Source of the DNA: Bacteroidaceae bacterium
GTDB taxonomy: Bacteria > Bacteroidota > Bacteroidia > Bacteroidales > Bacteroidaceae
Direction of reading: 5' to 3'
Length of the DNA: 61,157 nucleotides
Assembly: GCA_017429945.1 (NCBI GenBank)
Contig: JAFRNY010000040.1
Location: forward strand, 1 to 61,157
Part shown: positions 1-61,157 of the stretch, piece after piece
Layout: each line of letters begins with the position of its first letter
Numbering within the stretch: position 1 is the stretch's first letter
The notes under the pieces: generated by a model
The model's input: only the letters and a program-made list of their open reading frames with translations
Told to the model about the DNA's origin: nothing
Databases searched by the model: none
Made by a program: the position numbers and the translations under genes

Positions 1-51
1 ATTATTCATTTATTAATTCTTTAGATGGTTAAATGATTTACTATAGGACGG

Positions 52-196
52 GCTCTCCCCTCCTTGACGTGGAGACTTTCCTTTCCACTGGCCGTCACTG
101 CGCCAGCCGCTCCCCTCCCTGGGAGGGGCCGGGGGTGGGTCTTCACTGCCCCCCTCCCTAACGGGAGGGGTTGGGGGTGGGTCTGCGGGGGGTGGG
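52..196. repeat. GC-rich palindromic intergenic repeats
   Basis: This gene-free left edge holds short C-rich/G-rich inverted repeats (CCCCTCCCT paired with GGGAGGGG) followed by GGGGGTGGGTCT, present two to three times. Positions 55-144 resemble, in the same order, the repeat inside the cobJ-cobH gene at about 868-963: a GGGAGACTTTC-like segment, a TGCGC segment, then the CCCTCCCT/GGGAGGGG hairpin and GGGTCTTC. It is therefore a dispersed element of roughly 90 bp. Positions 1-51 are AT-rich and show nothing I recognise. Confidence 0.75.
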
Positions 197-197
197 T

Positions 198-1697
198 CTA
201 TAGGTCGCGTCCGGGTTTGAGTTGTTCGGCATCGTCGTAGGTGAGAATGGCGTTGACGAGGGTGGCCGCGAGGTTGCTGCCGCCCTTGCGACCCTCGACG
301 ATGATCTTGGGCACCTGCGTCAAGGTCTTGGCCGCGTGCTTGCTTTCGCAGACATGCACGAAGCCGACGGGGGCGCCGATGATGCCGGCCGGGCGCAGCT
401 TGCCTTTGCGCACGAGGTCGCAGATCTCGAAGAGGGCCGTAGGTGCATTGCCTACGACGTAAAGAGCCTCTGGATATTCCTCTGCCGCCAGCTGCATGCA
501 AGCCTGGCTGCGGGTGATGTTTTGCTCTTGGGCCATCTGCTTGGAGCGAGGGTCGTTGATATAGCAATGGACTTCGATGCCGAGGCGCTCCAAGGCTCCC
601 TTGCGGATGCCGCTGGCGGCCATCGTGACGTCGGTGACGATATGGCGCAGGCTACCGTCGACAACCTTATTATATATCCGCTCCGTGGCTCGTTCGTCCA
701 TCCAAAGGCATTGCTCCATGCTGAAGTCCACCGTGGTGTGGATGGCGTGCAGCAAAGGCCACAGGCGCCACCTCGGCACGTCGGGATTCTTCATCTCAGA
801 GAGGATGGTGCGGAACGACTCGTTCATGATCTGCTGACCGGCAGAAGCCCCACCCCCAGCAGACCCCTCTAAATCTCCCCGTAAGGGGAGACTTTCGTTT
901 CCGGTTGCTCCCATTGCGCGCAGCCCCTCCCCTCCCTGACGGGAGGGGGCGGGGGTGGGTCTTCGATAATATCCCCTCGGCGTGATGAACTTACCTTGCC
1001 ATTCATAGCTTTGCGAGTTGCCGATGATGAGCACGCAGAACATATCCACCTGCTCGGGGTCGAGGTCGGCAAGGGTGGTGAGCGTGACTTCCTGCTCGGG
1101 ACGTCCTGCCTGACGAACGATGCCTACTGGCGTCGTGGCGCTGCGACCTTCAAGGAGGAAGAGCTCGCGCAGGCGGTAGAGCTGCCAATAGCGGCCATGC
1201 GATCGGGGATTGTAGACGGCCGTGACGAAATCGCCGACAGCGGCGGCACGGATGCGTTTCTCTATCAATGCCCAAGGCGTCATCAGGTCGGAGAGCGAGA
1301 TGATGCAGAGGTCGTGGCCGATGGGAGCGCCCAGCAACGAGGCGGCTTTCTGGAAGGCTGAGATGCCTGGCAGAACGACGATGTCCAAGCAGCTGCCGCG
1401 CTCACGCTTCATCTCATAAACGAGGGGTGCCATGCCATAGATGCCGGCATCGCCCGAGGAGATGACGACGACGGTCTTGCCTTCCTCGGCCAAGCAGAAA
1501 GCCTGCTCGGCACGCTCACGTTCGCGTTTCATGCCTGTGTCGATGCACTGACAGCCAGGCTTCAGATAAGGCTCTACGAAACGGGAGTAATACTTATAGC
1601 CAACGACGAAATCGGCTTCGCGCACGGCGTCGAGCACTGCGGGAGTCATGTCTTCGGGACTGCCAGGACCAAGGCCGGCGATGATAATTTTGGACAT
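198..1697 (-). CDS. cobJ: CobJ-CobH fusion: precorrin-3B C17-methyltransferase / precorrin-8X methylmutase
   Basis: Bifunctional corrin-ring enzyme of 499 aa. Residues 1 to about 240 are a tetrapyrrole methylase of the CobJ/CbiH family (N-terminal GLGPGSPEDMT, then VVVISSGDAGIYGMA), which performs the C17 methylation with ring contraction. Residues from about 292 to the end are a CobH/CbiC methylmutase (DVTMAASGI, GNAPTALFEI, APVGFVHVCESK), which moves the C11 methyl to C12. The roughly 50 residues between them (RRPTPAPSRQGG onward) are translated from a dispersed GC-rich repeat, not from a conserved domain. ATG at 1697 is the natural methylase start. It is the last cobalamin gene in the window, 50 bp downstream of cbiB, and is cytoplasmic. 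CbiK in the same locus suggests the early-cobalt (anaerobic) pathway, where the names are cbiH and cbiC. Confidence 0.93.
   Translation of the reverse strand: MSKIIIAGLGPGSPEDMTPAVLDAVREADFVVGYKYYSRFVEPYLKPGCQCIDTGMKRERERAEQAFCLAEEGKTVVVISSGDAGIYGMAPLVYEMKRERGSCLDIVVLPGISAFQKAASLLGAPIGHDLCIISLSDLMTPWALIEKRIRAAAVGDFVTAVYNPRSHGRYWQLYRLRELFLLEGRSATTPVGIVRQAGRPEQEVTLTTLADLDPEQVDMFCVLIIGNSQSYEWQGKFITPRGYYRRPTPAPSRQGGEGLRAMGATGNESLPLRGDLEGSAGGGASAGQQIMNESFRTILSEMKNPDVPRWRLWPLLHAIHTTVDFSMEQCLWMDERATERIYNKVVDGSLRHIVTDVTMAASGIRKGALERLGIEVHCYINDPRSKQMAQEQNITRSQACMQLAAEEYPEALYVVGNAPTALFEICDLVRKGKLRPAGIIGAPVGFVHVCESKHAAKTLTQVPKIIVEGRKGGSNLAATLVNAILTYDDAEQLKPGRDL
845..963. repeat. GC-rich MITE-like repeat inside cobJ-cobH linker
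   Basis: The segment begins with AAGCCCCACCCCCAGC and ends with its near-inverse GCGGGGGTGGGTCTT, so it has about 15-bp imperfect terminal inverted repeats. Inside are two palindromes (CTCCCCGTAAGGGGAG and CCCTCCCTGACGGGAGGG). It resembles the intergenic copy at 55-144. It is translated without a stop as the linker of the CobJ-CobH fusion. Confidence 0.75.
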
Positions 1698-1762
1698 ATT
1701 AACGGATTAACGGATTAACAGATTAACGGATTAACGAATTAACAAATTAACAGATTAACAGG
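1698..1762. repeat. ATTAACRGA 9-bp tandem repeat
   Basis: About seven copies of ATTAAC plus a three-base spacer (GGA, AGA, GAA, AAA) occupy the cbiB-cobJ junction. The repeat extends into cbiB: the last codons (LLIC) and the TAA stop of CbiB are written in repeat sequence. Related ATTAAC units occur in the riboswitch at 11250-11290. Confidence 0.8.
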
Positions 1763-2700
1763 GGATTGAAACTGACGGCGAGGGCGGTGAGGGCCACCAT
1801 CATCACTTCGGCGATGCGGTTGATGCGGACTGCTGTGCGCATGTCCTCGGTCGTTAAGGAACGTTCGTTCTCGCCGATATATGGTTTGTCAAAGAGTTCA
1901 CCGAAATAGTAGTGAGGGCCGCCGAAACGGCAGTCGAGGATGCCGGCAAGGGCAGCTTCGGGGTAGCCGCTGTTGGGCGATGCGTGCTGGCGGCCGTACT
2001 TCTTAATAAAATGACAAATGACTAATGACAAATGACTAATGGAGTGCGGCAGCGCCATCAGCAGCGCCGTGAGACGGGCTGGTATGTAGTTGGCCACGTC
2101 GTCGATGCGCGCTGCCCAACAGCCGAAGTCGCGATAGCGCTCGGTGCGATAGCCGATCATCGAATCGAGGGTGTTGACCATCTTGTAGGCCAGCATACCG
2201 GGTGCGCCGAGCAGAGCAAACCAGAAGAGGGGCGCCACGACGCCGTCGCTGAGGTTCTCGGCAAGCGTCTCGAGGGCTGCCGTACGCACTTCCTGTGCAG
2301 AGAGCTGACTGGTGTCGCGTCCCACGATGCGGGCTACCTGTCTGCGGCCTTCATCCAACGAACGGTCGAGGGCGAGGAAGACAGCTCGCACCTCGCGGAT
2401 GAGGGTGGTACCTGCAAGACAGAAGAAGACGACGAGCACGTTCCACGAAAGGAATAATGAAGAATGAAGGATGAAGAATGAAGAATTGATGATAGCGGTG
2501 AGGAGAAAAGTCATGGCGATGAGCGAGAGGGCCACGAAGGCTCCTTTGAGTTTGCGGCGACGGCCGCGGTTGAAGCGATGCTCACAGGCAGCGATAGCCT
2601 TACCGAATCCTACTACAGGATGCGGTAGACGGGCTGGATCACCGAAGCAGAGGTCGAGCAGCCAACCGAGTAAGAGGGCTATGGTCAATTCAATATGCAT
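1747..2700 (-). CDS. cbiB: CbiB/CobD adenosylcobinamide-phosphate synthase
   Basis: Integral membrane enzyme (317 aa) that attaches the aminopropanol (phosphate) linker to adenosylcobyric acid. The family is recognised from GWLLDLCFGDPARLPHPVVGFG at the N-terminus (given here only as a landmark at residues 14-35), then LSDGVVAPLFW and MVNTLDSMIGYRTERY. Hydrophobic segments occur throughout. Two short repeat-derived insertions are visible at residues about 69-83 and 219-232, in loop-like positions, and the C-terminus (LLIC) is made of ATTAAC repeat. The substrate comes from CobQ and the aminopropanol precursor from the CobC domain, both encoded just upstream. ATG at 2700 precedes the conserved N-terminus. 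Confidence 0.93.
   Translation of the reverse strand: MHIELTIALLLGWLLDLCFGDPARLPHPVVGFGKAIAACEHRFNRGRRRKLKGAFVALSLIAMTFLLTAIINSSFFILHSSLFLSWNVLVVFFCLAGTTLIREVRAVFLALDRSLDEGRRQVARIVGRDTSQLSAQEVRTAALETLAENLSDGVVAPLFWFALLGAPGMLAYKMVNTLDSMIGYRTERYRDFGCWAARIDDVANYIPARLTALLMALPHSISHLSLVICHFIKKYGRQHASPNSGYPEAALAGILDCRFGGPHYYFGELFDKPYIGENERSLTTEDMRTAVRINRIAEVMMVALTALAVSFNPLLIC
2005..2042. repeat. ATGACAAATGACTA repeat within cbiB
   Basis: Two and a half copies of a 14-bp unit (AATGACAAATGACT) lie in frame in cbiB and are read on the minus strand as SHLSLVICHF. The same family fills the region 2838-2927 and the CobC-CobQ linker. Confidence 0.75.
2451..2493. repeat. GAATGAAGRATGAA repeat within cbiB
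   Basis: Short GAATGAAGGATGAAGAATGA-type tandem units inside cbiB, translated on the minus strand as INSSFFILHSSLF. It is an in-frame insertion in a hydrophobic region near residue 75. Confidence 0.7.
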
Positions 2701-2724
2701 AAGTCTCTATCATTAGTTATTAGT

Positions 2725-2822
2725 CACAGCCCCCTCCGACTCCCCCAAGGGGGAGGGAATTGGTGCGGTAAGGTAAACGCCACGGCCCCCTCCGACTCCC
2801 CCAAGGGGGGAGGGAATTGGTG
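2725..2822. repeat. Paired CCCCCTCCGACTCCCCC palindromic repeats
   Basis: Two near-identical copies (about 2730-2765 and 2786-2822) of a C-rich arm followed by AAGGGGGAGGGAATTGGTG, separated by about 20 bp. They lie between cbiB and cobC-cobQ and contain no gene. Confidence 0.8.
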
Positions 2823-2837
2823 TAGTAGGGTAAATAT

Positions 2838-2927
2838 CATTTGTCATTCGTCATTTGTCATTCGTCATTTGTCATTCGTCATTTGTCATTCGTCATTCAC
2901 CATTCGTCATTCACCATTCGTCATTAT
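2838..2927. repeat. TCATTYGTCATT 14-bp tandem repeat
   Basis: About six copies of a 14-bp unit made of two 7-mers (GTCATTC and GTCATTT). The right end runs into the cobC-cobQ gene, so the last residues (MTNGE) and the stop codon of CobQ are repeat-derived. Confidence 0.85.
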
Positions 2928-5633
2928 CCTATAAAGTTTGTCCATATCCAAATGTTTACGAACGTGGTCGGCCAAGCGGTCGTACTGCTCTTCCTTGAAG
3001 GCCGCATAGTCGAAGGAGCGGGCTTCAGCGGTGAAGCGGTCGGCAAAGGGAGCGAGCAGGGCATCGACAACAGGGGCGTTGTCGAGGACGCCATGAAGGT
3101 AAGTGCCCCAGCAGCGATTGCTGACGCAGTAGCCATCTTCGCGACCATCGTCGAGGAGGGCGAAGGGCTGAGAGGGCGCATCGCCGAAGGGACGGGTCTC
3201 GCCCATATGAATCTCGTAGGCTGAGCCACTTGCTCCGACGGGAGAACTGTCGGACGCACTCACGGAAGAGGGGACATCGTAGATCGAGAACTGGACCTGG
3301 CGTGTGACTTTCTCGCCGCTCATGGTCGTCGTGGTGGGCAGGAGACCGAGGCCAGGAAAGCGCTCGAGGTCGCCTTCGACGTGATCGGGGTCACAGACCT
3401 CGACGCCCATCATCTGATAGCCACCGCAGATGCCGATGACCGTCTTGCCATCGCGGTGAGCACGTTGGATGGCCTGGGCCACACCGTTGCGGCGCAGTTC
3501 GTAGAGGTCGTCGAGCGTGGACTTGGAGCCTGGCACGATGACGATGTCGGCCTTAGAGATTTCCTCGACGTTGTTGGTATAATAAAGATGTACGCGCGTG
3601 TCCTGCTCCAAGGCATCGAAGTCGGTGAAATTGGAGAGGTGGCGCAGCATGACAACGGCGATATTCACTCGTCCGCAGGCAGCCTGCTTCGACTTTCCCG
3701 AGAGCGAGACGCTGTCCTCCTCCTCGATATGGATGTCCTTGAAATAAGGTATGACACCGAGGACAGGCACGCACGTGAGTTCTTCTATCATGCGGCGACC
3801 ATCATCGAAGAGGCGCAGGTCGCCACGGAACTTGTTGATGATAATGCCCTTGATGCGGGCTCGGTCTTCGGGCGCCTGAAGCATGATGCTGCCATAGACC
3901 GAGGCGAAGACACCGCCGCGATCGATGTCGGCCACGAGGATGACGTTGGCATCAGCATGGCGGGCCATAGGAAGGTTGACGAGGTCGGTGGCACGCAGGT
4001 TAAGCTCCGAGATGCTGCCGGCCCCCTCCATGACGATGGGATTGTAGCGTGCTGCGAGGCGGTCGAAAGCGGCACATACCTCTTTGCGGAAATCGATGTC
4101 CGCGGTGTCACCCCCGCTGCGTTTCCAGTAGTCGTATGCGCTTTTGTTGCCGATGGGCCGACCGTGCAAGACGACCTGCGAAGTGTGGTCACTCTGCGGT
4201 TTCAGAAGCAACGGGTTCATGTCCGTATGGCAAGGGATGCCTGCAGCCTCAGCCTGAACAGCCTGCGCACGTCCTATTTCAAGACCTTCGGGCGTGGCGT
4301 AGGAGTTCAAGGCCATATTCTGCGCCTTGAAGGGAGCGGGGTGATAGCCGTCCTGCCGGAAGATGCGACAGAGGGCGGTAGCCAACACGCTCTTGCCGGC
4401 ATCACTTCCTGTGCCGCAGAGCATGATGTTATGTAATGACGAATGACGAATGACAAATGACGAATGAAATTTGCCATCAGGATTGGATTGTGATTTTGAT
4501 TCGTCATTACGAGCGGAGCGAGACTCGTCATTCGTCATTCTATCTGATTCGTCATTCTTAATATTCAACGCATCAATCAGTTCATCATCATCCTCCCTGG
4601 TCTGTGCCGCCACGCGGAAGTGATAGGGCGTGAGACCTTCAAAGTTGGAGGCATCGCGGATGAGGAGGCCGTTGCGCGTGGCCAGATGCTCTTTCAGCTC
4701 AGCGGCGGTAATGCCTAAGCGTTCGTCCAGACGACAGAGCATGAAGTTGGTGCTTGTAGGCTCGACGCTGATGCCATCAATAGCATGGAGGGCATTGCGT
4801 AGGCGCTGAGCCTCAGCGAGGTATGAGGTGAGTTCCGGGAGGACGCGCGCGTGGTTCCTGATCAACCAAGTCGCCGCCTCTATGGCCAAGGCATTCACCG
4901 ACCACGGACGCAGGCGCTGGCGCAACTGACCAATGAGCGCAGCAGCGCCGATGACATAACCGATGCGCAGGCCAGGAATGCAATAGGTCTTCGTGAGCGA
5001 GTGCAGTTGAAGGATATTACCTGCCGCTACGGCTTCGGCGGGCGACAGCAAAGGGGCAAGTGTATAGTCCTCGTAGGACTGGTCGAGGACAAGAAGGTGG
5101 TAGCGCTTAGCGAGGCCGAGAACGTCAGCTTTAGGGATGACCGAACCCGTGGGATTATTGGGGTTGCAGAGCCATGCAGAAGAGCCAACAGGCCCACCCC
5201 CAACGGACCCACCCCCCAGCCCCTCCCTGTGAGGGAGGGGAGTAGATACCACTGAGAGGTTGGCGTGGTGGCAGGCATCGGCATATTCTGAGAATGTGGG
5301 AGAAAAGATAACGGCCATTGAAAGGCAATCACTCCCCTCTCCCTTTGGAGAGGGATTGGGGGTGAGGCTGTTGTGGGTGAGGCTTGCTATTAGATATATC
5401 GCCTCCGTGGCGCCGCTCGTGACAAGCACGCAGTCCTCCCCCACTCCACTTTGCTCTGCGATGAGTCGTTCCAAGGCACGTGGTTCGGGTTCGGGGTACG
5501 TGCCGATGACATCGAGGCGTGAAGACAAAAACGTCTTCAACCCGCTGAGGTCAGCGTGGCTGAAGATGTTGCTACTGAAGTTATGACTGATGCCAGTGTA
5601 GCGGTAGGCATCGTCGCCGTGTCCTTGTAACAT
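2907..5633 (-). CDS. cobQ: CobC-CobQ fusion: threonine-phosphate decarboxylase / cobyric acid synthase
   Basis: A single 908-aa frame joins two cobalamin enzymes. Residues 1 to about 356 are a PLP-dependent threonine-phosphate decarboxylase-like domain (HNFSSNIFSHADLSGL; lysine in HSLTKTYCIPGLRIGY), which would supply the aminopropanol phosphate used by CbiB. Residues from about 404 (MLCGTGSDAGKSV) to the end are a CobQ/CbiP glutamine-dependent amidotransferase (P-loop, GAGSISELNLR, GICGGYQMMG with the catalytic Cys) that makes cobyric acid. The linker (residues 357-403) is translated from TGACGAA-type repeats, and two GC-rich repeats sit inside the CobC part (about residues 80-101 and 129-149). 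A -7 element 17 bp upstream suggests its own promoter in addition to riboswitch read-through. Re-initiation at the CobQ methionine (4424) is possible. Confidence 0.9.
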   Translation of the reverse strand: MLQGHGDDAYRYTGISHNFSSNIFSHADLSGLKTFLSSRLDVIGTYPEPEPRALERLIAEQSGVGEDCVLVTSGATEAIYLIASLTHNSLTPNPSPKGEGSDCLSMAVIFSPTFSEYADACHHANLSVVSTPLPHREGLGGGSVGGGPVGSSAWLCNPNNPTGSVIPKADVLGLAKRYHLLVLDQSYEDYTLAPLLSPAEAVAAGNILQLHSLTKTYCIPGLRIGYVIGAAALIGQLRQRLRPWSVNALAIEAATWLIRNHARVLPELTSYLAEAQRLRNALHAIDGISVEPTSTNFMLCRLDERLGITAAELKEHLATRNGLLIRDASNFEGLTPYHFRVAAQTREDDDELIDALNIKNDESDRMTNDESRSARNDESKSQSNPDGKFHSSFVIRHSSLHNIMLCGTGSDAGKSVLATALCRIFRQDGYHPAPFKAQNMALNSYATPEGLEIGRAQAVQAEAAGIPCHTDMNPLLLKPQSDHTSQVVLHGRPIGNKSAYDYWKRSGGDTADIDFRKEVCAAFDRLAARYNPIVMEGAGSISELNLRATDLVNLPMARHADANVILVADIDRGGVFASVYGSIMLQAPEDRARIKGIIINKFRGDLRLFDDGRRMIEELTCVPVLGVIPYFKDIHIEEEDSVSLSGKSKQAACGRVNIAVVMLRHLSNFTDFDALEQDTRVHLYYTNNVEEISKADIVIVPGSKSTLDDLYELRRNGVAQAIQRAHRDGKTVIGICGGYQMMGVEVCDPDHVEGDLERFPGLGLLPTTTTMSGEKVTRQVQFSIYDVPSSVSASDSSPVGASGSAYEIHMGETRPFGDAPSQPFALLDDGREDGYCVSNRCWGTYLHGVLDNAPVVDALLAPFADRFTAEARSFDYAAFKEEQYDRLADHVRKHLDMDKLYRIMTNGE
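4430..4562. repeat. TGACGAA-type repeats forming the CobC-CobQ linker
   Basis: Units such as AATGACGAATGACAAATGA occur at 4434-4467 and again, in the other orientation, around 4500-4557 (GTCATTCGTCATTC). They flank a short unique stretch and form a loose inverted pair. All are translated in frame as the NDESDRMTNDES and FHSSFVIRHSS segments. Confidence 0.8.
5186..5245. repeat. GC-rich palindromic repeat in the CobC domain
   Basis: CCCACCCCC occurs twice, followed by the palindrome CCCCTCCCTGTGAGGGAGGGG. It is the same family as at 100-190 and 845-963, and is translated as PLPHREGLGGGSVGGGPV within the decarboxylase domain. Confidence 0.8.
5329..5392. repeat. CCCTCTCC/GGAGAGGG repeat in the CobC domain
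   Basis: The palindrome CTCTCCCTTTGGAGAG followed by GGGATTGGGGGTGAG is translated on the minus strand as SLTPNPSPKGEG. This peptide type is familiar from repeat insertions in Bacteroidota proteins. Confidence 0.8.
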
Positions 5634-5649
5634 AAGCGTTTTGCGGGCA

Positions 5650-5657
5650 CAAAGATA
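5650..5657 (-). promoter_or_regulatory. Putative internal promoter (-7) for cobC-cobQ
   Basis: On the minus strand the sequence reads TATCTTTG, a perfect TAnnTTTG -7 element, 17 bp upstream of the cobC-cobQ ATG. It would give a leader of about 10 nt and riboswitch-independent expression of cobC-cobQ, cbiB and cobJ-cobH. Confidence 0.55.
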
Positions 5658-5683
5658 ATGAAAATTCGCTAAAGGGGAAGCTT

Positions 5684-7798
5684 TTAATGCTTAAATTTCA
5701 ACTTGAGGCCTACTACGAACATACGTCCAGGCGAATAGAGGGCATAGCGGCGGAGGCTGGAGTCGATGCGTCGGTCTACGCGGTCGAAGAGGTTGTCCAC
5801 ACCTACGGACGGCTCGATGAGCGCCCAGCTGAGAACGTCGAAAGTGTGATGCGTGGAGAGGTTCCAAATGCCATGACCGGGTGCGTCCTCGTAGTCGGGA
5901 TAGTAGGTCTTCGACTGCAGACGGCCGTTGACGTTGACGTTGAGCGTGTAGAAGCCCCACGAATGGTAGTAGTTGGCCGCGAGTGTGCCCACATTCTTGA
6001 TGCTGCGCTCGAGATTGCGCCACTTGCCGTCGGAGCAGCTGCGAGCGTGCATCAGCGCATAGTTGGCGGTGAGGTTGAACCCGTTGAAGAGGTTGGCCGA
6101 GAGGTTGACCTGCAGGCCTTTGATGTTGCCGCGGTCGCTGTTCTCATAGAGGCTGTAGCGCTCAAGCAGAGCGGCTTGATCGGCGGTCATCTCTGGGAAC
6201 TCGGTTTGCAGGCGGGCCAAAGCAGCAGGGTCAATGTCGATGTTCTGACGGACGACCATATCGCGAACACGGTTGATGAAACCGGTCACGCCCACCGCAA
6301 AGCGCGCCGTGCGATATTCGGCTCCGACAGAGACGTAGTGGCTCTTCTCAGGGTCGAGGTCGCGATTGCCGAAGATGATCTGCGGCTTGCCGCGATTGAC
6401 AGCGAAGTAGTGGTAGTGCAGCTCATCAAGGCCTGGAGCACGGAAGCCGGCGGAGTAGTTGGCACGCAGGTTGAAGTGGCCGAGGCTGTACATGAGCGCG
6501 GCCTTGGGCGTGAGGTGGCTGCCGAAGTTCTCGTGGTAGTCGTAGCGGAGGCCGACGGTAGCCGTGGCGAAACCACTGCCTAAACGCAGCTTGTGCTCGT
6601 GCTGACCGTAGAGAGCGAAGATGTTGGCAGCCTGATCGATATTGCCGGACGTGGCTTCGAGGTGGTCGCGCCGCCAGTCGGCTCCGAAGATGGTGGTGCC
6701 GTCCTTGGCAAGCCCGAGGATGGCTTTGGCCTGCCCCTCCATGGTGTGCTGACGCTTCGACTGCACGTAATCGCCCACCGCCTGTGATTTCGTGGCTACG
6801 TCGTAGTCCTTGCCATAGCGGAAATGGTCGCTGGTGAAGTCGACTTGCAGGGAGTTCTTGGGCGAGAACTTATAGATGCCCCCGGCATACCAGCGCAGGG
6901 CACGGTAGTGCATCTCGTAGTCTGTGCCGCCTGCGATGTCGGGGTTGGTGTTGGGGCGGTCGGTGATCTTGTCGTTGTAGTCGATACCGGCGTTGAGGGA
7001 GTAGGTTCCTCGCGACGAGACCGAGCGGCGCTCTCTATCGGGCAAGAAGGTGAAACGCTGGCTGAGAAGATGGGAGCGGTAGCCGGTGAAGAGGGGGGCA
7101 AGGGTTTGTTGCGTCTCAGTAGTGGAACCATTCTTGTAGACGAGGTCGTTGGTCTGGTAGCTGTCGGCACGGTCGTAGGTGTAGCTGGTGTAGGAGCCGA
7201 GGCCGTGGGTGTAGATGTCGAGGTTGACATTCTCGGTGAGCTTGCCCTCGCCACTGACGCGGGTGTCGGAGGTGACGCCGATAAGCTGATTTGTGGGTTG
7301 ATCCGTGATGATGTTGATGACACCCCCGATAGCATCAGAGCCGTAGAGCGACGAGGCCGCACCGTCGAGCACCTCGATGCGCTTGACGCGGCTCATGTTG
7401 ATGCGCGCCAGGTCGACGTTGCCCGAGATGTCGCCCGAAAGTTTCTGACCGTTGATGAGAATGAGCAGGTATTTATTGCCCAATCCGTTCATGCGGAGGA
7501 AAGAACCCATGGAACTTGGCGCCATGGACACCTGCGGTAGCATACGCGTCACGGCGTCCTCGAAGGTGGCTATGCCCTGTTCCTCGAACTCGCGATTCGT
7601 GAGGGTACGGACGGGCGTGGCCGTAGCCTTAAGGCGCTGGTGGTGGCCTGTACCAGTGACGACTACGGGGTTCAGGTCGTGTGAGCGCTCAGCACGAGCC
7701 GAGTCGGTGCGTGTCATCTGGTGAATTTGCGCAAAAGCGGTGCTCCCGCAGAACAGGAGCACCGCCGAGAGGCAGATAGTATTTATGGAGTGTTTCAT
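5684..7798 (-). CDS. TonB-dependent outer-membrane receptor (BtuB-like)
   Basis: A 704-aa outer-membrane receptor. It has a signal peptide (MKHSINTICLSAVLLF...AFAQ), then a TonB-box-like stretch (LNPVVVTGTG) at about residue 45 and a plug domain (GLGNKYLLILINGQKL, YGSDAIGGVINIIT), followed by a beta-barrel that ends in LKLKFKH. Its place in the riboswitch-led operon, between a CbiK-like lipoprotein and corrin-synthesis genes, suggests transport of corrinoids or a related tetrapyrrole or metal. It starts 20 bp after the chelatase gene. It is not a SusC-type receptor: there is no long N-terminal carboxypeptidase-like domain and no SusD partner. The ligand is inferred from context only. Confidence 0.88.
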   Translation of the reverse strand: MKHSINTICLSAVLLFCGSTAFAQIHQMTRTDSARAERSHDLNPVVVTGTGHHQRLKATATPVRTLTNREFEEQGIATFEDAVTRMLPQVSMAPSSMGSFLRMNGLGNKYLLILINGQKLSGDISGNVDLARINMSRVKRIEVLDGAASSLYGSDAIGGVINIITDQPTNQLIGVTSDTRVSGEGKLTENVNLDIYTHGLGSYTSYTYDRADSYQTNDLVYKNGSTTETQQTLAPLFTGYRSHLLSQRFTFLPDRERRSVSSRGTYSLNAGIDYNDKITDRPNTNPDIAGGTDYEMHYRALRWYAGGIYKFSPKNSLQVDFTSDHFRYGKDYDVATKSQAVGDYVQSKRQHTMEGQAKAILGLAKDGTTIFGADWRRDHLEATSGNIDQAANIFALYGQHEHKLRLGSGFATATVGLRYDYHENFGSHLTPKAALMYSLGHFNLRANYSAGFRAPGLDELHYHYFAVNRGKPQIIFGNRDLDPEKSHYVSVGAEYRTARFAVGVTGFINRVRDMVVRQNIDIDPAALARLQTEFPEMTADQAALLERYSLYENSDRGNIKGLQVNLSANLFNGFNLTANYALMHARSCSDGKWRNLERSIKNVGTLAANYYHSWGFYTLNVNVNGRLQSKTYYPDYEDAPGHGIWNLSTHHTFDVLSWALIEPSVGVDNLFDRVDRRIDSSLRRYALYSPGRMFVVGLKLKFKH

Positions 7799-7817
7799 GG
7801 ATTTCTTACATCCGTGT

Positions 7818-8906
7818 TTATTCAGGGTTCTTTGAGTGATAGAAGTCGAGGGCTTCGCCGTCGATGGCGTCCTGCGTGTGCTGCATCCATACGTTGCGTA
7901 CGGTGGGCAGTTCCAGCAGGCCTTTCTCGATCATGGTGCTGTTGTTGCACTCGTAGCCCATACGGCTGAAGAACATCTTCCAGGAAGTGTCCTCTACTTC
8001 GCCTTCCTCGTTGGTCTCGTAGCCGTTGTCCCAAGCGTCGTCGTCGCCAGCCATATCGTTGTGGCCATGGTCGCCGTCGATGGACATGAGCGGGTGGCAG
8101 TAGACCTTACCGCTGGTGATGCCGGCAGCCTCCATACGTCCGAGGACGTGGGTCTTGAAATTACCCATCATGTCGACGGTGCCTACGAAGTAGTTCTTGC
8201 TGTACTGCTGGAGAGCCTCCTCAAGTTGGGTGTAGCGGACATTAGCCTTATAGGTGTCGTAGCTGTCGGGGTTGCCATGGCCCATGAAGGCTACTACGCC
8301 CTCAGCGGCCTGAGTCTTGTAGAGGGCATTGAGCTGCTTAGCCACTTCGGGAACATCTTTCTCGGCATCCTGAAGGAGGGGCACACCGAGTTTCAGCACG
8401 ACACGCGAGAGGTAGTCGTCGTCGAGGTCGCCGTTGCTGTTGTTGGCGAAGTCCTTGATATAATTGATCACGCGCGTATATTCTTCACCGGGAATGACCT
8501 GCAGCGACTGCACGACAACCTCGTTGTAGCGCACGCCTTCCTGAGCGAAAGCGTTGAGCCAGAAGTTGGGAGCGTAGAAGTTGCGGGGGTCGACGTTCTC
8601 GCCGGCAGCAGCACGGTTGATGCAGATGGCCGAGGAGAAGGAAAGGAAAACGTCGTAGCCGGGGAACTGCTGCTTGTAAGCGGTCACGGTGGCGTCGAAG
8701 GCATCGTAGGCCTGCTGCCATGTGGAGCCGAAGGCGACGAGGAGTATAGCCTTGCTGTTTTTCTTGTTGGCCTTGACGTTCTTGGTCACAGCGTCCTGGT
8801 ACTTCTGCCAGTTGCTGATGTCGTCATCTTCATCATTGCAAGCCACGAAGCCTGCGGAGAGAACGATGGCTGCGAGAGCCATCATAAAGAACTTAATCTT
8901 CTTCAT
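7818..8906 (-). CDS. cbiK: CbiK-like cobaltochelatase, predicted surface lipoprotein
   Basis: A 362-aa sirohydrochlorin cobaltochelatase-family protein (ILLVAFGSTWQQAYDAFD, VAFMGHGNPDSYD, KVYCHPLMSIDGDHGHND; the His residues of GHG and of CHPLMSIDGDH are expected metal/catalytic ligands). The chosen ATG at 8906 gives MKKIKFFMMALAAIVLSAGFVAC, a lipoprotein signal, followed by NDEDDD, an acidic stretch like those that direct Bacteroidota lipoproteins to the cell surface. An upstream in-frame start is possible but would destroy the signal peptide. The start overlaps the upstream receptor gene by 14 bp, implying translational coupling. Cytoplasmic CbiK inserts cobalt into factor II. A lipidated extracytoplasmic form between two TonB receptors may instead bind or metallate tetrapyrroles or shuttle metal (inference). 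Confidence 0.85.
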   Translation of the reverse strand: MKKIKFFMMALAAIVLSAGFVACNDEDDDISNWQKYQDAVTKNVKANKKNSKAILLVAFGSTWQQAYDAFDATVTAYKQQFPGYDVFLSFSSAICINRAAAGENVDPRNFYAPNFWLNAFAQEGVRYNEVVVQSLQVIPGEEYTRVINYIKDFANNSNGDLDDDYLSRVVLKLGVPLLQDAEKDVPEVAKQLNALYKTQAAEGVVAFMGHGNPDSYDTYKANVRYTQLEEALQQYSKNYFVGTVDMMGNFKTHVLGRMEAAGITSGKVYCHPLMSIDGDHGHNDMAGDDDAWDNGYETNEEGEVEDTSWKMFFSRMGYECNNSTMIEKGLLELPTVRNVWMQHTQDAIDGEALDFYHSKNPE

Positions 8907-11148
8907 TGTAACTTTGTTTTGAATTGGTTTTAAATGATTGAAACGTATTTTTTCCTTGTTTGAAGCGGAGAGTAAGCGAGGCATAAACGGTGGTGCCGGG
9001 CGTGGTGGTGCCGAGGTGCAGGCCGTGGGGTGTGCAGTCGACGTAGTTGAAGAGGTTGTCGACGCCCGCCTCGAGACGGAGGGCCAGCCCACGCGACTGA
9101 ATGGCGCGGCAGGCGATGTCGTGGGTCGACGTCAGGCGCCAGATGTGATAGGCCTTGCCGTTGCCGTTGAGCTGATAGTAGCGCTTGGAGGAGGCACGCC
9201 CATAGAGACCGAGGCCGAGACGGTAGGAAGCCTGGCCCCTCTCTAACTCCCCCCGTGGGGGGGAGGATTCCTTGTCCTCTGGTATAAATGATGTCTTAGG
9301 CTTGGCGGCTCTCCCCCCCACGGGGGGAGCGGGGAGAGGGGCTTTAAAGCTATGGCTCCAGGTGGCGAACCAGCTGGCTTTGTGGTGCGCCATGCCATCG
9401 ATAACGACCTCGGTCATGCGCTCGTGGTCGGTGTCATAGAGGTTGGCTTCGGTGTCAAGATAGCTGTAGGAGCCGCCTACGGCAAAGTCGCGCACAGCAT
9501 AGCGCACGTTGACGTCGACGCCCACGGTACGGGCATCTTCGAGGTTCTGGTACTGCCGCGTCTTGTGAAGCTCGTACATCGTCTGGTACTCCTCAGGCGC
9601 ACGGTAGTTGGGGATGGTCACGAGCGTAATCATGTCCTCCACCTTATTATAATAGCCCGTGACGGACAAGGAGAAGCCGCCGGCCGTCACTTCGCCGCCG
9701 AGCGAGAAATAGTTGCTCGTCTGGGGGCGGAGGTCGGCGTTGCCGAGATAGAGGTAGGTGCCGTTCATCTCGCGGACGTAGCGATAGTGTTGCTCCTTGG
9801 GTGTCGGTGTCTTGAAGCCTTGCGACCAAGCAGCACGCAGGCGCAGCCATTCCGTGGGCGAGACCATGGCCGAGAGCTTGGGCGTCAGGTGAACGCCGAA
9901 CTGCCGGTTGCGGTCGAGACGGAGGCCGCCGGTGAGCTGCAACAGACGCCAGGGCGAATACTCGTCCTGAACGTAGAGCGCCTCGGTATCATCGGTGACG
10001 GTGCCGCCGTGGTCGACGCGCATGGGGGCCCGCAGCCAGTCGTGGCGCACCTCGAGGCCGGCGCTGAGGCGGTTATGGGCGGGCAACTCGAAGACGCCTT
10101 TGAGGTGGCCCATCGTGCGTCGCTGGTCGCTCTGCAGATTGCGCTGGTCGGGGAAATAGGGGAAATAGTGGGTGAAGCGCCCGTAGGGGTCGTAGCCGTC
10201 GACGAGCGTCGTGTCTGTGAAAACGTAGTCGTAGGCGTGGCGATTCCAGTCGATATCGAGGGTGACGACGGCGCGCTCCGAGGCCTGCCACTTGCCGCCA
10301 ACGGCTGCCGAGGCGTTGCGATAGGCGAGGTCGTAGGTCTTGACGTCGACGGCGGCATATTTGCCCGACGGGCGATAGATGCGCTTGCGGTAGATGCTGC
10401 CCTCGGCGTAGAGCGAGAGCTCGGGCAGGGGCGTGTAGTCGATGCGTTCGGCCAGCTGCCAGTTGGTGTGGCGGTTGACCGTCTTGTTACGCGAGTCGTA
10501 GATGGGGAACTCGGTCTGCCGCGGGTCTTCGTGGGCCGTGTTCTGCCATCCGTCGCTGTGCTGCAGCTGGAAGTTGGTCAGCGACGAAATCTTGCCTATG
10601 GCGAAGCCTACGCTGTTGTGCTGGCGCCAGTCGTTGTAGCTGCCACCGCGCGTGGTGTTCTCGAGCAGGAGGCCATCGCGGTCGTACTTACGGGTGATGA
10701 TGTTGACCACGCCGGCGATAGCGTCGGAACCATAGAGGGCCGACGCGGCGCCCTTGACAATCTCGATGCGCTCGATGCGCGCCGGGTCGATGAGGCTGAG
10801 GTCGTTCTGCCCGCCGTTGTCGCCGTGCAGGCGTTTGCCGTCGATCAATATAAGCACATAGGCATTGCCGAGTCCGTTCATCTGCATCTGCGAGCCCATA
10901 TCGTCCTCATTGAAGGCGAAGCTGGCGGTGAGGCCGGCCAGGATGTCCTCGATCGAGCGTCCGCCATACTGCTCCAGCTCGCGGCGCGTGATGACCTCGG
11001 TCTGCACGGGCACGTCCTTCAGCCGGTGCTGAGTGCCAGTACCGGTGACGACTACCTCTTCCAGACGTGATGTCTGCAACGAGTCTTGTGCTTGGATGGT
11101 GGCGACAAGGCACATGAGTGCCACGCCAACAGACAGAAGATGTTTCAT
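8893..11148 (-). CDS. btuB: TonB-dependent receptor (BtuB-like), first gene after the cobalamin riboswitch
   Basis: A 751-aa receptor with a signal peptide (MKHLLSVGVALMCLVATIQAQ), a TonB-box region (LEEVVVTGTG) and a plug domain (GLGNAYVLILIDGKRL, YGSDAIAGVVNIIT), then a 22-strand-type barrel. The cobalamin riboswitch lies directly upstream, so vitamin B12 or another corrinoid is the likely substrate. Two oddities. A 108-bp inverted-repeat element is translated in frame at residues about 602-638. After the usual barrel-ending strand (YASLTLRF) there are about 22 further residues (KQGKNTF...YNEED) that overlap the cbiK start. Such a tail is unusual because the terminal aromatic residue is normally the assembly signal. 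Confidence 0.88.
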   Translation of the reverse strand: MKHLLSVGVALMCLVATIQAQDSLQTSRLEEVVVTGTGTQHRLKDVPVQTEVITRRELEQYGGRSIEDILAGLTASFAFNEDDMGSQMQMNGLGNAYVLILIDGKRLHGDNGGQNDLSLIDPARIERIEIVKGAASALYGSDAIAGVVNIITRKYDRDGLLLENTTRGGSYNDWRQHNSVGFAIGKISSLTNFQLQHSDGWQNTAHEDPRQTEFPIYDSRNKTVNRHTNWQLAERIDYTPLPELSLYAEGSIYRKRIYRPSGKYAAVDVKTYDLAYRNASAAVGGKWQASERAVVTLDIDWNRHAYDYVFTDTTLVDGYDPYGRFTHYFPYFPDQRNLQSDQRRTMGHLKGVFELPAHNRLSAGLEVRHDWLRAPMRVDHGGTVTDDTEALYVQDEYSPWRLLQLTGGLRLDRNRQFGVHLTPKLSAMVSPTEWLRLRAAWSQGFKTPTPKEQHYRYVREMNGTYLYLGNADLRPQTSNYFSLGGEVTAGGFSLSVTGYYNKVEDMITLVTIPNYRAPEEYQTMYELHKTRQYQNLEDARTVGVDVNVRYAVRDFAVGGSYSYLDTEANLYDTDHERMTEVVIDGMAHHKASWFATWSHSFKAPLPAPPVGGRAAKPKTSFIPEDKESSPPRGELERGQASYRLGLGLYGRASSKRYYQLNGNGKAYHIWRLTSTHDIACRAIQSRGLALRLEAGVDNLFNYVDCTPHGLHLGTTTPGTTVYASLTLRFKQGKNTFQSFKTNSKQSYNEED
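9235..9342. repeat. 108-bp inverted-repeat element inside the btuB-like gene
   Basis: Outer arms GCCCCTCTC (9235-9243) and GAGAGGGGC (9334-9342) are perfect inverses. Just inside each arm is a further palindrome (CTCCCCCC facing GGGGGGAG). The element is exactly 108 bp (36 codons) and open in the receptor frame, encoding a Pro/Gly/Lys-rich loop. It looks like a small non-autonomous element. Confidence 0.8.
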
Positions 11149-11194
11149 TGAAATCCGTTCGCCTAATCCTGGGCGACTTCATGATGATTGATGA

Positions 11195-11414
11195 AACGAG
11201 GCAGGTCTTCTGGCTTTCCCCGGTCTGCTTTACCTTCCCAGCACCTTAATGTGTCAACATATTAACTTGTTAATCTGTTAACTCGTCAACTGGCCAGTGG
11301 CGTTATACAAGCAAACCTTTTCTTTTTCGGGGGATTACAGCTGCAGGTACAGCTCCGGACTTACACCGGATTCCCTTGCATCGGAGGCTCTCAGGCCCAC
11401 GATTGCCTTGTTTG
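11195..11414 (-). promoter_or_regulatory. Cobalamin riboswitch
   Basis: Read on the minus strand the leader contains the hallmarks of the cobalamin riboswitch. In order they are GGGAATCCGGTG, TAAGTCCGGAGCTGTACC, CAGCTGTAATCCCC, GCCACTGG, CTGGGAAGG and the B12 box region GCCAGAAGACCTGCC. It starts at the predicted transcription start and ends about 46 bp before the btuB-like ATG. It should repress the minus-strand operon when adenosylcobalamin is plentiful. The arm between GCCACTGG and CTGGGAAGG is enlarged by an ATTAAC-type repeat. Confidence 0.95.
11250..11290. repeat. ATTAAC-type repeat inside the riboswitch
   Basis: TGTCAACATATTAACTTG and TTAATCTGTTAACTCGTCAA form 9-bp-spaced TTAAC/GTTAA units that match the family at 1698-1762. 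They lie between two conserved riboswitch blocks, in a peripheral arm that varies in length in the family. The flanking GTTGAC/GTCAAC could pair. Confidence 0.7.
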
Positions 11415-11420
11415 CGGGTG

Positions 11421-11428
11421 CAAAGTTA
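11421..11428 (-). promoter_or_regulatory. -7 promoter element of the cobalamin operon
   Basis: The minus strand reads TAACTTTG, a perfect TAnnTTTG element, about 7 bp before the first riboswitch bases. From here to the GH28-like stop at 11583 I see no gene or clear structure. Confidence 0.75.
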
Positions 11429-11582
11429 AGCATAAAAAATGATTCGCCTTTCATCATTTGCAAACTTTTTTCATCGGAGCACGAAAAAAACTCCTATTGC
11501 ATTTGCAAAACATGAAAAGTTGAATTTAAGGCTCAACCACAGCGTTTGTCGGATGTAGGGCAGCCGCCTACGGGCTCAAGCG

Positions 11583-13136
11583 TCAGTATTGCCTGTCTGT
11601 ACGGCTGCGGATGATGTCGCGCTCAGGGTCAAAGGCGCGGTTGCCTATATACACGTCGTCGACTGTGAAGTTCAGCACACGGCGCTGATCATCGTAGTCA
11701 TCGACGCGGCTTGGCATCAGGTTGGCGTCGGGCGTGTCGGGGTCGACGGAGATATTGCTGAAGTGCACATCGTCGATGCTTCCGCCCGGAGCACGATTGT
11801 ATTTCTCGCTGAAGAGTACGCGTAGGTCAAAGATGCGACCGCGCTGAATGCCTTCGATGCGAATACTGTCGAAGCGCACATCGCGTATGATGTTCTGGTC
11901 ACCGCATTGTATGGCCAGCAGACCTTGTTCGCGACCATAGAGGATGTCGCAGTCGTGGATGCGCACGCCGCTGAGCACCTCGCCTTGCGGAGCACGGTCG
12001 TCGCCGTGCGAGCCAATGTTCACAGGATGTGCCACATCGGGCCAGAACACGCAGCACGAGATATCGAAATCCTCCGATCCTCCCCAGTACCACCAACGAT
12101 GGTTGTAGAGCGCTATGCAGTCATCGCTGGTGCGCAGAAAACAGTTCTCTACGCGAACGTGGCGACAGCACATCAAGTCGATGCCGTCGCTCCACGAACG
12201 AGCCGAGAACGACTTTATATTCCTCAGAGTAAGGTTCTCGCTCTGCCCTCCGTAGACGGTGTAGTGGGCGGGGTTGAGCACGGTTATGCCATCGACGAGC
12301 ACGTTCTTCGAGTACGTAATCTCGATGCCGCGCAACGGATGGTCCAAGATGCCGCGCCCCACGATGCGGACGTTCTCGGCACGGTCGACAATCAGACGGG
12401 CTTTGACGACGGCGCCCGGGGCGAGGTAAACAGTGCAGTTCGACGGTATCTTAATCTCCTCGCTCGGCAAATCCTTTGGCTTGTGGACACCGGGGCCGAA
12501 GTAGATGAGGCGTGCGCCCTCGACGAAGACATCCTGCGAATTGGGCGCCACCCAGTCGATGGCCTTAGGCTCGTCGGGCGTGTGATGCTCGGTCAGGGGA
12601 GCGTTCACCAACAAATGAAGATTGCGAAGCCGCTCGCCGCCAAACTCTATGCTGAGGTATTCGGGGCGCTGAAGCCTGATGACTACTACGCTGTCGTTCT
12701 GGCGCACCGCACGGATGCCGCGTGAATGGGGCCGCACGTCGACGGTGCCGGCCCGCTCCGGCCGCCGGTTGGTGATACGGACATCCACAGGCTCGGCCAT
12801 ATCAAATTCAGCAAAAGCAGCCTGCTGACGCTTACGCGTGTCGACATCACAGCGCAGAACGGGGATAGACGTCCAAGCCACTTCCGGGGCAGCTACGGGG
12901 CGCACCTCGACACTGTAGTCGGCATTGATCACAGGACCGTCCTTCTCTGGCAGTGGACTAAAGCTGAACGCTGGCTGCGAAGCTCTCTCGGACTGCTGGG
13001 CGCCGCCACCCGAGATGCAGGTTCCTTCGGCTGAATATGAAAACGGATGCTGTGGCAGCGCTGCGTATGTCGTTACGCTCAGGGCTTGTGCGGCCGCAAA
13101 GGCGACTAAGGTGAATAAAATAGTCTTCATCGTCAT
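11583..13136 (-). CDS. GH28-family-like glycoside hydrolase (secreted, beta-helix)
   Basis: A 517-aa secreted protein with a signal peptide (MTMKTILFTLVAFAAAQALS). Residues about 190-480 form a right-handed parallel beta-helix with the GH28 landmarks in order: SWSDGIDLM, RTSDDCIALY (catalytic aspartates) and NIGSHGDD. The N-terminal 180 residues look like a beta-sandwich accessory domain. Family members cleave polygalacturonan, rhamnogalacturonan or related glycans; the exact substrate cannot be read from sequence. Polygalacturonase is therefore only one option, and GH49-like or other inverting beta-helix enzymes are alternatives. It is monocistronic, divergent from a sulfatase, with a -7 element 30 bp upstream of the ATG. 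A second in-frame ATG lies two codons downstream. Confidence 0.8.
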   Translation of the reverse strand: MTMKTILFTLVAFAAAQALSVTTYAALPQHPFSYSAEGTCISGGGAQQSERASQPAFSFSPLPEKDGPVINADYSVEVRPVAAPEVAWTSIPVLRCDVDTRKRQQAAFAEFDMAEPVDVRITNRRPERAGTVDVRPHSRGIRAVRQNDSVVVIRLQRPEYLSIEFGGERLRNLHLLVNAPLTEHHTPDEPKAIDWVAPNSQDVFVEGARLIYFGPGVHKPKDLPSEEIKIPSNCTVYLAPGAVVKARLIVDRAENVRIVGRGILDHPLRGIEITYSKNVLVDGITVLNPAHYTVYGGQSENLTLRNIKSFSARSWSDGIDLMCCRHVRVENCFLRTSDDCIALYNHRWWYWGGSEDFDISCCVFWPDVAHPVNIGSHGDDRAPQGEVLSGVRIHDCDILYGREQGLLAIQCGDQNIIRDVRFDSIRIEGIQRGRIFDLRVLFSEKYNRAPGGSIDDVHFSNISVDPDTPDANLMPSRVDDYDDQRRVLNFTVDDVYIGNRAFDPERDIIRSRTDRQY

Positions 13137-13166
13137 ACGAATGTCTTATTAGTGAACTTCCGTGGG

Positions 13167-13174
13167 CAAATTTA
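13167..13174 (-). promoter_or_regulatory. -7 promoter element of the GH28-like gene
   Basis: TAAATTTG on the minus strand, giving a leader of about 24 nt. Confidence 0.65.
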
Positions 13175-13250
13175 ATTCCTTTTCAACTAATTCCCACTAC
13201 TATTTTCGAAAATTAATATTCACAACGCATTGAATTCTCAATATTATTCG

Positions 13251-13258
13251 TACTTTTG
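13251..13258 (+). promoter_or_regulatory. -7 promoter element of the sulfatase-cobB pair
   Basis: TACTTTTG, preceded 19 bp upstream by ATTG at 13228. Transcription from here starts downstream of an in-frame ATG at 13230, which rules that start out and supports ATG 13290. Confidence 0.7.
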
Positions 13259-13289
13259 CCACCAAAAGAACCATAATGCCTCATACAAG

Positions 13290-14774
13290 ATGAGCTACGA
13301 CCTCCATCTCCGCCTGGCGACCTTGTTGCCTCTGTTTGCGGCGACGGCAGCAGCCCGGCAGCGCCCTAACATCCTCTATATCATGTGTGACGATATGGGC
13401 TACGGCGACCTCTCGTGCTACGGCCAGAAGCATTTCCGTACGCCTAACATCGACCGCCTTGCAGCACAAGGCATGCGCATGACATCGGCCTATGCGGGCA
13501 GCCCTGTCTCAGCGCCGTCGCGAGCGTGCCTGATGACGGGTCAACATTCGGGCCACACGCACGTCCGGGGTAACAAGGAGCACTGGAGCGGGCAAGTGAC
13601 CTACGGGCAGAACGCCGACTTCGCCGTGGTAGGTCAAGAGCCTTATGACCCTGCAGTGCCTATTCTTCCCGAACTGTTCAAGGGCGCAGGCTACCGCACC
13701 GCCCTCTTCGGGAAATGGGCCGGCGGCTATGAAGGCAGCATCTCGACACCCGACCGTCGCGGCATCGACGAGTTCTACGGATACATATGCCAGTTTCAGG
13801 CGCATCTGTACTTTCCCAATTTTCTCAACCGCTACAGCCGCTCGCGCGGCGACACGGCCGTGGTGCGCGAAGTGCTGGAGCAGAACATTCAGCACGCAAT
13901 GTTCGGCCCGGACTACGACCGCCGCCGACAGTACAGCGCCGACCTCATACACCAGCGGGCCATGGCGTGGCTGCGAGAGCAGAGGACGGGCGAGCCTTTC
14001 TTTGGGATTCTCACCTACACGCTGCCCCATGCCGAACTGCGGCAACCCGACGATTCGCTGTTGCAAGCTTTCCGCGGACGCCTCCTGCCCGAACGCACAT
14101 TCCGCGGCAACAACCCGTCGCGCTACAATCCCACACCAGAGGCGCACGCACAATTCGCAGCCATGATCACGCGGCTCGACGCCTACGTGGGCGAGATAAT
14201 GCAGTTGCTCGACGAGCGCGGACTAGCAGACAACACGGTGCTCATCTTCACCAGCGACAATGGCCCTCACGAAGAGGGCGGTGCCGACCCCGCGTTCTTC
14301 AACCACGACGGCAAGTTCCGGGGACTGAAGCGCAGCACCTACGAAGGGGGCATACGTGTGCCTTTCATCGTACGATGGCCAGGGCGCATAAGGCCCGGCA
14401 GCGAGAGCGACCTGCCTTTCGCCTTCTACGACCTTATGCCCACGTTCTGCGATATCGCACGAATAAAAAAGGCGCCGACGTCGACCGATGGCATAAGCCT
14501 TAAGCCTACGCTCACCGGTCGAGGGCGCCAGCGCCTGCACGACCATCTCTACTGGGAATTCCACGAGACAGATATGCTTGCCGTAAGGCGAGGACAATGG
14601 AAACTTGTAGTCAAACGAGGCAAGGCCGAACTCTACGACCTCGGCACCGACCCACATGAGGACAACGACCTGGCCGCAGAGCAACCTGATATCGTGCGTA
14701 AGCTCATCGACATCGTCTACGACGAACACACCGACAGTCCCCTCTTCCCCATCACACTACCACCTAAAGACTGA
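13290..14774 (+). CDS. Sulfatase, serine-type
   Basis: A 494-aa alkaline-phosphatase-superfamily sulfatase, probably periplasmic (hydrophobic N-terminus LATLLPLFAATAAA). Metal-binding aspartates are seen in YIMCDDMGYGD and TSDNGPHEEGG. The modification motif is SAPSRACLMTG with Ser74 at the formylglycine position, so maturation would need a radical-SAM anaerobic sulfatase-maturing enzyme, not encoded here. The C-terminus carries the usual sulfatase subdomain (YWEFHE, KLYDLGTDPHEDNDLA-like). ATG 13290 was preferred because the promoter lies between it and the upstream ATG. cobB follows after 2 bp. The natural substrate, presumably a sulfated glycan next to the GH28-like enzyme, is inference. 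Confidence 0.92.
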   Translation: MSYDLHLRLATLLPLFAATAAARQRPNILYIMCDDMGYGDLSCYGQKHFRTPNIDRLAAQGMRMTSAYAGSPVSAPSRACLMTGQHSGHTHVRGNKEHWSGQVTYGQNADFAVVGQEPYDPAVPILPELFKGAGYRTALFGKWAGGYEGSISTPDRRGIDEFYGYICQFQAHLYFPNFLNRYSRSRGDTAVVREVLEQNIQHAMFGPDYDRRRQYSADLIHQRAMAWLREQRTGEPFFGILTYTLPHAELRQPDDSLLQAFRGRLLPERTFRGNNPSRYNPTPEAHAQFAAMITRLDAYVGEIMQLLDERGLADNTVLIFTSDNGPHEEGGADPAFFNHDGKFRGLKRSTYEGGIRVPFIVRWPGRIRPGSESDLPFAFYDLMPTFCDIARIKKAPTSTDGISLKPTLTGRGRQRLHDHLYWEFHETDMLAVRRGQWKLVVKRGKAELYDLGTDPHEDNDLAAEQPDIVRKLIDIVYDEHTDSPLFPITLPPKD

Positions 14775-14776
14775 CT

Positions 14777-16114
14777 ATGAAAGCAGCATTCCTCATTGCA
14801 GCGCCCATGAGCGGTTCGGGCAAGACGACAGTGGCACGCGGGCTTATGGCCCTGCTCGCCAGGCAGGGCTTGCGCGTGCAGCCCTTCAAGTGCGGCCCCG
14901 ACTATATCGACACTAAATTTCACCAGGCTGCTTGCGGACGGCCATCAATCAACCTCGACACGTTTATGGCATCAGAGGAGCACGTGCGCGAACTCTTCGA
15001 TTGCTACACCCTCGGCGGCGACGGCGCACCGGTATGGGCACAAGAGCCCGCCGATGTGGCCGTGGTAGAAGGCATGATGGGCCTCTTCGACGGGTTCGAC
15101 CGCGATCGCGGCTCCTGTGCCGACATCGCCCGCGTACTGGACATTCCTATCGTCCTCGTCGTAGATGCCCGCTCGGCGGCTTACTCCATGGCGGCATTAC
15201 TGAAGGGATTCATCGGTTTTCGGACCGACCTACGATTCGCCGGCGTCATTTTTAATAAAGTAGGTAGCCCGCGCCACGCCGCAATGCTCCGTGAGGTGGC
15301 CGGCGAGGTGGGCATACCATATCTCGGCTGCATCCCTAAAGCGGCAGCACTGGAGCAAGGCTCGCGCTATCTCGGGCTCGATTTCTCGAAGAACGGCAGC
15401 GCAGGCGAACTCATGGACGTTCTCGAGGCCAACGTGGATTATACAAAACTTCTCGAAAATACGACCGGTTGCATAAGCCGATTCAACCGGTCGCACAGGC
15501 CAATTCAACCGGTCGCACAGGCCGATGCGACCGGTCGCATTTTTGTGGCTCGCAATGCAGAATCTTTTTCGTTCATCTACACCGAGACGCTCGACCTCCT
15601 GCGCCAGCGCGGACACATCGTTTTCTTTGATCCTGAGACCGACATTCCACAGTTCGACGACGCCTTGTTGCTGTACCTCCCGGGCGGCTACCCCGAGAAA
15701 CACCTTGCCGCTCTCGTCAGGGCCGAGCGCACGCGGCTAGCCATCAGAGACTTCGCCGCGGCGGGCGGACGTATCATTGCCGAATGCGGTGGAATGATGT
15801 ACTTGTGCAACGAGATTATCACTGATGAAGGCGCTTCTCCCATGTGCGGTGTGCTGCCCTACTCCATCAGCGCCCGGCAGGCCGACCGCCGTCTGGCGCT
15901 GGGCTACCGCCGGTTCTGTCTCGACGGCCACGAACTGCGAGGCCACGAGTTCCACTACACCCGCTTCGCCGACCCTCAGCCGCCCTCGGCCGTACAGGTC
16001 TTCAAAGCAAAAGGCGAGCCCGTGGCCACGCCTATTCTACGTGAAGCCAACGTGCTCGCCAGTTACGCTCATCTCTCGGCCGAAGCCATAGCTGCGTTTG
16101 CAAGTCTATATTAG
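14777..16114 (+). CDS. cobB: Cobyrinate a,c-diamide synthase
   Basis: A 445-aa CobB/CbiA enzyme, cytoplasmic, amidating carboxylates a and c of the corrin ring with glutamine and ATP. The N-terminal P-loop is APMSGSGKTTVARGLMALL; further landmarks are FKCGPDYIDTKFHQ, VEGMMGLFDGFD, and a C-terminal glutamine amidotransferase (LYLPGGYPEKH, AECGGMMYL with the catalytic Cys). It lies 2 bp after a sulfatase gene and outside the riboswitch-controlled cluster, an unexpected pairing. Residues about 228-255, between the synthetase and amidotransferase domains, are translated from a 22-bp-period repeat array. Its stop codon overlaps that of the convergent ATPase gene (TTAG shared). Confidence 0.94.
   Translation: MKAAFLIAAPMSGSGKTTVARGLMALLARQGLRVQPFKCGPDYIDTKFHQAACGRPSINLDTFMASEEHVRELFDCYTLGGDGAPVWAQEPADVAVVEGMMGLFDGFDRDRGSCADIARVLDIPIVLVVDARSAAYSMAALLKGFIGFRTDLRFAGVIFNKVGSPRHAAMLREVAGEVGIPYLGCIPKAAALEQGSRYLGLDFSKNGSAGELMDVLEANVDYTKLLENTTGCISRFNRSHRPIQPVAQADATGRIFVARNAESFSFIYTETLDLLRQRGHIVFFDPETDIPQFDDALLLYLPGGYPEKHLAALVRAERTRLAIRDFAAAGGRIIAECGGMMYLCNEIITDEGASPMCGVLPYSISARQADRRLALGYRRFCLDGHELRGHEFHYTRFADPQPPSAVQVFKAKGEPVATPILREANVLASYAHLSAEAIAAFASLY
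15461..15541. repeat. 22-bp-period ACCGGT array inside cobB
   Basis: ACCGGT cores begin at 15464, 15486, 15508 and 15530, exactly 22 bp apart. The cores sit in palindromic contexts (CGACCGGTTG, GCGACCGGTCGC), and two consecutive units are identical over about 20 bp (ATTCAACCGGTCGCACAGGC). The array is open in the cobB frame; since 22 is 1 modulo 3, the copies are read successively as FNRSHR, IQPVAQ and DATGRI. Confidence 0.9.
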
Positions 16115-18810
16115 CCTTTTGCTTTTATCCTTGCCTTAAGCCAACGCACGAGCTCGCCTATGAGGAGAACCGGCGAGGTGGCAACGATGATAAACAGAAA
16201 CTCGTCGGCCTGCAGCGGCACAACATTAAACATAGTGCCGCCCAGCTGTACGATTAAAATCTGCCCGAGGAATATCAGGGCAACTATCGTGCGGAACTCA
16301 CTGCAACCGCGCAAATCGAAGGCGCTGCGACCGGTGAGGAAGGCGCGGGCATTGAAAAGGTTCCAGAACTGAAGCATGACGAACGTGGTGAAGAAAATGC
16401 TCAGCTCATAGGGCGAGAGGCTATCGTGAACCCAGCGCTGCTGCCCATGGACTATGAGGGCAAAGAATTCGCTGAGGTCGTGCACGGCGGCATGCTCAAG
16501 AATCCATAGCAGCGCCGTCATCAGAACAAAGAACAAGCCTCCTACGCCAAGGATGAAATGCCACATAGGCCGCGAGATGATGAACCGCCGGCGGTCGCGA
16601 GGACGCTCCTTCATCACAGCAGGCGTGGGAGGCAGCGAAGCCAGGGCCATGGCAGCGAATGTGTCCATAATCAAGTTTACCCACAACATCTGAGTGACTG
16701 TCAGCGGAGCATCAGTCCCCATAAAGGCTCCTGAGAGCACGGTGAGGCAGGCGCAGACGTTCACCGTCATCTGGAATAGGATGAAGCGCTGGATGTTGCG
16801 GTAGAGTGAGCGGCCCCACATGACGGCTCGCCCTATGCTGGCGAAGGAATTGTCTATAATAGTGATGTCGGATGCCTCCTTGGCTACGGCCGTGCCGTCG
16901 CCCATCGAGAGACCTACGTGGGCCGCCTTCAGCGCAGGGGCATCGTTAGTGCCGTCGCCCGTCACGGCTACGACCTCGCCTCTGGCCTGCAAGGCCTCCA
17001 CGAGCCGCTGTTTGTCGGCGGGCCGCGCACGGGCAATGATGGCAATGTCGGCGGCACATGCCTGCAGCTGTTCGTCGGTCATGGCGGCAACTTCGGGACC
17101 AGTGATGATGAGAGACGAGTTGTTTAGCAGGCCTATCTGGCGGGCTATCTCGGCAGCGGTGGCAGGCGTGTCGCCCGTGACTATTTTCACATCGATGCCA
17201 GCCTGCAGGCATTCGCCCACCGCGGCTGGGACATCGGCACGGACTGGATCGGCAATGGCCACGAGGGCATCGAGCACAGGCGTCCCGTCGCCAACGGCAT
17301 GAGCGAGAGCCAGCGTGCGCAAGCCGCGCTGCTGCCATTCACTGAGCAATTTGCTGTCATCCACGTTAGTGGCGCCGCACATGTCCATTACAATTTCCGG
17401 CGCACCCTTAATAAATAATGTATCGCGCGCGCGAAGCGCATCGGCGGCCACACGCGTTGCCATATACTTGCGCTCAGTGGTGAAAGGAGTCTCTTCAATG
17501 ACTACGGCCTCGGAGCGCAGCTTCACGTAATCAATGCCTTGACTGCGCAGCCACAACAGCAGAGCGCCCTCGGTGGGGTTGCCCAGCACGCTGTCGCCAT
17601 CGAGCGAGGCCGTGGAGTTGACGGCAATGTTTGTAGCGATAATATCTCGACATACGCTTTGAGGATCAGCTGAAGGCAGTTCCCTGATTTCGGCGACTCG
17701 CATCTGGTTCTGCGTCAGCGTGCCTGTCTTGTCGGTGCAGATGACAGTGGCGGCGCCCATAGTCTCGCAGGCGTGCATTCGGCGTACGAGATTGTTGGTC
17801 TTGAGCATACGCCTCATGGAATAAGCCAGCGAGAGCGTCACGGCCATAGGCAGGCCTTCGGGCACGGCCACGACTATCAGCGTCACGGCCAGCATGAGCG
17901 ACTGCAGGAAATAGGCAAGGAAATCTATACTGAAGACCGATGATTGAAAGTCGGTCTCGGCAAGCCACATGATGACGCGCCCCAGCACCACGCCTGCAGC
18001 AATGGCATAACTGGCACGCGAGATGAGAAGGCCCAGGCGGTCGAGCTGCTCGTTCAAGGGCGTGCGAACCGACGAGTCGATCTGCACCTCGCTGAATACG
18101 TGCCCGGCTTCGGTCTTGTCGCCAACGGCACTCACGCGCATGAGGCCGTGCCCCTCGAGGAGCTTTGTGCCGCGAAGCACGTAGTCGGTAGGATATGTGG
18201 CGTCGGGGTCGCGCTCTTCGGCGAGCGATGATTTGTGGCATACGGGTTCACCCGTGAGCGACGATTCGTCCACCTGCATCTGGGTGGCTTCGAGAAGCTG
18301 GCCGTCGGCCGGTATCTCATCGCCCGTGGCAAGCAACACGATATCGCCCACGACAATGTCGGCGCGCGGCACCTTCGTCTCATGGCCGTCGCGAACTACG
18401 CGCACAGGCTCGTGGTCGTTCTGCTGATTCAGCAGGGCAAACTCGCGATCGGCTTTCTGCTCAAACCAAAAGGCCAGTCCCGTGGCCAAAGCTATGGCCA
18501 TAATTATGCCTACAGGTTCGAAGAATGCCGTAGCGTCGGCCCCCAGACCGAAATATTCGTAGAAAGAAATCGTCACACTCAGCAGGGCTGCGACGATGAG
18601 GATGACGATGAGAGGGTCGGCAAACTTGGCCGCAAGCTTGCGCCACCAAGGTGTGCGCTCGCGTTGCGAGAGGACATTAGAGCCGTGCTGTGCGCGCGAA
18701 GCAGCGACCTCAGCAGCCGTAAGGCCTTGAAGAAGGCTTCCGGCTGAACGGAGGCCTGCGGCGCTGTCGGCGCTCGGGTGTGGATTATGTTTTGAGTCTG
18801 ATTGTTTCAT
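16111..18810 (-). CDS. Calcium-translocating P-type ATPase (PMCA-type)
   Basis: An 899-aa P2-type cation ATPase of the inner membrane. It shows the phosphorylation motif CTDKTGTLTQNQM, the actuator motif SSLTGEPVCHKS, the hinge VTGDGTNDAPALKAAHVGLSMG, and a transport-site segment VAVPEGLPMAV in the fourth membrane helix, typical of Ca2+ pumps. About ten membrane segments are visible, with a long C-terminal membrane domain. The N-terminal LLQGLTAAEVAASRAQHGSN is the usual cation-ATPase N domain. The predicted -7 element ends only 8 bp before the ATG, so the mRNA may have almost no leader. It is convergent with cobB, the stop codons overlapping. Na+ or mixed specificity cannot be excluded. Confidence 0.92.
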   Translation of the reverse strand: MKQSDSKHNPHPSADSAAGLRSAGSLLQGLTAAEVAASRAQHGSNVLSQRERTPWWRKLAAKFADPLIVILIVAALLSVTISFYEYFGLGADATAFFEPVGIIMAIALATGLAFWFEQKADREFALLNQQNDHEPVRVVRDGHETKVPRADIVVGDIVLLATGDEIPADGQLLEATQMQVDESSLTGEPVCHKSSLAEERDPDATYPTDYVLRGTKLLEGHGLMRVSAVGDKTEAGHVFSEVQIDSSVRTPLNEQLDRLGLLISRASYAIAAGVVLGRVIMWLAETDFQSSVFSIDFLAYFLQSLMLAVTLIVVAVPEGLPMAVTLSLAYSMRRMLKTNNLVRRMHACETMGAATVICTDKTGTLTQNQMRVAEIRELPSADPQSVCRDIIATNIAVNSTASLDGDSVLGNPTEGALLLWLRSQGIDYVKLRSEAVVIEETPFTTERKYMATRVAADALRARDTLFIKGAPEIVMDMCGATNVDDSKLLSEWQQRGLRTLALAHAVGDGTPVLDALVAIADPVRADVPAAVGECLQAGIDVKIVTGDTPATAAEIARQIGLLNNSSLIITGPEVAAMTDEQLQACAADIAIIARARPADKQRLVEALQARGEVVAVTGDGTNDAPALKAAHVGLSMGDGTAVAKEASDITIIDNSFASIGRAVMWGRSLYRNIQRFILFQMTVNVCACLTVLSGAFMGTDAPLTVTQMLWVNLIMDTFAAMALASLPPTPAVMKERPRDRRRFIISRPMWHFILGVGGLFFVLMTALLWILEHAAVHDLSEFFALIVHGQQRWVHDSLSPYELSIFFTTFVMLQFWNLFNARAFLTGRSAFDLRGCSEFRTIVALIFLGQILIVQLGGTMFNVVPLQADEFLFIIVATSPVLLIGELVRWLKARIKAKG

Positions 18811-18818
18811 TTACAAGG

Positions 18819-18826
18819 CAAAAGTA
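18819..18826 (-). promoter_or_regulatory. -7 promoter element of the P-type ATPase gene
   Basis: TACTTTTG on the minus strand, 8 bp before the ATG, which implies a leaderless or near-leaderless transcript. Confidence 0.6.
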
Positions 18827-18890
18827 AAATCTTTTTAGCACTTAAGCAAAATATTATAAGCTGAAAAGGTGGCGGCCTTACATTTTTTAT

Positions 18891-18898
18891 TACCTTTG
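18891..18898 (+). promoter_or_regulatory. -7 promoter element of the S9 peptidase gene
   Basis: TACCTTTG, about 60 bp upstream of the preferred ATG at 18960. Confidence 0.65.
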
Positions 18899-18959
18899 CG
18901 GCAGAATAAATAAGTTTTTAATAATGGCCACGCCATTTTCTCACGACAATTATCACACT

Positions 18960-21479
18960 ATGAATTCCCGCATCCTTATGCTCGCAGCCCTCTTGGCTGC
19001 AGGCTCCGCAGCGATGGCCGACGACTCATCGCCGGCAAGCATCGCCGTGACACAATTCACCTACGTAGGTCCGCTCGCCGTGCCCACACCAATTGCCACC
19101 GACAGCGTTGACCTCAAGTCAAAACCCTTTGATGCCAAGAGCCTGCTGCGCACGCCACTGCGAACTGATGCTTTGCGCGATGCGGCCGTGAAGTCTGACA
19201 GCATCATAGCGCTGACGGCCGATACGCAGGCTGCGGCCTTGCACCTGGCAGGCTTCAGCCTCACCAACAGTTCGTTCACTAAAGCTACTATTAACGTCAA
19301 AGGCTGCAAGGATTTCGAACTGACTGTCGACGGCAAGAGCCAGCGCGCAGGACAAGCTATAACACTACTGCCTGCCACGCACGAAGTAGTAGTAAAAGCA
19401 CTCACCACGCAAGGCAAGCCCGACACACTGCGCATAAGCATCAGGCCCGACAAGGACGGCATAATCACCCTCGCCCCCAAGGCAGGCATTGACCGCCCGT
19501 ACACCTACGACGACCTGCTGCGCGACTGGCACTACACGAGCCTGGCACTCTCGCCAAACGGCAAGTTGGCCATCGTCAGCCTCTACAACTACAGCACCGA
19601 TGGCAAGGCGAACTACAGGCACGAAGTGCGCGAGCTCGGCAGCGGACGTGTGATTGAATCGCGCCAAGGATTACGTTGGATGCCACGCACAAACCGCTAT
19701 CTCGTCACCCGCACGGCAGCTGACGGCCGCCGCGCGCTGGTGAGCATTGACCCTCTTACACGCGACGAGACGACATTGACGCCCGACCTGCCCGAAGGTT
19801 CCTGGCAGATGTTGCCTAACGAGCGACAGCTGGTATACGTCATACAAGACAATGGCGAGCAGGAGAAGAACCGCGACGTGCACGAAGTGGTGCACCCCGA
19901 CGACCGCCAACCTGGCTGGCGCTCGCGCTCGCACCTGGCACTCTACGACCTCGCCACGGGACTCATGCGCCCCCTCACGAGCGGCTACAACAGTATCAGC
20001 CTGCAGGACATCAGCGCCGACAGCCGCTACCTGCTCTTCTCGAAATACGAGGACGACATAGCCCGTATGCGCCCGACTACGCTAGCGTCGCTCTTCCGCC
20101 TCAATCTCGAGACCATGGCTGTGGACACACTCGTATGGCACGACGGTTTCCTCGAAGGGGCACACTTCTCGCCCAATGGCCGCCAGGTGCTGCTCGAAGG
20201 TTCGCCCGAGGCACTGGGAGGCATTGGAAATGTAGTGCCTGAAGGCCGCGTGCCGAGCATGATCGACAAGCAACTCTACATGATGGACCTCGACAAGCCT
20301 CAACGCCCAGCTGACGGAATGGTGCGCTTTGCCACACGCCCCCTGACGCGCGACTTCAACCCTTCGGTCTCGCGCACAGCCTGGAGCACGGCCGACGGCA
20401 TGATCTACTTAACGGCCGAGGACCGCGACTTCATCCATCTCTTCCGCCTTGATCCTAAGAGCTATAAGATTACGCTCGTAGATACGAAGGAGGACGTGGT
20501 CTCACGCTTCGCTCTGGCCTCAAATGCACCAGTGATGATGTACTCCGGCCAAAGCGCAACGAACGCCGACCGCCTCTATACGTTGCAGACTCGACAGCTG
20601 AAAGCTACGCTCGCCGAAGCCCCCAATGCCGAACAACACAGCAAGCTGCGACTGAGCAACTGCCACGCCTGGACTTACGTCAACGCTCAGGGCGACTCCG
20701 TCTGCTGTCGCTACTACCTGCCACCGACCTTCGACCCTTCGAAGAAATATCCAATGCTCACCTATTACTATGGCGGATGCTCGCCCACGTCGCGCTACTT
20801 CGACAGCCGCTATTCGCCTCAGGTCTTCACGGCCGAGGGCTACATATTCCTCGTCGTGAACCCCAGCGGCGCCACAGGTTTCGGCCAGGAATGGTCGTCG
20901 CGCCACGTAAACACCGCCGGCAAGGGCGTAGCCGAAGATATCATAGGCGCCGTGAAGACGTTCGCTGCCGAGCACCCATGGGTGAATGCAGCGAAGATAG
21001 GATGTTTCGGAGCCAGCTACGGTGGATTCATGACGCAATACCTGCAGACGCAGACAGATATCTTCGCAGCCGCAATCTCGCACGCCGGCATCAGCGACCA
21101 CACCAGCTACTGGGGCGAAGGCTTCTGGGGCTACAGCTACAGCCAGACATCAATGGGCGGCAGCTATCCCTGGACGCGCAAAGACCTCTATGTGGACCAG
21201 AGCCCACTCTTCAACGCCGACAAGATCCACACGCCGCTGCTCTTCCTCCACGGCACGGCCGACACCAACGTACCCGTGGGCGAGAGCATTCAGATGTACA
21301 CCGCGCTGAAGCTGCTGGGGCGCCCGACGGCTCTCGTGCTCGTCGAAGGCGAGAACCACCACATCCTCAACTATCAGAAGAGCATCGACTGGCAGCACAC
21401 CATGGAAGCGTGGTTCGCACGCTGGCTGAAAGATGAGCCCGAATGGTGGCAGACGATGTACCCCGACAAGAAACTTTAG
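18960..21479 (+). CDS. S9 family prolyl oligopeptidase / dipeptidyl peptidase
   Basis: An 839-aa secreted serine peptidase. ATG 18960 gives a clean signal peptide (MNSRILMLAALLAAGSAAMA); an in-frame ATG at 18924 would add 12 residues. The middle is a beta-propeller (repeated YDLATG- and FSPNG-like blades). The C-terminal alpha/beta-hydrolase has the nucleophile elbow GASYGGFMT, the acid in HGTADTNVP and the histidine in EGENHHIL, the S9 triad. Residues about 30-170 before the propeller look like an additional beta-rich domain containing a PEGA-like stretch (DFELTVDGKSQRAG). It is likely periplasmic and used for peptide or protein degradation. Single gene, followed by a separate promoter for GH53. 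Confidence 0.9.
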   Translation: MNSRILMLAALLAAGSAAMADDSSPASIAVTQFTYVGPLAVPTPIATDSVDLKSKPFDAKSLLRTPLRTDALRDAAVKSDSIIALTADTQAAALHLAGFSLTNSSFTKATINVKGCKDFELTVDGKSQRAGQAITLLPATHEVVVKALTTQGKPDTLRISIRPDKDGIITLAPKAGIDRPYTYDDLLRDWHYTSLALSPNGKLAIVSLYNYSTDGKANYRHEVRELGSGRVIESRQGLRWMPRTNRYLVTRTAADGRRALVSIDPLTRDETTLTPDLPEGSWQMLPNERQLVYVIQDNGEQEKNRDVHEVVHPDDRQPGWRSRSHLALYDLATGLMRPLTSGYNSISLQDISADSRYLLFSKYEDDIARMRPTTLASLFRLNLETMAVDTLVWHDGFLEGAHFSPNGRQVLLEGSPEALGGIGNVVPEGRVPSMIDKQLYMMDLDKPQRPADGMVRFATRPLTRDFNPSVSRTAWSTADGMIYLTAEDRDFIHLFRLDPKSYKITLVDTKEDVVSRFALASNAPVMMYSGQSATNADRLYTLQTRQLKATLAEAPNAEQHSKLRLSNCHAWTYVNAQGDSVCCRYYLPPTFDPSKKYPMLTYYYGGCSPTSRYFDSRYSPQVFTAEGYIFLVVNPSGATGFGQEWSSRHVNTAGKGVAEDIIGAVKTFAAEHPWVNAAKIGCFGASYGGFMTQYLQTQTDIFAAAISHAGISDHTSYWGEGFWGYSYSQTSMGGSYPWTRKDLYVDQSPLFNADKIHTPLLFLHGTADTNVPVGESIQMYTALKLLGRPTALVLVEGENHHILNYQKSIDWQHTMEAWFARWLKDEPEWWQTMYPDKKL

Positions 21480-21532
21480 CGCCGCAGAAGCAAAAAGGCT
21501 GACGAAAATGATGCGCTTTCGGAAAAAGTGTG

Positions 21533-21540
21533 TACTTTTG
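21533..21540 (+). promoter_or_regulatory. -7 promoter element of the GH53 gene
   Basis: TACTTTTG, with a leader of about 20 nt before ATG 21568. Confidence 0.65.
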
Positions 21541-21567
21541 TCCTTCGAAAGGTAACAGTTATCACGA

Positions 21568-22752
21568 ATGAAAAGACTCAAAACGATAGTTACATTTGGA
21601 GCTGCATTGCTCTCAGGGATGATGTTCGCCCAAGCCCCAGCCTTCGTGCACGGAGCCGACGTCAGTTGGTGCACCGAGATGGAAGCCTCGGGCAAGCGCT
21701 TCTACAACGCAGCCGGCGAGCAGACCGAAATGATGACGCTGCTCAGGCAGTGCGGCCTCGAAGCCGTGCGACTGCGCGTGTGGGTTAATCCGGAAACGGC
21801 CTACGGCAAGTGGTCAGACAAGGCCGATGTCCTGGCCAAAGCCCGACGTGCTAAGGCCCAAGGGCTTGCCGTGATGATCGACTTCCACTACAGCGATTTC
21901 TTCGCCGATCCCAGCCGCCAGAGCAAGCCTTCAGCATGGGCGGCACTCAGCGCCAGCGCCCTTAAGCAAGCTGTAGCCGACCATACGAAAGAGGTGCTTG
22001 AAGCTCTGAAAGCTGAAGGCATAGAACCCGCATGGGTGCAGGTGGGCAACGAGACGCGCAGCGGCATGGTATGGGACGACGGACGAATCGACTGGTCGAA
22101 GAGCGGCTCTGCCGCCTGGGCCGGATACGTAGCGCTCAGCAATGCCGGCTACGACGCCGTGAAGAGCGTGCTGCCCAACGCAAAGGTGATAGTGCACATT
22201 GACAAAGGCCCGGAGGACAACGTCTGGTTCTTCAGGGACTTCAAGAAATATGGCGGCAAGTTCGACATGATAGGCCTCTCGCACTATCCCGAATCAGACT
22301 GGAAGAACGAGAACGCCAAGACGGCCGCCAACGTGAAGACGCTGGCAGCGCAGTTCGGAGTGCCGGTGATGATCGTGGAAACAGGCTACGCGGCCAGCAA
22401 CGAGACGCTGGCCGGGCAGGTCATGACTGACTTTGTCAGTCGCATCAAGGGCCTGAGCCAATGCGCAGGCGTATTCTACTGGGAGCCCGAAGTCTATGGA
22501 TGGTGGAAGCCCGAGTACTATTCCCGTCTGGGGTGGAACGCTTACAACAAAGGAGCTTTCACTGCAGAAGGGCGCCCCTCGGCCGCTCTAGCACCTTTCT
22601 TCGGTCCGGCCGACGCCATCAGCGCGGCACAAGAGAACGCAGGCGCGAGCATGCGGACCTACGACATCGCCGGCCGTGCGGCAGCCCCTCGGCATCACGG
22701 TCTCCTCATCGAAGTAAAAGGCAACAAAGCACGCAAAGTGCTTCGCTGGTAA
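21568..22752 (+). CDS. Arabinogalactan endo-beta-1,4-galactanase, GH53
   Basis: A 394-aa secreted endo-galactanase with a signal peptide (MKRLKTIVTFGAALLSGMMFAQ). The TIM barrel carries the GH53 signatures GADVSWCTEME, VRLRVWVNP, IDFHYSDFFADP, the acid/base glutamate in WVQVGNETRSGM and the nucleophile glutamate in MIVETGYA. It cleaves beta-1,4-galactan side chains of pectin. The final 40 residues (SMRTYDIAGRAAAPRHHGLLIEV) resemble a degenerate C-terminal sorting-type tail, though no full domain can be defended. It has its own promoter. No SusCD pair lies nearby. Confidence 0.94.
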   Translation: MKRLKTIVTFGAALLSGMMFAQAPAFVHGADVSWCTEMEASGKRFYNAAGEQTEMMTLLRQCGLEAVRLRVWVNPETAYGKWSDKADVLAKARRAKAQGLAVMIDFHYSDFFADPSRQSKPSAWAALSASALKQAVADHTKEVLEALKAEGIEPAWVQVGNETRSGMVWDDGRIDWSKSGSAAWAGYVALSNAGYDAVKSVLPNAKVIVHIDKGPEDNVWFFRDFKKYGGKFDMIGLSHYPESDWKNENAKTAANVKTLAAQFGVPVMIVETGYAASNETLAGQVMTDFVSRIKGLSQCAGVFYWEPEVYGWWKPEYYSRLGWNAYNKGAFTAEGRPSAALAPFFGPADAISAAQENAGASMRTYDIAGRAAAPRHHGLLIEVKGNKARKVLRW

Positions 22753-22786
22753 TATTACCTTAATACATTAATTTAAGTTTCAAACT

Positions 22787-23026
22787 ATGCTTTACGCTCT
22801 CATCGTAGGCCTCGTGGCAGGCCTCCTGGCCGGCTGGATCATGAAAGGCAGCGGCTATGGCATCATCTGGGACATCGTGCTCGGCATCCTCGGCGGTGCC
22901 CTCGGCGGCTGGCTCTTTGAGAAGCTCAACATCTCATGGGGCGGCTTGGCCGGACAGATAGGCACAGCCGTAGTCGGGGCAGTGATCCTGATTGCAATCT
23001 GCCGCATGATAGCCGGCAAGAAGTAA
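22787..23026 (+). CDS. GlsB/YeaQ/YmgE family small membrane protein
   Basis: A 79-aa protein with three hydrophobic glycine-rich segments (LIVGLVAGLLAGWIMKG, WDIVLGILGGALGGWLF, IGTAVVGAVILIAIC), typical of the transglycosylase-associated / stress-response membrane family. The molecular function is unknown. It starts 34 bp after the GH53 stop and may be co-transcribed. Confidence 0.88.
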   Translation: MLYALIVGLVAGLLAGWIMKGSGYGIIWDIVLGILGGALGGWLFEKLNISWGGLAGQIGTAVVGAVILIAICRMIAGKK

Positions 23027-23043
23027 GTCGGGAGCCGACATAT

Positions 23044-23051
23044 TACTTTTG
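23044..23051 (+). promoter_or_regulatory. -7 promoter element of gmd
   Basis: TACTTTTG in the 117-bp gap before gmd, giving a leader of about 85 nt. Confidence 0.5.
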
Positions 23052-23143
23052 ACGGTCAGACCAACAGGCGCAAGCCAGTTGGCCCGTTGATTGTTATGTG
23101 TAACGAATTAACAGTTTTATCATACATAAACACTCATCTCTAA

Positions 23144-24226
23144 ATGTCAAAAATAGCTTTAATCACCGGCATCACTGGCCAAGACGGCTCGTTCCTTGCC
23201 GAGTTCCTGATACAGAAGGGCTACGAGGTACATGGTATCATGCGCCGCAGCTCTTCGTTCAACACCGGGCGCATCGAGCATCTCTATCTCGACGAATGGG
23301 TTCGCGATATGAAGAAGAAGCGCCTCGTGAACCTCCACTGGGGCGATATGACCGACTCCTCGTCGCTCATACGCATCATCAGCGAGGTGCAGCCCGACGA
23401 AATCTACAACCTTGCAGCCCAGAGCCATGTGAAGGTGAGCTTCGACGTTCCCGAGTTCACGGCCGATGCCGATGCGCTTGGCGTGCTCAGGCTGTTGGAG
23501 GCAGTGCGCATAGTGGGGTTAGCCGACAAGTGCCGCATCTACCAGGCGTCGACGTCGGAGCTCTTCGGTCTGGTGCAGGAAGTGCCACAGCGCGAGACTA
23601 CGCCCTTCTACCCCCGCTCGCCCTACGGCGTAGCCAAGCTCTATGGCTATTGGATTATGAAGAACTATCGCGAGAGCTATGGTATGTACTGCTGCAACGG
23701 CATCCTCTTCAACCACGAGAGCGAGCGCCGCGGCGAGACGTTCGTCACGCGTAAGATCACCTTGGCTGCAGCGCGCATAGCCCAAGGCTTCCAGGACAAG
23801 CTATACCTCGGCAACCTGAATGCCCTGCGCGACTGGGGCTATGCCCGCGACTATGTGGAATGCATGTGGCTGATTCTTCAGCAGGAGCAGCCCGACGACT
23901 TCGTGATTGCCACGGGACAATACCACAGCGTGCGCGAGTTCTGCTCGCTGGCATTCAAGGAAGTGGGCATCGAGTTGACGTGGGAAGGCGAGGGCGTGAA
24001 TGAGCGAGGAGTTGACGTCAATACCGGTCGTGTGATCGTAGAGGTTGACCCCAAGTATTTCCGCCCGGCTGAGGTCGAACAGTTGCTCGGCGACCCCACG
24101 AAGGCCAAGACGCAGCTTGGCTGGAATCCTCAGAAGACGAGTTTCGAGGAATTGGTCCGCATAATGGTGGAGCACGACATGAAAAAGGTGCGCAAACTCT
24201 ATCTCCGCCAGCAGATGGAGGACTGA
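23144..24226 (+). CDS. gmd: GDP-mannose 4,6-dehydratase
   Basis: A 360-aa short-chain dehydrogenase/reductase-type enzyme that converts GDP-mannose to GDP-4-keto-6-deoxymannose, the first step to GDP-L-fucose and related sugars. The NADP-binding motif is [14 protein letters not shown], with RRSSSFNT, the catalytic STSELFG and [10 protein letters not shown] (Tyr-xxx-Lys). The length is normal for the family. The usual partner, GDP-fucose synthase, is not in the window. It faces a CapD/WbpM-like gene across a large inverted repeat, consistent with surface polysaccharide synthesis. Confidence 0.96.
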
Positions 24227-24229
24227 CTG

Positions 24230-24390
24230 AAGGAGTTAAAGAAGTTAGGGAGTTAAAGGAGTTAAAGACGATACTCTTGCAAAGTGGGCTTTTTCAAATG
24301 GAAAACAGTCCTTGATGCTATCGTCTTTAACTCCTTTAACTTCTTTAATTTCTTTAACTCCTTTAACTTCTTTAACTCCCTAACTTCTTA
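24230..24390. repeat. Large inverted repeat of GGAGTTAAA/GAAGTTAAA units
   Basis: The left arm (24230-24273) has AGTTAAAG units and ends in GGAGTTAAAGACGATA; the right arm (24319-24390) begins with its exact inverse TATCGTCTTTAACTCC and continues with TTTAACTYC units. The loop is about 45 bp. It fills the convergent gap between gmd and the CapD-like gene and may act as a bidirectional transcription stop. Confidence 0.85.
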
Positions 24391-24393
24391 TCC

Positions 24394-26313
24394 TCAGTTC
24401 TTCTCGTCCAGGGCCGTGTACACTGAGTTCTGGCTCTTGTACTCGGGAACGATCTGCTTCATGAGGCGCACGGTCTGCATGTTGTCGAACTGCTCGCTGA
24501 CGCATGCCAGTTCGTCGAGTTGGCGGACTATGTCGGCATAGTCGTATTGTTGCACCTGTGCGATCTTTATCTTCGAGTTGAAGGTGGGCTTGGTGCGCTC
24601 CTTGTCGTTGAGCACTTCTTCGTAGAGTTTCTCGCCGTCGCGCAGGCCTGTGTACTTTATCTCGACGTTCTTTGCGCCGGAAAGGAGAATCATGCGGCGT
24701 GCGAGATCGGCAATGCGCACGGGCTTACCCATGTCGAAGACAAAGATCTCGCCTCCGTTACCCATCGTGCCGGCCTCGAGTACGAGCTTGCAGGCTTCGG
24801 GTATGAGCATGAAGAAGCGTATGATGTCGGGGTGCGTCACGGTGACTGGGCCTCCATGGCGTATCTGCTCGCGGAAGAGCGGAATTACCGAGCCGTTGGA
24901 GCCGAGGACGTTGCCGAAGCGAGTGGTGACGAACTGCGTATGTCCCACCACCGTCCCGGCCTTTATGGCGCTGTCGAGGGCCTGCACGTAGATCTCGCAG
25001 ATGCGCTTAGAGCAGCCCATGACGTTTGTGGGGTTGACGGCTTTGTCGGTAGAAATCATCACGAACTTCTTCACGCCGTACTTTACGGCCAAGTCGGCCA
25101 GTATGCGTGTGCCGCCGATATTGTTCTTCACGGCCTCGGTGGGGTTGTCCTCCATCATGGGCACGTGCTTGTAGGCAGCGGCATGAAAGACGTACTCGGG
25201 CTTGTACTGTGCAAAGAGTCGCTCCATGCTCTGGCGGTGGCATACGCTGGTGACTACAGCCTCGCAGCTGATGCCAGCGAAATCGCGCGCCATCATGAGG
25301 CGTATGTCGTGCTGCGGCGTCTCAGCCTGGTCGATGAGCACGAGCTGCGAGGGCTCCCACTGCGCTATCTGGCGCACCAGCTCCGAGCCTATGCTACCTG
25401 CCGAGCCAGTGATCATGATGCGACGTCCGCGCAAGAGGTGCTCAACGGCTTCGAGGTCCACCTCTATCTCGTCGCGTGGCAGCAGGTCCTCGATATCTAC
25501 ATTGTGGAGGTGTGCGGCGCTGATGTCGCTCTTGCCGTCCCACTCCTGCTCCTGCTGTATGGTGAGGATTTTTATGCCGGCATCTATGAGGCGCTCTGTC
25601 ATGCCCGAGTTAGCCATCAGGCGCTGCGATTTGAGCGGCGATACGAGCAGCACGTCGGCCTGCTGCGACTTCATTATGTCGATGATGCTGTCGTCGTTTC
25701 TGTACACGGGCACGCCCTGCAGCGTATGCCCCGGCATGTCCTTGGAATCGCTCAGGAAGCCGCGCAGGCGGAATCGCTGCGGCTGTTCCACGCGTATGCT
25801 CTTGGCCAGGGCCTGCCCGCCGCTCTTCGTGCCGTAGATAAACACCCGGCTCAGCGCCCGCTCCTCATTCAGCGTATCGAAGAGATACTTTATCAGCAGG
25901 CGGGCGGCAAACATTATACCCGTGGCCAGCAGCCAGGCGAAGAGCAGCGTGTGCCACTTGATGACCTGTAGCCAATGGTCGGTGTGAAGGAACAGGCGCA
26001 CGAACTCCACCGAGGCTATGCCTATGAAGTTGGCTATGGCCACACGATAGAGGTCGGAGAACGAGGAGTAGCGCATCACGCCCGAATAAGTGCGCATGAT
26101 GCGGAAGCCTATGAGATAGGGGATCAGATATACGAACAGCGTGCCCATGAGCGGCCAGAAGTGCATTGCCGTGTAGGTGGCGCCCATGTCGAGAATATAG
26201 ACTATCAGATTGGCGGCCACCACGGCAAAGCAGTCGAAGGCGAGCACCATCCAGTATGGCGTTGCGCTCTTCGAGAAATACCAGCGAGCTATTGGTTTCA
26301 AGAAATTCAGCAT
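24394..26313 (-). CDS. CapD/WbpM-like UDP-sugar 4,6-dehydratase (membrane-anchored)
   Basis: A 639-aa inner-membrane enzyme for nucleotide-sugar modification in capsule or O-antigen synthesis. The first about 130 residues hold four membrane segments, followed by a CoA-binding-like Rossmann region (RVFIYGTKSGGQAL) and a second Rossmann domain (MITGSAGSIGSELVRQI) with the active-site stretch ISTDKAVNPTNVMGCSK. Proteins of this architecture make UDP-4-keto-6-deoxy-GlcNAc-type intermediates. ATG 26313 was chosen; the more upstream start at 26322 is a TTG. A -7 element lies at 26343-26350. It is convergent with gmd. Confidence 0.93.
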   Translation of the reverse strand: MLNFLKPIARWYFSKSATPYWMVLAFDCFAVVAANLIVYILDMGATYTAMHFWPLMGTLFVYLIPYLIGFRIMRTYSGVMRYSSFSDLYRVAIANFIGIASVEFVRLFLHTDHWLQVIKWHTLLFAWLLATGIMFAARLLIKYLFDTLNEERALSRVFIYGTKSGGQALAKSIRVEQPQRFRLRGFLSDSKDMPGHTLQGVPVYRNDDSIIDIMKSQQADVLLVSPLKSQRLMANSGMTERLIDAGIKILTIQQEQEWDGKSDISAAHLHNVDIEDLLPRDEIEVDLEAVEHLLRGRRIMITGSAGSIGSELVRQIAQWEPSQLVLIDQAETPQHDIRLMMARDFAGISCEAVVTSVCHRQSMERLFAQYKPEYVFHAAAYKHVPMMEDNPTEAVKNNIGGTRILADLAVKYGVKKFVMISTDKAVNPTNVMGCSKRICEIYVQALDSAIKAGTVVGHTQFVTTRFGNVLGSNGSVIPLFREQIRHGGPVTVTHPDIIRFFMLIPEACKLVLEAGTMGNGGEIFVFDMGKPVRIADLARRMILLSGAKNVEIKYTGLRDGEKLYEEVLNDKERTKPTFNSKIKIAQVQQYDYADIVRQLDELACVSEQFDNMQTVRLMKQIVPEYKSQNSVYTALDEKN

Positions 26314-26342
26314 AAAGGACAAAGCTTATAAGATATGCGCGG

Positions 26343-26350
26343 CAAATATA
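26343..26350 (-). promoter_or_regulatory. -7 promoter element of the CapD-like gene
   Basis: TATATTTG on the minus strand, about 30 bp upstream of the ATG. Confidence 0.65.
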
Positions 26351-26477
26351 CATATTATTTCTTACAAAAGCCCCTTGCCGGGAACTAATTCTTCGTCTTA
26401 ACACACATTTCCGCCGATTTAGGACCTTCTTGCAAAAAGATTTTGCCAAATCGTGCCGTGCTTTCGGATGATTTATG

Positions 26478-26485
26478 TACTTTTG
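26478..26485 (+). promoter_or_regulatory. -7 promoter element of the kinase/aldolase gene group
   Basis: TACTTTTG, about 45 bp before ATG 26531. It lies downstream of an in-frame ATG at 26453, which excludes that start. Confidence 0.65.
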
Positions 26486-26530
26486 CCGACGTTAACGAGC
26501 AAAAAACGCCAAGACCAACGCAAAAGAAAA

Positions 26531-27748
26531 ATGACGCAGCATAAGAAAGTGTTCGTATCAGGATGCTACGACCTGCTCCACTCCGGCCACGTAGAATTCT
26601 TCCGCCAGGCAGCGGAGTACGGCGACCTGTATGTAGGCATCGGTTCCGACAAGACGTACCTTGGCTACAAGCACCGCCCCACGGTCTATCCCGAGCAGGA
26701 GCGCCTGTTCATGGTGCGCAGCATCCGATATGTCAAAGAGGCCTACATCAATGCCGGCAGCGGAGTGATGGACTTCGTGCCCACGCTCGACATCGTGAAG
26801 CCCGACGTCTTCGTCGTCAACGAGGACGGCTCGAGCCCGGAGAAGGCGCGCGTCTGCCGCGAGCGCGGCATAGAGTACGTGGTGCTCAAGCGCACGCCCA
26901 AGGAAGGCCTCACGGCACGCTCGAGCACAGCCCTCAAGGCGGCCACCTGCCAGCTGCCCACACGCCTCGACCTGGCGGGCACGTGGATCGACCAGCCCTA
27001 CGTCTCGTGCCACGGCGCAGGCTGGGCCCTGACCATCTCGCTCGAGCCCACGTTCGAAATCCGCGAGCGCTGCGGCCTGAGCACTTCCACACGCAACATC
27101 ATCAAGAGCATATGGCCGATGAAGCTGCCCGAGATGAACCCCGAGACGCTGGCACGCCTCGTGTTCTGCTTCGAAAACAACCCCGAGCGCGAGGACGGCT
27201 TCGTCAGCGGCGCACAGGATGCCATAGGCATATGCGTGCCGGGGCTGTGCCGACATTTCTACAACGGACATTTCTGGCCCGAACGCATCCAGACGTGCAC
27301 CGACGAGCCTACGCTGGCCTGGCTGGAGAGCCACCTGTGCATGATTCCCCTGCAGCCGCGCCGGCAGGGCTGCTCCGTAGTCGAGGGCAAGGACATCACG
27401 CCCGGGAAAGTGCGCGCGCTCACCAGCGCTGCCGACGCCTGCTGGGATGCCATCATGAGCCACGACCTTGATGCCTTCGGCGCTGCCTACCGCGCGTCGT
27501 TCGATGCCCAGGTGGCGATGTTTCCCGGTATGGTGTGCCCCGCGATTATGAAGGCCGACGGCACGAAGGCGACGGACACGTCCACCGTCACCGAGGCCAT
27601 AGCACGCTGGTCGGCACTGCCCGACGTGCGTGCGTGGAAGATGCCGGGGGCGGGCGGCGGAGGATATCTCGCCCTCGTGGTCGACGACGCCGAGGCGTTC
27701 TGCCTGGCACATGCTGAGGCCATAGCCCTGAGTATTCGCAGAAAATAA
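26531..27748 (+). CDS. Cytidylyltransferase-like / GHMP kinase-like fusion protein
   Basis: A 405-aa cytoplasmic protein with two recognisable parts. Residues 1 to about 135 are a nucleotidyltransferase fold (VFVSGCYDLLHSGHVEFF with the HxGH motif, GIGSDKTYL, and LTARSST as the counterpart of the family's ISST motif). Residues about 140-405 resemble a GHMP sugar kinase: LPTRLDLAGTWIDQP near its start and MPGAGGGGYLALVV as the late glycine-rich motif. No canonical PxxxGLGSSAA phosphate loop is evident; the equivalent region FVSGAQDAIGICVPG may fill that role. Together the parts suggest phosphorylation and nucleotide activation of a sugar. A RhaD-like aldolase follows 28 bp downstream, probably in the same mRNA. 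Substrate unknown. Confidence 0.75.
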   Translation: MTQHKKVFVSGCYDLLHSGHVEFFRQAAEYGDLYVGIGSDKTYLGYKHRPTVYPEQERLFMVRSIRYVKEAYINAGSGVMDFVPTLDIVKPDVFVVNEDGSSPEKARVCRERGIEYVVLKRTPKEGLTARSSTALKAATCQLPTRLDLAGTWIDQPYVSCHGAGWALTISLEPTFEIRERCGLSTSTRNIIKSIWPMKLPEMNPETLARLVFCFENNPEREDGFVSGAQDAIGICVPGLCRHFYNGHFWPERIQTCTDEPTLAWLESHLCMIPLQPRRQGCSVVEGKDITPGKVRALTSAADACWDAIMSHDLDAFGAAYRASFDAQVAMFPGMVCPAIMKADGTKATDTSTVTEAIARWSALPDVRAWKMPGAGGGGYLALVVDDAEAFCLAHAEAIALSIRRK

Positions 27749-27775
27749 TCATTCACTAAATAAATCATAACAGCA

Positions 27776-28588
27776 ATGGAAAGTATTCTCGAAACGAGAG
27801 CCGACCTGAAGAAAGTAGTCGACGACGTTGCAGAAGTGGCCGGCTACCTCTGGCAAAAAGGCTGGGCCGAGCGCAACGGCGGCAACATCACAGTGAACAT
27901 CACCGAGCACGTCGACGATGCCCTGCGCGCCCTGCCCCCCATCTCGCCCGTCTATCAGATAGGCACCACCCTACCCCACCTGCGCGGCTGCTATTTCTAC
28001 TGCAAAGGCACGCAGATGCGCATGCGCGACCTCGCACGATGGCCTATGGACAACGGCTCCGTCATTCGCATACTCGACGACTGCGCCTCCTACGTCATCA
28101 TCGCCGACAAGGCCGTGAAGCCCACCTCCGAGCTGCCCTCGCACCTGGCCGTGCACGACTATCTGCTGGCCAAAGGCTCGCCCTACCGCGCCAGCCTCCA
28201 CACCCACCCCATCGAGCTCGTGGCCATGACCCACAACCGCCGCTTCATGGAGAAGGACGTGGCCACGCGCATGCTATGGTCGATGATACCCGAGACGAAG
28301 GCCTTCTGCCCCCGCGGACTCGGCATGGTGCCCTACATGCTCCCATCGAGCGTCGAGCTGGCCGACGCCACCATACGCGCTATCGACGACGACTACGACG
28401 TAGTCATGTGGGAGAAGCACGGCGTCTTTGCCGTCGACACCGACATCATGAGCGCCTTTGACCAGGTTGACGTCCTCAACAAAGCTGCCCTCATCTACAT
28501 CGCAGCCAAGAACATGGGCTTCGAGCCCGACGGCATGACCGACGCCCAGATGCGCGAGCTCTCCGACGTCTTCGGGCTGCCGAAGTAA
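27776..28588 (+). CDS. rhaD: Rhamnulose-1-phosphate aldolase-like (class II aldolase)
   Basis: A 270-aa class II aldolase of the RhaD type: WAERNGGNITVNI for phosphate binding, SELPSHLAVHDYLL, the zinc-binding HTHPIELVAMTH, and a later VMWEKHGVFAVD supplying another histidine. RhaD splits L-rhamnulose-1-phosphate into dihydroxyacetone phosphate and L-lactaldehyde. No rhamnose isomerase, kinase or transporter is present here; instead the gene follows a cytidylyltransferase-kinase fusion, so the true substrate could be another ketose phosphate. Length matches RhaD. Confidence 0.85.
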   Translation: MESILETRADLKKVVDDVAEVAGYLWQKGWAERNGGNITVNITEHVDDALRALPPISPVYQIGTTLPHLRGCYFYCKGTQMRMRDLARWPMDNGSVIRILDDCASYVIIADKAVKPTSELPSHLAVHDYLLAKGSPYRASLHTHPIELVAMTHNRRFMEKDVATRMLWSMIPETKAFCPRGLGMVPYMLPSSVELADATIRAIDDDYDVVMWEKHGVFAVDTDIMSAFDQVDVLNKAALIYIAAKNMGFEPDGMTDAQMRELSDVFGLPK

Positions 28589-28640
28589 AAGACCCACCCC
28601 CGCCCCCTCCCGTAAGGGAGGGGAGAGCGGGCAGCAGCAA
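28589..28640. repeat. GC-rich palindromic repeat after rhaD-like gene
   Basis: GACCCACCCCCGCCCCCTCC followed by CGTAAGGGAGGGGAG repeats the hairpin family seen at 100-190 and 845-963. The rest of the gap (28641-28825) has a C-rich stretch and TTCAACCTTCAACATTCAAC, another simple repeat; no gene seen. Confidence 0.75.
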
Positions 28641-28825
28641 GTGAGTGAAAAATCATCTCCCACACACAGTCCCGGGTTCAGTGGCCGTCGGCACGTCCGC
28701 CGGCGCCCATCCCTCACCCCCTCCCCCCTGCCCTGCCTAGAAATTTCCGCTCGGCTCTGCCCGCTGACCTCTTCAAAGAACTTTCAACCTTCAACATTCA
28801 ACTACGGCCGCAGGCCGTGAATAAC

Positions 28826-29869
28826 ATGCCCCATTTCGAAAGCGACTACAACAACGGTGCACACGCCGCAGTGCTGCGCCACCTCATAGACACCAACGAC
28901 GAGCGCACCCAGAGCTACGGTGACGACCGCTTCAGCTGCCACGCCCGGGAGCTCATCCGAGAGGCAGCCGCCGCCCCCGAGGCCGACATCTACTTCCTCG
29001 CCGGCGGCACACAAACCAACGCCACCATCCTCGACTGCATGCTCCAGCCCTTCGAGGGCGTGCTCTGCTGCGACACCGCACACATCAACGTACACGAGTC
29101 AGGAGCCGTAGAGGCCACCGGGCATAAGGTGATAGCCATTCCCTGCATCGAGGGAAAGCTCATGGCCGACGACCTGCGCCGCTGGCTACAGGCCTATCAT
29201 GCCGACGAGACGGCCGAGCACATGGTGCGCCCCGGAGCCGTCTATATCACCTTCCCCACAGAGCTCGGCACGCTCTACAGCCTCTACGAGCTGCAAGCCC
29301 TGCGCGCCGTATGCGACCACTACGCCCTGCGGCTCTACATCGACGGCGCACGCCTCGCCTACGGCCTCGCCGCCAGCCCCGACGTCACACTGCCCACGCT
29401 GGCACAGCTCGCCGACGCCTTCTACATCGGCGGCACCAAGTGCGGAGCACTCTGTGGCGAAGCCGTAGTCTTTCCCCGCGGCGACGCACCCAGCCATATG
29501 CTCAGCCGCATCAAGCGCCACGGAGCGCTCCTGGCAAAGAGCCGCGTCGTAGGCGTGCAGTTCGAGGCATTGTTCACCGACGCGCTCTACTTCAATATCG
29601 GCACCCAGGCCGTGCGCCAGGCCCAGCGCCTGCGCCAGATCCTCGTCAGCGACAAAGGATACCCCACGTTCATCGACTCGCCCACAAACCAGCAGTTCTT
29701 CATCGTCCCCAACGCCGACCTCGACGCCCTGCACCGCACCGCCGGCTTCGAGAACTGGTGCCCCGTCGACGACGACCATACCGCCGTACGCTTCGTCACC
29801 AGCTGGGCCACGACGGACGACGAAGTGGACGAGCTTGCGCATGCAGTACGCAGTATAAGAGCCATATAA
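28826..29869 (+). CDS. Low-specificity threonine aldolase-like PLP enzyme
   Basis: A 347-aa fold-type I PLP enzyme of the threonine aldolase / beta-eliminating lyase family: FESDYNNGAHAAVLRHL, AGGTQTNATIL, the aspartate-containing LYIDGARLAYGL and the PLP lysine in FYIGGTKCGAL. It would cleave L-threonine or related beta-hydroxy amino acids to glycine and an aldehyde. A GTG at 28817 is in frame, but ATG 28826 fits the family N-terminus better. It lies 14 bp upstream of a creatininase-family gene, likely one transcription unit. Confidence 0.9.
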   Translation: MPHFESDYNNGAHAAVLRHLIDTNDERTQSYGDDRFSCHARELIREAAAAPEADIYFLAGGTQTNATILDCMLQPFEGVLCCDTAHINVHESGAVEATGHKVIAIPCIEGKLMADDLRRWLQAYHADETAEHMVRPGAVYITFPTELGTLYSLYELQALRAVCDHYALRLYIDGARLAYGLAASPDVTLPTLAQLADAFYIGGTKCGALCGEAVVFPRGDAPSHMLSRIKRHGALLAKSRVVGVQFEALFTDALYFNIGTQAVRQAQRLRQILVSDKGYPTFIDSPTNQQFFIVPNADLDALHRTAGFENWCPVDDDHTAVRFVTSWATTDDEVDELAHAVRSIRAI

Positions 29870-29883
29870 CTACAAATATTATT

Positions 29884-30660
29884 ATGAACCGCGAAATCGA
29901 CCTCTGCATCAGCACCTACGGTGTGACACGCCAACTGGACTATGACATGGCGCTCCTGCCTTGGGGCGCTACCGAGCCTCACAACCTTCATCTGCCATAC
30001 CTCACCGACTGCATACTATCACACGAAGTAGCCATCGATGCCGCCCAACGAGCACTCGACCACTATGGAGTGCGGGCTATGGTGCTGCCGCCCGTGGCTA
30101 TGGGCGCCCAAAACCCTGGTCAACGCGACCTTAAGTTCTGCATACACTATAGCGCAACCACGCAGGGCGCCATACTCACCGACATCGTGGCATCGCTATA
30201 CCATCAGGGGCTGCGAAAGCTGCTCATAGTCAATGGTCACGGCGGCAACAGTTTCAAAGGTATCATACGCGACCTGGCAGTCTCATACCCCGACTTCATC
30301 ATCCTCTCGAGCGAATGGTTCGCAGTGCTGCCGGCCAAGGACTGGTTCGACGAACCCGGCGATCATGCTGATGAAGTAGAGACCTCCGTAATGATGCACT
30401 ACCGCCCCGAGTTAGTGCGTATTGAGGAGGCAGGCCCTGGGCGAGCCCGGCCATTTGTCCTGAAGAGCCTTAGCGAGAAGATGGCTTGGCTGCCTCGCCA
30501 CTGGACCAAGGTCACCGACGACACAGGCATTGGCAACCCTCACCTAGCAACCGCCGAAAAAGGTCGGCGTTTCGCCGAAGCCGTGGCAGAGAAATACGCA
30601 TATCTGCTTAACGAACTCGCTGAGGTGAAGAGCGTTGATGATATGTATGAAAAGGATTAG
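29884..30660 (+). CDS. Creatininase family protein
   Basis: A 258-aa creatininase/creatinine amidohydrolase-family protein. The metal-ligand motifs are PWGATEPHNLHLPYLTD, NGHGGNSF and GDHADEVETSVMM. Members hydrolyse small cyclic amides or formamides; in Bacteroidota the substrate is generally unknown. ATG 29884 starts the conserved region 14 bp after the threonine aldolase-like gene; an open frame continues upstream only as a shadow of that gene. A terminator hairpin follows at 30706. Confidence 0.9.
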   Translation: MNREIDLCISTYGVTRQLDYDMALLPWGATEPHNLHLPYLTDCILSHEVAIDAAQRALDHYGVRAMVLPPVAMGAQNPGQRDLKFCIHYSATTQGAILTDIVASLYHQGLRKLLIVNGHGGNSFKGIIRDLAVSYPDFIILSSEWFAVLPAKDWFDEPGDHADEVETSVMMHYRPELVRIEEAGPGRARPFVLKSLSEKMAWLPRHWTKVTDDTGIGNPHLATAEKGRRFAEAVAEKYAYLLNELAEVKSVDDMYEKD

Positions 30661-30705
30661 GAGCTTATTACCTGAAGCATCAGCCAAAGTGCAACAAATA
30701 CGAAA

Positions 30706-30735
30706 AAGCCCGCCAACAAATATGCTGACGGGCTT
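30706..30735. terminator. Bidirectional terminator hairpin
   Basis: AAGCCCGCCA pairs with TGACGGGCTT (one mismatch) around a 10-base loop, between convergent genes. On the minus strand it is followed by a T-run, so it fits best as the aquaporin terminator. Confidence 0.8.
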
Positions 30736-30776
30736 GTTTGTAACTGCTATGTAAACGTTAGCAGAAGCCTGGAAAA

Positions 30777-31457
30777 TTATTTCTCGCACTTCTCGCAGTC
30801 GCAGCCGATGCAAGCCCAGATGCCTGCTGCGCAGATGGCACCTACGAAGGGACCTACGATGAAAATCCAGAGGTTCGTGAGAGCCGTGCCGCCCTGGAAC
30901 ACAGCGGGAGCGATGGAGCGGGCTGGGTTGACGCTGGTGCCGGTGTAACGGATGCATACGAGGTGCACGAGCACGAGCGAGAGGCCGATGGCGAGTCCTG
31001 CGAAGTTGCCTGCGCCCTTCTTAGCATCAGTGGTGCCGAGCACTACGAGCACGAACACGCAGGTGAAGATGATCTCTGCAAGCAGACCGCCTACGACGCT
31101 GACGCCGTCTTGAAGGTCGTTGGCACCCGTGCCTTCGAGGCCGCTATTGGAGGTGAGCAGCCACAGCAGGGCCGAGCCGATGAAAGCACCGATGACCTGG
31201 AAGACCATGTACATGGCGCAATCCTTGGCCGAGATACGCTTCGAGAGGAAGCAGCCGAGCGTGATGGCCGGGTTGATGTGGCAGCCGCTTACGCCGCCGA
31301 TGGTGTAGGCCATAGCTACGACGGCCAGGCCGAATGCGATGGCAGTGCCGATGACGGTCTCGGGGTCGCCGTTGTTACAACCAAGGCTCACGGCTACGCC
31401 GCAACCCATGAGTACGAGCACCATAGTGCCCACCATTTCTGCAAGATACTTTTTCAT
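30777..31457 (-). CDS. aqpZ: Aquaporin (MIP family, AqpZ-like)
   Basis: A 226-aa channel with six membrane segments and the two pore motifs GCHINPAITLG and GTSVNPARSIAPA. The arginine after the second NPA and the histidine-bearing VLVHLVCIRYTGTS segment favour a water channel over a glycerol facilitator. The C-terminus is unusual in being cysteine-rich (CIGCDCEKCEK; four Cys in the last eleven residues), which could bind metal or be redox-sensitive. It stands alone, with a hairpin terminator 40 bp downstream. Confidence 0.92.
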   Translation of the reverse strand: MKKYLAEMVGTMVLVLMGCGVAVSLGCNNGDPETVIGTAIAFGLAVVAMAYTIGGVSGCHINPAITLGCFLSKRISAKDCAMYMVFQVIGAFIGSALLWLLTSNSGLEGTGANDLQDGVSVVGGLLAEIIFTCVFVLVVLGTTDAKKGAGNFAGLAIGLSLVLVHLVCIRYTGTSVNPARSIAPAVFQGGTALTNLWIFIVGPFVGAICAAGIWACIGCDCEKCEK

Positions 31458-31597
31458 ACAGTTTACTTTTAGAGGTTAATAAATAACGGTTAAAAACACA
31501 TTTTCGGCGTAAAATTAACATCTTTTCGGATTGTCGCCAAACTTTTTGTCGTTTTTCTTTCGTTCTAGCCTATAAAAAGTAACCGAGAAGGGAGTGT

Positions 31598-34492
31598 TTA
31601 CTTATTTTCGAGCAAGAAATGTCCCGTATAACTCTGCGGGCAGGCTGCCACCTGGGCCGGAGTGCCGGCGCAGACAACATTGCCGCCCTCGGCGCCCCCT
31701 TCAGGGCCGAGGTCGATGATGTGGTCGGCCTGGCGGATGATGTCGAGGTTGTGCTCGATGACGACTATGGTGTGGCCGCGGTCGATGAGGGCATTGAAGG
31801 CGTCGAGCAGGCGGCGTATGTCGTGGAAATGCAGGCCCGTGGTGGGCTCGTCGAAGATGAAGAGCGTAGGTTCGGCCTTCTCTGTGCCGATATAGTAGGC
31901 CAGCTTCACGCGCTGGTTCTCGCCGCCCGAGAGCGTAGAGGACGACTGCCCGAGCTGCACGTAGCCCAGACCTACGTCCATCAGCGGCTGCAGGCGCCGC
32001 ACTATCTTTTTCTCGCCATGCTCGGCAAAGAAGTCCATCGCCTCGGCTACGGTCATCTTCAATACATCGTTGACGTTGCGTCCATGGAAGCGCACGTCGA
32101 GGATATCGCGCTTGAAACGTTGGCCGTGGCACGACTCGCACTCGAGCACGAGGTCGGCCATGAACTGCATCTCCACCGTCACCGTGCCCTCGCCCTTGCA
32201 CTCCTCGCAGCGCCCACCCTCGGTGTTGAACGAAAAGTGGCTGGCCGTGAAGCCCATCTGTTTGGCCAAAGGCTGTTCGGCAAAGAGGCGGCGAATCTCG
32301 TCGTAGGCCTTGACGTAGATTACGGGATTCGAGCGCGAGCTCTTGCCTATGGGATTCTGGTCGACGAACTCTACGGCTTTGATGGCCGAGAGGTCGCCAC
32401 CGAGAGAGACGAACTCACCCGGGCGCTCGGCCACCTCGTCGAGCTGGCGCTTCATGGCCCTATAAAGGATGTCGCGCACAAGGGTGCTCTTGCCCGAGCC
32501 CGAGACGCCGGTGACGCAGGTCATCACGTTGAGAGGGAAGCGCACGTCGATGCCTCGCAGATTATTGGCGCGGGCGCCCTGCACCTCGATAAAGCGGTTG
32601 GCCACACGCATGGAGCCCTTAGCAGCGCCGCCATCCAAAGGATTGCCCAAAGTTTCCAAGCCAAGCAACCATTGCAAAGTATTCGAGCGCTCGATGACCT
32701 CTGCAGGAATCCGCTCGCGGGCATCATCGGCAGTATATGAATATACATCCTTACCAGCCAAAGAGGGAACGGTGGTAAGCTGGCACACCACTTCGCCGCC
32801 CAGGCGGCCGGCGTCGGGACCTATATCTATAATGTAGTCGGCAGCACGGATTATGTCGGCGTCGTGCTCAACGACAACCACCGTGTTGCCTATGTCGACA
32901 AGCTGGCGCAGCACACCGATCAGGCGCTGCGTGTCGCGTGGATGAAGACCTATGCTGGGCTCGTCGAGGATATAAAGCGAACCTACGAGAGCCGAGCCGA
33001 GGCTGGTTGCCAGGTTTATGCGCTGACTCTCGCCGCCCGAGAGGCTGTTGCTACGGCGGCCGAGGGTGAGATATCCCAGCCCCACATCGACGAGGAACTG
33101 CAGGCGGCTGCGTATCTCCACAAGAAGGCGCTCGGCCACGGCAGCGTCGTGAGCCTCAAGCTGCAGGGCGTCGAACCATTCCTTGAGCACACTCACTGGC
33201 ATGTCGACAAGTTCGGTGATGCTACGCCCTCCCACCTTGACGTAAGTAGCCTCGCGGCGCAGGCGTGTGCCATGGCAGTCGGGGCACTCAGTCTTGCCCG
33301 TATATCGCGCGAGCATGACGCGGTTCTGAATCTTATACCGCCCCTCGCGAAGATAGTCGAAGAAGAGGTCGATGCATACGTCTCCCAAGTGCCAGCGGCG
33401 CTCCAGGCTTTCATTAGGGTAACGACCGTGCCACAGGAGGTCGCGCTCTTCGTTGGTCAGTTCGTAGTAGGGTTTGAAGATAGGAAATCGTATGCCCTCG
33501 GCCATACGTATGAACTCAGTCTTCCACTCGCTCATCTTCTCGCCGCGCCAACATTGGACGCACCCCTCATACACGCTCTTGGACGAATCGGGGATAACGA
33601 GGTGAGGGTCGATGCCCGTGACGTTTCCCCAGCCTTCACACGTAGGACAAGCACCCATAGGCGAATTGAAGGCGAAGAGCTGGTCGCTGGGCTCGTCGAA
33701 GGTCATGCCGTCGGCCTCGAAACGCGTCGAGAACACATGCTCGATGCCTGCCGGAAGGAAGCGCAGCATCAGCTCGCCGCCGCCTTCGTAGAACGCGGTC
33801 TCTGAGGAATCAACAAGGCGCGATACTACATCCTTGGCATCAGACACCGAAAGGCGGTCGATTACCAGTCGAAGCGCCTGCGAGGCCTGCGGCAGCTTGT
33901 CGGCCGAGAGCACATCTTCAATCGCTTGCGTCACACCATCGACATCAATTCGCGCATAACCCTCCTGCATATACGCCCGCAACTGCTCCTCCAGGGTGCG
34001 CCCTTCAGTAATCCTTATCGGGCAGAGCACCATGAAGCGTGTGCCAGGCGAATAGCTGAGCATGCACTGCACGACGTCCTCGGCCGAATGTTTCTTCACC
34101 TCGACGCCGCTCACGGGACTGTACGTTCGCCCTATGCGGGCGAAGAGAAGACGAAGGTACTCATAGATCTCGGTGCTCGTGCCTACGGTGGAGCGAGGAT
34201 TACGGGCTATCACCTTCTGCTCGATGGCGATAGCCGGCGGCAAGCCTGAGATGAAGTCGCACTCCGGCTTGCTCATACGCCCAAGGAACTGGCGGGCATA
34301 GGCATTGAGGCTCTCCACGTAGCGGCGCTGCCCTTCGGCATAGAGTGTGTCGAAAGCAAGCGACGACTTTCCCGAGCCCGACACACCGGTGATGACGACG
34401 AGCCGGTCGCGAGGAATATCAAGCGTGACGCCCTTAAGATTGTTGACGCGGGCGTTTTCTATGTGGATAAAAGATTCAGGGGATGATTGCAT
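31598..34492 (-). CDS. uvrA: Excinuclease ABC subunit A
   Basis: A 964-aa nucleotide-excision repair damage sensor with two ABC ATPase modules: Walker [17 protein letters not shown] and [17 protein letters not shown], signatures [12 protein letters not shown] and [12 protein letters not shown]. CxxC zinc-module cysteines are in [26 protein letters not shown] and CESCHGQRF. The length is normal. It is 37 bp downstream of the GHL10 gene on the same strand and probably co-transcribed with it. Some Bacteroidota carry more than one UvrA; whether this is the only copy cannot be told here. Confidence 0.96.
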
Positions 34493-34529
34493 AGACTGCT
34501 GAGGATGAATGAGAGCGCAACGACAATAT

Positions 34530-36002
34530 TTACAGTTTCACCTTCTTCACCTTCGACTCATTCTGCATGCGGTCGAGAGCCGTGACAACGTAAGTGCACC
34601 TTTGCTCCACGTCGCTTAGTGGCAAGGCGAAGAAAGTGTTGGCTGTGACGCCTACAAGATGCTTTGCATTGCTGATATCGATGCGCTCGCCTTTAGCGAA
34701 GCGATAGACGGCATAAGACTTGGCTACGTCCATCTCCTTACGCCCTTTCGGAGCTGTCCAGAAGAGCACGGGGCCGTCGGGAGTGGCGATGACCTTGGTC
34801 TTGCGGACCTTGCCCGGCGCCTTCTTGTCGATCCACGGCATAGTAGGCTGCAGAGCCGGCTTGGTGTGGTACTGAGTGCGCAGAGCCGTGGCATATCCTC
34901 CGCGGTCGTCGGCTACGGCACGGGCATACCACTGGCACGAGCCATTGATGCCAGGCAGACCTTGCTGCAGTAGCATCTTGCGGGCCATATCGCCGTGCTG
35001 TGCCGTACGGTCGACGTCCTGACCTATATAAAGAGGACGCGCGTACGCGTGCGAGCTCCACCAGCGTATCAGCTCGTCGTAGTCTGCAGCGCGATTGCCT
35101 ATCTCCCAGTAGATCTGAGGAATATTGTAGTCCACCCAACCCTTTTCTATCCAGAGGAGTACGTCGGCATAGAGGTCGTCGTAGTTCTGGAGACCGTTGG
35201 TGCGCGAGCCTTCGGGCCATGAGCGCTGGTTACGATAGATGCCGAAAGGCGATACGCCGAACTTTACCCACGGCTTCACGGCGCGTATGGCATCGTGCAG
35301 CTCACGGATGAAAGCGTTGACATTCTCGCGGCGCCAGTCGCCACGGTCGCGGCCCTGGCCGTAGGCAGCATAGGCAGCATCGTCGGGGATGGCCAGCCCT
35401 GCTACGGGATAAGGATAGAAATAGTCGTCGATGTGGAAGCCGTCGACATCGTAGCGGCTGACGATATCGCGCGCCACGTCGCAGATGAAGCGGCGGTTCT
35501 CTGGCAGTCCGGGGTCGAAAAGCATCAGTCCGTCGTAGGCGAAGCAGCGCTCGGGGTGCTGCACGGCATAGTGCGTAGTGGCCAGCGCCTGCGTGCCCTT
35601 GGTCTTTGCACGATAAGGATTGATCCAGGCGTGCAGCTCCATGCCGCGGGCATGGCACTGCTCTATCATCCACTGCAGAGGGTCCCAGTAAGGCTGCGGC
35701 GGCAAGCCCTGCTGCCCTGTGAGATATCGGCTCCAGGGCTCCAGCTGGCTGGCATAGAGAGCATCGCCCTCGACGCGCACCTGAAAGAGAATGGCATTAA
35801 TGCCGCAAGCCTGCAAGGCATTGAGCTCGCGCGTGAGTTCGGCTTGCATAGCATCGCGGCCTAAGCCCTGCCACTGACCATTGACGGCTTGAATCCAAGC
35901 GCCACGAAATTCACGTTTGGGGGTATGTGGCGACTGCGCCCACATACCGCAAGCGTTAGCCACAAAGCAAGCCAACGCCAGAAGGATTTTGAATCTATTC
36001 AT
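34530..36002 (-). CDS. GHL10 (family 10-like) glycosyl hydrolase, secreted
   Basis: A 490-aa protein of the YngK/DUF187 'glycosyl hydrolase-like 10' family: PKREFRGAWIQAVNGQW, ILFQVRVEGDALYAS, MELHAWINPYRA, VDGFHIDDYFYPYP and WVKFGVSPFGIYRN, a TIM barrel, followed by a fibronectin-type III-like C-terminal domain (VIATPDGPVLFWTAP onward). The N-terminus MNRFKILLALACFVANACGMWA is a signal peptide; ATG 36002 was chosen over an upstream TTG at 36011. The family is suspected to act on cell-wall or exopolysaccharide amino sugars; the substrate is unproven. Confidence 0.88.
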   Translation of the reverse strand: MNRFKILLALACFVANACGMWAQSPHTPKREFRGAWIQAVNGQWQGLGRDAMQAELTRELNALQACGINAILFQVRVEGDALYASQLEPWSRYLTGQQGLPPQPYWDPLQWMIEQCHARGMELHAWINPYRAKTKGTQALATTHYAVQHPERCFAYDGLMLFDPGLPENRRFICDVARDIVSRYDVDGFHIDDYFYPYPVAGLAIPDDAAYAAYGQGRDRGDWRRENVNAFIRELHDAIRAVKPWVKFGVSPFGIYRNQRSWPEGSRTNGLQNYDDLYADVLLWIEKGWVDYNIPQIYWEIGNRAADYDELIRWWSSHAYARPLYIGQDVDRTAQHGDMARKMLLQQGLPGINGSCQWYARAVADDRGGYATALRTQYHTKPALQPTMPWIDKKAPGKVRKTKVIATPDGPVLFWTAPKGRKEMDVAKSYAVYRFAKGERIDISNAKHLVGVTANTFFALPLSDVEQRCTYVVTALDRMQNESKVKKVKL

Positions 36003-36027
36003 TTTCTTCAAAGCTTAATTGCGTCTG

Positions 36028-36035
36028 CAAAGATA
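36028..36035 (-). promoter_or_regulatory. -7 promoter element of the GHL10-uvrA unit
   Basis: TATCTTTG on the minus strand, 26 bp before the ATG. Confidence 0.65.
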
Positions 36036-36162
36036 AGGCAAAATCCCTAAAAACAAGTATCTTTTCACGAAAAACAGCAAGTCGGGCTTGAAAGGGCGGG
36101 CAGAGAGCGTTAAATAAACCTAAAACTTTGGCTATAACTATGGTTTCTCTCAGCTTTTCGAG

Positions 36163-36170
36163 TAGCTTTG
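36163..36170 (+). promoter_or_regulatory. -7 promoter element of the outer-membrane protein gene
   Basis: TAGCTTTG, about 40 bp upstream of ATG 36211. Confidence 0.65.
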
Positions 36171-36210
36171 CACAAATATTTTCCAACCACAAACTATTAA
36201 GGAGTAAATT

Positions 36211-36729
36211 ATGTTCAAAAAAGTTTTCTTGGGCGCCCTCTTCGCCCTCATGGCCGTATCGGCCAACGCACAGTTCGAAGCCGGCAAGAAGTATGTAAAC
36301 CTTTCAACCAGCAGCCTCAGCCTTTCCTACAGCAAGAACGACAAGCTGCGCCTCAACGTAGGCGCCATGGCTGGTGTGTTCGTAGCCGACGACTGGATGC
36401 TGTATGCTCAGGCCGAGTACAATCACAAGCGCCTGATGTACGACCGCCTCGTGAAAATCGGCCGCAAGATTCATCAGGACGAGGTGCTCCTCGGCGTCGG
36501 CGGACGCTACTATATCGAGCAGAACGGTATCTACCTCGGTCTGGGAGCTCAATTTGCCCACCACGAGCAGTCGTTCGACAACTTCTACATCACGCCTGAA
36601 GTAGGCTACGCCTTCTTCATAAACCAATATCTTACCATCGAGCCTGCCGTCTACTATCAGATGTCGCTCAACGACTTCTCCGACGCAAGCACCGTGGGCC
36701 TGAAACTCAGCGTAGGTTTCACATTCTAA
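36211..36729 (+). CDS. Small outer-membrane beta-barrel protein
   Basis: A 172-aa protein with a signal peptide (MFKKVFLGALFALMAVSANAQ) and alternating strands typical of an eight-stranded barrel (YVNLSTSSLSLSYS, WMLYAQAEYNHKR, GIYLGLGAQFAH, VGLKLSVGFTF). The terminal phenylalanine is the expected barrel-assembly signal. Function unknown. Own promoter; followed by the GxxExxY cassette. Confidence 0.85.
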   Translation: MFKKVFLGALFALMAVSANAQFEAGKKYVNLSTSSLSLSYSKNDKLRLNVGAMAGVFVADDWMLYAQAEYNHKRLMYDRLVKIGRKIHQDEVLLGVGGRYYIEQNGIYLGLGAQFAHHEQSFDNFYITPEVGYAFFINQYLTIEPAVYYQMSLNDFSDASTVGLKLSVGFTF

Positions 36730-36731
36730 GA

Positions 36732-36769
36732 CACACAGAAAATCACGGAAAGGAACGGAAAACTCGGAA
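36732..36769. repeat. Left flank repeat of the GxxExxY cassette
   Basis: CACAGAAAATCACGGAAAGG followed by AACGGAAAACTCGGAAA: short purine-rich units. An inverted relative lies on the other side of the gene at 37182-37223. Confidence 0.75.
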
Positions 36770-37177
36770 ATGGCACTATTGTTTGAGCAAGAGTCTTACA
36801 ACATTCGAGGTGCAGTATTCGAAGTACATAAAAACATGGGGACAGGTTTCCTTGAAAAGGTTTATCAAGAAAGCCTTGAAAAGGAATTCCTGCTCCGTGG
36901 TATTCCCTATGAACGTGAAAAGCGAATATTCCTTAATTACAAGGGAGATCGGCTCAAACAGTCATACATTGCAGATTTCATTTGCTATGATGAGATTATT
37001 GTGGAGTGCAAAGCCGTGGCAGAATTGCTCGACATTCATAAGATACAATTGCTCAATTATTTAACAGCAACGAACCTACGTCTGGGCTTTCTGATTAATT
37101 TTTCCGAAATATTCATCAGGCCTATACGCGTAATCAACAATGCATGGGACCCTGATTGGGTCCGTGGCAACACTTAA
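36770..37177 (+). CDS. GxxExxY protein (PDDEXK nuclease-like fold)
   Basis: A 135-aa protein of the GxxExxY family: the name-giving motif is GFLEKVY, preceded by GAVFEVHKNMGTG. The pattern ADFICYDEIIVECKAV matches the D...ExK core of PDDEXK nucleases. Activity has not been established for the family. The base composition is clearly more AT-rich than in neighbouring genes, and the gene is bracketed by inverted CACGGAAA-type repeats, both signs of transfer as a small cassette. Confidence 0.9.
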   Translation: MALLFEQESYNIRGAVFEVHKNMGTGFLEKVYQESLEKEFLLRGIPYEREKRIFLNYKGDRLKQSYIADFICYDEIIVECKAVAELLDIHKIQLLNYLTATNLRLGFLINFSEIFIRPIRVINNAWDPDWVRGNT

Positions 37178-37181
37178 CCCT

Positions 37182-37223
37182 CTCCGTTTCCGTGATTTTC
37201 CGTATATTTCTGTGTCTTTCCGC
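37182..37223. repeat. Right flank repeat of the GxxExxY cassette
   Basis: CCGTTTCCGTGATTTTCCGT followed by ATATTTCTGTGTCTTTCCG. Read on the minus strand it gives ACACAGAAA, ACGGAAAATCACGGAAA, matching the left flank in inverted orientation. Confidence 0.75.
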
Positions 37224-37263
37224 GTTAAAAGAATCTTATTCTAAATAACTTTACCATCATCCT

Positions 37264-39255
37264 ATGAAAACAAACCTAAGTTCACAAATCACCCTTGACC
37301 GCGTGTCGCCCCGCTACTACCGACCAGATGGCAATATCGAGCGTTCGGTGCTGACACGCTTTGAGAAACTGCCTACTGATATCTATGCTACAGCCGAGGA
37401 AGGTGCCGCCGAAGTGGCGCTGAAAGTGGCTGCTACGATTCGACAGCGGCAGCGCGAGATACGTGCCTGCACCATGGCCTTCTCCGGAGGCGCCACGCTC
37501 ACCGAAGTCTTCAACCAGCTCGTGCGCATGCACCAGGAGGAAGGCCTTAGCTTCCAGAACGTCGTCGTCTTCGTGACATATGAGTACTACCCCCTGCCCG
37601 CCGACAGCATTCAGTCGAACCTGAAGATGCTGAAGGAGCAGTTCTTCGACCGCGTGGACATCCCCGCTCAGAACATCTATCCGCTCGACGGCAACACGCC
37701 GCAGGAGCGCGTCACCGAGCACTGCCAGGCCTACGAGCGCATGATAGAGCAGATGGGCGGCATCGACATCGCCCTGCTCGGTATAGGGCGTATGGGAAAT
37801 ATCGCCCTCAACGTGACGGGCTCGCAGCGCAACAGCCACACGCGCCTCGTGCTGCTCGATGCTACGAGCCGCTCTGAAGCCGTGAAAGTGTTCGGAGCCG
37901 AACAGAACGTCCCCGTATGCGCCATCACTATGGGCGTCTCCACAATCCGCAAGGCCCACAAAATCTTCTTGCTGGCCTGGGGCGAAGAGAAAGCCGAAGT
38001 GATCAAGAACGCCGTCGAGGGCGAGATGAGCGATGCCCAGAGCGCCACCTTCCTGCAGATGCACAACAACGTGCAGGTGGTGCTCGACCTCTCCTCGGCC
38101 GCAAACCTCACTCGTATACGCCGGCCATGGCTCGTAACGTCGTGCGACTGGGACGATAAGCTCATCCGCTCTGCCATCGTATGGCTCTGCCAAAAGACGG
38201 GCAAGCCTATCCTCAAGCTCACCAACAAGGACTACAATGAGCACGGCCTCGGCGAGCTGCTGGCCATCTACGGCTCGGCCTACGACGTCAACATAAAGAT
38301 ATTCAACGACCTGCAGCACACCATCACCGGTTGGCCCGGCGGCAAGCCTAACGCCGACGACAGCAATCGCCCCGAGCGCGCCAAGCCTGCGCAGAAGCGC
38401 GTGATCATCTTCTCGCCACACCCCGACGACGACGTCATCTCGATGGGCGGCACGCTCCAGCGCCTGGTGAAGCAGAAACATGAGGTGCACGTGGCCTATG
38501 AGACCAGCGGCAATATCGCCGTGGGCGACGAAGAGGTATTCCGCTTCATGCACTTCATCAATGGCTTCAACGAGCTCTTCGACGAGGGCAAGAACGAGGT
38601 CATCAATGCCCGCTACAAGGAGTTCATCGACTTCATCAACAAGAAGAAGCCTGAAGACTTCGACACGCGCGAGATTCTCGAGGTCAAAGGCCTCATTCGC
38701 CGTGGCGAAGCGCGCATGGCCTCTATGTACAGCGGCATCCCACTCGAACGCGTACACTTCCTCAACCTGCCGTTTTACGAGACGGGCAAGATTCAGAAGA
38801 ACCCCATCTCTGAGGCCGACATCGAGATTGTGCTCAACCTGTTGCGCGAAGTGAAGCCCCACCAGATCTTCGTAGCAGGCGACCTTGCCGACCCGCACGG
38901 CACGCACCGCGTCTGCACCGACGCCGTGCTCGCCGCCATCGACATCGAGAAGGAAGCCGGCGCCGAATGGCTCAAGAACTGCCGCATCTGGATGTACCGC
39001 GGAGCGTGGGCAGAATGGGAGATTGAGCACATCGAGATGGCCGTGCCCATCTCGCCCGAGGAACTGCGCACCAAGCGCAACGCCATCCTCAAGCATGCCA
39101 GCCAGATGGAGAGCGCGCCCTTCCTGGGCAACGACGAGCGCCTGTTCTGGCAGCGCGCCGAGGACCGCAACCACGCTACGGCCGAGCTCTACAACAGTCT
39201 CGGTCTGGCTGCCTACGAGGCTATGGAAGCCTTCGTACAGTACCACCCGCTCTAA
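37264..39255 (+). CDS. NagB-like domain fused to PIG-L deacetylase
   Basis: A 663-aa protein. Residues about 40-290 resemble glucosamine-6-phosphate deaminase (NagB) and residues about 375-600 are a PIG-L/LmbE N-acetylglucosamine deacetylase-like domain (IFSPHPDDDVISMGGTL, with a later DPHGTHR). It is usually annotated nagB in Bacteroidota. The NagB active-site motifs are altered: where the canonical enzyme has GIGxDGHIAFNEP, this has GIGRMGNIALNVT, and the MDEY motif reads TYEY. The general-base Asp and the catalytic His are therefore missing, and deaminase activity is doubtful. The deacetylase metal motif HPDD is intact. A hairpin terminator follows. A role in amino-sugar metabolism is inferred. 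Confidence 0.85.
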   Translation: MKTNLSSQITLDRVSPRYYRPDGNIERSVLTRFEKLPTDIYATAEEGAAEVALKVAATIRQRQREIRACTMAFSGGATLTEVFNQLVRMHQEEGLSFQNVVVFVTYEYYPLPADSIQSNLKMLKEQFFDRVDIPAQNIYPLDGNTPQERVTEHCQAYERMIEQMGGIDIALLGIGRMGNIALNVTGSQRNSHTRLVLLDATSRSEAVKVFGAEQNVPVCAITMGVSTIRKAHKIFLLAWGEEKAEVIKNAVEGEMSDAQSATFLQMHNNVQVVLDLSSAANLTRIRRPWLVTSCDWDDKLIRSAIVWLCQKTGKPILKLTNKDYNEHGLGELLAIYGSAYDVNIKIFNDLQHTITGWPGGKPNADDSNRPERAKPAQKRVIIFSPHPDDDVISMGGTLQRLVKQKHEVHVAYETSGNIAVGDEEVFRFMHFINGFNELFDEGKNEVINARYKEFIDFINKKKPEDFDTREILEVKGLIRRGEARMASMYSGIPLERVHFLNLPFYETGKIQKNPISEADIEIVLNLLREVKPHQIFVAGDLADPHGTHRVCTDAVLAAIDIEKEAGAEWLKNCRIWMYRGAWAEWEIEHIEMAVPISPEELRTKRNAILKHASQMESAPFLGNDERLFWQRAEDRNHATAELYNSLGLAAYEAMEAFVQYHPL

Positions 39256-39278
39256 GTGTGTCACTCTATTATCATTAA

Positions 39279-39320
39279 TGTGCTGGCACCGTTGCCCTAC
39301 GGCGCCGGCACATAATATTT
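39279..39320 (+). terminator. Hairpin terminator after the NagB-PIG-L gene
   Basis: TGTGCTGGC (39279) pairs with GCCGGCACA (39304-39312), one wobble, followed by TAATATTTT. It lies 25 bp upstream of the SIMPL gene and could also act as an attenuator. Confidence 0.65.
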
Positions 39321-39344
39321 TACAACTAATACTTATCAACAACT

Positions 39345-40049
39345 ATGAAACACAAAGAAATCATTTCAGCAGCAATCATTGCGCTTGGAATCTGCGCACT
39401 CGGATGGTTCGTGAAAGCCGGCATCGACGACTTTGTCGACAAGGACCGCCGCGTGAGCGTCAAGGGCCTGGCCGAGCAGGAAGTGCCTGCCGACAAAGTG
39501 ACGTGGCCCATCGTCTCAAAGGAAGTAGGCAACGACCTGCCCAGCCTCTACGACCGCATCGGAGCCACACAGGCTAAGATCAAGAACTTCCTCACGTCAG
39601 CAGGCATCACGGCCGAAGAGCTGACCGAGAACGCCCCCTCCGTGGCCGACCTCGGCGCACGCGAATACGGCGACCGCAACCTGCCCTATCGCTACATCGT
39701 GACGTCGGTTATCACAGTGACGTCGAAGGACGTGCCCAAAGTGCGCGGCATCATGGCACGCCAGGGCGACCTGCTCAAGGAAGGCGTGGCCATCGTCGAC
39801 GGCGGCTACGAGAACCCCGTGAAGTACGAGTTCGTCGCCTTCCGCGAGATGAAGCCCACGATGATGCAAGAGGCCATCGCCAATGCCGAGAAGACGGCCG
39901 AGCAGTTTGCCGAGAACTCGCATTCGCGCCTCAACAAGATTGTGAGCGCCGACCAGGGTCAGTTCTCTATCGAGGACCGCGACTCCAACACGCCTTGGAT
40001 AAAGAAAGTGCGCGTAGTCACGACAATCACCTACTCGCTTAAGAACTAA
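39345..40049 (+). CDS. SIMPL domain-containing protein (DUF541)
   Basis: A 234-aa protein with one N-terminal membrane anchor (ISAAIIALGICALGWFV) and the SIMPL/DUF541 domain: RRVSVKGLAEQEVPADKVTW, AKIKNFLTSAGI, TSVITVTSKDVPKV. It is likely anchored in the inner membrane and facing the periplasm. The biochemical role of this family is not firmly known. The gene is complete and followed by a strong hairpin at 40102. Confidence 0.88.
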   Translation: MKHKEIISAAIIALGICALGWFVKAGIDDFVDKDRRVSVKGLAEQEVPADKVTWPIVSKEVGNDLPSLYDRIGATQAKIKNFLTSAGITAEELTENAPSVADLGAREYGDRNLPYRYIVTSVITVTSKDVPKVRGIMARQGDLLKEGVAIVDGGYENPVKYEFVAFREMKPTMMQEAIANAEKTAEQFAENSHSRLNKIVSADQGQFSIEDRDSNTPWIKKVRVVTTITYSLKN

Positions 40050-40101
40050 GGCACAGCGCTGCTACAGGGCAGCCCTCGTGCCAAGTCACAAAACGCCTCG
40101 A

Positions 40102-40160
40102 GGCCGGACGCTTCCGCATTCTCAGACAATGAAAGAGCGGAACACGTCCGGCCGTTTTGT
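40102..40160 (+). terminator. Long GC hairpin terminator
   Basis: GGCCGGACGCTTCCGC (40102-40117) pairs with GCGGAACACGTCCGGCC (40137-40153) with a small bulge, followed by GTTTTGTTTG. It lies 52 bp after the SIMPL stop. The rest of this 346-bp gap (40161-40298) shows no gene I can defend; the repeat array follows. Confidence 0.75.
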
Positions 40161-40298
40161 TTGCCCACTCCACTTACTGACAGTCGAGGTCTTGGACTCA
40201 GCGGGCACAGCCACCGAGCCCGTCAGCCGACCCTCCGAAGGGGTGATGAGAATACATGCTTGACCTTTTTCACCGGGCTCTAATAATCCCTCACAAAC

Positions 40299-40380
40299 AC
40301 GACCGGTCGTATCCGCTAATACGACCGGTCGAAAACGACGACGCGACCGGTTGCATACGCCGATGCAACCGGTCGCGTTT
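40299..40380. repeat. 22-bp-period ACCGGT array (intergenic)
   Basis: ACCGGT cores begin at 40302, 40324, 40346 and 40368, exactly 22 bp apart, the same number and period as in cobB. The first two are perfect palindromes (CGACCGGTCG). The last two face each other as GCGACCGGTTGCAT and ATGCAACCGGTCGC, forming a 14-bp perfect stem followed by GTTTTT, so the end could also terminate plus-strand transcription. The array lies just beyond the GH51 stop. Confidence 0.9.
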
Positions 40381-40395
40381 TTCTATGCATCCGTA

Positions 40396-42888
40396 TTACT
40401 TCGTCTTCACACGCAGTATGCTGAGCGAGAAGGGAGGAACGGGATAGTCTATTGCGCTGGCGCCCTCGACGTTACGGAGCTGATATTCCATGGGCGACAC
40501 ATTGAGCTGGGCGCGCATGGAGTTCTCGTCGCTGCCCTTTTCCGAGGCAAGGAAGCTGACGAGAGGCTGCCCGACTACGGCTGTGCCCAGGTTCAGCTTG
40601 ACCGTCTGTGCCGCCGACGTAGGATTCACGAGCTTGATAATCAACTCGCTGGTCTTCTCGTCGAAAGTAGCGTTGGCATAGAGGCTCTGGCGCTCTGGCA
40701 GGCTGAACTCGTGCACCTGCTTGCCGTCGAGCAGGCAGCGGGCTGAAGCGCCGCGCACCGCGACCTCGACATTGTACCAGCGGCCCTCTTCAAGCGTGCC
40801 TTGAGCTGCCGCAAGCGTATTCTTGCCGCCGTCGGCCATGTGCTCTATAGCGTGCTGCGAATTGCCCCAGCCGCCCAGGTTCCACCACAGGAGGTTCTCG
40901 TCGTCATCGGCACCGAAGACGATGAGGAAACCTTCGTTGCCCTCCAGACGACGGGCCTGGACGCGCAGCGTGTAGTCATCGGGCAGCACAGTATTGTTGA
41001 GAATGACCGAGCCCTCGGCGCGCTGGTTCTGCTGCTGGAGCACACCGTTGCCGAATGCCCATTGGCTCTGCGTGCGACGGCGACCGTCGGCCTCACCGCC
41101 AAAATTCTGCCACTGGCCGTTGTCGGCGGCAAAATCGTCCTTCAGAATCACCTTGCCGTCCTTGTCCACCACCTCGAGGTTGCGGAACTCAGCCTTCGTG
41201 CCCCAAGTGGAGAAACCTACACGATGGCCGATAGTCGGGGCCAGCGTGTTATTCTTCACGCTGACGGGCACAATGCGCGTACCTATATTATTAGCCATCA
41301 TCTGCTGCACGTGGTATGACGGCGTGCCGAAGCTCTCCGAGGCGTTGAAGCGAATCATGTCGGGTCGCCAGGCGGGGTTGTGCTCATTGACGAAGATGGG
41401 AGCGTAGCTGCCCATGACGACGATGTCGGAATTGCGCTCGAGGCCCTGCATATAAATGGCCTCGCCCAGCGCAGCCGTCAGGTGGCCGTTGACGCCATAG
41501 CCCTGCGTGACGGCATATTCGCCGATGTAGATCTTCGGGCCGCGGCGGTCGTAGCTGTCGTACTTGTTGAAATTCTTCTCGAACCACGATGGCGAGCGAT
41601 AATAGTGCTCATCGAGGATGTCAACAGGGTGCTCAGAGCGCCACGACGGCTCATCGGTGCCCCAAGCCTCAACGTTACCGATAATCTGCACGTCGGGGTA
41701 CTTGGCCTTGATGGCTCGGTAGAACTGGATGTAGCGCTCGAAGTAGTGGTCGCTCTGGTCGCGGTTGTTGCCGAAATAGAAGTTGGCATTCTCGTTGCCC
41801 ACCTCCAAGAGGCGCAGGCCAAAGGGCTCGGGATGACCATTCTTGGCGCGAAGGGCACCCCACTTCGTCGTCTTGGCATCGCCGTTGGCATACTCGATGG
41901 CATCCAAGGCCTCCTGGATGTACTCCTCGAGCTGGTCATAGGGTTGCAGCCAGCCGTGGCCGAGGCCCACATTGACCACGAATAGCGGCTCAGCGCCCAG
42001 ATCTTCAGACAGTTGCAGCATCTCGTGGTAGCCGAAGCCGTCGGTGATATTGTAGCCCCAGTTGACAGAGAGGTGACCCGGTCGCTGCTCGATGGGGCCA
42101 ATGGTGTTCTTCCACTCGAAACGGTTGTGGAGCGTGTTGCGAGGCGTAGTCTGGCCCTCGACGTAGCAGCCGCCGGGGAAGCGCATAAACTTCGGGTGCA
42201 GGGCTTCGAGCAGTTCGGCGAGGTCGATACGACAGCCGTTCTCGCGACCCTTGTACGTCGGCGGGAAGAGGCTCACAACGTCGAGCGACAACGAGCCGGG
42301 AGCGCTGAACGTCAGCGTCAGCCGGCCGTCGGGACAGCTGCCTGTGGCCAGCACCGGCACGCCCTTCACCTGCGTCCACTGCCCGGCCTTAAGCTTCAGA
42401 GGCACGGTCGTCTGCCCGAGGTTAGCGCCCGAGGGACTGTTCAACGAGACCGTAAGATTACCCTTGTAAGCCGCTTCAGCCTTGATCCAGGCCGAGAATG
42501 TATAAGTCGTCTGCTGGCGGAAAGCCATACCCCAGTAGCCGTCGTTCTGCACGCCACCGCCCGCCTCACTGACGCGGAGGCTCAGGTGGTGCGCCTGACG
42601 GTCGTTGAGTGTGCCGGAGGTCGACAGCGCCTGTGTGGCCTTGCCAACCGTGGTCCAATGCACGGGACGATCGGCATCGTCCTCGAACGAGCGGTTCTGA
42701 ACGAGCTCGGCGTACAGGCCGCCGTCGCCGGCATGATTGATTTCCTCGAAGAAAATACCATAGAGCGTGGGGCTGACAGTTGCACCGAGGTGCTGAACGT
42801 CAACATCCACTACGGGCTGAGCGCTTGCTCCTATCGCCGCGAAAAATGCCGCAGCAAGAAGCGTCGGCCGGGGAAATAAGTGTGTCAT
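40396..42888 (-). CDS. Alpha-L-arabinofuranosidase, GH51
   Basis: An 830-aa secreted enzyme that releases arabinofuranose from arabinan, arabinoxylan or arabinogalactan. It starts with a signal peptide (MTHLFPRPTLLAAAFFAAIGASAQ) and GH51 landmarks (TLYGIFFEEINHAGDGGLYAEL). A carbohydrate-binding module inserted at about residues 75-215 is followed by the barrel with the acid/base glutamate in LEVGNENANFYFG and the nucleophile in YIGEYAVTQGYG. A laminin G-like domain (FRNLEVVDKDGKVILKDDF onward) precedes the C-terminal sandwich. It pairs logically with the GH53 and GH28-like enzymes in pectin side-chain breakdown, though these are not clustered. Single gene with its own promoter. Confidence 0.94.
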   Translation of the reverse strand: MTHLFPRPTLLAAAFFAAIGASAQPVVDVDVQHLGATVSPTLYGIFFEEINHAGDGGLYAELVQNRSFEDDADRPVHWTTVGKATQALSTSGTLNDRQAHHLSLRVSEAGGGVQNDGYWGMAFRQQTTYTFSAWIKAEAAYKGNLTVSLNSPSGANLGQTTVPLKLKAGQWTQVKGVPVLATGSCPDGRLTLTFSAPGSLSLDVVSLFPPTYKGRENGCRIDLAELLEALHPKFMRFPGGCYVEGQTTPRNTLHNRFEWKNTIGPIEQRPGHLSVNWGYNITDGFGYHEMLQLSEDLGAEPLFVVNVGLGHGWLQPYDQLEEYIQEALDAIEYANGDAKTTKWGALRAKNGHPEPFGLRLLEVGNENANFYFGNNRDQSDHYFERYIQFYRAIKAKYPDVQIIGNVEAWGTDEPSWRSEHPVDILDEHYYRSPSWFEKNFNKYDSYDRRGPKIYIGEYAVTQGYGVNGHLTAALGEAIYMQGLERNSDIVVMGSYAPIFVNEHNPAWRPDMIRFNASESFGTPSYHVQQMMANNIGTRIVPVSVKNNTLAPTIGHRVGFSTWGTKAEFRNLEVVDKDGKVILKDDFAADNGQWQNFGGEADGRRRTQSQWAFGNGVLQQQNQRAEGSVILNNTVLPDDYTLRVQARRLEGNEGFLIVFGADDDENLLWWNLGGWGNSQHAIEHMADGGKNTLAAAQGTLEEGRWYNVEVAVRGASARCLLDGKQVHEFSLPERQSLYANATFDEKTSELIIKLVNPTSAAQTVKLNLGTAVVGQPLVSFLASEKGSDENSMRAQLNVSPMEYQLRNVEGASAIDYPVPPFSLSILRVKTK

Positions 42889-42928
42889 AAGCTATAGTTT
42901 ATTAAGTGTATTTTTTACATCACGCCCA

Positions 42929-42936
42929 CAAAAGTA
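42929..42936 (-). promoter_or_regulatory. -7 promoter element of the GH51 gene
   Basis: TACTTTTG on the minus strand; leader of about 34 nt. Confidence 0.65.
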
Positions 42937-42999
42937 ACCTAAAGAAACAATACTACAAAAAAAAATGGACGAAATCTTGTGCTTATTAGTAAAAAAGCG

Positions 43000-43007
43000 T
43001 AATTTTG
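43000..43007 (+). promoter_or_regulatory. -7 promoter element of the zinc-hook protein operon
   Basis: TAATTTTG, 23 bp before ATG 43031. It shows that this ATG is the true 5' end of the gene and that no ATPase head has been cut off upstream. Confidence 0.65.
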
Positions 43008-43030
43008 CTCTCTCAAAAACAGAATAATTC

Positions 43031-45721
43031 ATGTCCGACTCATATTCTCCCACTTTCGACAACAACAGCACGGCCGAGGAACTGGCGCGGCAATGGTGGC
43101 TACAGCGCTTCGGCGAGGCACTGCCCGAGGACGCAAAGACGTGGCTGCGAGGGCTCATCCGGCGAGAGGTTGGCCGCGCACGCATCGAAGCACAACGGCT
43201 CGACGACGCAACCCTCCAGCGCCTGCACGATGGCCGGAGGCTCGCACAGACCAAGCTCGTCAACGTAGAGGCTTCGATAGCAGCCCTGCGCAAACAGAAG
43301 GAGCAGCTCAACCGATTCGTCGACATCAACACCGAGCTCAACGAGCAAAAGGCACGCCTTTACGAAGCCAACAAGCAGCAGGCTGCCTTCCTCACCGAGC
43401 AGCGACAACTCGAGCGCTTCGAGCAGTTCGAGTCGGTAAACGGGATCTTCCAGCGCATCTACGTCCTCGGCAAGACGGTCGACGAAGCGCGAAAAGCTAT
43501 CAGCCAGATGACAATAGGGCTCGACGAGGCTAACCGCAAGACCACCGAGGCCGAAAAAAGAGTCGTCATGGAAGAAGCCAAAGTGCGCGAAGTCGAAGAC
43601 ACCGCCAAGCAGGCCGCCTTCACTATGGCCCAGGCCGAGCGGCTGATAGCGCAAAACGAATGTGCCACCGAGGAACATCGTCTCAACGACAACGACCTTC
43701 AACAACTGCAGGAACGGCTTGTCATGCTCCAGAAAGAACTTCAGGAGAACATCAACGAGGCCGAAGCCACTGAGAAAGCTACAGCACAACTGCAACTGCG
43801 CCGGCAAGCTCTCGAGCCACACCGGAGCATGATAAATGAGGTCAGCGGAGTAAAGGTCATGCTCGACCAGCTCATGCTGACCAACGAACTGCGCGAGACG
43901 CTCAGCAACCAACTGCGCAACGCCACCGAACAGCAGAACGAGCGCAACGAACAACTCGGACGACTCTTCTACGAGAACCAAGGGCTGCAGGCCGAAATAA
44001 ACAAGAAAAAAGAGGAGGCCGACGGCCACCGACGCAATATCGCAGGGCAAGACAGCTACACTATGCAGCGCAGAGCGCTGGAATTGCGAAGCCGAAAACT
44101 GATGCTTGAGACGGGGCTATCACTTTGGAAAAGCATAGCTCAAGGCTACGACCTCATCGAAACAAAGACGCAACGGCAGACACAGCTGCGGCTGAGAATA
44201 GAGCACCTCAACAAAAACATCGACACACTCTCTGAGCAAGTAAACAGAGACCGCCTCTTGCTCGAGCAGAAACAATACCACCTCACTCTTTCCAAGAGCC
44301 AAAACGTAATAGAACTGCGAACCGACCTCGAAGAGGGAACTCCATGCACCGTCTGCGGAGCCACACACCACCCCTGGCAAGGCGAGGGGCTCATCGAGCA
44401 GGGCACGCTCATTGCGTCGCTAAAAAACGAGGTGGAGACTCTCAGTCAAGAGCTGCAGGCCAAGCAACTGGAACTGCGACAGCAGAGCGACGAACTCATC
44501 GCAGCCCAAAGCCAACTGAAAATAGAGACCGAGAACCTCGACATACTCAGCGCACGACAACGAAAAGACACCGACGAATGGCAAACATTTGCCATGCTCG
44601 ACCGCTCGTTTGCCGAATGCTCCATCACCACCAATCGCGAAGCACGAACCACGCTCATCCAGCAGCTTATCGACAAGACGACCGTTGATGCTGAGCAGGC
44701 CGAGAAAGACCTCGAGTCATTCACCTTCCACCTCGACTCAATTGCATCGCTCGGCTCCGAAATACAAAAGAAGCAGCAGCACGCTGCCGACCTGGCAATT
44801 CAACTCAACGAGGTCAACACCGCATGCCAAGTCATTGCACGCGAAGTTGAGAGCCTAAACCAGCACATCAGCGCCACGACACAACTCTTCGGGCGGCAAT
44901 ACGAACGGCTCACGGCATCCATTACCATCCCCGACTGGTACAGAAGCTGGCGCGACTCGCACGAGGGCCTAAAGCAGAGAATCCAGACTATGGCCGACGA
45001 GTGGACGACGCTCTCTGCCCAAATCGAACACAACCAGACAAAGAGCCAATCGCTGAACACCGCATGCGAACTGCTGCGCAAAGCCATCACACGCACACAA
45101 GCCGACGTACTGCTCTGCGAAAGCATTGCCACACGCACAGGCGACAATGCGAAAAAGGCCACGACAGAACTCCACAAACTGCTCGACGACGGCGACGCCA
45201 AAGGACATTACACTGCAGCCTGCCAAAGACTGGCTGAACAGCAGGCCTTGGCGAAGAAAACAAAAACTGAATACGCTCAGTGCCACGACACATTGGCTGC
45301 AATGACAGCCCAGAAAGCAAGCCTCAACGAGACCATTCAGCAGGCAGAGCACATCAAAGCCAACGAACAACGTGAGCTAGACATCTGGATGCAACGGTTC
45401 AACGCCAACAACCCGCCTGTGCAAATAGCTGAGCTCGAGCGCGTGCTGGCCGACGGGAAAGACTGGAGCGACACGCGCCGACAAGTGCGTCAAAACGCAC
45501 AGCAGATTGCACTCCTGCAGGCACGTGTCGACTACCTACGGGCTCAAATCATTGAACTGCAAGCCAACGGGCTCAGGCCCGTAGCCGGAAACGGCGAGGC
45601 CGAGCAACACCAGCTCACACAGCAAATAGAAGAACTGGAACAGCAGCGGCGCGAAGTCCTCATGCAAATTGCAAAGGCCGACGAGGCTCTACTCAGACAC
45701 CAACAGACAACACAACAATAA
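43031..45721 (+). CDS. Long coiled-coil protein with Rad50-like zinc hook but no ATPase head
   Basis: An 896-aa protein, almost entirely Glu/Gln/Arg-rich heptad-like coiled coil (about residues 70-430 and 455-880). In the middle lies GTPCTVCGATHHPW (Cys439, Cys442), the CxxC zinc hook at the hairpin turn of Rad50/SbcC proteins. However, there is no Walker A at the N-terminus, which instead is a small Trp-rich helical region (ARQWWLQRFGEALPEDAKTWLRGL, residues about 19-42), and no LSGG signature or Walker B at the C-terminus. The promoter and start are clear, so it does not look truncated. It may dimerise through zinc. It is first in a run with an AraC-type mini-regulator and DPP III. Function unknown. 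Confidence 0.75.
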   Translation: MSDSYSPTFDNNSTAEELARQWWLQRFGEALPEDAKTWLRGLIRREVGRARIEAQRLDDATLQRLHDGRRLAQTKLVNVEASIAALRKQKEQLNRFVDINTELNEQKARLYEANKQQAAFLTEQRQLERFEQFESVNGIFQRIYVLGKTVDEARKAISQMTIGLDEANRKTTEAEKRVVMEEAKVREVEDTAKQAAFTMAQAERLIAQNECATEEHRLNDNDLQQLQERLVMLQKELQENINEAEATEKATAQLQLRRQALEPHRSMINEVSGVKVMLDQLMLTNELRETLSNQLRNATEQQNERNEQLGRLFYENQGLQAEINKKKEEADGHRRNIAGQDSYTMQRRALELRSRKLMLETGLSLWKSIAQGYDLIETKTQRQTQLRLRIEHLNKNIDTLSEQVNRDRLLLEQKQYHLTLSKSQNVIELRTDLEEGTPCTVCGATHHPWQGEGLIEQGTLIASLKNEVETLSQELQAKQLELRQQSDELIAAQSQLKIETENLDILSARQRKDTDEWQTFAMLDRSFAECSITTNREARTTLIQQLIDKTTVDAEQAEKDLESFTFHLDSIASLGSEIQKKQQHAADLAIQLNEVNTACQVIAREVESLNQHISATTQLFGRQYERLTASITIPDWYRSWRDSHEGLKQRIQTMADEWTTLSAQIEHNQTKSQSLNTACELLRKAITRTQADVLLCESIATRTGDNAKKATTELHKLLDDGDAKGHYTAACQRLAEQQALAKKTKTEYAQCHDTLAAMTAQKASLNETIQQAEHIKANEQRELDIWMQRFNANNPPVQIAELERVLADGKDWSDTRRQVRQNAQQIALLQARVDYLRAQIIELQANGLRPVAGNGEAEQHQLTQQIEELEQQRREVLMQIAKADEALLRHQQTTQQ

Positions 45722-45738
45722 AGAACACGAAAACAACT

Positions 45739-46191
45739 ATGGCAAAGTACAACATCAGACCAAAGAAAGAAAAACCGGCTAACTACAGAATGGCAGTAAG
45801 CGCCGACGTCATCAACGAGATTTACGAGCAACTGCTGCGCAAAATGATCGTTGAGAAAAAGTATCGCGACCCGCACTATACAGCCGCACGCCTGGCCGAA
45901 GAAATCGGGACGAACACGCGATACATCAGCGCCGCCGTAAGCCTCAGATTCCAACAGACCTACAGCGAACTCATAAACGGGTATCGCGTAAGGGAAGCCG
46001 TAGCCATTCTCACCGACAGGCGATACCGCGGACTTACGATGGCTGAGATAGCCGCGATGGTTGGCTACTCCAACCGTCAGTCGTTTTATGCGGCATTCTA
46101 TCGCGCCTATGCCAAGACGCCTAAGGAATTCCAAGACAACTTCTACGCCAAGAGCCTCGAACTGAGGCGATCACGCAAACCACGCAACTGA
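45739..46191 (+). CDS. Small AraC-type HTH regulator
   Basis: A 150-aa protein that is essentially just an AraC-type double helix-turn-helix domain: YTAARLAEEIGTNTRYISAAV for the first and LTMAEIAAMVGYSNRQSFYAAFYRAYAKTPKEF for the second (landmarks spanning residues about 52-72 and 98-130). There is no sugar-sensing or receiver domain. The basic N-terminus (KYNIRPKKEKP) may also contact DNA. It sits 17 bp after the zinc-hook gene and 6 bp before DPP III. Confidence 0.85.
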   Translation: MAKYNIRPKKEKPANYRMAVSADVINEIYEQLLRKMIVEKKYRDPHYTAARLAEEIGTNTRYISAAVSLRFQQTYSELINGYRVREAVAILTDRRYRGLTMAEIAAMVGYSNRQSFYAAFYRAYAKTPKEFQDNFYAKSLELRRSRKPRN

Positions 46192-46197
46192 CAAACT

Positions 46198-48258
46198 ATG
46201 CCAGACTCCTTCTGCTACACCGACGAACGTTTTGCCGACATTCAACTGCTGCGATACCGCGTGGCAGGTTTCGAGGCGCTGACAACACGCCAGCGCCTGC
46301 TCATTTATTTCCTCAGCGAAGCAGCGCTCGCCGGACGCGACATACTTTGGGACCAGAACGGACGCTACAACCTGCGCATACGCAGGCTGCTCGAAACGAT
46401 ATACATTAATTATAAAGGCGACCGCGAGAGCGACGAGTTCAAAGCATTCACGACCTACCTCAAGCGCGTATGGTTCTCTAACGGAATACATCACCACTAC
46501 AGCACCGAAAAGCTCCAGCCAGGATTCTCGCCTGACTTCATCAGCAAAGCCCTGAAGGAGATTGGAGAAATCGACGGCCTCGAAGGACATTACGAAGAAC
46601 TCTTCAACGTCATCTTCAACCCCACGGTGATGCCCAAACGCGTCAATCAGACAGAAGGCGAAGACCTGCTCCTCACTTCGGCATCAAACTACTATGGCCC
46701 TGACGTCAGCCAGGCTGAAGCCGAAGCTTTCTACGATGCGCAGAAAGCCTGCGCTCAAGACCCGGCACGCCCCATAATGTATGGCATGAACAGCCGACTC
46801 GTGAAAGTCGACGGCCAGTTGCGAGAGCGCGTATGGCAAAGCAAAGGCCTCTATGGCCCGGCCATCGACCGCATCATAAGCTGCCTCAAAGAGGCTAAGA
46901 CTGTAGCTGAGAACGAGCAACAGGCGCAGGTCATTGAAAAGCTCATAGAATTCTACCGCACCGGCGACCTTAAGACTTTCGACGAATACACCATTCTCTG
47001 GGTGAACGAAACAGCTGGCGACGTCGACTTCACAAACGGCTTCACCGAGACCTACGGCGACCCGCTCGGGCTCAAAGCCAGCTGGGAAGGATTCGCAAAC
47101 TTCAAGGACAAAGCAGCAACAGCTCGCACAGAGACGCTGGCGGCCAATGCCCAATGGTTCGAGGACAACTCGCCCGTGGACCCTCGCTTCAAGAAAACAT
47201 CGACGAGGGGCGTCACGGCAAAAGTAATTGTTGCGGCGATGCTCGGAGGAGACCTCTACCCAAGTTCTGCCATTGGCATCAACCTGCCAAACAGCAACTG
47301 GGTGCGCGCCGAGCACGGCTCAAAGAGCGTCACCATAGGCAACCTCACCGAAGCCTACAACAAAGCCGCACACGGCAACGGCTTCCTCGAGGAATTTGTC
47401 GTCGATGACAATACACTCAAGCTCATCAACTCCTATGGCGATGCCTGCGACGACCTCCACACCGACCTCCACGAATGCCTCGGCCACGGCTCAGGGCGGC
47501 TCCTCGACGGCGTAGACCCCGATGCGCTGAAAGCCTACGGCAGCTGTATCGAAGAAGCACGCGCCGACCTCTTTGCGCTATACTATATTGCCGACCCAAA
47601 GCTCGTGGAACTGGGGCTCGTCCCCGATGCCGAAGCCTACAAAAGCCAATACTACACATACATAATGAACGGCCTCATGACGCAGCTCGTGCGCATAGAG
47701 CCCGGAGCCATCATCGAGGAAGCCCACATGCGCAACCGCGCACTGATAGCCCGCTGGCTCCTCGACCACGCTCAGAGGCCTGTCTCGGGTCACGCCATCG
47801 CCCATCCTGTCCAGGGTTCAGTTGACGGCGGTCCGTCAGCAGTCGCCTCCCTCGCCGTCGCCTCCGCCGATGTAGCCTCCTCCTCTGCCGTAGCCCTCAT
47901 CCGCCGCAATGGCAAGACCTACGTCCAAATCAACGACTACGCGCGGCTCCGCCACCTCATCGGACAGCTGCTGGCCGAAGTGCAGCGCATAAAGAGCGAG
48001 GGCGACTACGAGGCGGCAGCGCGCCTTGTTGAGACCTACGGCGTCACTATCGACGCTAAGCTCCATGCCGAAGTACTGGAGCGCTACAAAGCCCTGAACC
48101 TGGCCCCATACAAAGGATTCATCAATCCCATACTCACCCCTATCTACGATGATGCAGGCAACATCACCGACGTCAATATCGCTTACGGCGAAGCCTTCGA
48201 CAAACAAATGCTTCGCTACTCCCATGACTACGCCACACTGCCACTAACGAATGACTGA
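46198..48258 (+). CDS. Dipeptidyl peptidase III (M49 family)
   Basis: A 686-aa zinc peptidase, often mislabelled dihydrofolate reductase in Bacteroidota. The zinc motif is HECLGH at residues 425-430, the one-residue-shorter version known from Bacteroides DPP III, with the second motif EEARADLFALYY supplying the third ligand. It releases dipeptides from the N-terminus of short peptides, probably in the cytoplasm as there is no signal peptide. Around residues 540-568 there is a low-complexity Ala/Ser/Val stretch (SAVASLAVASADVASSSAV) that looks like an insertion just before the conserved GKTYVQINDY. Its last 8 bp overlap the AlkD-like gene. Confidence 0.9.
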   Translation: MPDSFCYTDERFADIQLLRYRVAGFEALTTRQRLLIYFLSEAALAGRDILWDQNGRYNLRIRRLLETIYINYKGDRESDEFKAFTTYLKRVWFSNGIHHHYSTEKLQPGFSPDFISKALKEIGEIDGLEGHYEELFNVIFNPTVMPKRVNQTEGEDLLLTSASNYYGPDVSQAEAEAFYDAQKACAQDPARPIMYGMNSRLVKVDGQLRERVWQSKGLYGPAIDRIISCLKEAKTVAENEQQAQVIEKLIEFYRTGDLKTFDEYTILWVNETAGDVDFTNGFTETYGDPLGLKASWEGFANFKDKAATARTETLAANAQWFEDNSPVDPRFKKTSTRGVTAKVIVAAMLGGDLYPSSAIGINLPNSNWVRAEHGSKSVTIGNLTEAYNKAAHGNGFLEEFVVDDNTLKLINSYGDACDDLHTDLHECLGHGSGRLLDGVDPDALKAYGSCIEEARADLFALYYIADPKLVELGLVPDAEAYKSQYYTYIMNGLMTQLVRIEPGAIIEEAHMRNRALIARWLLDHAQRPVSGHAIAHPVQGSVDGGPSAVASLAVASADVASSSAVALIRRNGKTYVQINDYARLRHLIGQLLAEVQRIKSEGDYEAAARLVETYGVTIDAKLHAEVLERYKALNLAPYKGFINPILTPIYDDAGNITDVNIAYGEAFDKQMLRYSHDYATLPLTND

Positions 48259-48910
48259 CAAGCAGAACACATACAAGCATACAACAGCCGACAAGCCTGC
48301 CGCGCACGCCATAAACGATGTACTCGTAGCCATAAAAGCAGAGCTACGTGCTGCTATGAACGGCATAGCGGCGAAGGCTTTTCGCCAAAGCGGAACAGCA
48401 TACAGGCTGGTCTACGGAGTTGAATTGCCACGCCTCAGAGCCATTGCCTCTGAGTTCGAGCCCGACCGCCGGCTGGCCTTGGCGCTGTGGAGCGACAACA
48501 TACGCGAGACACGCATGCTGGCCGTAATGCTCTTCCCTTCGGCTGACTTCGACAGCGATATCGCCGACCTCTGGGCTGAAGACCTGAGGCGCGACGAAGC
48601 CGAACTGGCCGGTCTGCTCGTCATGGACCACATAGCAACAGCGCCGTATGCCGCAGACAAAGCCTTCCGTTGGATGGCCGATGAGCGCGAGACCCTACAG
48701 CTCTGCGGCTTCATGACCATCACACGCTTGCTCATGCAGGGAGCACAACTGTCGCCTGCCGCCGAAGCTGAGTTTCTCGACCAGGCAGCCGCCTCTCTCT
48801 CAACAGACTATCTCCCGCTCAGGAAGGCCGCAACGAATGCGCTCCTACGCTACGGAGAGAATAATCCTACAGCACAACACGAAATAGACAATATTCTTAC
48901 ATGCACTTAA
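48251..48910 (+). CDS. DNA alkylation repair-like HEAT protein (AlkD-like)
   Basis: A 219-aa all-helical protein resembling the AlkD/DNA alkylation repair family (YGVELPRLRAIASEF, LWSDNIRETRMLAVMLF, then repeated HEAT-type helix pairs). AlkD proteins excise bulky cationic alkylated bases; whether the catalytic Trp/Asp set is kept cannot be decided by eye, so it could be a HEAT-repeat paralogue. It overlaps the upstream DPP III gene by 8 bp and the downstream nitrilase gene by 10 bp, indicating tight translational coupling. Confidence 0.78.
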   Translation: MTDKQNTYKHTTADKPAAHAINDVLVAIKAELRAAMNGIAAKAFRQSGTAYRLVYGVELPRLRAIASEFEPDRRLALALWSDNIRETRMLAVMLFPSADFDSDIADLWAEDLRRDEAELAGLLVMDHIATAPYAADKAFRWMADERETLQLCGFMTITRLLMQGAQLSPAAEAEFLDQAAASLSTDYLPLRKAATNALLRYGENNPTAQHEIDNILTCT

Positions 48911-49665
48911 CAATCCTACAACACGACATCAGCTGGTGCAGGCCTGACATCAACCTGCCGCACCTCGACCATCTCATCAGCACACTTCCTCACACCGACC
49001 TCTTGTTGTTGCCCGAAATGTTTGCCACCGGCCTCAACAACAATCCACGAGACATCGTCGACTACACTCCAGGCATCATCAATTGGATGAAAGCCAAGGC
49101 CCAAGAGCTCGACGCTGCAGTCGTCGGCAGCCTGGCCGCTGAAGACAACGGGCTCTTCTTCAACCGTCTATATTTTGTGCGGCCCGACGGCGACATCACC
49201 ACCTACGACAAACGCCACCTCTTCATCTATGGAGGCGAGGCACAACAATACACGCGCGGCCGCCAGCGAGTAATCGTCAGCTTCCGCGGAGTACGATTCC
49301 TGCTACAAGTGTGCTACGACCTGCGCTACCCTATCTGGGCACGCAACCGCGACTACTACGACTGTATCCTCTATTCTTCAAACTGGCCCATCAGCCGCGA
49401 CACGGCCTGGAAGACCCTCATCCGGGCAAGAGCTATTGAGAACCAATGTTATGTCGCAGCCGCTAATCGCATCGGCACCGACCAACAGTGTGAATACTAC
49501 GGACGCGCGGCAATCATCAACCCCTACGGCGAGACTATGGCCCTCTGCCCCGACAAGACCGAGTGGGCAGCGTCAGCAATCATAGACATTGACTTCTTGC
49601 GCCACTACAACAGCAAGTTTCCCCTGCTCGAAGATGCCGATGACTTCACGATTAACACCCCTTAG
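48901..49665 (+). CDS. Nitrilase-family amidohydrolase (omega-amidase-like)
   Basis: A 254-aa carbon-nitrogen hydrolase with the Glu-Lys-Cys triad visible in LLLPEMFATG, YDKRHLFIYGGE and LLQVCYDLRYPIW. The sequence and length fit the YafV / omega-amidase branch, which hydrolyses alpha-ketoglutaramate and similar damaged metabolites. Cytoplasmic. Last gene of the 43-49.7 kb run; the next gene has its own promoter. Confidence 0.9.
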   Translation: MHLTILQHDISWCRPDINLPHLDHLISTLPHTDLLLLPEMFATGLNNNPRDIVDYTPGIINWMKAKAQELDAAVVGSLAAEDNGLFFNRLYFVRPDGDITTYDKRHLFIYGGEAQQYTRGRQRVIVSFRGVRFLLQVCYDLRYPIWARNRDYYDCILYSSNWPISRDTAWKTLIRARAIENQCYVAAANRIGTDQQCEYYGRAAIINPYGETMALCPDKTEWAASAIIDIDFLRHYNSKFPLLEDADDFTINTP

Positions 49666-49696
49666 TGCCCTCCGACAAAAGTTTTAGGCCGAATTG

Positions 49697-49728
49697 TTTG
49701 GTCAGCCGACAAAGATGATGTAACTTTG
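49697..49728 (+). promoter_or_regulatory. Promoter of the Fur-family gene (-33 and -7)
   Basis: TTTG at 49697 and TAACTTTG at 49721 are separated by 20 bp, a full match to the Bacteroidota consensus. The -7 element ends only 7 bp before the ATG. Confidence 0.75.
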
Positions 49729-49735
49729 TGCCCGT

Positions 49736-50236
49736 ATGAGTGAGAAGCTGTCACTTCAAGAACAAGTCAGAGAGCGATTTCGCCTCTATCTCGTGGCTAA
49801 TGGCCTCAGACAGACGCGCGAACGCTTTGCCATACTCGAAGCTATCTACGAACAGGAAGGGACGTTCACCATTGACGACCTCAGCCAGATTATGCAGATG
49901 AACCGCTTCCACGTCAGCACCAACACGCTCTATCTGACCACCCAGCTGCTCGTCGAGGCCAACCTGCTCATACGGCATCCCTTCTCATCGTCTGCAGCGG
50001 TCTTCGAACGCATCACCGACGAGCGCCCACGAAGCTACCAAATCTGCAGCCACTGCCACCGCATCACGGCCATCAAGAGCAAGGAACTGGCTTCGAGCCT
50101 CGAGACCTACCACTCGCGCAGCTTCTCCATCAGCCATCGCGTGGCATACGTCTACGGCCTCTGCGCTTCGTGCCAACGCAAGATGCACAAGCGCATTAAA
50201 GCGGTGGAGGCCAAAAGCAACGCCCCAAAACAATAA
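49736..50236 (+). CDS. Fur-family transcriptional regulator
   Basis: A 166-aa metalloregulator-like protein: a winged-helix N-terminus (VANGLRQTRERFAILEAIYEQEGTF spans residues about 20-44) and a C-terminal dimerisation domain with two CxxC pairs (CSHCHRITA and CASCQRK) expected to hold structural zinc. It directly precedes purA. The cluster of histidines typical of the iron site is reduced in the middle, so the sensed ligand may not be Fe2+; a PerR- or Zur-like or unknown role is possible. The strong promoter ends 7 bp before the ATG, suggesting a leaderless mRNA. Confidence 0.88.
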   Translation: MSEKLSLQEQVRERFRLYLVANGLRQTRERFAILEAIYEQEGTFTIDDLSQIMQMNRFHVSTNTLYLTTQLLVEANLLIRHPFSSSAAVFERITDERPRSYQICSHCHRITAIKSKELASSLETYHSRSFSISHRVAYVYGLCASCQRKMHKRIKAVEAKSNAPKQ

Positions 50237-50265
50237 ACTCATAAATACATTTTAATCGCCAAAAC

Positions 50266-51537
50266 ATGAAACAAGGAAAAGTGGACGCCCTGCTGGGCAT
50301 CGTCTTCGGAGACGAAGGAAAAGGCAAAGTCGTTGATGTGTTCACGCCCAGATACGATGTCGTAGCTCGCTTTGCAGGAGGCCCCAACGCCGGCCACACT
50401 ATAATCTTCGAAGGAAAGAAATTCGTCCTGCGATCTATACCCTCAGGCATCTTCGATGAAGGCAAGCTGAACATCATCGGCAACGGATGCGTCATAGCGC
50501 CCGACCTCTTCATGGCTGAGGCACGAGAGCTGGAAGCTGCCGGCTACGACCTGCGCAGCCGCCTCCACATCAGCACACGTGCCCACCTCATCCTGCCCAC
50601 TCACCGCGTTCTCGACCGTGCATACGAAGCGGCCAAAGGCAAGAACAAAGTCGGCACTACAGGCAAGGGCATCGGTCCCACCTACAGCGAGAAAGCCAGC
50701 CGCACCGGACTGCGCGTAGGCGATATCCTCGACAACTTCCCTGCCAAGTACCAGGCACTGAAGGCACGCCACGAGCAGATCCTGCGTGACCTCAACTACA
50801 CCGACTACGACATCAGCGACGAAGAACGTCTCTGGCTCGAAGGCATTGACTATATGCGCCAGTTCCAACTCACCGACACCGAGATTGAGATCAACCGTCT
50901 GCTTGCTGAAGGCAAGAATGTGTTGGCCGAGGGCGCACAAGGCACGATGCTCGACATAGACCACGGCACATACCCCTTCGTGAGTTCGTCCAACACCACG
51001 ACTGGCGGCGTATGCACAGGCCTCGGCGTAGGACCTAACCGCATCGGCGAAGTCTTTGGCATCTTCAAGGCCTACAGCACACGCGTCGGAGCAGGACCGT
51101 TCCCCGTAGAACTCTTCGATGAGACAGGCGACCGCCTGCGCGAAATCGGGCATGAGTACGGAGCCGTCACCGGCCGCAACCGCCGCTGCGGGTGGGTTGA
51201 CCTCGTCGCCCTGAAATATGCCATCATGATCAACGGCGTAACGCAGCTGATTATGATGAAGAGCGATGTCCTCGACGGCTTCGAGACCATCCGCGCCTGC
51301 GTGGCCTACGAGAAGGACGGTGTGCAGACAACCGATATGCCTTTCGACACTGAAGGATGGACGGCCGTCTATCGCGACCTGCCGGGTTGGAACGAAGACC
51401 TCTCGACGATGACGTCAGAGGAGCAGTTCCCACAGAACTTCCGAGACTACATCCGCTTCCTCGAGGACGAACTGCACACGCCTATCACTATCCTCTCCGT
51501 AGGCCCCGACCGCGCTCAGACTATAATAAGGAAGTAA
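50266..51537 (+). CDS. purA: Adenylosuccinate synthetase
   Basis: A 423-aa enzyme that makes adenylosuccinate from IMP, aspartate and GTP in AMP synthesis. Signatures: GIVFGDEGKGKVVDVF (P-loop and catalytic Asp/His region), GKGIGPTYSEKASRTGLRVGD, EGAQGTMLDIDHGTYPFVSSSNTT and TGRNRRCGWVD. Length and ends are normal. It begins 29 bp after the Fur-family gene, apparently in the same transcript. Confidence 0.97.
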   Translation: MKQGKVDALLGIVFGDEGKGKVVDVFTPRYDVVARFAGGPNAGHTIIFEGKKFVLRSIPSGIFDEGKLNIIGNGCVIAPDLFMAEARELEAAGYDLRSRLHISTRAHLILPTHRVLDRAYEAAKGKNKVGTTGKGIGPTYSEKASRTGLRVGDILDNFPAKYQALKARHEQILRDLNYTDYDISDEERLWLEGIDYMRQFQLTDTEIEINRLLAEGKNVLAEGAQGTMLDIDHGTYPFVSSSNTTTGGVCTGLGVGPNRIGEVFGIFKAYSTRVGAGPFPVELFDETGDRLREIGHEYGAVTGRNRRCGWVDLVALKYAIMINGVTQLIMMKSDVLDGFETIRACVAYEKDGVQTTDMPFDTEGWTAVYRDLPGWNEDLSTMTSEEQFPQNFRDYIRFLEDELHTPITILSVGPDRAQTIIRK

Positions 51538-51584
51538 GCGACTCGAGCCGCAAACATTTTTTATCTTACGACTAAAACTATTCA

Positions 51585-52211
51585 ATGTTGACAGCAGCCC
51601 TCTTCGACCTCGATGGTGTGATTTTTGATACAGAGCCCCAGTACACAAAGTTCTGGGGCTCTGAATTCCAACGTTATTATCCTGATGAACCAGGCCTGGA
51701 GCAAGCCATCAAGGGACAGACGCTCACGCAAATCTACGACCGCTATTTTGTCGGAGCCCTCATGGGCGAACGCGAGGCAATCACCTCGCGCCTCAACGAC
51801 TACGAGCGTAGGATGTCGTTCCCATATATCGCCGGCGTGCAAGAGTTTATCATCAGCCTTCACCAGCGAGGCCTGCACACAGCCGTAGTCACAAGTTCAA
51901 ATCACGAGAAGATGGCACGGGTCTATGAGCAGCACCCGGAGTTCAAGGGCCTGTTCGATGCCATACTGACAAGCGAGGACTTCCTCCACTCCAAGCCCCA
52001 CCCCGATTGCTACCTACGGGCTATGGCACGCTTTGGCGCTACGCCAAACGAAGCCGTCGTCTTCGAAGACAGCATAAACGGTCTACGTTCCGGGCGCGAC
52101 TCCGGGGCCTTAGTCGTAGCGCTCACCACAAGTCATTCGGCCGAGAAGCTTAAGGCCCTCTCCGATTATCAGATTCCCGACTTCACTAACTTCTCGCTTG
52201 AGAAGCTTTAG
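51585..52211 (+). CDS. HAD-superfamily phosphatase / phosphoglucomutase-like
   Basis: A 208-aa HAD hydrolase of the beta-phosphoglucomutase-like subfamily: motif I ALFDLDGVIFDTEP, motif II TSSNHEKM, motif III lysine in HSKPHPDCYLRAM, motif IV VVFEDSINGLRSG. It should act on a small phosphorylated sugar or similar metabolite. It follows purA by 47 bp. The stop codon is one base from that of the convergent TPR gene. Confidence 0.9.
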   Translation: MLTAALFDLDGVIFDTEPQYTKFWGSEFQRYYPDEPGLEQAIKGQTLTQIYDRYFVGALMGEREAITSRLNDYERRMSFPYIAGVQEFIISLHQRGLHTAVVTSSNHEKMARVYEQHPEFKGLFDAILTSEDFLHSKPHPDCYLRAMARFGATPNEAVVFEDSINGLRSGRDSGALVVALTTSHSAEKLKALSDYQIPDFTNFSLEKL

Positions 52212-52212
52212 G

Positions 52213-53037
52213 CTACGGCTGCATACCAGCTGCGCCGGCAAGCTCTTCAGCCGAAGCGCCGAGGCGGGCGGCAGCACGGACATCCTCGCGAGCCAGACGC
52301 TTTTTCTTTGTCATTGTATACAAATGAGCGCGGGCCAGGCGATACGTTGCCGACTCCGGCTCCAGCTCTATGGCACGTGTGTAATCGGCTTCGGCACGCT
52401 CATACTGCTTGCGGTCGAGCTCCATTCCGGCCCTGATAGCATAGCCTGCAGCATGCCCGGGATAGAGATCTATTACACGATTTACCGTCTCCATTGCTTC
52501 TTGCGGCCGGCGGTCGCTGTCATTTACCAGCGCCAGCCCAAGCAGCGCCTGCTCGTGCGCAGGATTCAGGCGCAGCAAATGCTCGAAATCTGTACGCGCA
52601 TCTTTCAGCAGGCGCTGCCGCTGACGAATATAAGCACGCATGAGCAGGGCCTCTTGATGGTCGGCATGTGTTTCCAAGATGACATCGTAATCATGCAACG
52701 CCCGCTGCTCGTTGCCCAACTTTATGTACAACGAGGCTCTGCCGAGCAACAACGCCGGCACTTGCGGAGCGAGCCCCAAAGCAATATTGTACTGTTCCAA
52801 GGCCTCTTGTTCGCGGCCCGTACGCTCAGAGATACTGGCCAGATGCCCCCAGATGATAGCATTGCCGGGGGCTGTGGGATTTGCCTTGAGCGCCTGCTTG
52901 AACAGTTCCTCTGCCACGAGCAGACTGTCGTCCTCCATTGCCGTAACGGCACGGCGCGCCAGTTGTTCGTAACTTGATTGGGCACTGACCTGAACCACGC
53001 TCAGGGCGGCAAAGAGCATGAGAATTATTCGTTTCAT
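52213..53037 (-). CDS. Secreted tetratricopeptide-repeat protein
   Basis: A 274-aa protein with a signal peptide (MKRIILMLFAALSVVQVSAQ) and about six TPR units (for example HLASISERTGREQEALEQYN, RAGMELDRKQYERAEADYTR), so a periplasmic or outer-membrane-associated scaffold is likely. ATG 53037 was preferred to more upstream starts because it gives the signal peptide and because a -7 element lies directly upstream at 53042. Partner unknown. Confidence 0.85.
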   Translation of the reverse strand: MKRIILMLFAALSVVQVSAQSSYEQLARRAVTAMEDDSLLVAEELFKQALKANPTAPGNAIIWGHLASISERTGREQEALEQYNIALGLAPQVPALLLGRASLYIKLGNEQRALHDYDVILETHADHQEALLMRAYIRQRQRLLKDARTDFEHLLRLNPAHEQALLGLALVNDSDRRPQEAMETVNRVIDLYPGHAAGYAIRAGMELDRKQYERAEADYTRAIELEPESATYRLARAHLYTMTKKKRLAREDVRAAARLGASAEELAGAAGMQP

Positions 53038-53041
53038 GCGG

Positions 53042-53049
53042 CAAAGGTA
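53042..53049 (-). promoter_or_regulatory. -7-like element at the TPR gene start
   Basis: TACCTTTG on the minus strand, only 4 bp before the ATG. If used, transcription would begin at or inside the start codon. Confidence 0.45.
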
Positions 53050-53089
53050 CGAGAAAAAGTGAAATGTGAGAAGTGAAACGCTAAAAAGT

Positions 53090-53140
53090 TGACCTCTCGA
53101 GGCTGAAAGTTGAACCTTCAAAGTGCAAAGTTCAAAGTTT
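53090..53140. repeat. AAAGTTGAA/CAAAGTTCAAAG simple repeats
   Basis: Degenerate units (AAAGTTGAACC, TTCAAAGTGCAAAGTTCAAAG) fill the divergent gap between the TPR and helicase genes. Confidence 0.6.
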
Positions 53141-53144
53141 ATTG

Positions 53145-53152
53145 TATCTTTA
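53145..53152 (+). promoter_or_regulatory. -7-like element of the SNF2 helicase gene
   Basis: TATCTTTA, one mismatch from TAnnTTTG, about 28 bp before ATG 53181. Confidence 0.4.
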
Positions 53153-53180
53153 CGCAGTCAAAAGCACCAACGCACTTGAA

Positions 53181-55478
53181 ATGAAATACGCTGATTTACC
53201 CAAAGACGAGCTGAGCCATCTCGTGAAGCCACGCGACAAGAGCCTCGAAGAATGGCAGGTGATGCTGCGCATGCAGCAAGCACGACGCGAGCAGATGGAG
53301 GTAGAATGCGTCAGCGAGCGCTATTCGCCCGGCGAGTACCGCGTCAGCAGCAAAGCCTCGGGGCGCGTCTACAAAGTGGTATTCCGTGGAGCCAAGAGCC
53401 CATGGAACTACTGCGACTGCATGGACTTCAAGACCTCGCAGCTAGGCACATGCAAGCACGTAGAAGCTGCCCGGCAATGGATCGCCGACCACCATAAGCG
53501 CATTCATTGGGACCTCCCGGCCTACACCAGCGTCTATCTCAGCTACCGCACAAACGTGCGCGAGGTGAAGATACGAATCGGCGATGCCGCCTCGAAGGAA
53601 TTCCGGACGATGGCAGCGCACTACTTCGATGAGCTGAACACGCTGCGCCCCGATGCCTTCGAGCACTTCGGCGAATTCATGAAACAGGCGAAAGCCCTGT
53701 GCGACGGTTTCCGTTGCTACCAGGATGCCATAGACTTCATTCTCGAGCAACGCGAGTCGATTGCACGCCGCAAAGTCGTCGACGAGAACTATACCGACGA
53801 ACACATCGACAGCTTGCTCCGGACATCACTCTATCCTTATCAAAGAGAAGGCGTACGCTTTGCCGCAAAAGCCGGAAGGGCTATCCTGGCCGACGAGATG
53901 GGTCTGGGCAAGACAGTCCAGGCCATCGCCACCGCCGAACTGCTCATGCGCGAAGGCGTCATCACCAACGTGCTCGTGCTCTGCCCTGCCACGCTGAAGT
54001 ATCAATGGAAGCGCGAGATTGAGCGATTCACCGAGCGCAGCGCTATAGTGGTCGACGGAGCGCCCGAACGGCGCATGGAACTGGCGGCCACCGATGCCGA
54101 GTTCAAGATTCAGTCCTACAACTCATTCACCGAAGATGCCCGCCAAGGCCACCTCTTGCAGTGCGACATGCTCATCCTCGACGAAGTACAGAGGCTCAAG
54201 AACTGGAACACACAGATGTCTAAAGCCGTGAGGCAGATCACGTCGCGCTACGCTCTCATACTCTCCGGAACGCCCTTCGAGAACCGCCTCGAAGAGCTCT
54301 ACAGCATCGTCGAGCTCGTCGACCAGTTCATACTGGCACCATTCTACATCTTCCGCGACAGATACATCATCACCGATGCCGACGGCCGTACCGTCGGCTA
54401 CCATTTCCTGGACGAGGTGCGACAACGCCTGAGCAGCATCATGCTGCGGCGGAGGAAAGCCGACGTAGAGCTGCAACTGCCGCCGCGCATCGACAAGAAC
54501 CTCTTCGTGCCGATGACATCCGAGCAGATGGCCGCACACCAGGAGCTGCGCCTTAATGCTGCACGCATCGTAAGCAAATGGCATCGGCAGCACTTCCTCT
54601 CGGAGATAGACCGCCGCACGCTGCTGCTCACGCTGCAGCAGATGCGCATGGTATGCGACAGCCTCTTCTTGCTCGACGAGCACAGCCGCTTCGACACAAA
54701 GGTCGAGGAAACAATGAACATCCTCAACGAGTGCGGAGTCACTGTTGACGGCGAGAGCGGAGAAGGCTCTACACTCAAGGTCGTAATATTCAGCCAGTGG
54801 GAGCGCATGACCCGCCTCGTGGCGCAAGAGCTCGACCAAAGCGGAGTGGAATATGTCTACATCCACGGCAATGTGCCTGCTCGTCAGCGCCAGGAACGAG
54901 TCAACGCCTTTCAGGGCGATCCTTCCGTGAGAGTGTTCCTCTCTACCGACGCCGGTGCCGCGGGACTCAACCTCCAGGCCGCCAACATTGTCATCAATCT
55001 CGACCTGCCTTGGAATCCCGCCATCCTGGAACAGCGAATAGGGCGAATCCATCGCATAGGCCAGCAGCGGGGCGTTGAGGTCATCAACCTAATAGCCTCC
55101 GGCACCATCGAGGACGACATGCGCTCACGCCTGCGGTTCAAAGCATCGCTCTTCGAGGGGGTGCTCGACGGTGGCGAAGATGCCGTTTTCCTCTCCGGCG
55201 ACAAGTTCGATGGACTGCTTTGCGGCCTCGAGGAATATATCGACGACACCACCACGGCTTCTGCCGACACGCGCACTGAACCTTCACGAACCGAAATTCT
55301 GCAGCAGAGCCATCAGCCCATGCCCGCGGCCGACCAAGCCACCGACGAGCCGCAAAGACAAGGCTCTCCTGCCGACGGGCTCCTTCTTCGCCTAGCCGAC
55401 GACCTCGCCGCGCTTCTCGTGGCCGACGAGGCAACCCGCAGCAGGGCTGCCGAAATGCTGCGCAAACTCTTGAACTAA
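53181..55478 (+). CDS. SNF2-family helicase with N-terminal SWIM zinc finger
   Basis: A 765-aa Swi2/Snf2 DNA translocase. An N-terminal SWIM finger (YCDCMDFKTSQLGTCKH: CxC...CxH) is followed by the SNF2 core: Walker A ILADEMGLGKTVQAIA, motif II LILDEVQRLKNW (DEVQ rather than the common DEAH), SGTPFENRLEELYS, and helicase C motifs STDAGAAGLNLQAANIV and GRIHRIGQQRGVEVINL. The C-terminal 80 residues are low complexity. It probably remodels protein-DNA complexes during transcription or repair. ATG 53181 begins the conserved region; upstream starts are non-ATG. Confidence 0.92.
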   Translation: MKYADLPKDELSHLVKPRDKSLEEWQVMLRMQQARREQMEVECVSERYSPGEYRVSSKASGRVYKVVFRGAKSPWNYCDCMDFKTSQLGTCKHVEAARQWIADHHKRIHWDLPAYTSVYLSYRTNVREVKIRIGDAASKEFRTMAAHYFDELNTLRPDAFEHFGEFMKQAKALCDGFRCYQDAIDFILEQRESIARRKVVDENYTDEHIDSLLRTSLYPYQREGVRFAAKAGRAILADEMGLGKTVQAIATAELLMREGVITNVLVLCPATLKYQWKREIERFTERSAIVVDGAPERRMELAATDAEFKIQSYNSFTEDARQGHLLQCDMLILDEVQRLKNWNTQMSKAVRQITSRYALILSGTPFENRLEELYSIVELVDQFILAPFYIFRDRYIITDADGRTVGYHFLDEVRQRLSSIMLRRRKADVELQLPPRIDKNLFVPMTSEQMAAHQELRLNAARIVSKWHRQHFLSEIDRRTLLLTLQQMRMVCDSLFLLDEHSRFDTKVEETMNILNECGVTVDGESGEGSTLKVVIFSQWERMTRLVAQELDQSGVEYVYIHGNVPARQRQERVNAFQGDPSVRVFLSTDAGAAGLNLQAANIVINLDLPWNPAILEQRIGRIHRIGQQRGVEVINLIASGTIEDDMRSRLRFKASLFEGVLDGGEDAVFLSGDKFDGLLCGLEEYIDDTTTASADTRTEPSRTEILQQSHQPMPAADQATDEPQRQGSPADGLLLRLADDLAALLVADEATRSRAAEMLRKLLN

Positions 55479-55523
55479 TAGTATCCAATACCCAATTCTC
55501 AAACTCTCAATCCACAAACACTT

Positions 55524-56585
55524 ATGAATCTCAGAATTGCTGTACTGCCAGGCGACGGCATAGGCCCCGAAATCAGCCGCCAAGGCGTCGAGGTGATGTC
55601 TGCTGTCTGCCGACGTTTTGGTCACACCGTGTCCTACGAATACGCCATTTGCGGCGCTGGTGCCATAGATAAAGTTGGCGACCCGTTTCCGGAAGAAACT
55701 TTTCAGACGTGCATGCGAGCTGATGCTGTGCTCTTCTCGGCCATCGGCGACCCGCGCTACGACAACGACCCCACGGCACCCGTCCGCCCCGAGCAAGGCC
55801 TGCTGGCCATGCGCAAGCGCCTCGGACTGTTCGCCAACATACGCCCCATACAGACTTTCCCCAGCCTGCTCCACAACTCCCCTCTCAAGGACGACATTGT
55901 GCGCGATGCCGATTTCATCTGCATACGAGAGCTCACGGGAGGCCTGTACTTCGGAGAGAAGTATCAGGACGAAGAGCGCGCCTACGACACTATGGCCTAC
56001 ACGCGCAACGAGGTCGAGCGCATACTGCGCGTAGCATTCGACTACGCACGACGTCGCCGGCATCACGTCACCGTGGTCGACAAAGCCAACATCCTCGTCA
56101 GCAGCCGCCTCTGGCGGAAAGTGGCTCAAGCCGTGGCACAGGAGAATCCCGACGTCACCACCGATTATATGTATGTTGACAACGCCGCGATGCGCATGAT
56201 CCAAGAGCCACGCTTCTTCGATGTAATCGTCACGGAGAACACCTTCGGCGATATTCTCACCGACGAGGCTTCGTGCATCACAGGCTCGATGGGCCTGCTG
56301 CCTTCTGCTTCCACCGGCGAGCACACCCCGCTCTTCGAACCTATTCACGGCTCTTGGCCGCAAGCCAAAGGCAAGAACATCGCCAACCCGCTCGCTCAAA
56401 TCCTATCCGTAGCCATGCTTTTCGAGCACTTCGGACTGACGGCCGAAGGCCAAGTCATCCGCGATGCTGTAAACGCAAGCCTCGAGGCAAACATTCGTAC
56501 GCCTGAGATACAAGTGCCCGGCGGAGCGCACTACGGCACGACCGAGGTGGGCGCCTGGATTGTGGACTACATCAGCCGGGGCTGA
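55524..56585 (+). CDS. leuB: 3-isopropylmalate dehydrogenase
   Basis: A 353-aa NAD-dependent beta-decarboxylating dehydrogenase of leucine synthesis: [38 protein letters not shown] (spanning residues about 90-110), [38 protein letters not shown] and [10 protein letters not shown], with [18 protein letters not shown] for cofactor binding. Complete. The other leucine genes (leuA, leuC, leuD) are not in the window, so leuB is detached here. Confidence 0.95.
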
Positions 56586-56592
56586 CGGACAG

Positions 56593-58137
56593 TCACTGCA
56601 GCGCTTCCTGCTGCTTTTCCTCCTGGTAATACTCCCCGACGAGCTTCAGGAATTGCTTGCGCAACTTGCGAACGAGGCGCGGATGGCTTTCAGTGACCTC
56701 ATGCTGCTGGGCGGGATCGGCTTCGAGATCATATAGAGCATAGTGGTCAACGACGCCGAGCTCATTGCCCGTCGCATTCTTCTTGGCACCGCGATAAGGG
56801 GGCACCAAGGCATAGCGACCGTAGCGCAGGGCCAGACGACCGCTGGCCTCAACAATCATGGCCTTGCGCGACTTGCCCGAACGGCCCAGCAAGGCGCCGA
56901 GGTGGTTCTCTGAATCCAAGCCCTCGGGAACAGTCTGATGCACCAGTGCGGCCAGCGATGCAAACAAATCGTGCTGCGAAAAGAGTGCGTCGGACCGCTG
57001 AGGCGCTACACTACCGCGCCAATAGACGAAGAACGGCACGCGCGTGCCAGCCTCAAACAGGCTGTACTTACCACCGCGCAAACCACCATTCATGTCATGA
57101 CCGGCACGTGCGGCCAGCTCCGGAGCCTCGTCGGCATAGCCGTCGTCGAGCACTGGGCCGTTGTCGCTCGTGAAGATGACCAAGGTGTTGTCCAACAGCC
57201 CTTCCTTCTCGAGCGCCTTCACGACTTCGCCCACACACCAGTCGGCCTCCACTATGGCATCGCCGCGAGGCCCCATGCCGCTAGCGCCCACAAACCTGTT
57301 GGCCGGAACGCGCGGCACATGGGGCTCGTGCAGACCATAATAGAGGAAGAACGGGCGGTCCTTGGCCACCGTGTCGATATACTCGCGCACCTTGCCTACA
57401 AGGAAGTCGGCCATCTCATCATCCTTCCAAACGGCCGACTTTCCGCCACGCATGTAGCCTATGCGCGGGATGCCATTCACGACAGTCTGGTCGTGCCCGT
57501 GCGAATACCTCATGCGCGTCATCAGCTCAGGATTCGTGCGCGCCGTAGGCTCACCATCGAAAGGCTTCTGGTAGCTCACCTCGATAGGATCGCTCGGGTC
57601 TAGGCCCAGCACGCGGCCGTTCTCTACATACACCGTAGGCACACGGTCAACCGTAGCCGATAGGATGCACGAATAGTCGAAGCCCACTTCGCGGGCACCG
57701 GGGGCAATCAGCTCATTCCAGTTGATACGGCCGCGCCCCATACCCAGGTGCCACTTGCCGATGGCAGCCGTCCGGTAGCCCGCACGCCGCAGCATCTTTG
57801 GCAGCGTCTCCTGCTCCTCGCCGATTATCAGCGGAGCATCACCAGGAAGGATGTTGGCACGCCGCCGCCAAGGGTACATGCCCGTCAACAGCGCATAGCG
57901 GCTCGGCGTCGACGTGGCCGATGAGGCGTGGCCGTTGGTGAAGCTGATGCCGCCGCGAGCCAGGCCGTCGATGTTAGGCGTAGCAATTGTGCGCGCGCCG
58001 TAAGCGCTCACGTCGCCATAGCCGAGGTCGTCGGCAAGAATCAAAACGATGTTAGGAGTGCGCTGGCCATACATGCCGGCCGAACCGCAACAGCCTAACG
58101 TCAGAAGGCTCAAATCCCTTAAACTATACGTATGCAT
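56593..58137 (-). CDS. Sulfatase, serine-type (arylsulfatase-like)
   Basis: A 514-aa secreted sulfatase. A weak signal peptide (LSLLTLGCCGSAGMYGQ) is followed by metal-site motifs LILADDLGYGD and TSDNGPVLDDG. The formylglycine motif is STPSRYALLTG with Ser76, a serine-type site needing a radical-SAM maturase. The family position is close to N-acetylgalactosamine/arylsulfatase-type enzymes; the substrate is not assignable. It has a promoter-like element about 120 bp upstream, is convergent with leuB, and shares no operon with the glycosidases. Confidence 0.92.
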   Translation of the reverse strand: MHTYSLRDLSLLTLGCCGSAGMYGQRTPNIVLILADDLGYGDVSAYGARTIATPNIDGLARGGISFTNGHASSATSTPSRYALLTGMYPWRRRANILPGDAPLIIGEEQETLPKMLRRAGYRTAAIGKWHLGMGRGRINWNELIAPGAREVGFDYSCILSATVDRVPTVYVENGRVLGLDPSDPIEVSYQKPFDGEPTARTNPELMTRMRYSHGHDQTVVNGIPRIGYMRGGKSAVWKDDEMADFLVGKVREYIDTVAKDRPFFLYYGLHEPHVPRVPANRFVGASGMGPRGDAIVEADWCVGEVVKALEKEGLLDNTLVIFTSDNGPVLDDGYADEAPELAARAGHDMNGGLRGGKYSLFEAGTRVPFFVYWRGSVAPQRSDALFSQHDLFASLAALVHQTVPEGLDSENHLGALLGRSGKSRKAMIVEASGRLALRYGRYALVPPYRGAKKNATGNELGVVDHYALYDLEADPAQQHEVTESHPRLVRKLRKQFLKLVGEYYQEEKQQEALQ

Positions 58138-58257
58138 ACTCGGTTATTCATATGTAACACTACTATCCTAAAGCCGCTCGCTGCCTATGGCATCCTTGGT
58201 GAAGCCCAAGGCGAGGTGAAGCAGGAATCGCCGACCATCGCCTTAGCCTTGGCGCTG

Positions 58258-58265
58258 CAAAGTTA
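58258..58265 (-). promoter_or_regulatory. -7 promoter element of the second sulfatase
   Basis: TAACTTTG on the minus strand, giving a leader of about 115 nt. The leader (58138-58251) contains GCGAGG/CCTTGG-type short inverted segments but no recognisable riboswitch. Confidence 0.55.
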
Positions 58266-58388
58266 TGCAAAAATCGTAGAATGCAAGGGCTAACGGCTGA
58301 ATAATTCTATAAAATCAGCAAAAATCAGAACCTTTTTTTTGACTTCTGACCGTCTTGTACGTATCACGATTAGAAGCACCTCAATACA

Positions 58389-58937
58389 ATGACGCAGATA
58401 GACCACACAATCATCACACGATGCCAAGCGGGCGACCGGGACGCGTTCCGGCTAGTCGTAGAGAGGTGTCAGGCGATGGTGTTCTCTATTGCACTGAAGA
58501 TGTTGGCCGACGAGGACGAGGCGAAGGACATCGTGCAAGAAACTTTTCTGCGCGTATGGCAGCACATCGGCAAGTACGACCCACGGCGAAGCTTCACCAC
58601 ATGGCTATACGCCATTGCCTCACGCCTCTGTCTCGACCGCCTCAGGAGCAGCACACGCATCGTGGCGCTGCCCGAGGACGAAGCCGTGATGCAACGTTTT
58701 GCCTCTGCCGACGGACAACTCGAATTAGAGAACCGGGAGTGGGCGGCTATTGTGCGACTGCTGGCAGAGGGACTAAGCCCTAAGCAGCACCTCGTCTTTA
58801 CGCTATGCCAGCTCGAAGGACTCTCATCGCAGGAGGCCGAGGAGGCTACGGGCTTGACAGCCAAACAGATTAAGAGCAACCTATTTGCTGCTCGACAAAC
58901 TATTCGCGAACGCTTAAGGCACATGGGATATGAATAA
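58389..58937 (+). CDS. ECF-type RNA polymerase sigma factor
   Basis: A 182-aa sigma-70-family protein with region 2 (DAFRLVVERCQAMVFSIAL, DEAKDIVQETFLRVWQHIGKY, spanning residues about 18-65) and region 4 (LSSQEAEEATGLTAKQIKSNLFAARQTI, near the C-terminus). No sigma region 1 or 3. The next gene overlaps it by 8 bp and has one membrane helix, the usual arrangement for a sigma factor and its membrane anti-sigma. Confidence 0.93.
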   Translation: MTQIDHTIITRCQAGDRDAFRLVVERCQAMVFSIALKMLADEDEAKDIVQETFLRVWQHIGKYDPRRSFTTWLYAIASRLCLDRLRSSTRIVALPEDEAVMQRFASADGQLELENREWAAIVRLLAEGLSPKQHLVFTLCQLEGLSSQEAEEATGLTAKQIKSNLFAARQTIRERLRHMGYE

Positions 58938-59661
58938 AATCAACGACATTCTCGACAGCCTTCAAGGCCGTCAGCCTAAGATTAAGGACAGCTGGGACCT
59001 GACCGAAAGCATCTTGAAGAAGGTCGAGGAACAACAGGCCGCTGGGCTCAGCAACAACATACTCGCCAGCCGCAGTTCTCAAGAAACGCCTAGCTCCTCA
59101 TTCCCGGCAGGCACGCACAAGCGCAAGGCCTCCCTGTGGCGATGGGCTGCTGCGGCAGCAATCATCATTGCAGCCGGCCTCGGAGCAACGATCTACCAAT
59201 CGCAAACGTCACAGCAGAAAGGCGAAAGCGGCAGTCTCACCAGTGAGACAAATCAGTCTCACCTGCGAGACACGACAGTCTCACCAAGGAGACAAGCCGA
59301 TACATCCGCACGCATCGCACAAGACGACCTCACGCAAGAGCCATCACGACCGGTCAAATCGGTCCGCACGACCGCATGTCCCACCACAACTTTCTCTAAG
59401 AAGGAAATGGCTGCCTCGGAAAACAATGGTCAGCCTGCCCGAAAGCCCCGGAATAACGAGGACCTGAAACCTGGGCAGAGCACTATGCCAGCCGAGCCTG
59501 TCGCCGAGGAACAGCCCATGGCACTATCCTCCGTCCCTCAGGATGTAACGGAGACCGATCCACGCTTTGATGCTTACGCTCACATCGAGAAGGAGATGCG
59601 AGAGATTCACTCTCGAGGTGAAAAGGTTGAAGCTTTGGTGGCCGAAATCACAAAGCCATAG
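58930..59661 (+). CDS. Putative membrane anti-sigma factor with repeat-derived region
   Basis: A 243-aa protein with a cytoplasmic N-terminus (about 60 residues, KINDILDSLQGRQPKIKDSW), a single membrane helix (LWRWAAAAAIIIAAGLGATIY, residues about 66-86) and an extracytoplasmic tail ending in a helical segment (AHIEKEMREIHSRGEKVEALVAEI). No ZAS-type zinc motif is seen; the anti-sigma role is inferred from position, overlap with the sigma gene and topology. Residues about 101-123 and 130-150 are translated from two different 22-bp-period repeat arrays, so much of the tail just outside the membrane is repeat-derived. Confidence 0.65.
   Translation: MNKINDILDSLQGRQPKIKDSWDLTESILKKVEEQQAAGLSNNILASRSSQETPSSSFPAGTHKRKASLWRWAAAAAIIIAAGLGATIYQSQTSQQKGESGSLTSETNQSHLRDTTVSPRRQADTSARIAQDDLTQEPSRPVKSVRTTACPTTTFSKKEMAASENNGQPARKPRNNEDLKPGQSTMPAEPVAEEQPMALSSVPQDVTETDPRFDAYAHIEKEMREIHSRGEKVEALVAEITKP
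59233..59298. repeat. 22-bp-period AGTCTCAC array in the anti-sigma gene
   Basis: AGTCTCACC starts at 59233, 59255 and 59277, exactly 22 bp apart. Each unit contains the palindrome GTCTC-N6-GAGAC plus a short spacer. Three units make 66 bp (22 codons), and the copies are read in three different frames (SLTSET, SHLRDT, VSPRRQ). Confidence 0.88.
59321..59386. repeat. Decayed 22-bp-period ACGACC(GGT) array in the anti-sigma gene
   Basis: ACGACC begins at 59324, 59346 and 59368, exactly 22 bp apart. Only the middle unit keeps the full ACCGGT core seen in cobB and at 40302-40373; the third reads ACCGCA and the first ACCTCA. This suggests an older, eroded copy of the ACCGGT array. Confidence 0.7.
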
Positions 59662-59698
59662 AATTACCCCATCCACAATAAATACACTACAGCCCATC

Positions 59699-60847
59699 AT
59701 GAAACAGTCTATTCTCTTCCTTTCATTCCTTACGCTTTTTACACTTACGGCGACTGCACAGCCCAACGAGCGGCTGCACATTCTTGAGCAGATGCTGCAG
59801 GAGCAAGGCTTCGATATGGCGCACGTTCAGCGAAACGAACGAGGCATAGAGCATCGGTGGACGTCAACGTTGTATCAGTCATCTGAAAGGCCGCACCTCA
59901 CCCCAGGGCAATGGGACAAATGGACAAAAGAAGAACAGAAAGCATTCCTGTGGCGGAGCGACAGTATCAGAGCGCTTCAGCAACAACGAACAGCCGCAGC
60001 TATCGACCTCATCCGCAGCACATTCAGCACATTGGCTGCCGAGGCTTCGGAGAGTTATATGTTTGAGCTGCACAACAAGGAATGTGACACCATACGCCTG
60101 TCCATGGCATGGCGCGACAGCGAACATCCTCTCAACACATGGCGCGGCGACGGCGGCGTGTATTATTCAGGAGGACGCGAGATGGTCAGCTTCTATTACC
60201 AACGACCACCAGAACTTGACTGGGCTTCAGGGATGTACACACACGTCTTCACCGAACCTTATCCCGAACCGATGGGCGACATAAAGGCCTTCGACGGTCA
60301 GGCCTTCCAGCAGGCCGTCGTCATGCCTGTCGCAAAAAGAGCACTTAAGCTCAAAGGAGCGAAAAAGTTGCCCGTCTATTGGCGGCACGATGAAAGCTAC
60401 AAAGAGAACGGGAATGAACACTTCCTCTACAAAGTTACACACTACACCGACTATAGCGCCAACAAGCACACCGGTATCACCACAGGCGAAATGTACTTCA
60501 TTCCCAAAACTCTTGAGAAAGAAGCCACCGAGTTACTCGCAACGCTAGATTCTATGACCTACAATTACGTCACGGAGCACTACGACCAGGACTACACCTA
60601 TCGCTTCAATCCCCATTTCTACACAAACAACCTCACGCATATCGTCTCAGGCAGCAATTGGCCCGATAAGAGCCCTGTCCACAAAGAATATATGCTGAAT
60701 GCCTCACGCGACGAGGACGGCTACTACATCCTCTTCACCACCACCGAAGGAGAACCGTGGGTGCCAGAGGGTTTCACCAAACTCAAGAGCTGGATTAACG
60801 GCAAAGCCATCTATCTTAAGGACAAGAAAATAAAAGAGAAACGATAA
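59699..60847 (+). CDS. Secreted protein of unknown function
   Basis: A 382-aa protein with a signal peptide (MKQSILFLSFLTLFTLTATAQ). I do not recognise a domain. The N-terminal third is helical (LQQQRTAAAIDLIRSTFSTL) and the rest is beta-rich with many aromatic residues (YYSGGREMVSFYYQRPPELDW, WASGMYTHVFTEPYPEP). It follows the putative anti-sigma gene by 37 bp and may be the third gene of the sigma operon, perhaps a target or sensor. The open frame extends upstream into the anti-sigma gene, but ATG 59699 gives the signal peptide. Confidence 0.75.
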   Translation: MKQSILFLSFLTLFTLTATAQPNERLHILEQMLQEQGFDMAHVQRNERGIEHRWTSTLYQSSERPHLTPGQWDKWTKEEQKAFLWRSDSIRALQQQRTAAAIDLIRSTFSTLAAEASESYMFELHNKECDTIRLSMAWRDSEHPLNTWRGDGGVYYSGGREMVSFYYQRPPELDWASGMYTHVFTEPYPEPMGDIKAFDGQAFQQAVVMPVAKRALKLKGAKKLPVYWRHDESYKENGNEHFLYKVTHYTDYSANKHTGITTGEMYFIPKTLEKEATELLATLDSMTYNYVTEHYDQDYTYRFNPHFYTNNLTHIVSGSNWPDKSPVHKEYMLNASRDEDGYYILFTTTEGEPWVPEGFTKLKSWINGKAIYLKDKKIKEKR

Positions 60848-60904
60848 ATCATCTACATGTTCGCCCTTGATCTTTCGCCCTTACACCATTACGCCTATAG
60901 TCAT

Positions 60905-61018
60905 TAATCATCATACATTATCAATTATACATTATCAATTATACAGTGTCAATTATACATTATCAATTATACATTATTAATTATACATTATCAACTATAC
61001 ATTATACATTATACATTT
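60905..61018. repeat. AT-rich 14-bp tandem repeat (ATTATCAATTATAC)
   Basis: About eight degenerate copies of a 14-bp unit (TTATACATTATCAA) lie between the last gene and the rRNA terminator. Like the GTCATTC family, the unit is built from 7-bp halves. Confidence 0.85.
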
Positions 61019-61019
61019 A

Positions 61020-61060
61020 CAAGAAAAGCCCCGACAAGCTTAATGCTCGTCGGGGCTTTC
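61020..61060 (-). terminator. rRNA operon terminator
   Basis: A 14-bp stem (AAGCCCCGACGAGC / GCTTGTCGGGGCTT on the minus strand) with a 5-base loop is followed by TTTCTTG. It lies just beyond the 3' end of 5S rRNA. Confidence 0.88.
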
Positions 61061-61068
61061 TTGTAAAA

Positions 61069-61157
61069 GTGGCGGCTACCTACTCTCCCACGGGTGTGCA
61101 GTACCATCGGCGCAAGCGGGCTTAACTTCTCTGTTCGGGATGGGAAGAGGTGGGACC
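61069..61157 (-). rRNA. rrf: 5S ribosomal RNA, 3' part (cut by window edge)
   Basis: Read on the minus strand the sequence is CCACCTCTTCCCATCCCGAA, then CAGAGAAGTTAAGCCCGCTT, GCGCCGATGGTACTGCA and GTGGGAGAGTAGGTAGCCGC, the conserved body and 3' end of 5S rRNA. About 20-25 bases of the 5' end lie outside the window. The 23S and 16S genes are expected further right, transcribed toward this window. Confidence 0.95.

Follow-up and report, generated by a model that had tools for sequence, protein, structure and literature searches.

REP and RPE sequences are short dispersed palindromes which, in the available part of their description (PMC3733652), lie mostly downstream of genes or between convergent or co-directional genes, with some in frame inside ORFs. 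BrickBuilt of Porphyromonas gingivalis is a minisatellite inside a MITE, dispersed in the genome and made up of tandem 23-nt repeats with predicted stem-loops and variable copy number; the accessible text of that paper (PMC4596501) also mentions, without detail, 22-nt tandem repeats in strain W83. In the uptake-signal terminators of Neisseria and Pasteurellaceae a genome-typical word is paired into terminator hairpins (PMC1852404, in the part available), and the Beggiatoaceae and five Bacteroidetes carry abundant intergenic direct-repeat arrays of the heptamer TAACTGA (PMC4679880, likewise in part).

The window analyzed here is a stretch of 61,157 nucleotides from a Bacteroidaceae bacterium (contig JAFRNY010000040.1), and about a quarter (741 kb) of the genome that holds it, G000, was read. 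Its cobB gene, the product of which we take to be cobyrinate a,c-diamide synthase, contains a tandem array of the palindrome ACCGGT (Table 1). ACCGGT arrays resemble REP/RPE sequences and MITE-minisatellites, but their exact pitch, species dialects and shared seats within genes are unusual. Like REP and RPE sequences, they are found near the 3' ends of genes (15 of 21 arrays; 12 of 46 segments between convergent genes) and some are located in genes. Unlike these, they form uniform head-to-tail 22-bp arrays without a GTAG/CGTC tag or a correlation with transposases, and across some species they occupy the same codons with changing cores. RAYT mobilisation was rejected, the Y1 transposase being uncorrelated with the arrays in 11 genomes. 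Considered as an in-frame insertion of the Rickettsia type, the cobB array is unclear in the closest relative, G220, with unlike arrays in six other species.

BrickBuilt shares the Bacteroidales host, and a composite repeat of G220 is similar to it in build; as far as its description goes, it has a 23-nt unit, 19 intergenic copies, a leader and a tail. The arrays reported here differ in their 22-bp unit and the variety of their cores; flanks are not shared in G000, and some copies lie in genes. Uptake words also show species dialects (PMC3630211, in the part available), but a genome contains at least a thousand copies of them, of which many are not in terminators; here the pitch is fixed, and single ACCGGT cores are as frequent as chance predicts. 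The TAACTGA heptamers, which in the available text are 7-nt repeats near start codons, are comparable to separate 7-bp arrays of G000. An earlier reading of the window from its letters alone (the sequence-only reading) knew of no named element of this description; our literature search likewise gave none recognized as matching a 22-bp-period array family, and no Rfam family was found at the arrays.

Table 1. Positions of arrays and associated features (numbers without a prefix refer to the window)
Feature	Location	Strand	Remarks
cobB	14777-16114	+	CbiA + GATase_3; reads through 22-bp array
Whole cobB element	15456..15544	+	A-run, TACG, four ACCGGT cores at 22 bp, CGCA, T-run
ACCGGT core 1 of cobB array	15464..15469		
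ACCGGT core 2 of cobB array	15486..15491		
ACCGGT core 3 of cobB array	15508..15513		
ACCGGT core 4 of cobB array	15530..15535		
Second ACCGGT array, 4 cores	40302..40373		Between convergent genes 39345-40049 (+) and 40396-42810 (-)
Third 22-bp array	59232..59295		Other core, GTCTCACC..GAGAC; in frame in predicted gene 58930-59661
G220 composite loci	L102, L111, L120, L123, L126, L133, L142, L144, L153, L158, L161, L166		
11-bp arrays	L045:14998-16089, L087:12854-12981, L091:220-426		
7-, 8- and 14-bp arrays	1694-1759, 2009-2041, 2452-2486, 2837-2925, 4435-4467, 60913-61017		

The array within cobB

Pfam analysis of CobB revealed a CbiA domain at residues 6–192 and a GATase_3 domain at residues 262–436, with the array in the linker between them. 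This confirms what the sequence-only reading had reported, namely four cores 22 bp apart between the two domains. The outer ends of the element, AAAATACG and CGCATTTT, are near-complementary with one mismatch. Its fold beats 200 of 200 shuffles (z -5.2), and a terminator-like match comprises 15508–15535 plus TTTTT (by count of this pattern, 2 found against 0.4 expected). The earlier statement that no stop appears in any frame holds for the reading frame of cobB and for one of the two other forward frames; the remaining one is closed by a TAA in unit 1. Since at least two forward frames remained open in 1988 of 5000 base shuffles of this stretch, the openness of the cobB array is unremarkable. 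Three of its six frames are open, and the corresponding figure for 20 other ACCGGT arrays ranges from 0 to 6.

A cobB match was found in 46 of 101 genomes, and 30 places were fetched, 23 with intact and seven with split genes. The linker was periodic at 22 bp (p < 0.001) in seven of the 23 intact genes, those of G000, G238, G191, G196, G189, G188 and G160, with units unlike one another, and cobB of G220 showed weak 22-bp periodicity (p 0.02) and no clear array. Alignment within the genus, a check which the sequence-only reading had proposed, revealed that residues 226–256 are not common to the orthologues. Within the interdomain linker the cobB array is most likely a passenger, and this linker is best seen as a repeated carrier of such arrays in the genus, the G000 copy being tolerated. 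Should translation lag, the hairpin and T-run of this copy could bring about some premature termination.

The split genes (L202, L203, L205, L207, L208, L209 and L211) consist of two ORFs in different frames, broken at the interdomain linker, with just 11 nt between the two domain matches. The cobB linkers of G175 and G160 (L195 and L197) contain long inverted repeats, in frame. A cobalamin riboswitch is located at 11183–11425 (minus strand) in the window, a few genes away from cobB.

Distribution of the family

Among palindromic hexamers in the window, the top spacing was that of ACCGGT at 22 bp, with six pairs, including those of the array between convergent genes. The latter folds into two tandem hairpins and is terminator-like on both strands. 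The predicted gene that holds the third array gave no Pfam match. The alternative named in the sequence-only reading, that the genome might hold no further arrays, is contradicted by 105 places with ACCGGT-N16-ACCGGT in the whole of G000, against none for the backward control.

The ACCGGT arrays in the G000 sequence read, 21 at first and 20 fetched later, have two to eight cores each: two in 6 arrays, three in 4, four in 12, five in 9, six in 5, seven in 4 and eight in 1. Those in coding DNA have 2, 4 and 4 cores, too few for a rule in the comparison of coding with intergenic unit numbers that had been suggested earlier. Forty of the G000 stretches were partly, and 20 short ones wholly, chosen for known arrays; the array densities are therefore not unbiased. 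The 20 stretches from the genus comprised 18 around cobB and two around ACCGGT matches, and six of the 20 from the family lay around single pattern matches. Genes were called with an in-house codon-usage script.

In the 741 kb there were 149 copies of ACCGGT, against 215 expected by base composition, and 77 of them were in arrays. The 72 outside arrays compare with 62 expected from a Markov model; being neither avoided nor excessive, the hexamer was rejected as a restriction site or uptake word. The longer palindrome CRACCGGTYG was found 63 times in arrays and three times alone, with 4.1 alone expected by composition.

An ACCGGT pair matched in 14 of 151 genomes of the family, more than once only in G000 (105) and G110 (27). 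The pattern flanked by CR..YG occurred in four of 139 genomes of the genus: G000 (76), G220 (27), G110 (2) and G249 (2). Among the matches listed in a wider pattern scan (at least 80 stretches), 23 came from four Bacteroidaceae/Bacteroidales MAGs; the remainder, generally a single stretch in each genome, were treated as chance. A scan of viral contigs gave six stretches. The backward control, TGGCCA-N16-TGGCCA, matched four to seven times in G064, G095, G103 and G110, possibly as another core dialect.

Pitch, cores and unit structure

ACCGGT arrays do exist, are widespread and have a constrained pitch. All 101 pairs of neighboring ACCGGT less than 44 bp apart in the G000 sequence read were at exactly 22 bp, with none at 20, 21, 23 or 24 bp. 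Up to 120 bp, there were 101 at 22, 10 at 44, two at 66, one at 63 and one at 109 bp; the long stretches alone gave 51, 3, 2, 1 and 1, respectively, and the remaining 50 pairs at 22 bp came from short stretches fetched for holding such pairs. Over 101 comparisons, 5.09 of the 16 positions differ between adjacent spacers, and such substitutions without indels point to a length constraint or to a length-keeping copying process. The core is near-invariant and the arms are variable. The sequence-only reading had pointed out that 22 bp is about two helical turns: the strictness of the spacing was upheld and makes such phasing possible.

Period-22 segments numbered 11 in G095 and nine in G010, against zero to four for the other periods from 19 to 28; these two genomes were chosen for their backward-control matches, and within them contigs were read in numerical order. 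The palindromes seen there do not resemble ACCGGT (e.g. ACTTAAGT, TTTATCACGTGTGATAAA and CCCAACTGGG). In other genera of the family (511 kb) there were 13 segments at 22 bp, 10 at 21 bp and at most five at each remaining period from 16 to 60. Units of 22 bp were palindromic (at least six of eight dyad pairs) in 26 of 45 cases in G000, against 15% of shuffles, and in 22 of 40 in other members of the genus, against 19%. At other periods the excess over shuffles was smaller (48 of 113 against 27% in G000; 36 of 88 against 26% in the other members). Strict palindromes provided too few events for 11-bp dyad phasing independent of the letters.

Position relative to genes

The 46 period-22 segments of G000, including the window, comprise 12 between convergent genes, 13 between tandem genes, five between divergent genes, three in coding DNA and 13 unplaced at the ends of stretches. 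The 12 convergent segments occupy 10 gaps, and convergent gaps make up 13,611 of 95,019 intergenic bp. The nearest gene end was a 3' end for the 15 of 21 ACCGGT arrays given above and for 14 of 19 when two coding ones were left out, compared with 0.496 for random intergenic positions.

Ten genomes were searched for the gene at 40396–42810, and a close orthologue with its 3' side was obtained in seven, where hairpins were judged by eye. An ACCGGT array lies at this place in G220, as in G000, and another 22-bp array in G191, while in G110, G190, G153 and G238 there is one unlike hairpin, followed by a T-run; the place in G160 is ambiguous. For a second gene (L039:14197-14874), also judged by eye, the 3' side has ordinary hairpins with T-runs in G220, G190 and G153, hairpins with poor tails in G191 and G249, inverted 7-bp repeats in G238 and nothing clear in three other relatives. 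The third gap compared lies downstream of L085:7588-8604; here 22-bp arrays with different cores occur in G220 and G110, and no array was visible in seven relatives.

Arrays inside other genes

Three genes of G000 contain in-frame ACCGGT arrays, namely cobB, a Mur-ligase-like gene and the HATPase_c region of a large kinase-like ORF. The array in the second of these covers residues of about 442–460, within Mur_ligase_C (354–486). The alignment of G000, G220, G249 and G110 is gapless here, each with a 22-bp stretch of its own core; the identity at a lag of 22 is 0.59–0.66, and 99.9% of CDS windows have 0.52 or less. The array is thus present in four of six orthologues. In the other two, those of G191 and G238, this place is 11 residues shorter, which indicates an in-frame gain or loss of the array at some time. 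Only distant matches to this gene were found in G153 and G190.

The HATPase loop of the kinase-like ORF aligns without gaps in five of six genomes (G000, G220, G153, G190 and G110), and G249 has an insertion. Lag-22 identities are 0.82, 0.84, 0.43, 0.52 and 0.55, respectively (p 0.00005 to 0.02). The core in G220 is the same as in G000, and it is made of other letters in G153, G190 and G110. Between the close relatives G153 and G190, amino acid identity is 0.59 in the loop and 0.96 and 0.93 in its flanks. At the 29 predicted pairs of this loop, four double and three single changes kept pairing and five pairs were broken; three of the double-compensatory changes fall within one helix.

Hairpins and terminators

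A fold z-score of -3 or below was obtained on at least one strand for 20 of 21 arrays. Tandem hairpins predict that complementarity should alternate between spacers; this idea arose from the first 21 arrays, and 20 further arrays served to test it. Where the number of cores was even, arm pairing was 3.05 of 5 in odd spacers and 1.91 in even spacers for the first set (permutation p 0.0065), 3.32 versus 2.57 for the nine arrays fetched after the idea was formed (p 0.0115) and 3.18 versus 2.28 for the pooled 18 (permutation p 0.0002). Even-numbered arrays in G220 and G110 go in the same direction with few spacers (10 odd and two even; 11 and four). End bases paired in 32 of 49 odd and six of 25 even spacers (Fisher 0.0012), a difference which fell short of significance when the held-out arrays were taken by themselves (Fisher 0.096). 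When all arm pairs were pooled there was no covariation excess (2.58–2.70 of 5 against 2.68 for random arm pairs). In one array (L299), the cores TCCGGT and ACCGGA stand as partners. The bases flanking the core were Watson-Crick pairs in 38 of 90 cases in G000, thus without covariation, and in 41 of 53 in G220, where many copies belong to one repeat family.

A- or T-runs were located beside 13 of the 21 arrays of the first set and beside six of the 20 held-out arrays. The latter had TTTT in five and AAAA in four cases, which compares with 12.8% and 12.4% of random intergenic 16-mers. The low figure in the held-out arrays makes the terminator reading weaker than the hairpin reading.

Possible origin and function

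On balance we give an even chance to the arrays being a palindromic minisatellite that acts as tandem hairpins, often at terminator positions. The cobB array is one copy of a genome-wide 22-bp-period family, taken here as a dispersed, fast-evolving minisatellite with palindromes of about 14 bp at an exact 22-bp pitch. It would act at the level of the nucleic acid, cores 1 and 2, 3 and 4 and so on forming hairpins with an 11-bp stem and a 6-nt loop. In intergenic DNA, the hairpins are predicted often to replace bidirectional intrinsic terminators, and copies within genes may be tolerated owing to their location in protein linkers or loops. The units would multiply via tandem duplication, and changes might be copied between arms and units, so that the cores would drift together and the pitch would be inherited. 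Against hairpins, RNA hairpins alone need neither an exact 22-bp pitch nor a conserved core with variable arms, and some G000 arrays have the same pitch with a non-palindromic ATAGGG core. Against termination, an array within coding DNA cannot serve as an ordinary terminator, and several relatives have no clear hairpin at the second and third loci compared above.

Since the exact pitch and conserved core are unexplained by RNA hairpins alone, the main rival is an array of phased binding sites. The cores, on one helical face and two turns apart, would be recognized by a DNA-binding protein (or recombinase) acting in trans, and the species dialects would reflect co-evolution of protein and site. 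This we consider possible but doubtful. Neighbors stay at 22 bp despite diverged spacers, a near-invariant core stands between variable arms, single CRACCGGTYG is at chance level, and the same codons are used across species with other cores in the genes compared; some in-gene cores resemble other arrays of the same genome (G110 and G190), and 21-bp arrays also occur. Binding alone, however, does not predict the alternating pairing of spacers. Several unlike cores are present within one genome, ACCGGT is not avoided outside arrays, and the bases flanking the core do not covary in G000.

A further reading, again possible but doubtful, is a genus-wide palindromic dyad lattice with an 11/22-bp pitch independent of the letters, serving as a recognition array for a putative trans-acting factor and co-opted at gene ends for termination. 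Equally tentative is its corollary that the dialect changes while pitch and positions are kept in the genes and gaps compared, even in the Mur-ligase-like and kinase-like genes. Were arrays so kept inside protein domains, a nucleic-acid signal would override the protein sequence there. If true, repeats that change their letters at constant pitch would be a DNA- or RNA-level element shaping proteins in rumen Bacteroidaceae. The family would offer a tractable case for the spread and divergence of terminator-like hairpins and for whether a protein reads a two-turn dyad lattice.

A mobile REP- or MITE-like palindrome moved by a transposase, with the arrays as its tandem form, appears improbable. 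The 12 composite loci of G220, which combine a long conserved flank on the left, containing a near-perfect palindrome (about 50 bp), with two to five arrayed ACCGGT cores and a shorter conserved tail, would suit it. So would the 11 residues by which the Mur-ligase-like region exceeds those of G191 and G238, as in an in-frame gain, and the habit of REPs of favoring 3' ends and occurring in genes (PMC3733652, in the part available). In G000, on the other hand, the flanks share no sequence beyond arms and A/T tails, and a GTAG/CGTC tag or its complement lies within 20 nt of an array end in only zero to three of 21 arrays per end. Matches to PF01797 (Y1_Tnp) do not track ACCGGT pairs: there is one strong match in G000, one below the cut-off in G220, none in G110 or G249 and four in G095, which has no pair.

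Very unlikely, in our view, is a functionless minisatellite made and homogenized in 22-bp units by replication slippage, to which palindromes are prone. Units are indeed alike within an array, arrays of 7, 11 and 14 bp are present too, and array regions outpace their flanks, as in the kinase loop of G153 and G190. Yet diverged spacers show no spacing other than 22 bp, complementarity alternates, and the 22-bp peak recurs in other members of the family. Period-7 segments, moreover, are rarely convergent: the 74 found in the 741 kb comprise 45 tandem, eight divergent, four convergent, six coding and 11 unplaced. Finally, the suggestion of the sequence-only reading that selection kept the element open in three frames, or that it was filtered so as to survive only in blocks of three, can practically be dismissed. 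Coding DNA does contain three in-frame ACCGGT arrays, but stops are present in most of the others, chance is expected to leave two forward frames open, and the core counts show no blocks of three, only 16 of 41 arrays spanning a multiple of three periods.

Other tandem arrays

Three 22-bp arrays of G000 (L049:6828-6962, L053:4537-4634 and L083:16951-17095) have the non-palindromic ATAGGG in place of ACCGGT, with much of the unit kept. A 22-bp array of about ten units of CCTGCTGCTCCGGTCATCTCAC stands directly after a gene (L047:18097-18317). The 11-bp arrays, which are scattered over G000, form a single sequence family (AAGGGGAGTTA / TTTAACTCCCC and their variants), and the tandem arrays of 7, 8 and 14 bp in the window constitute a separate, abundant class (Table 1).
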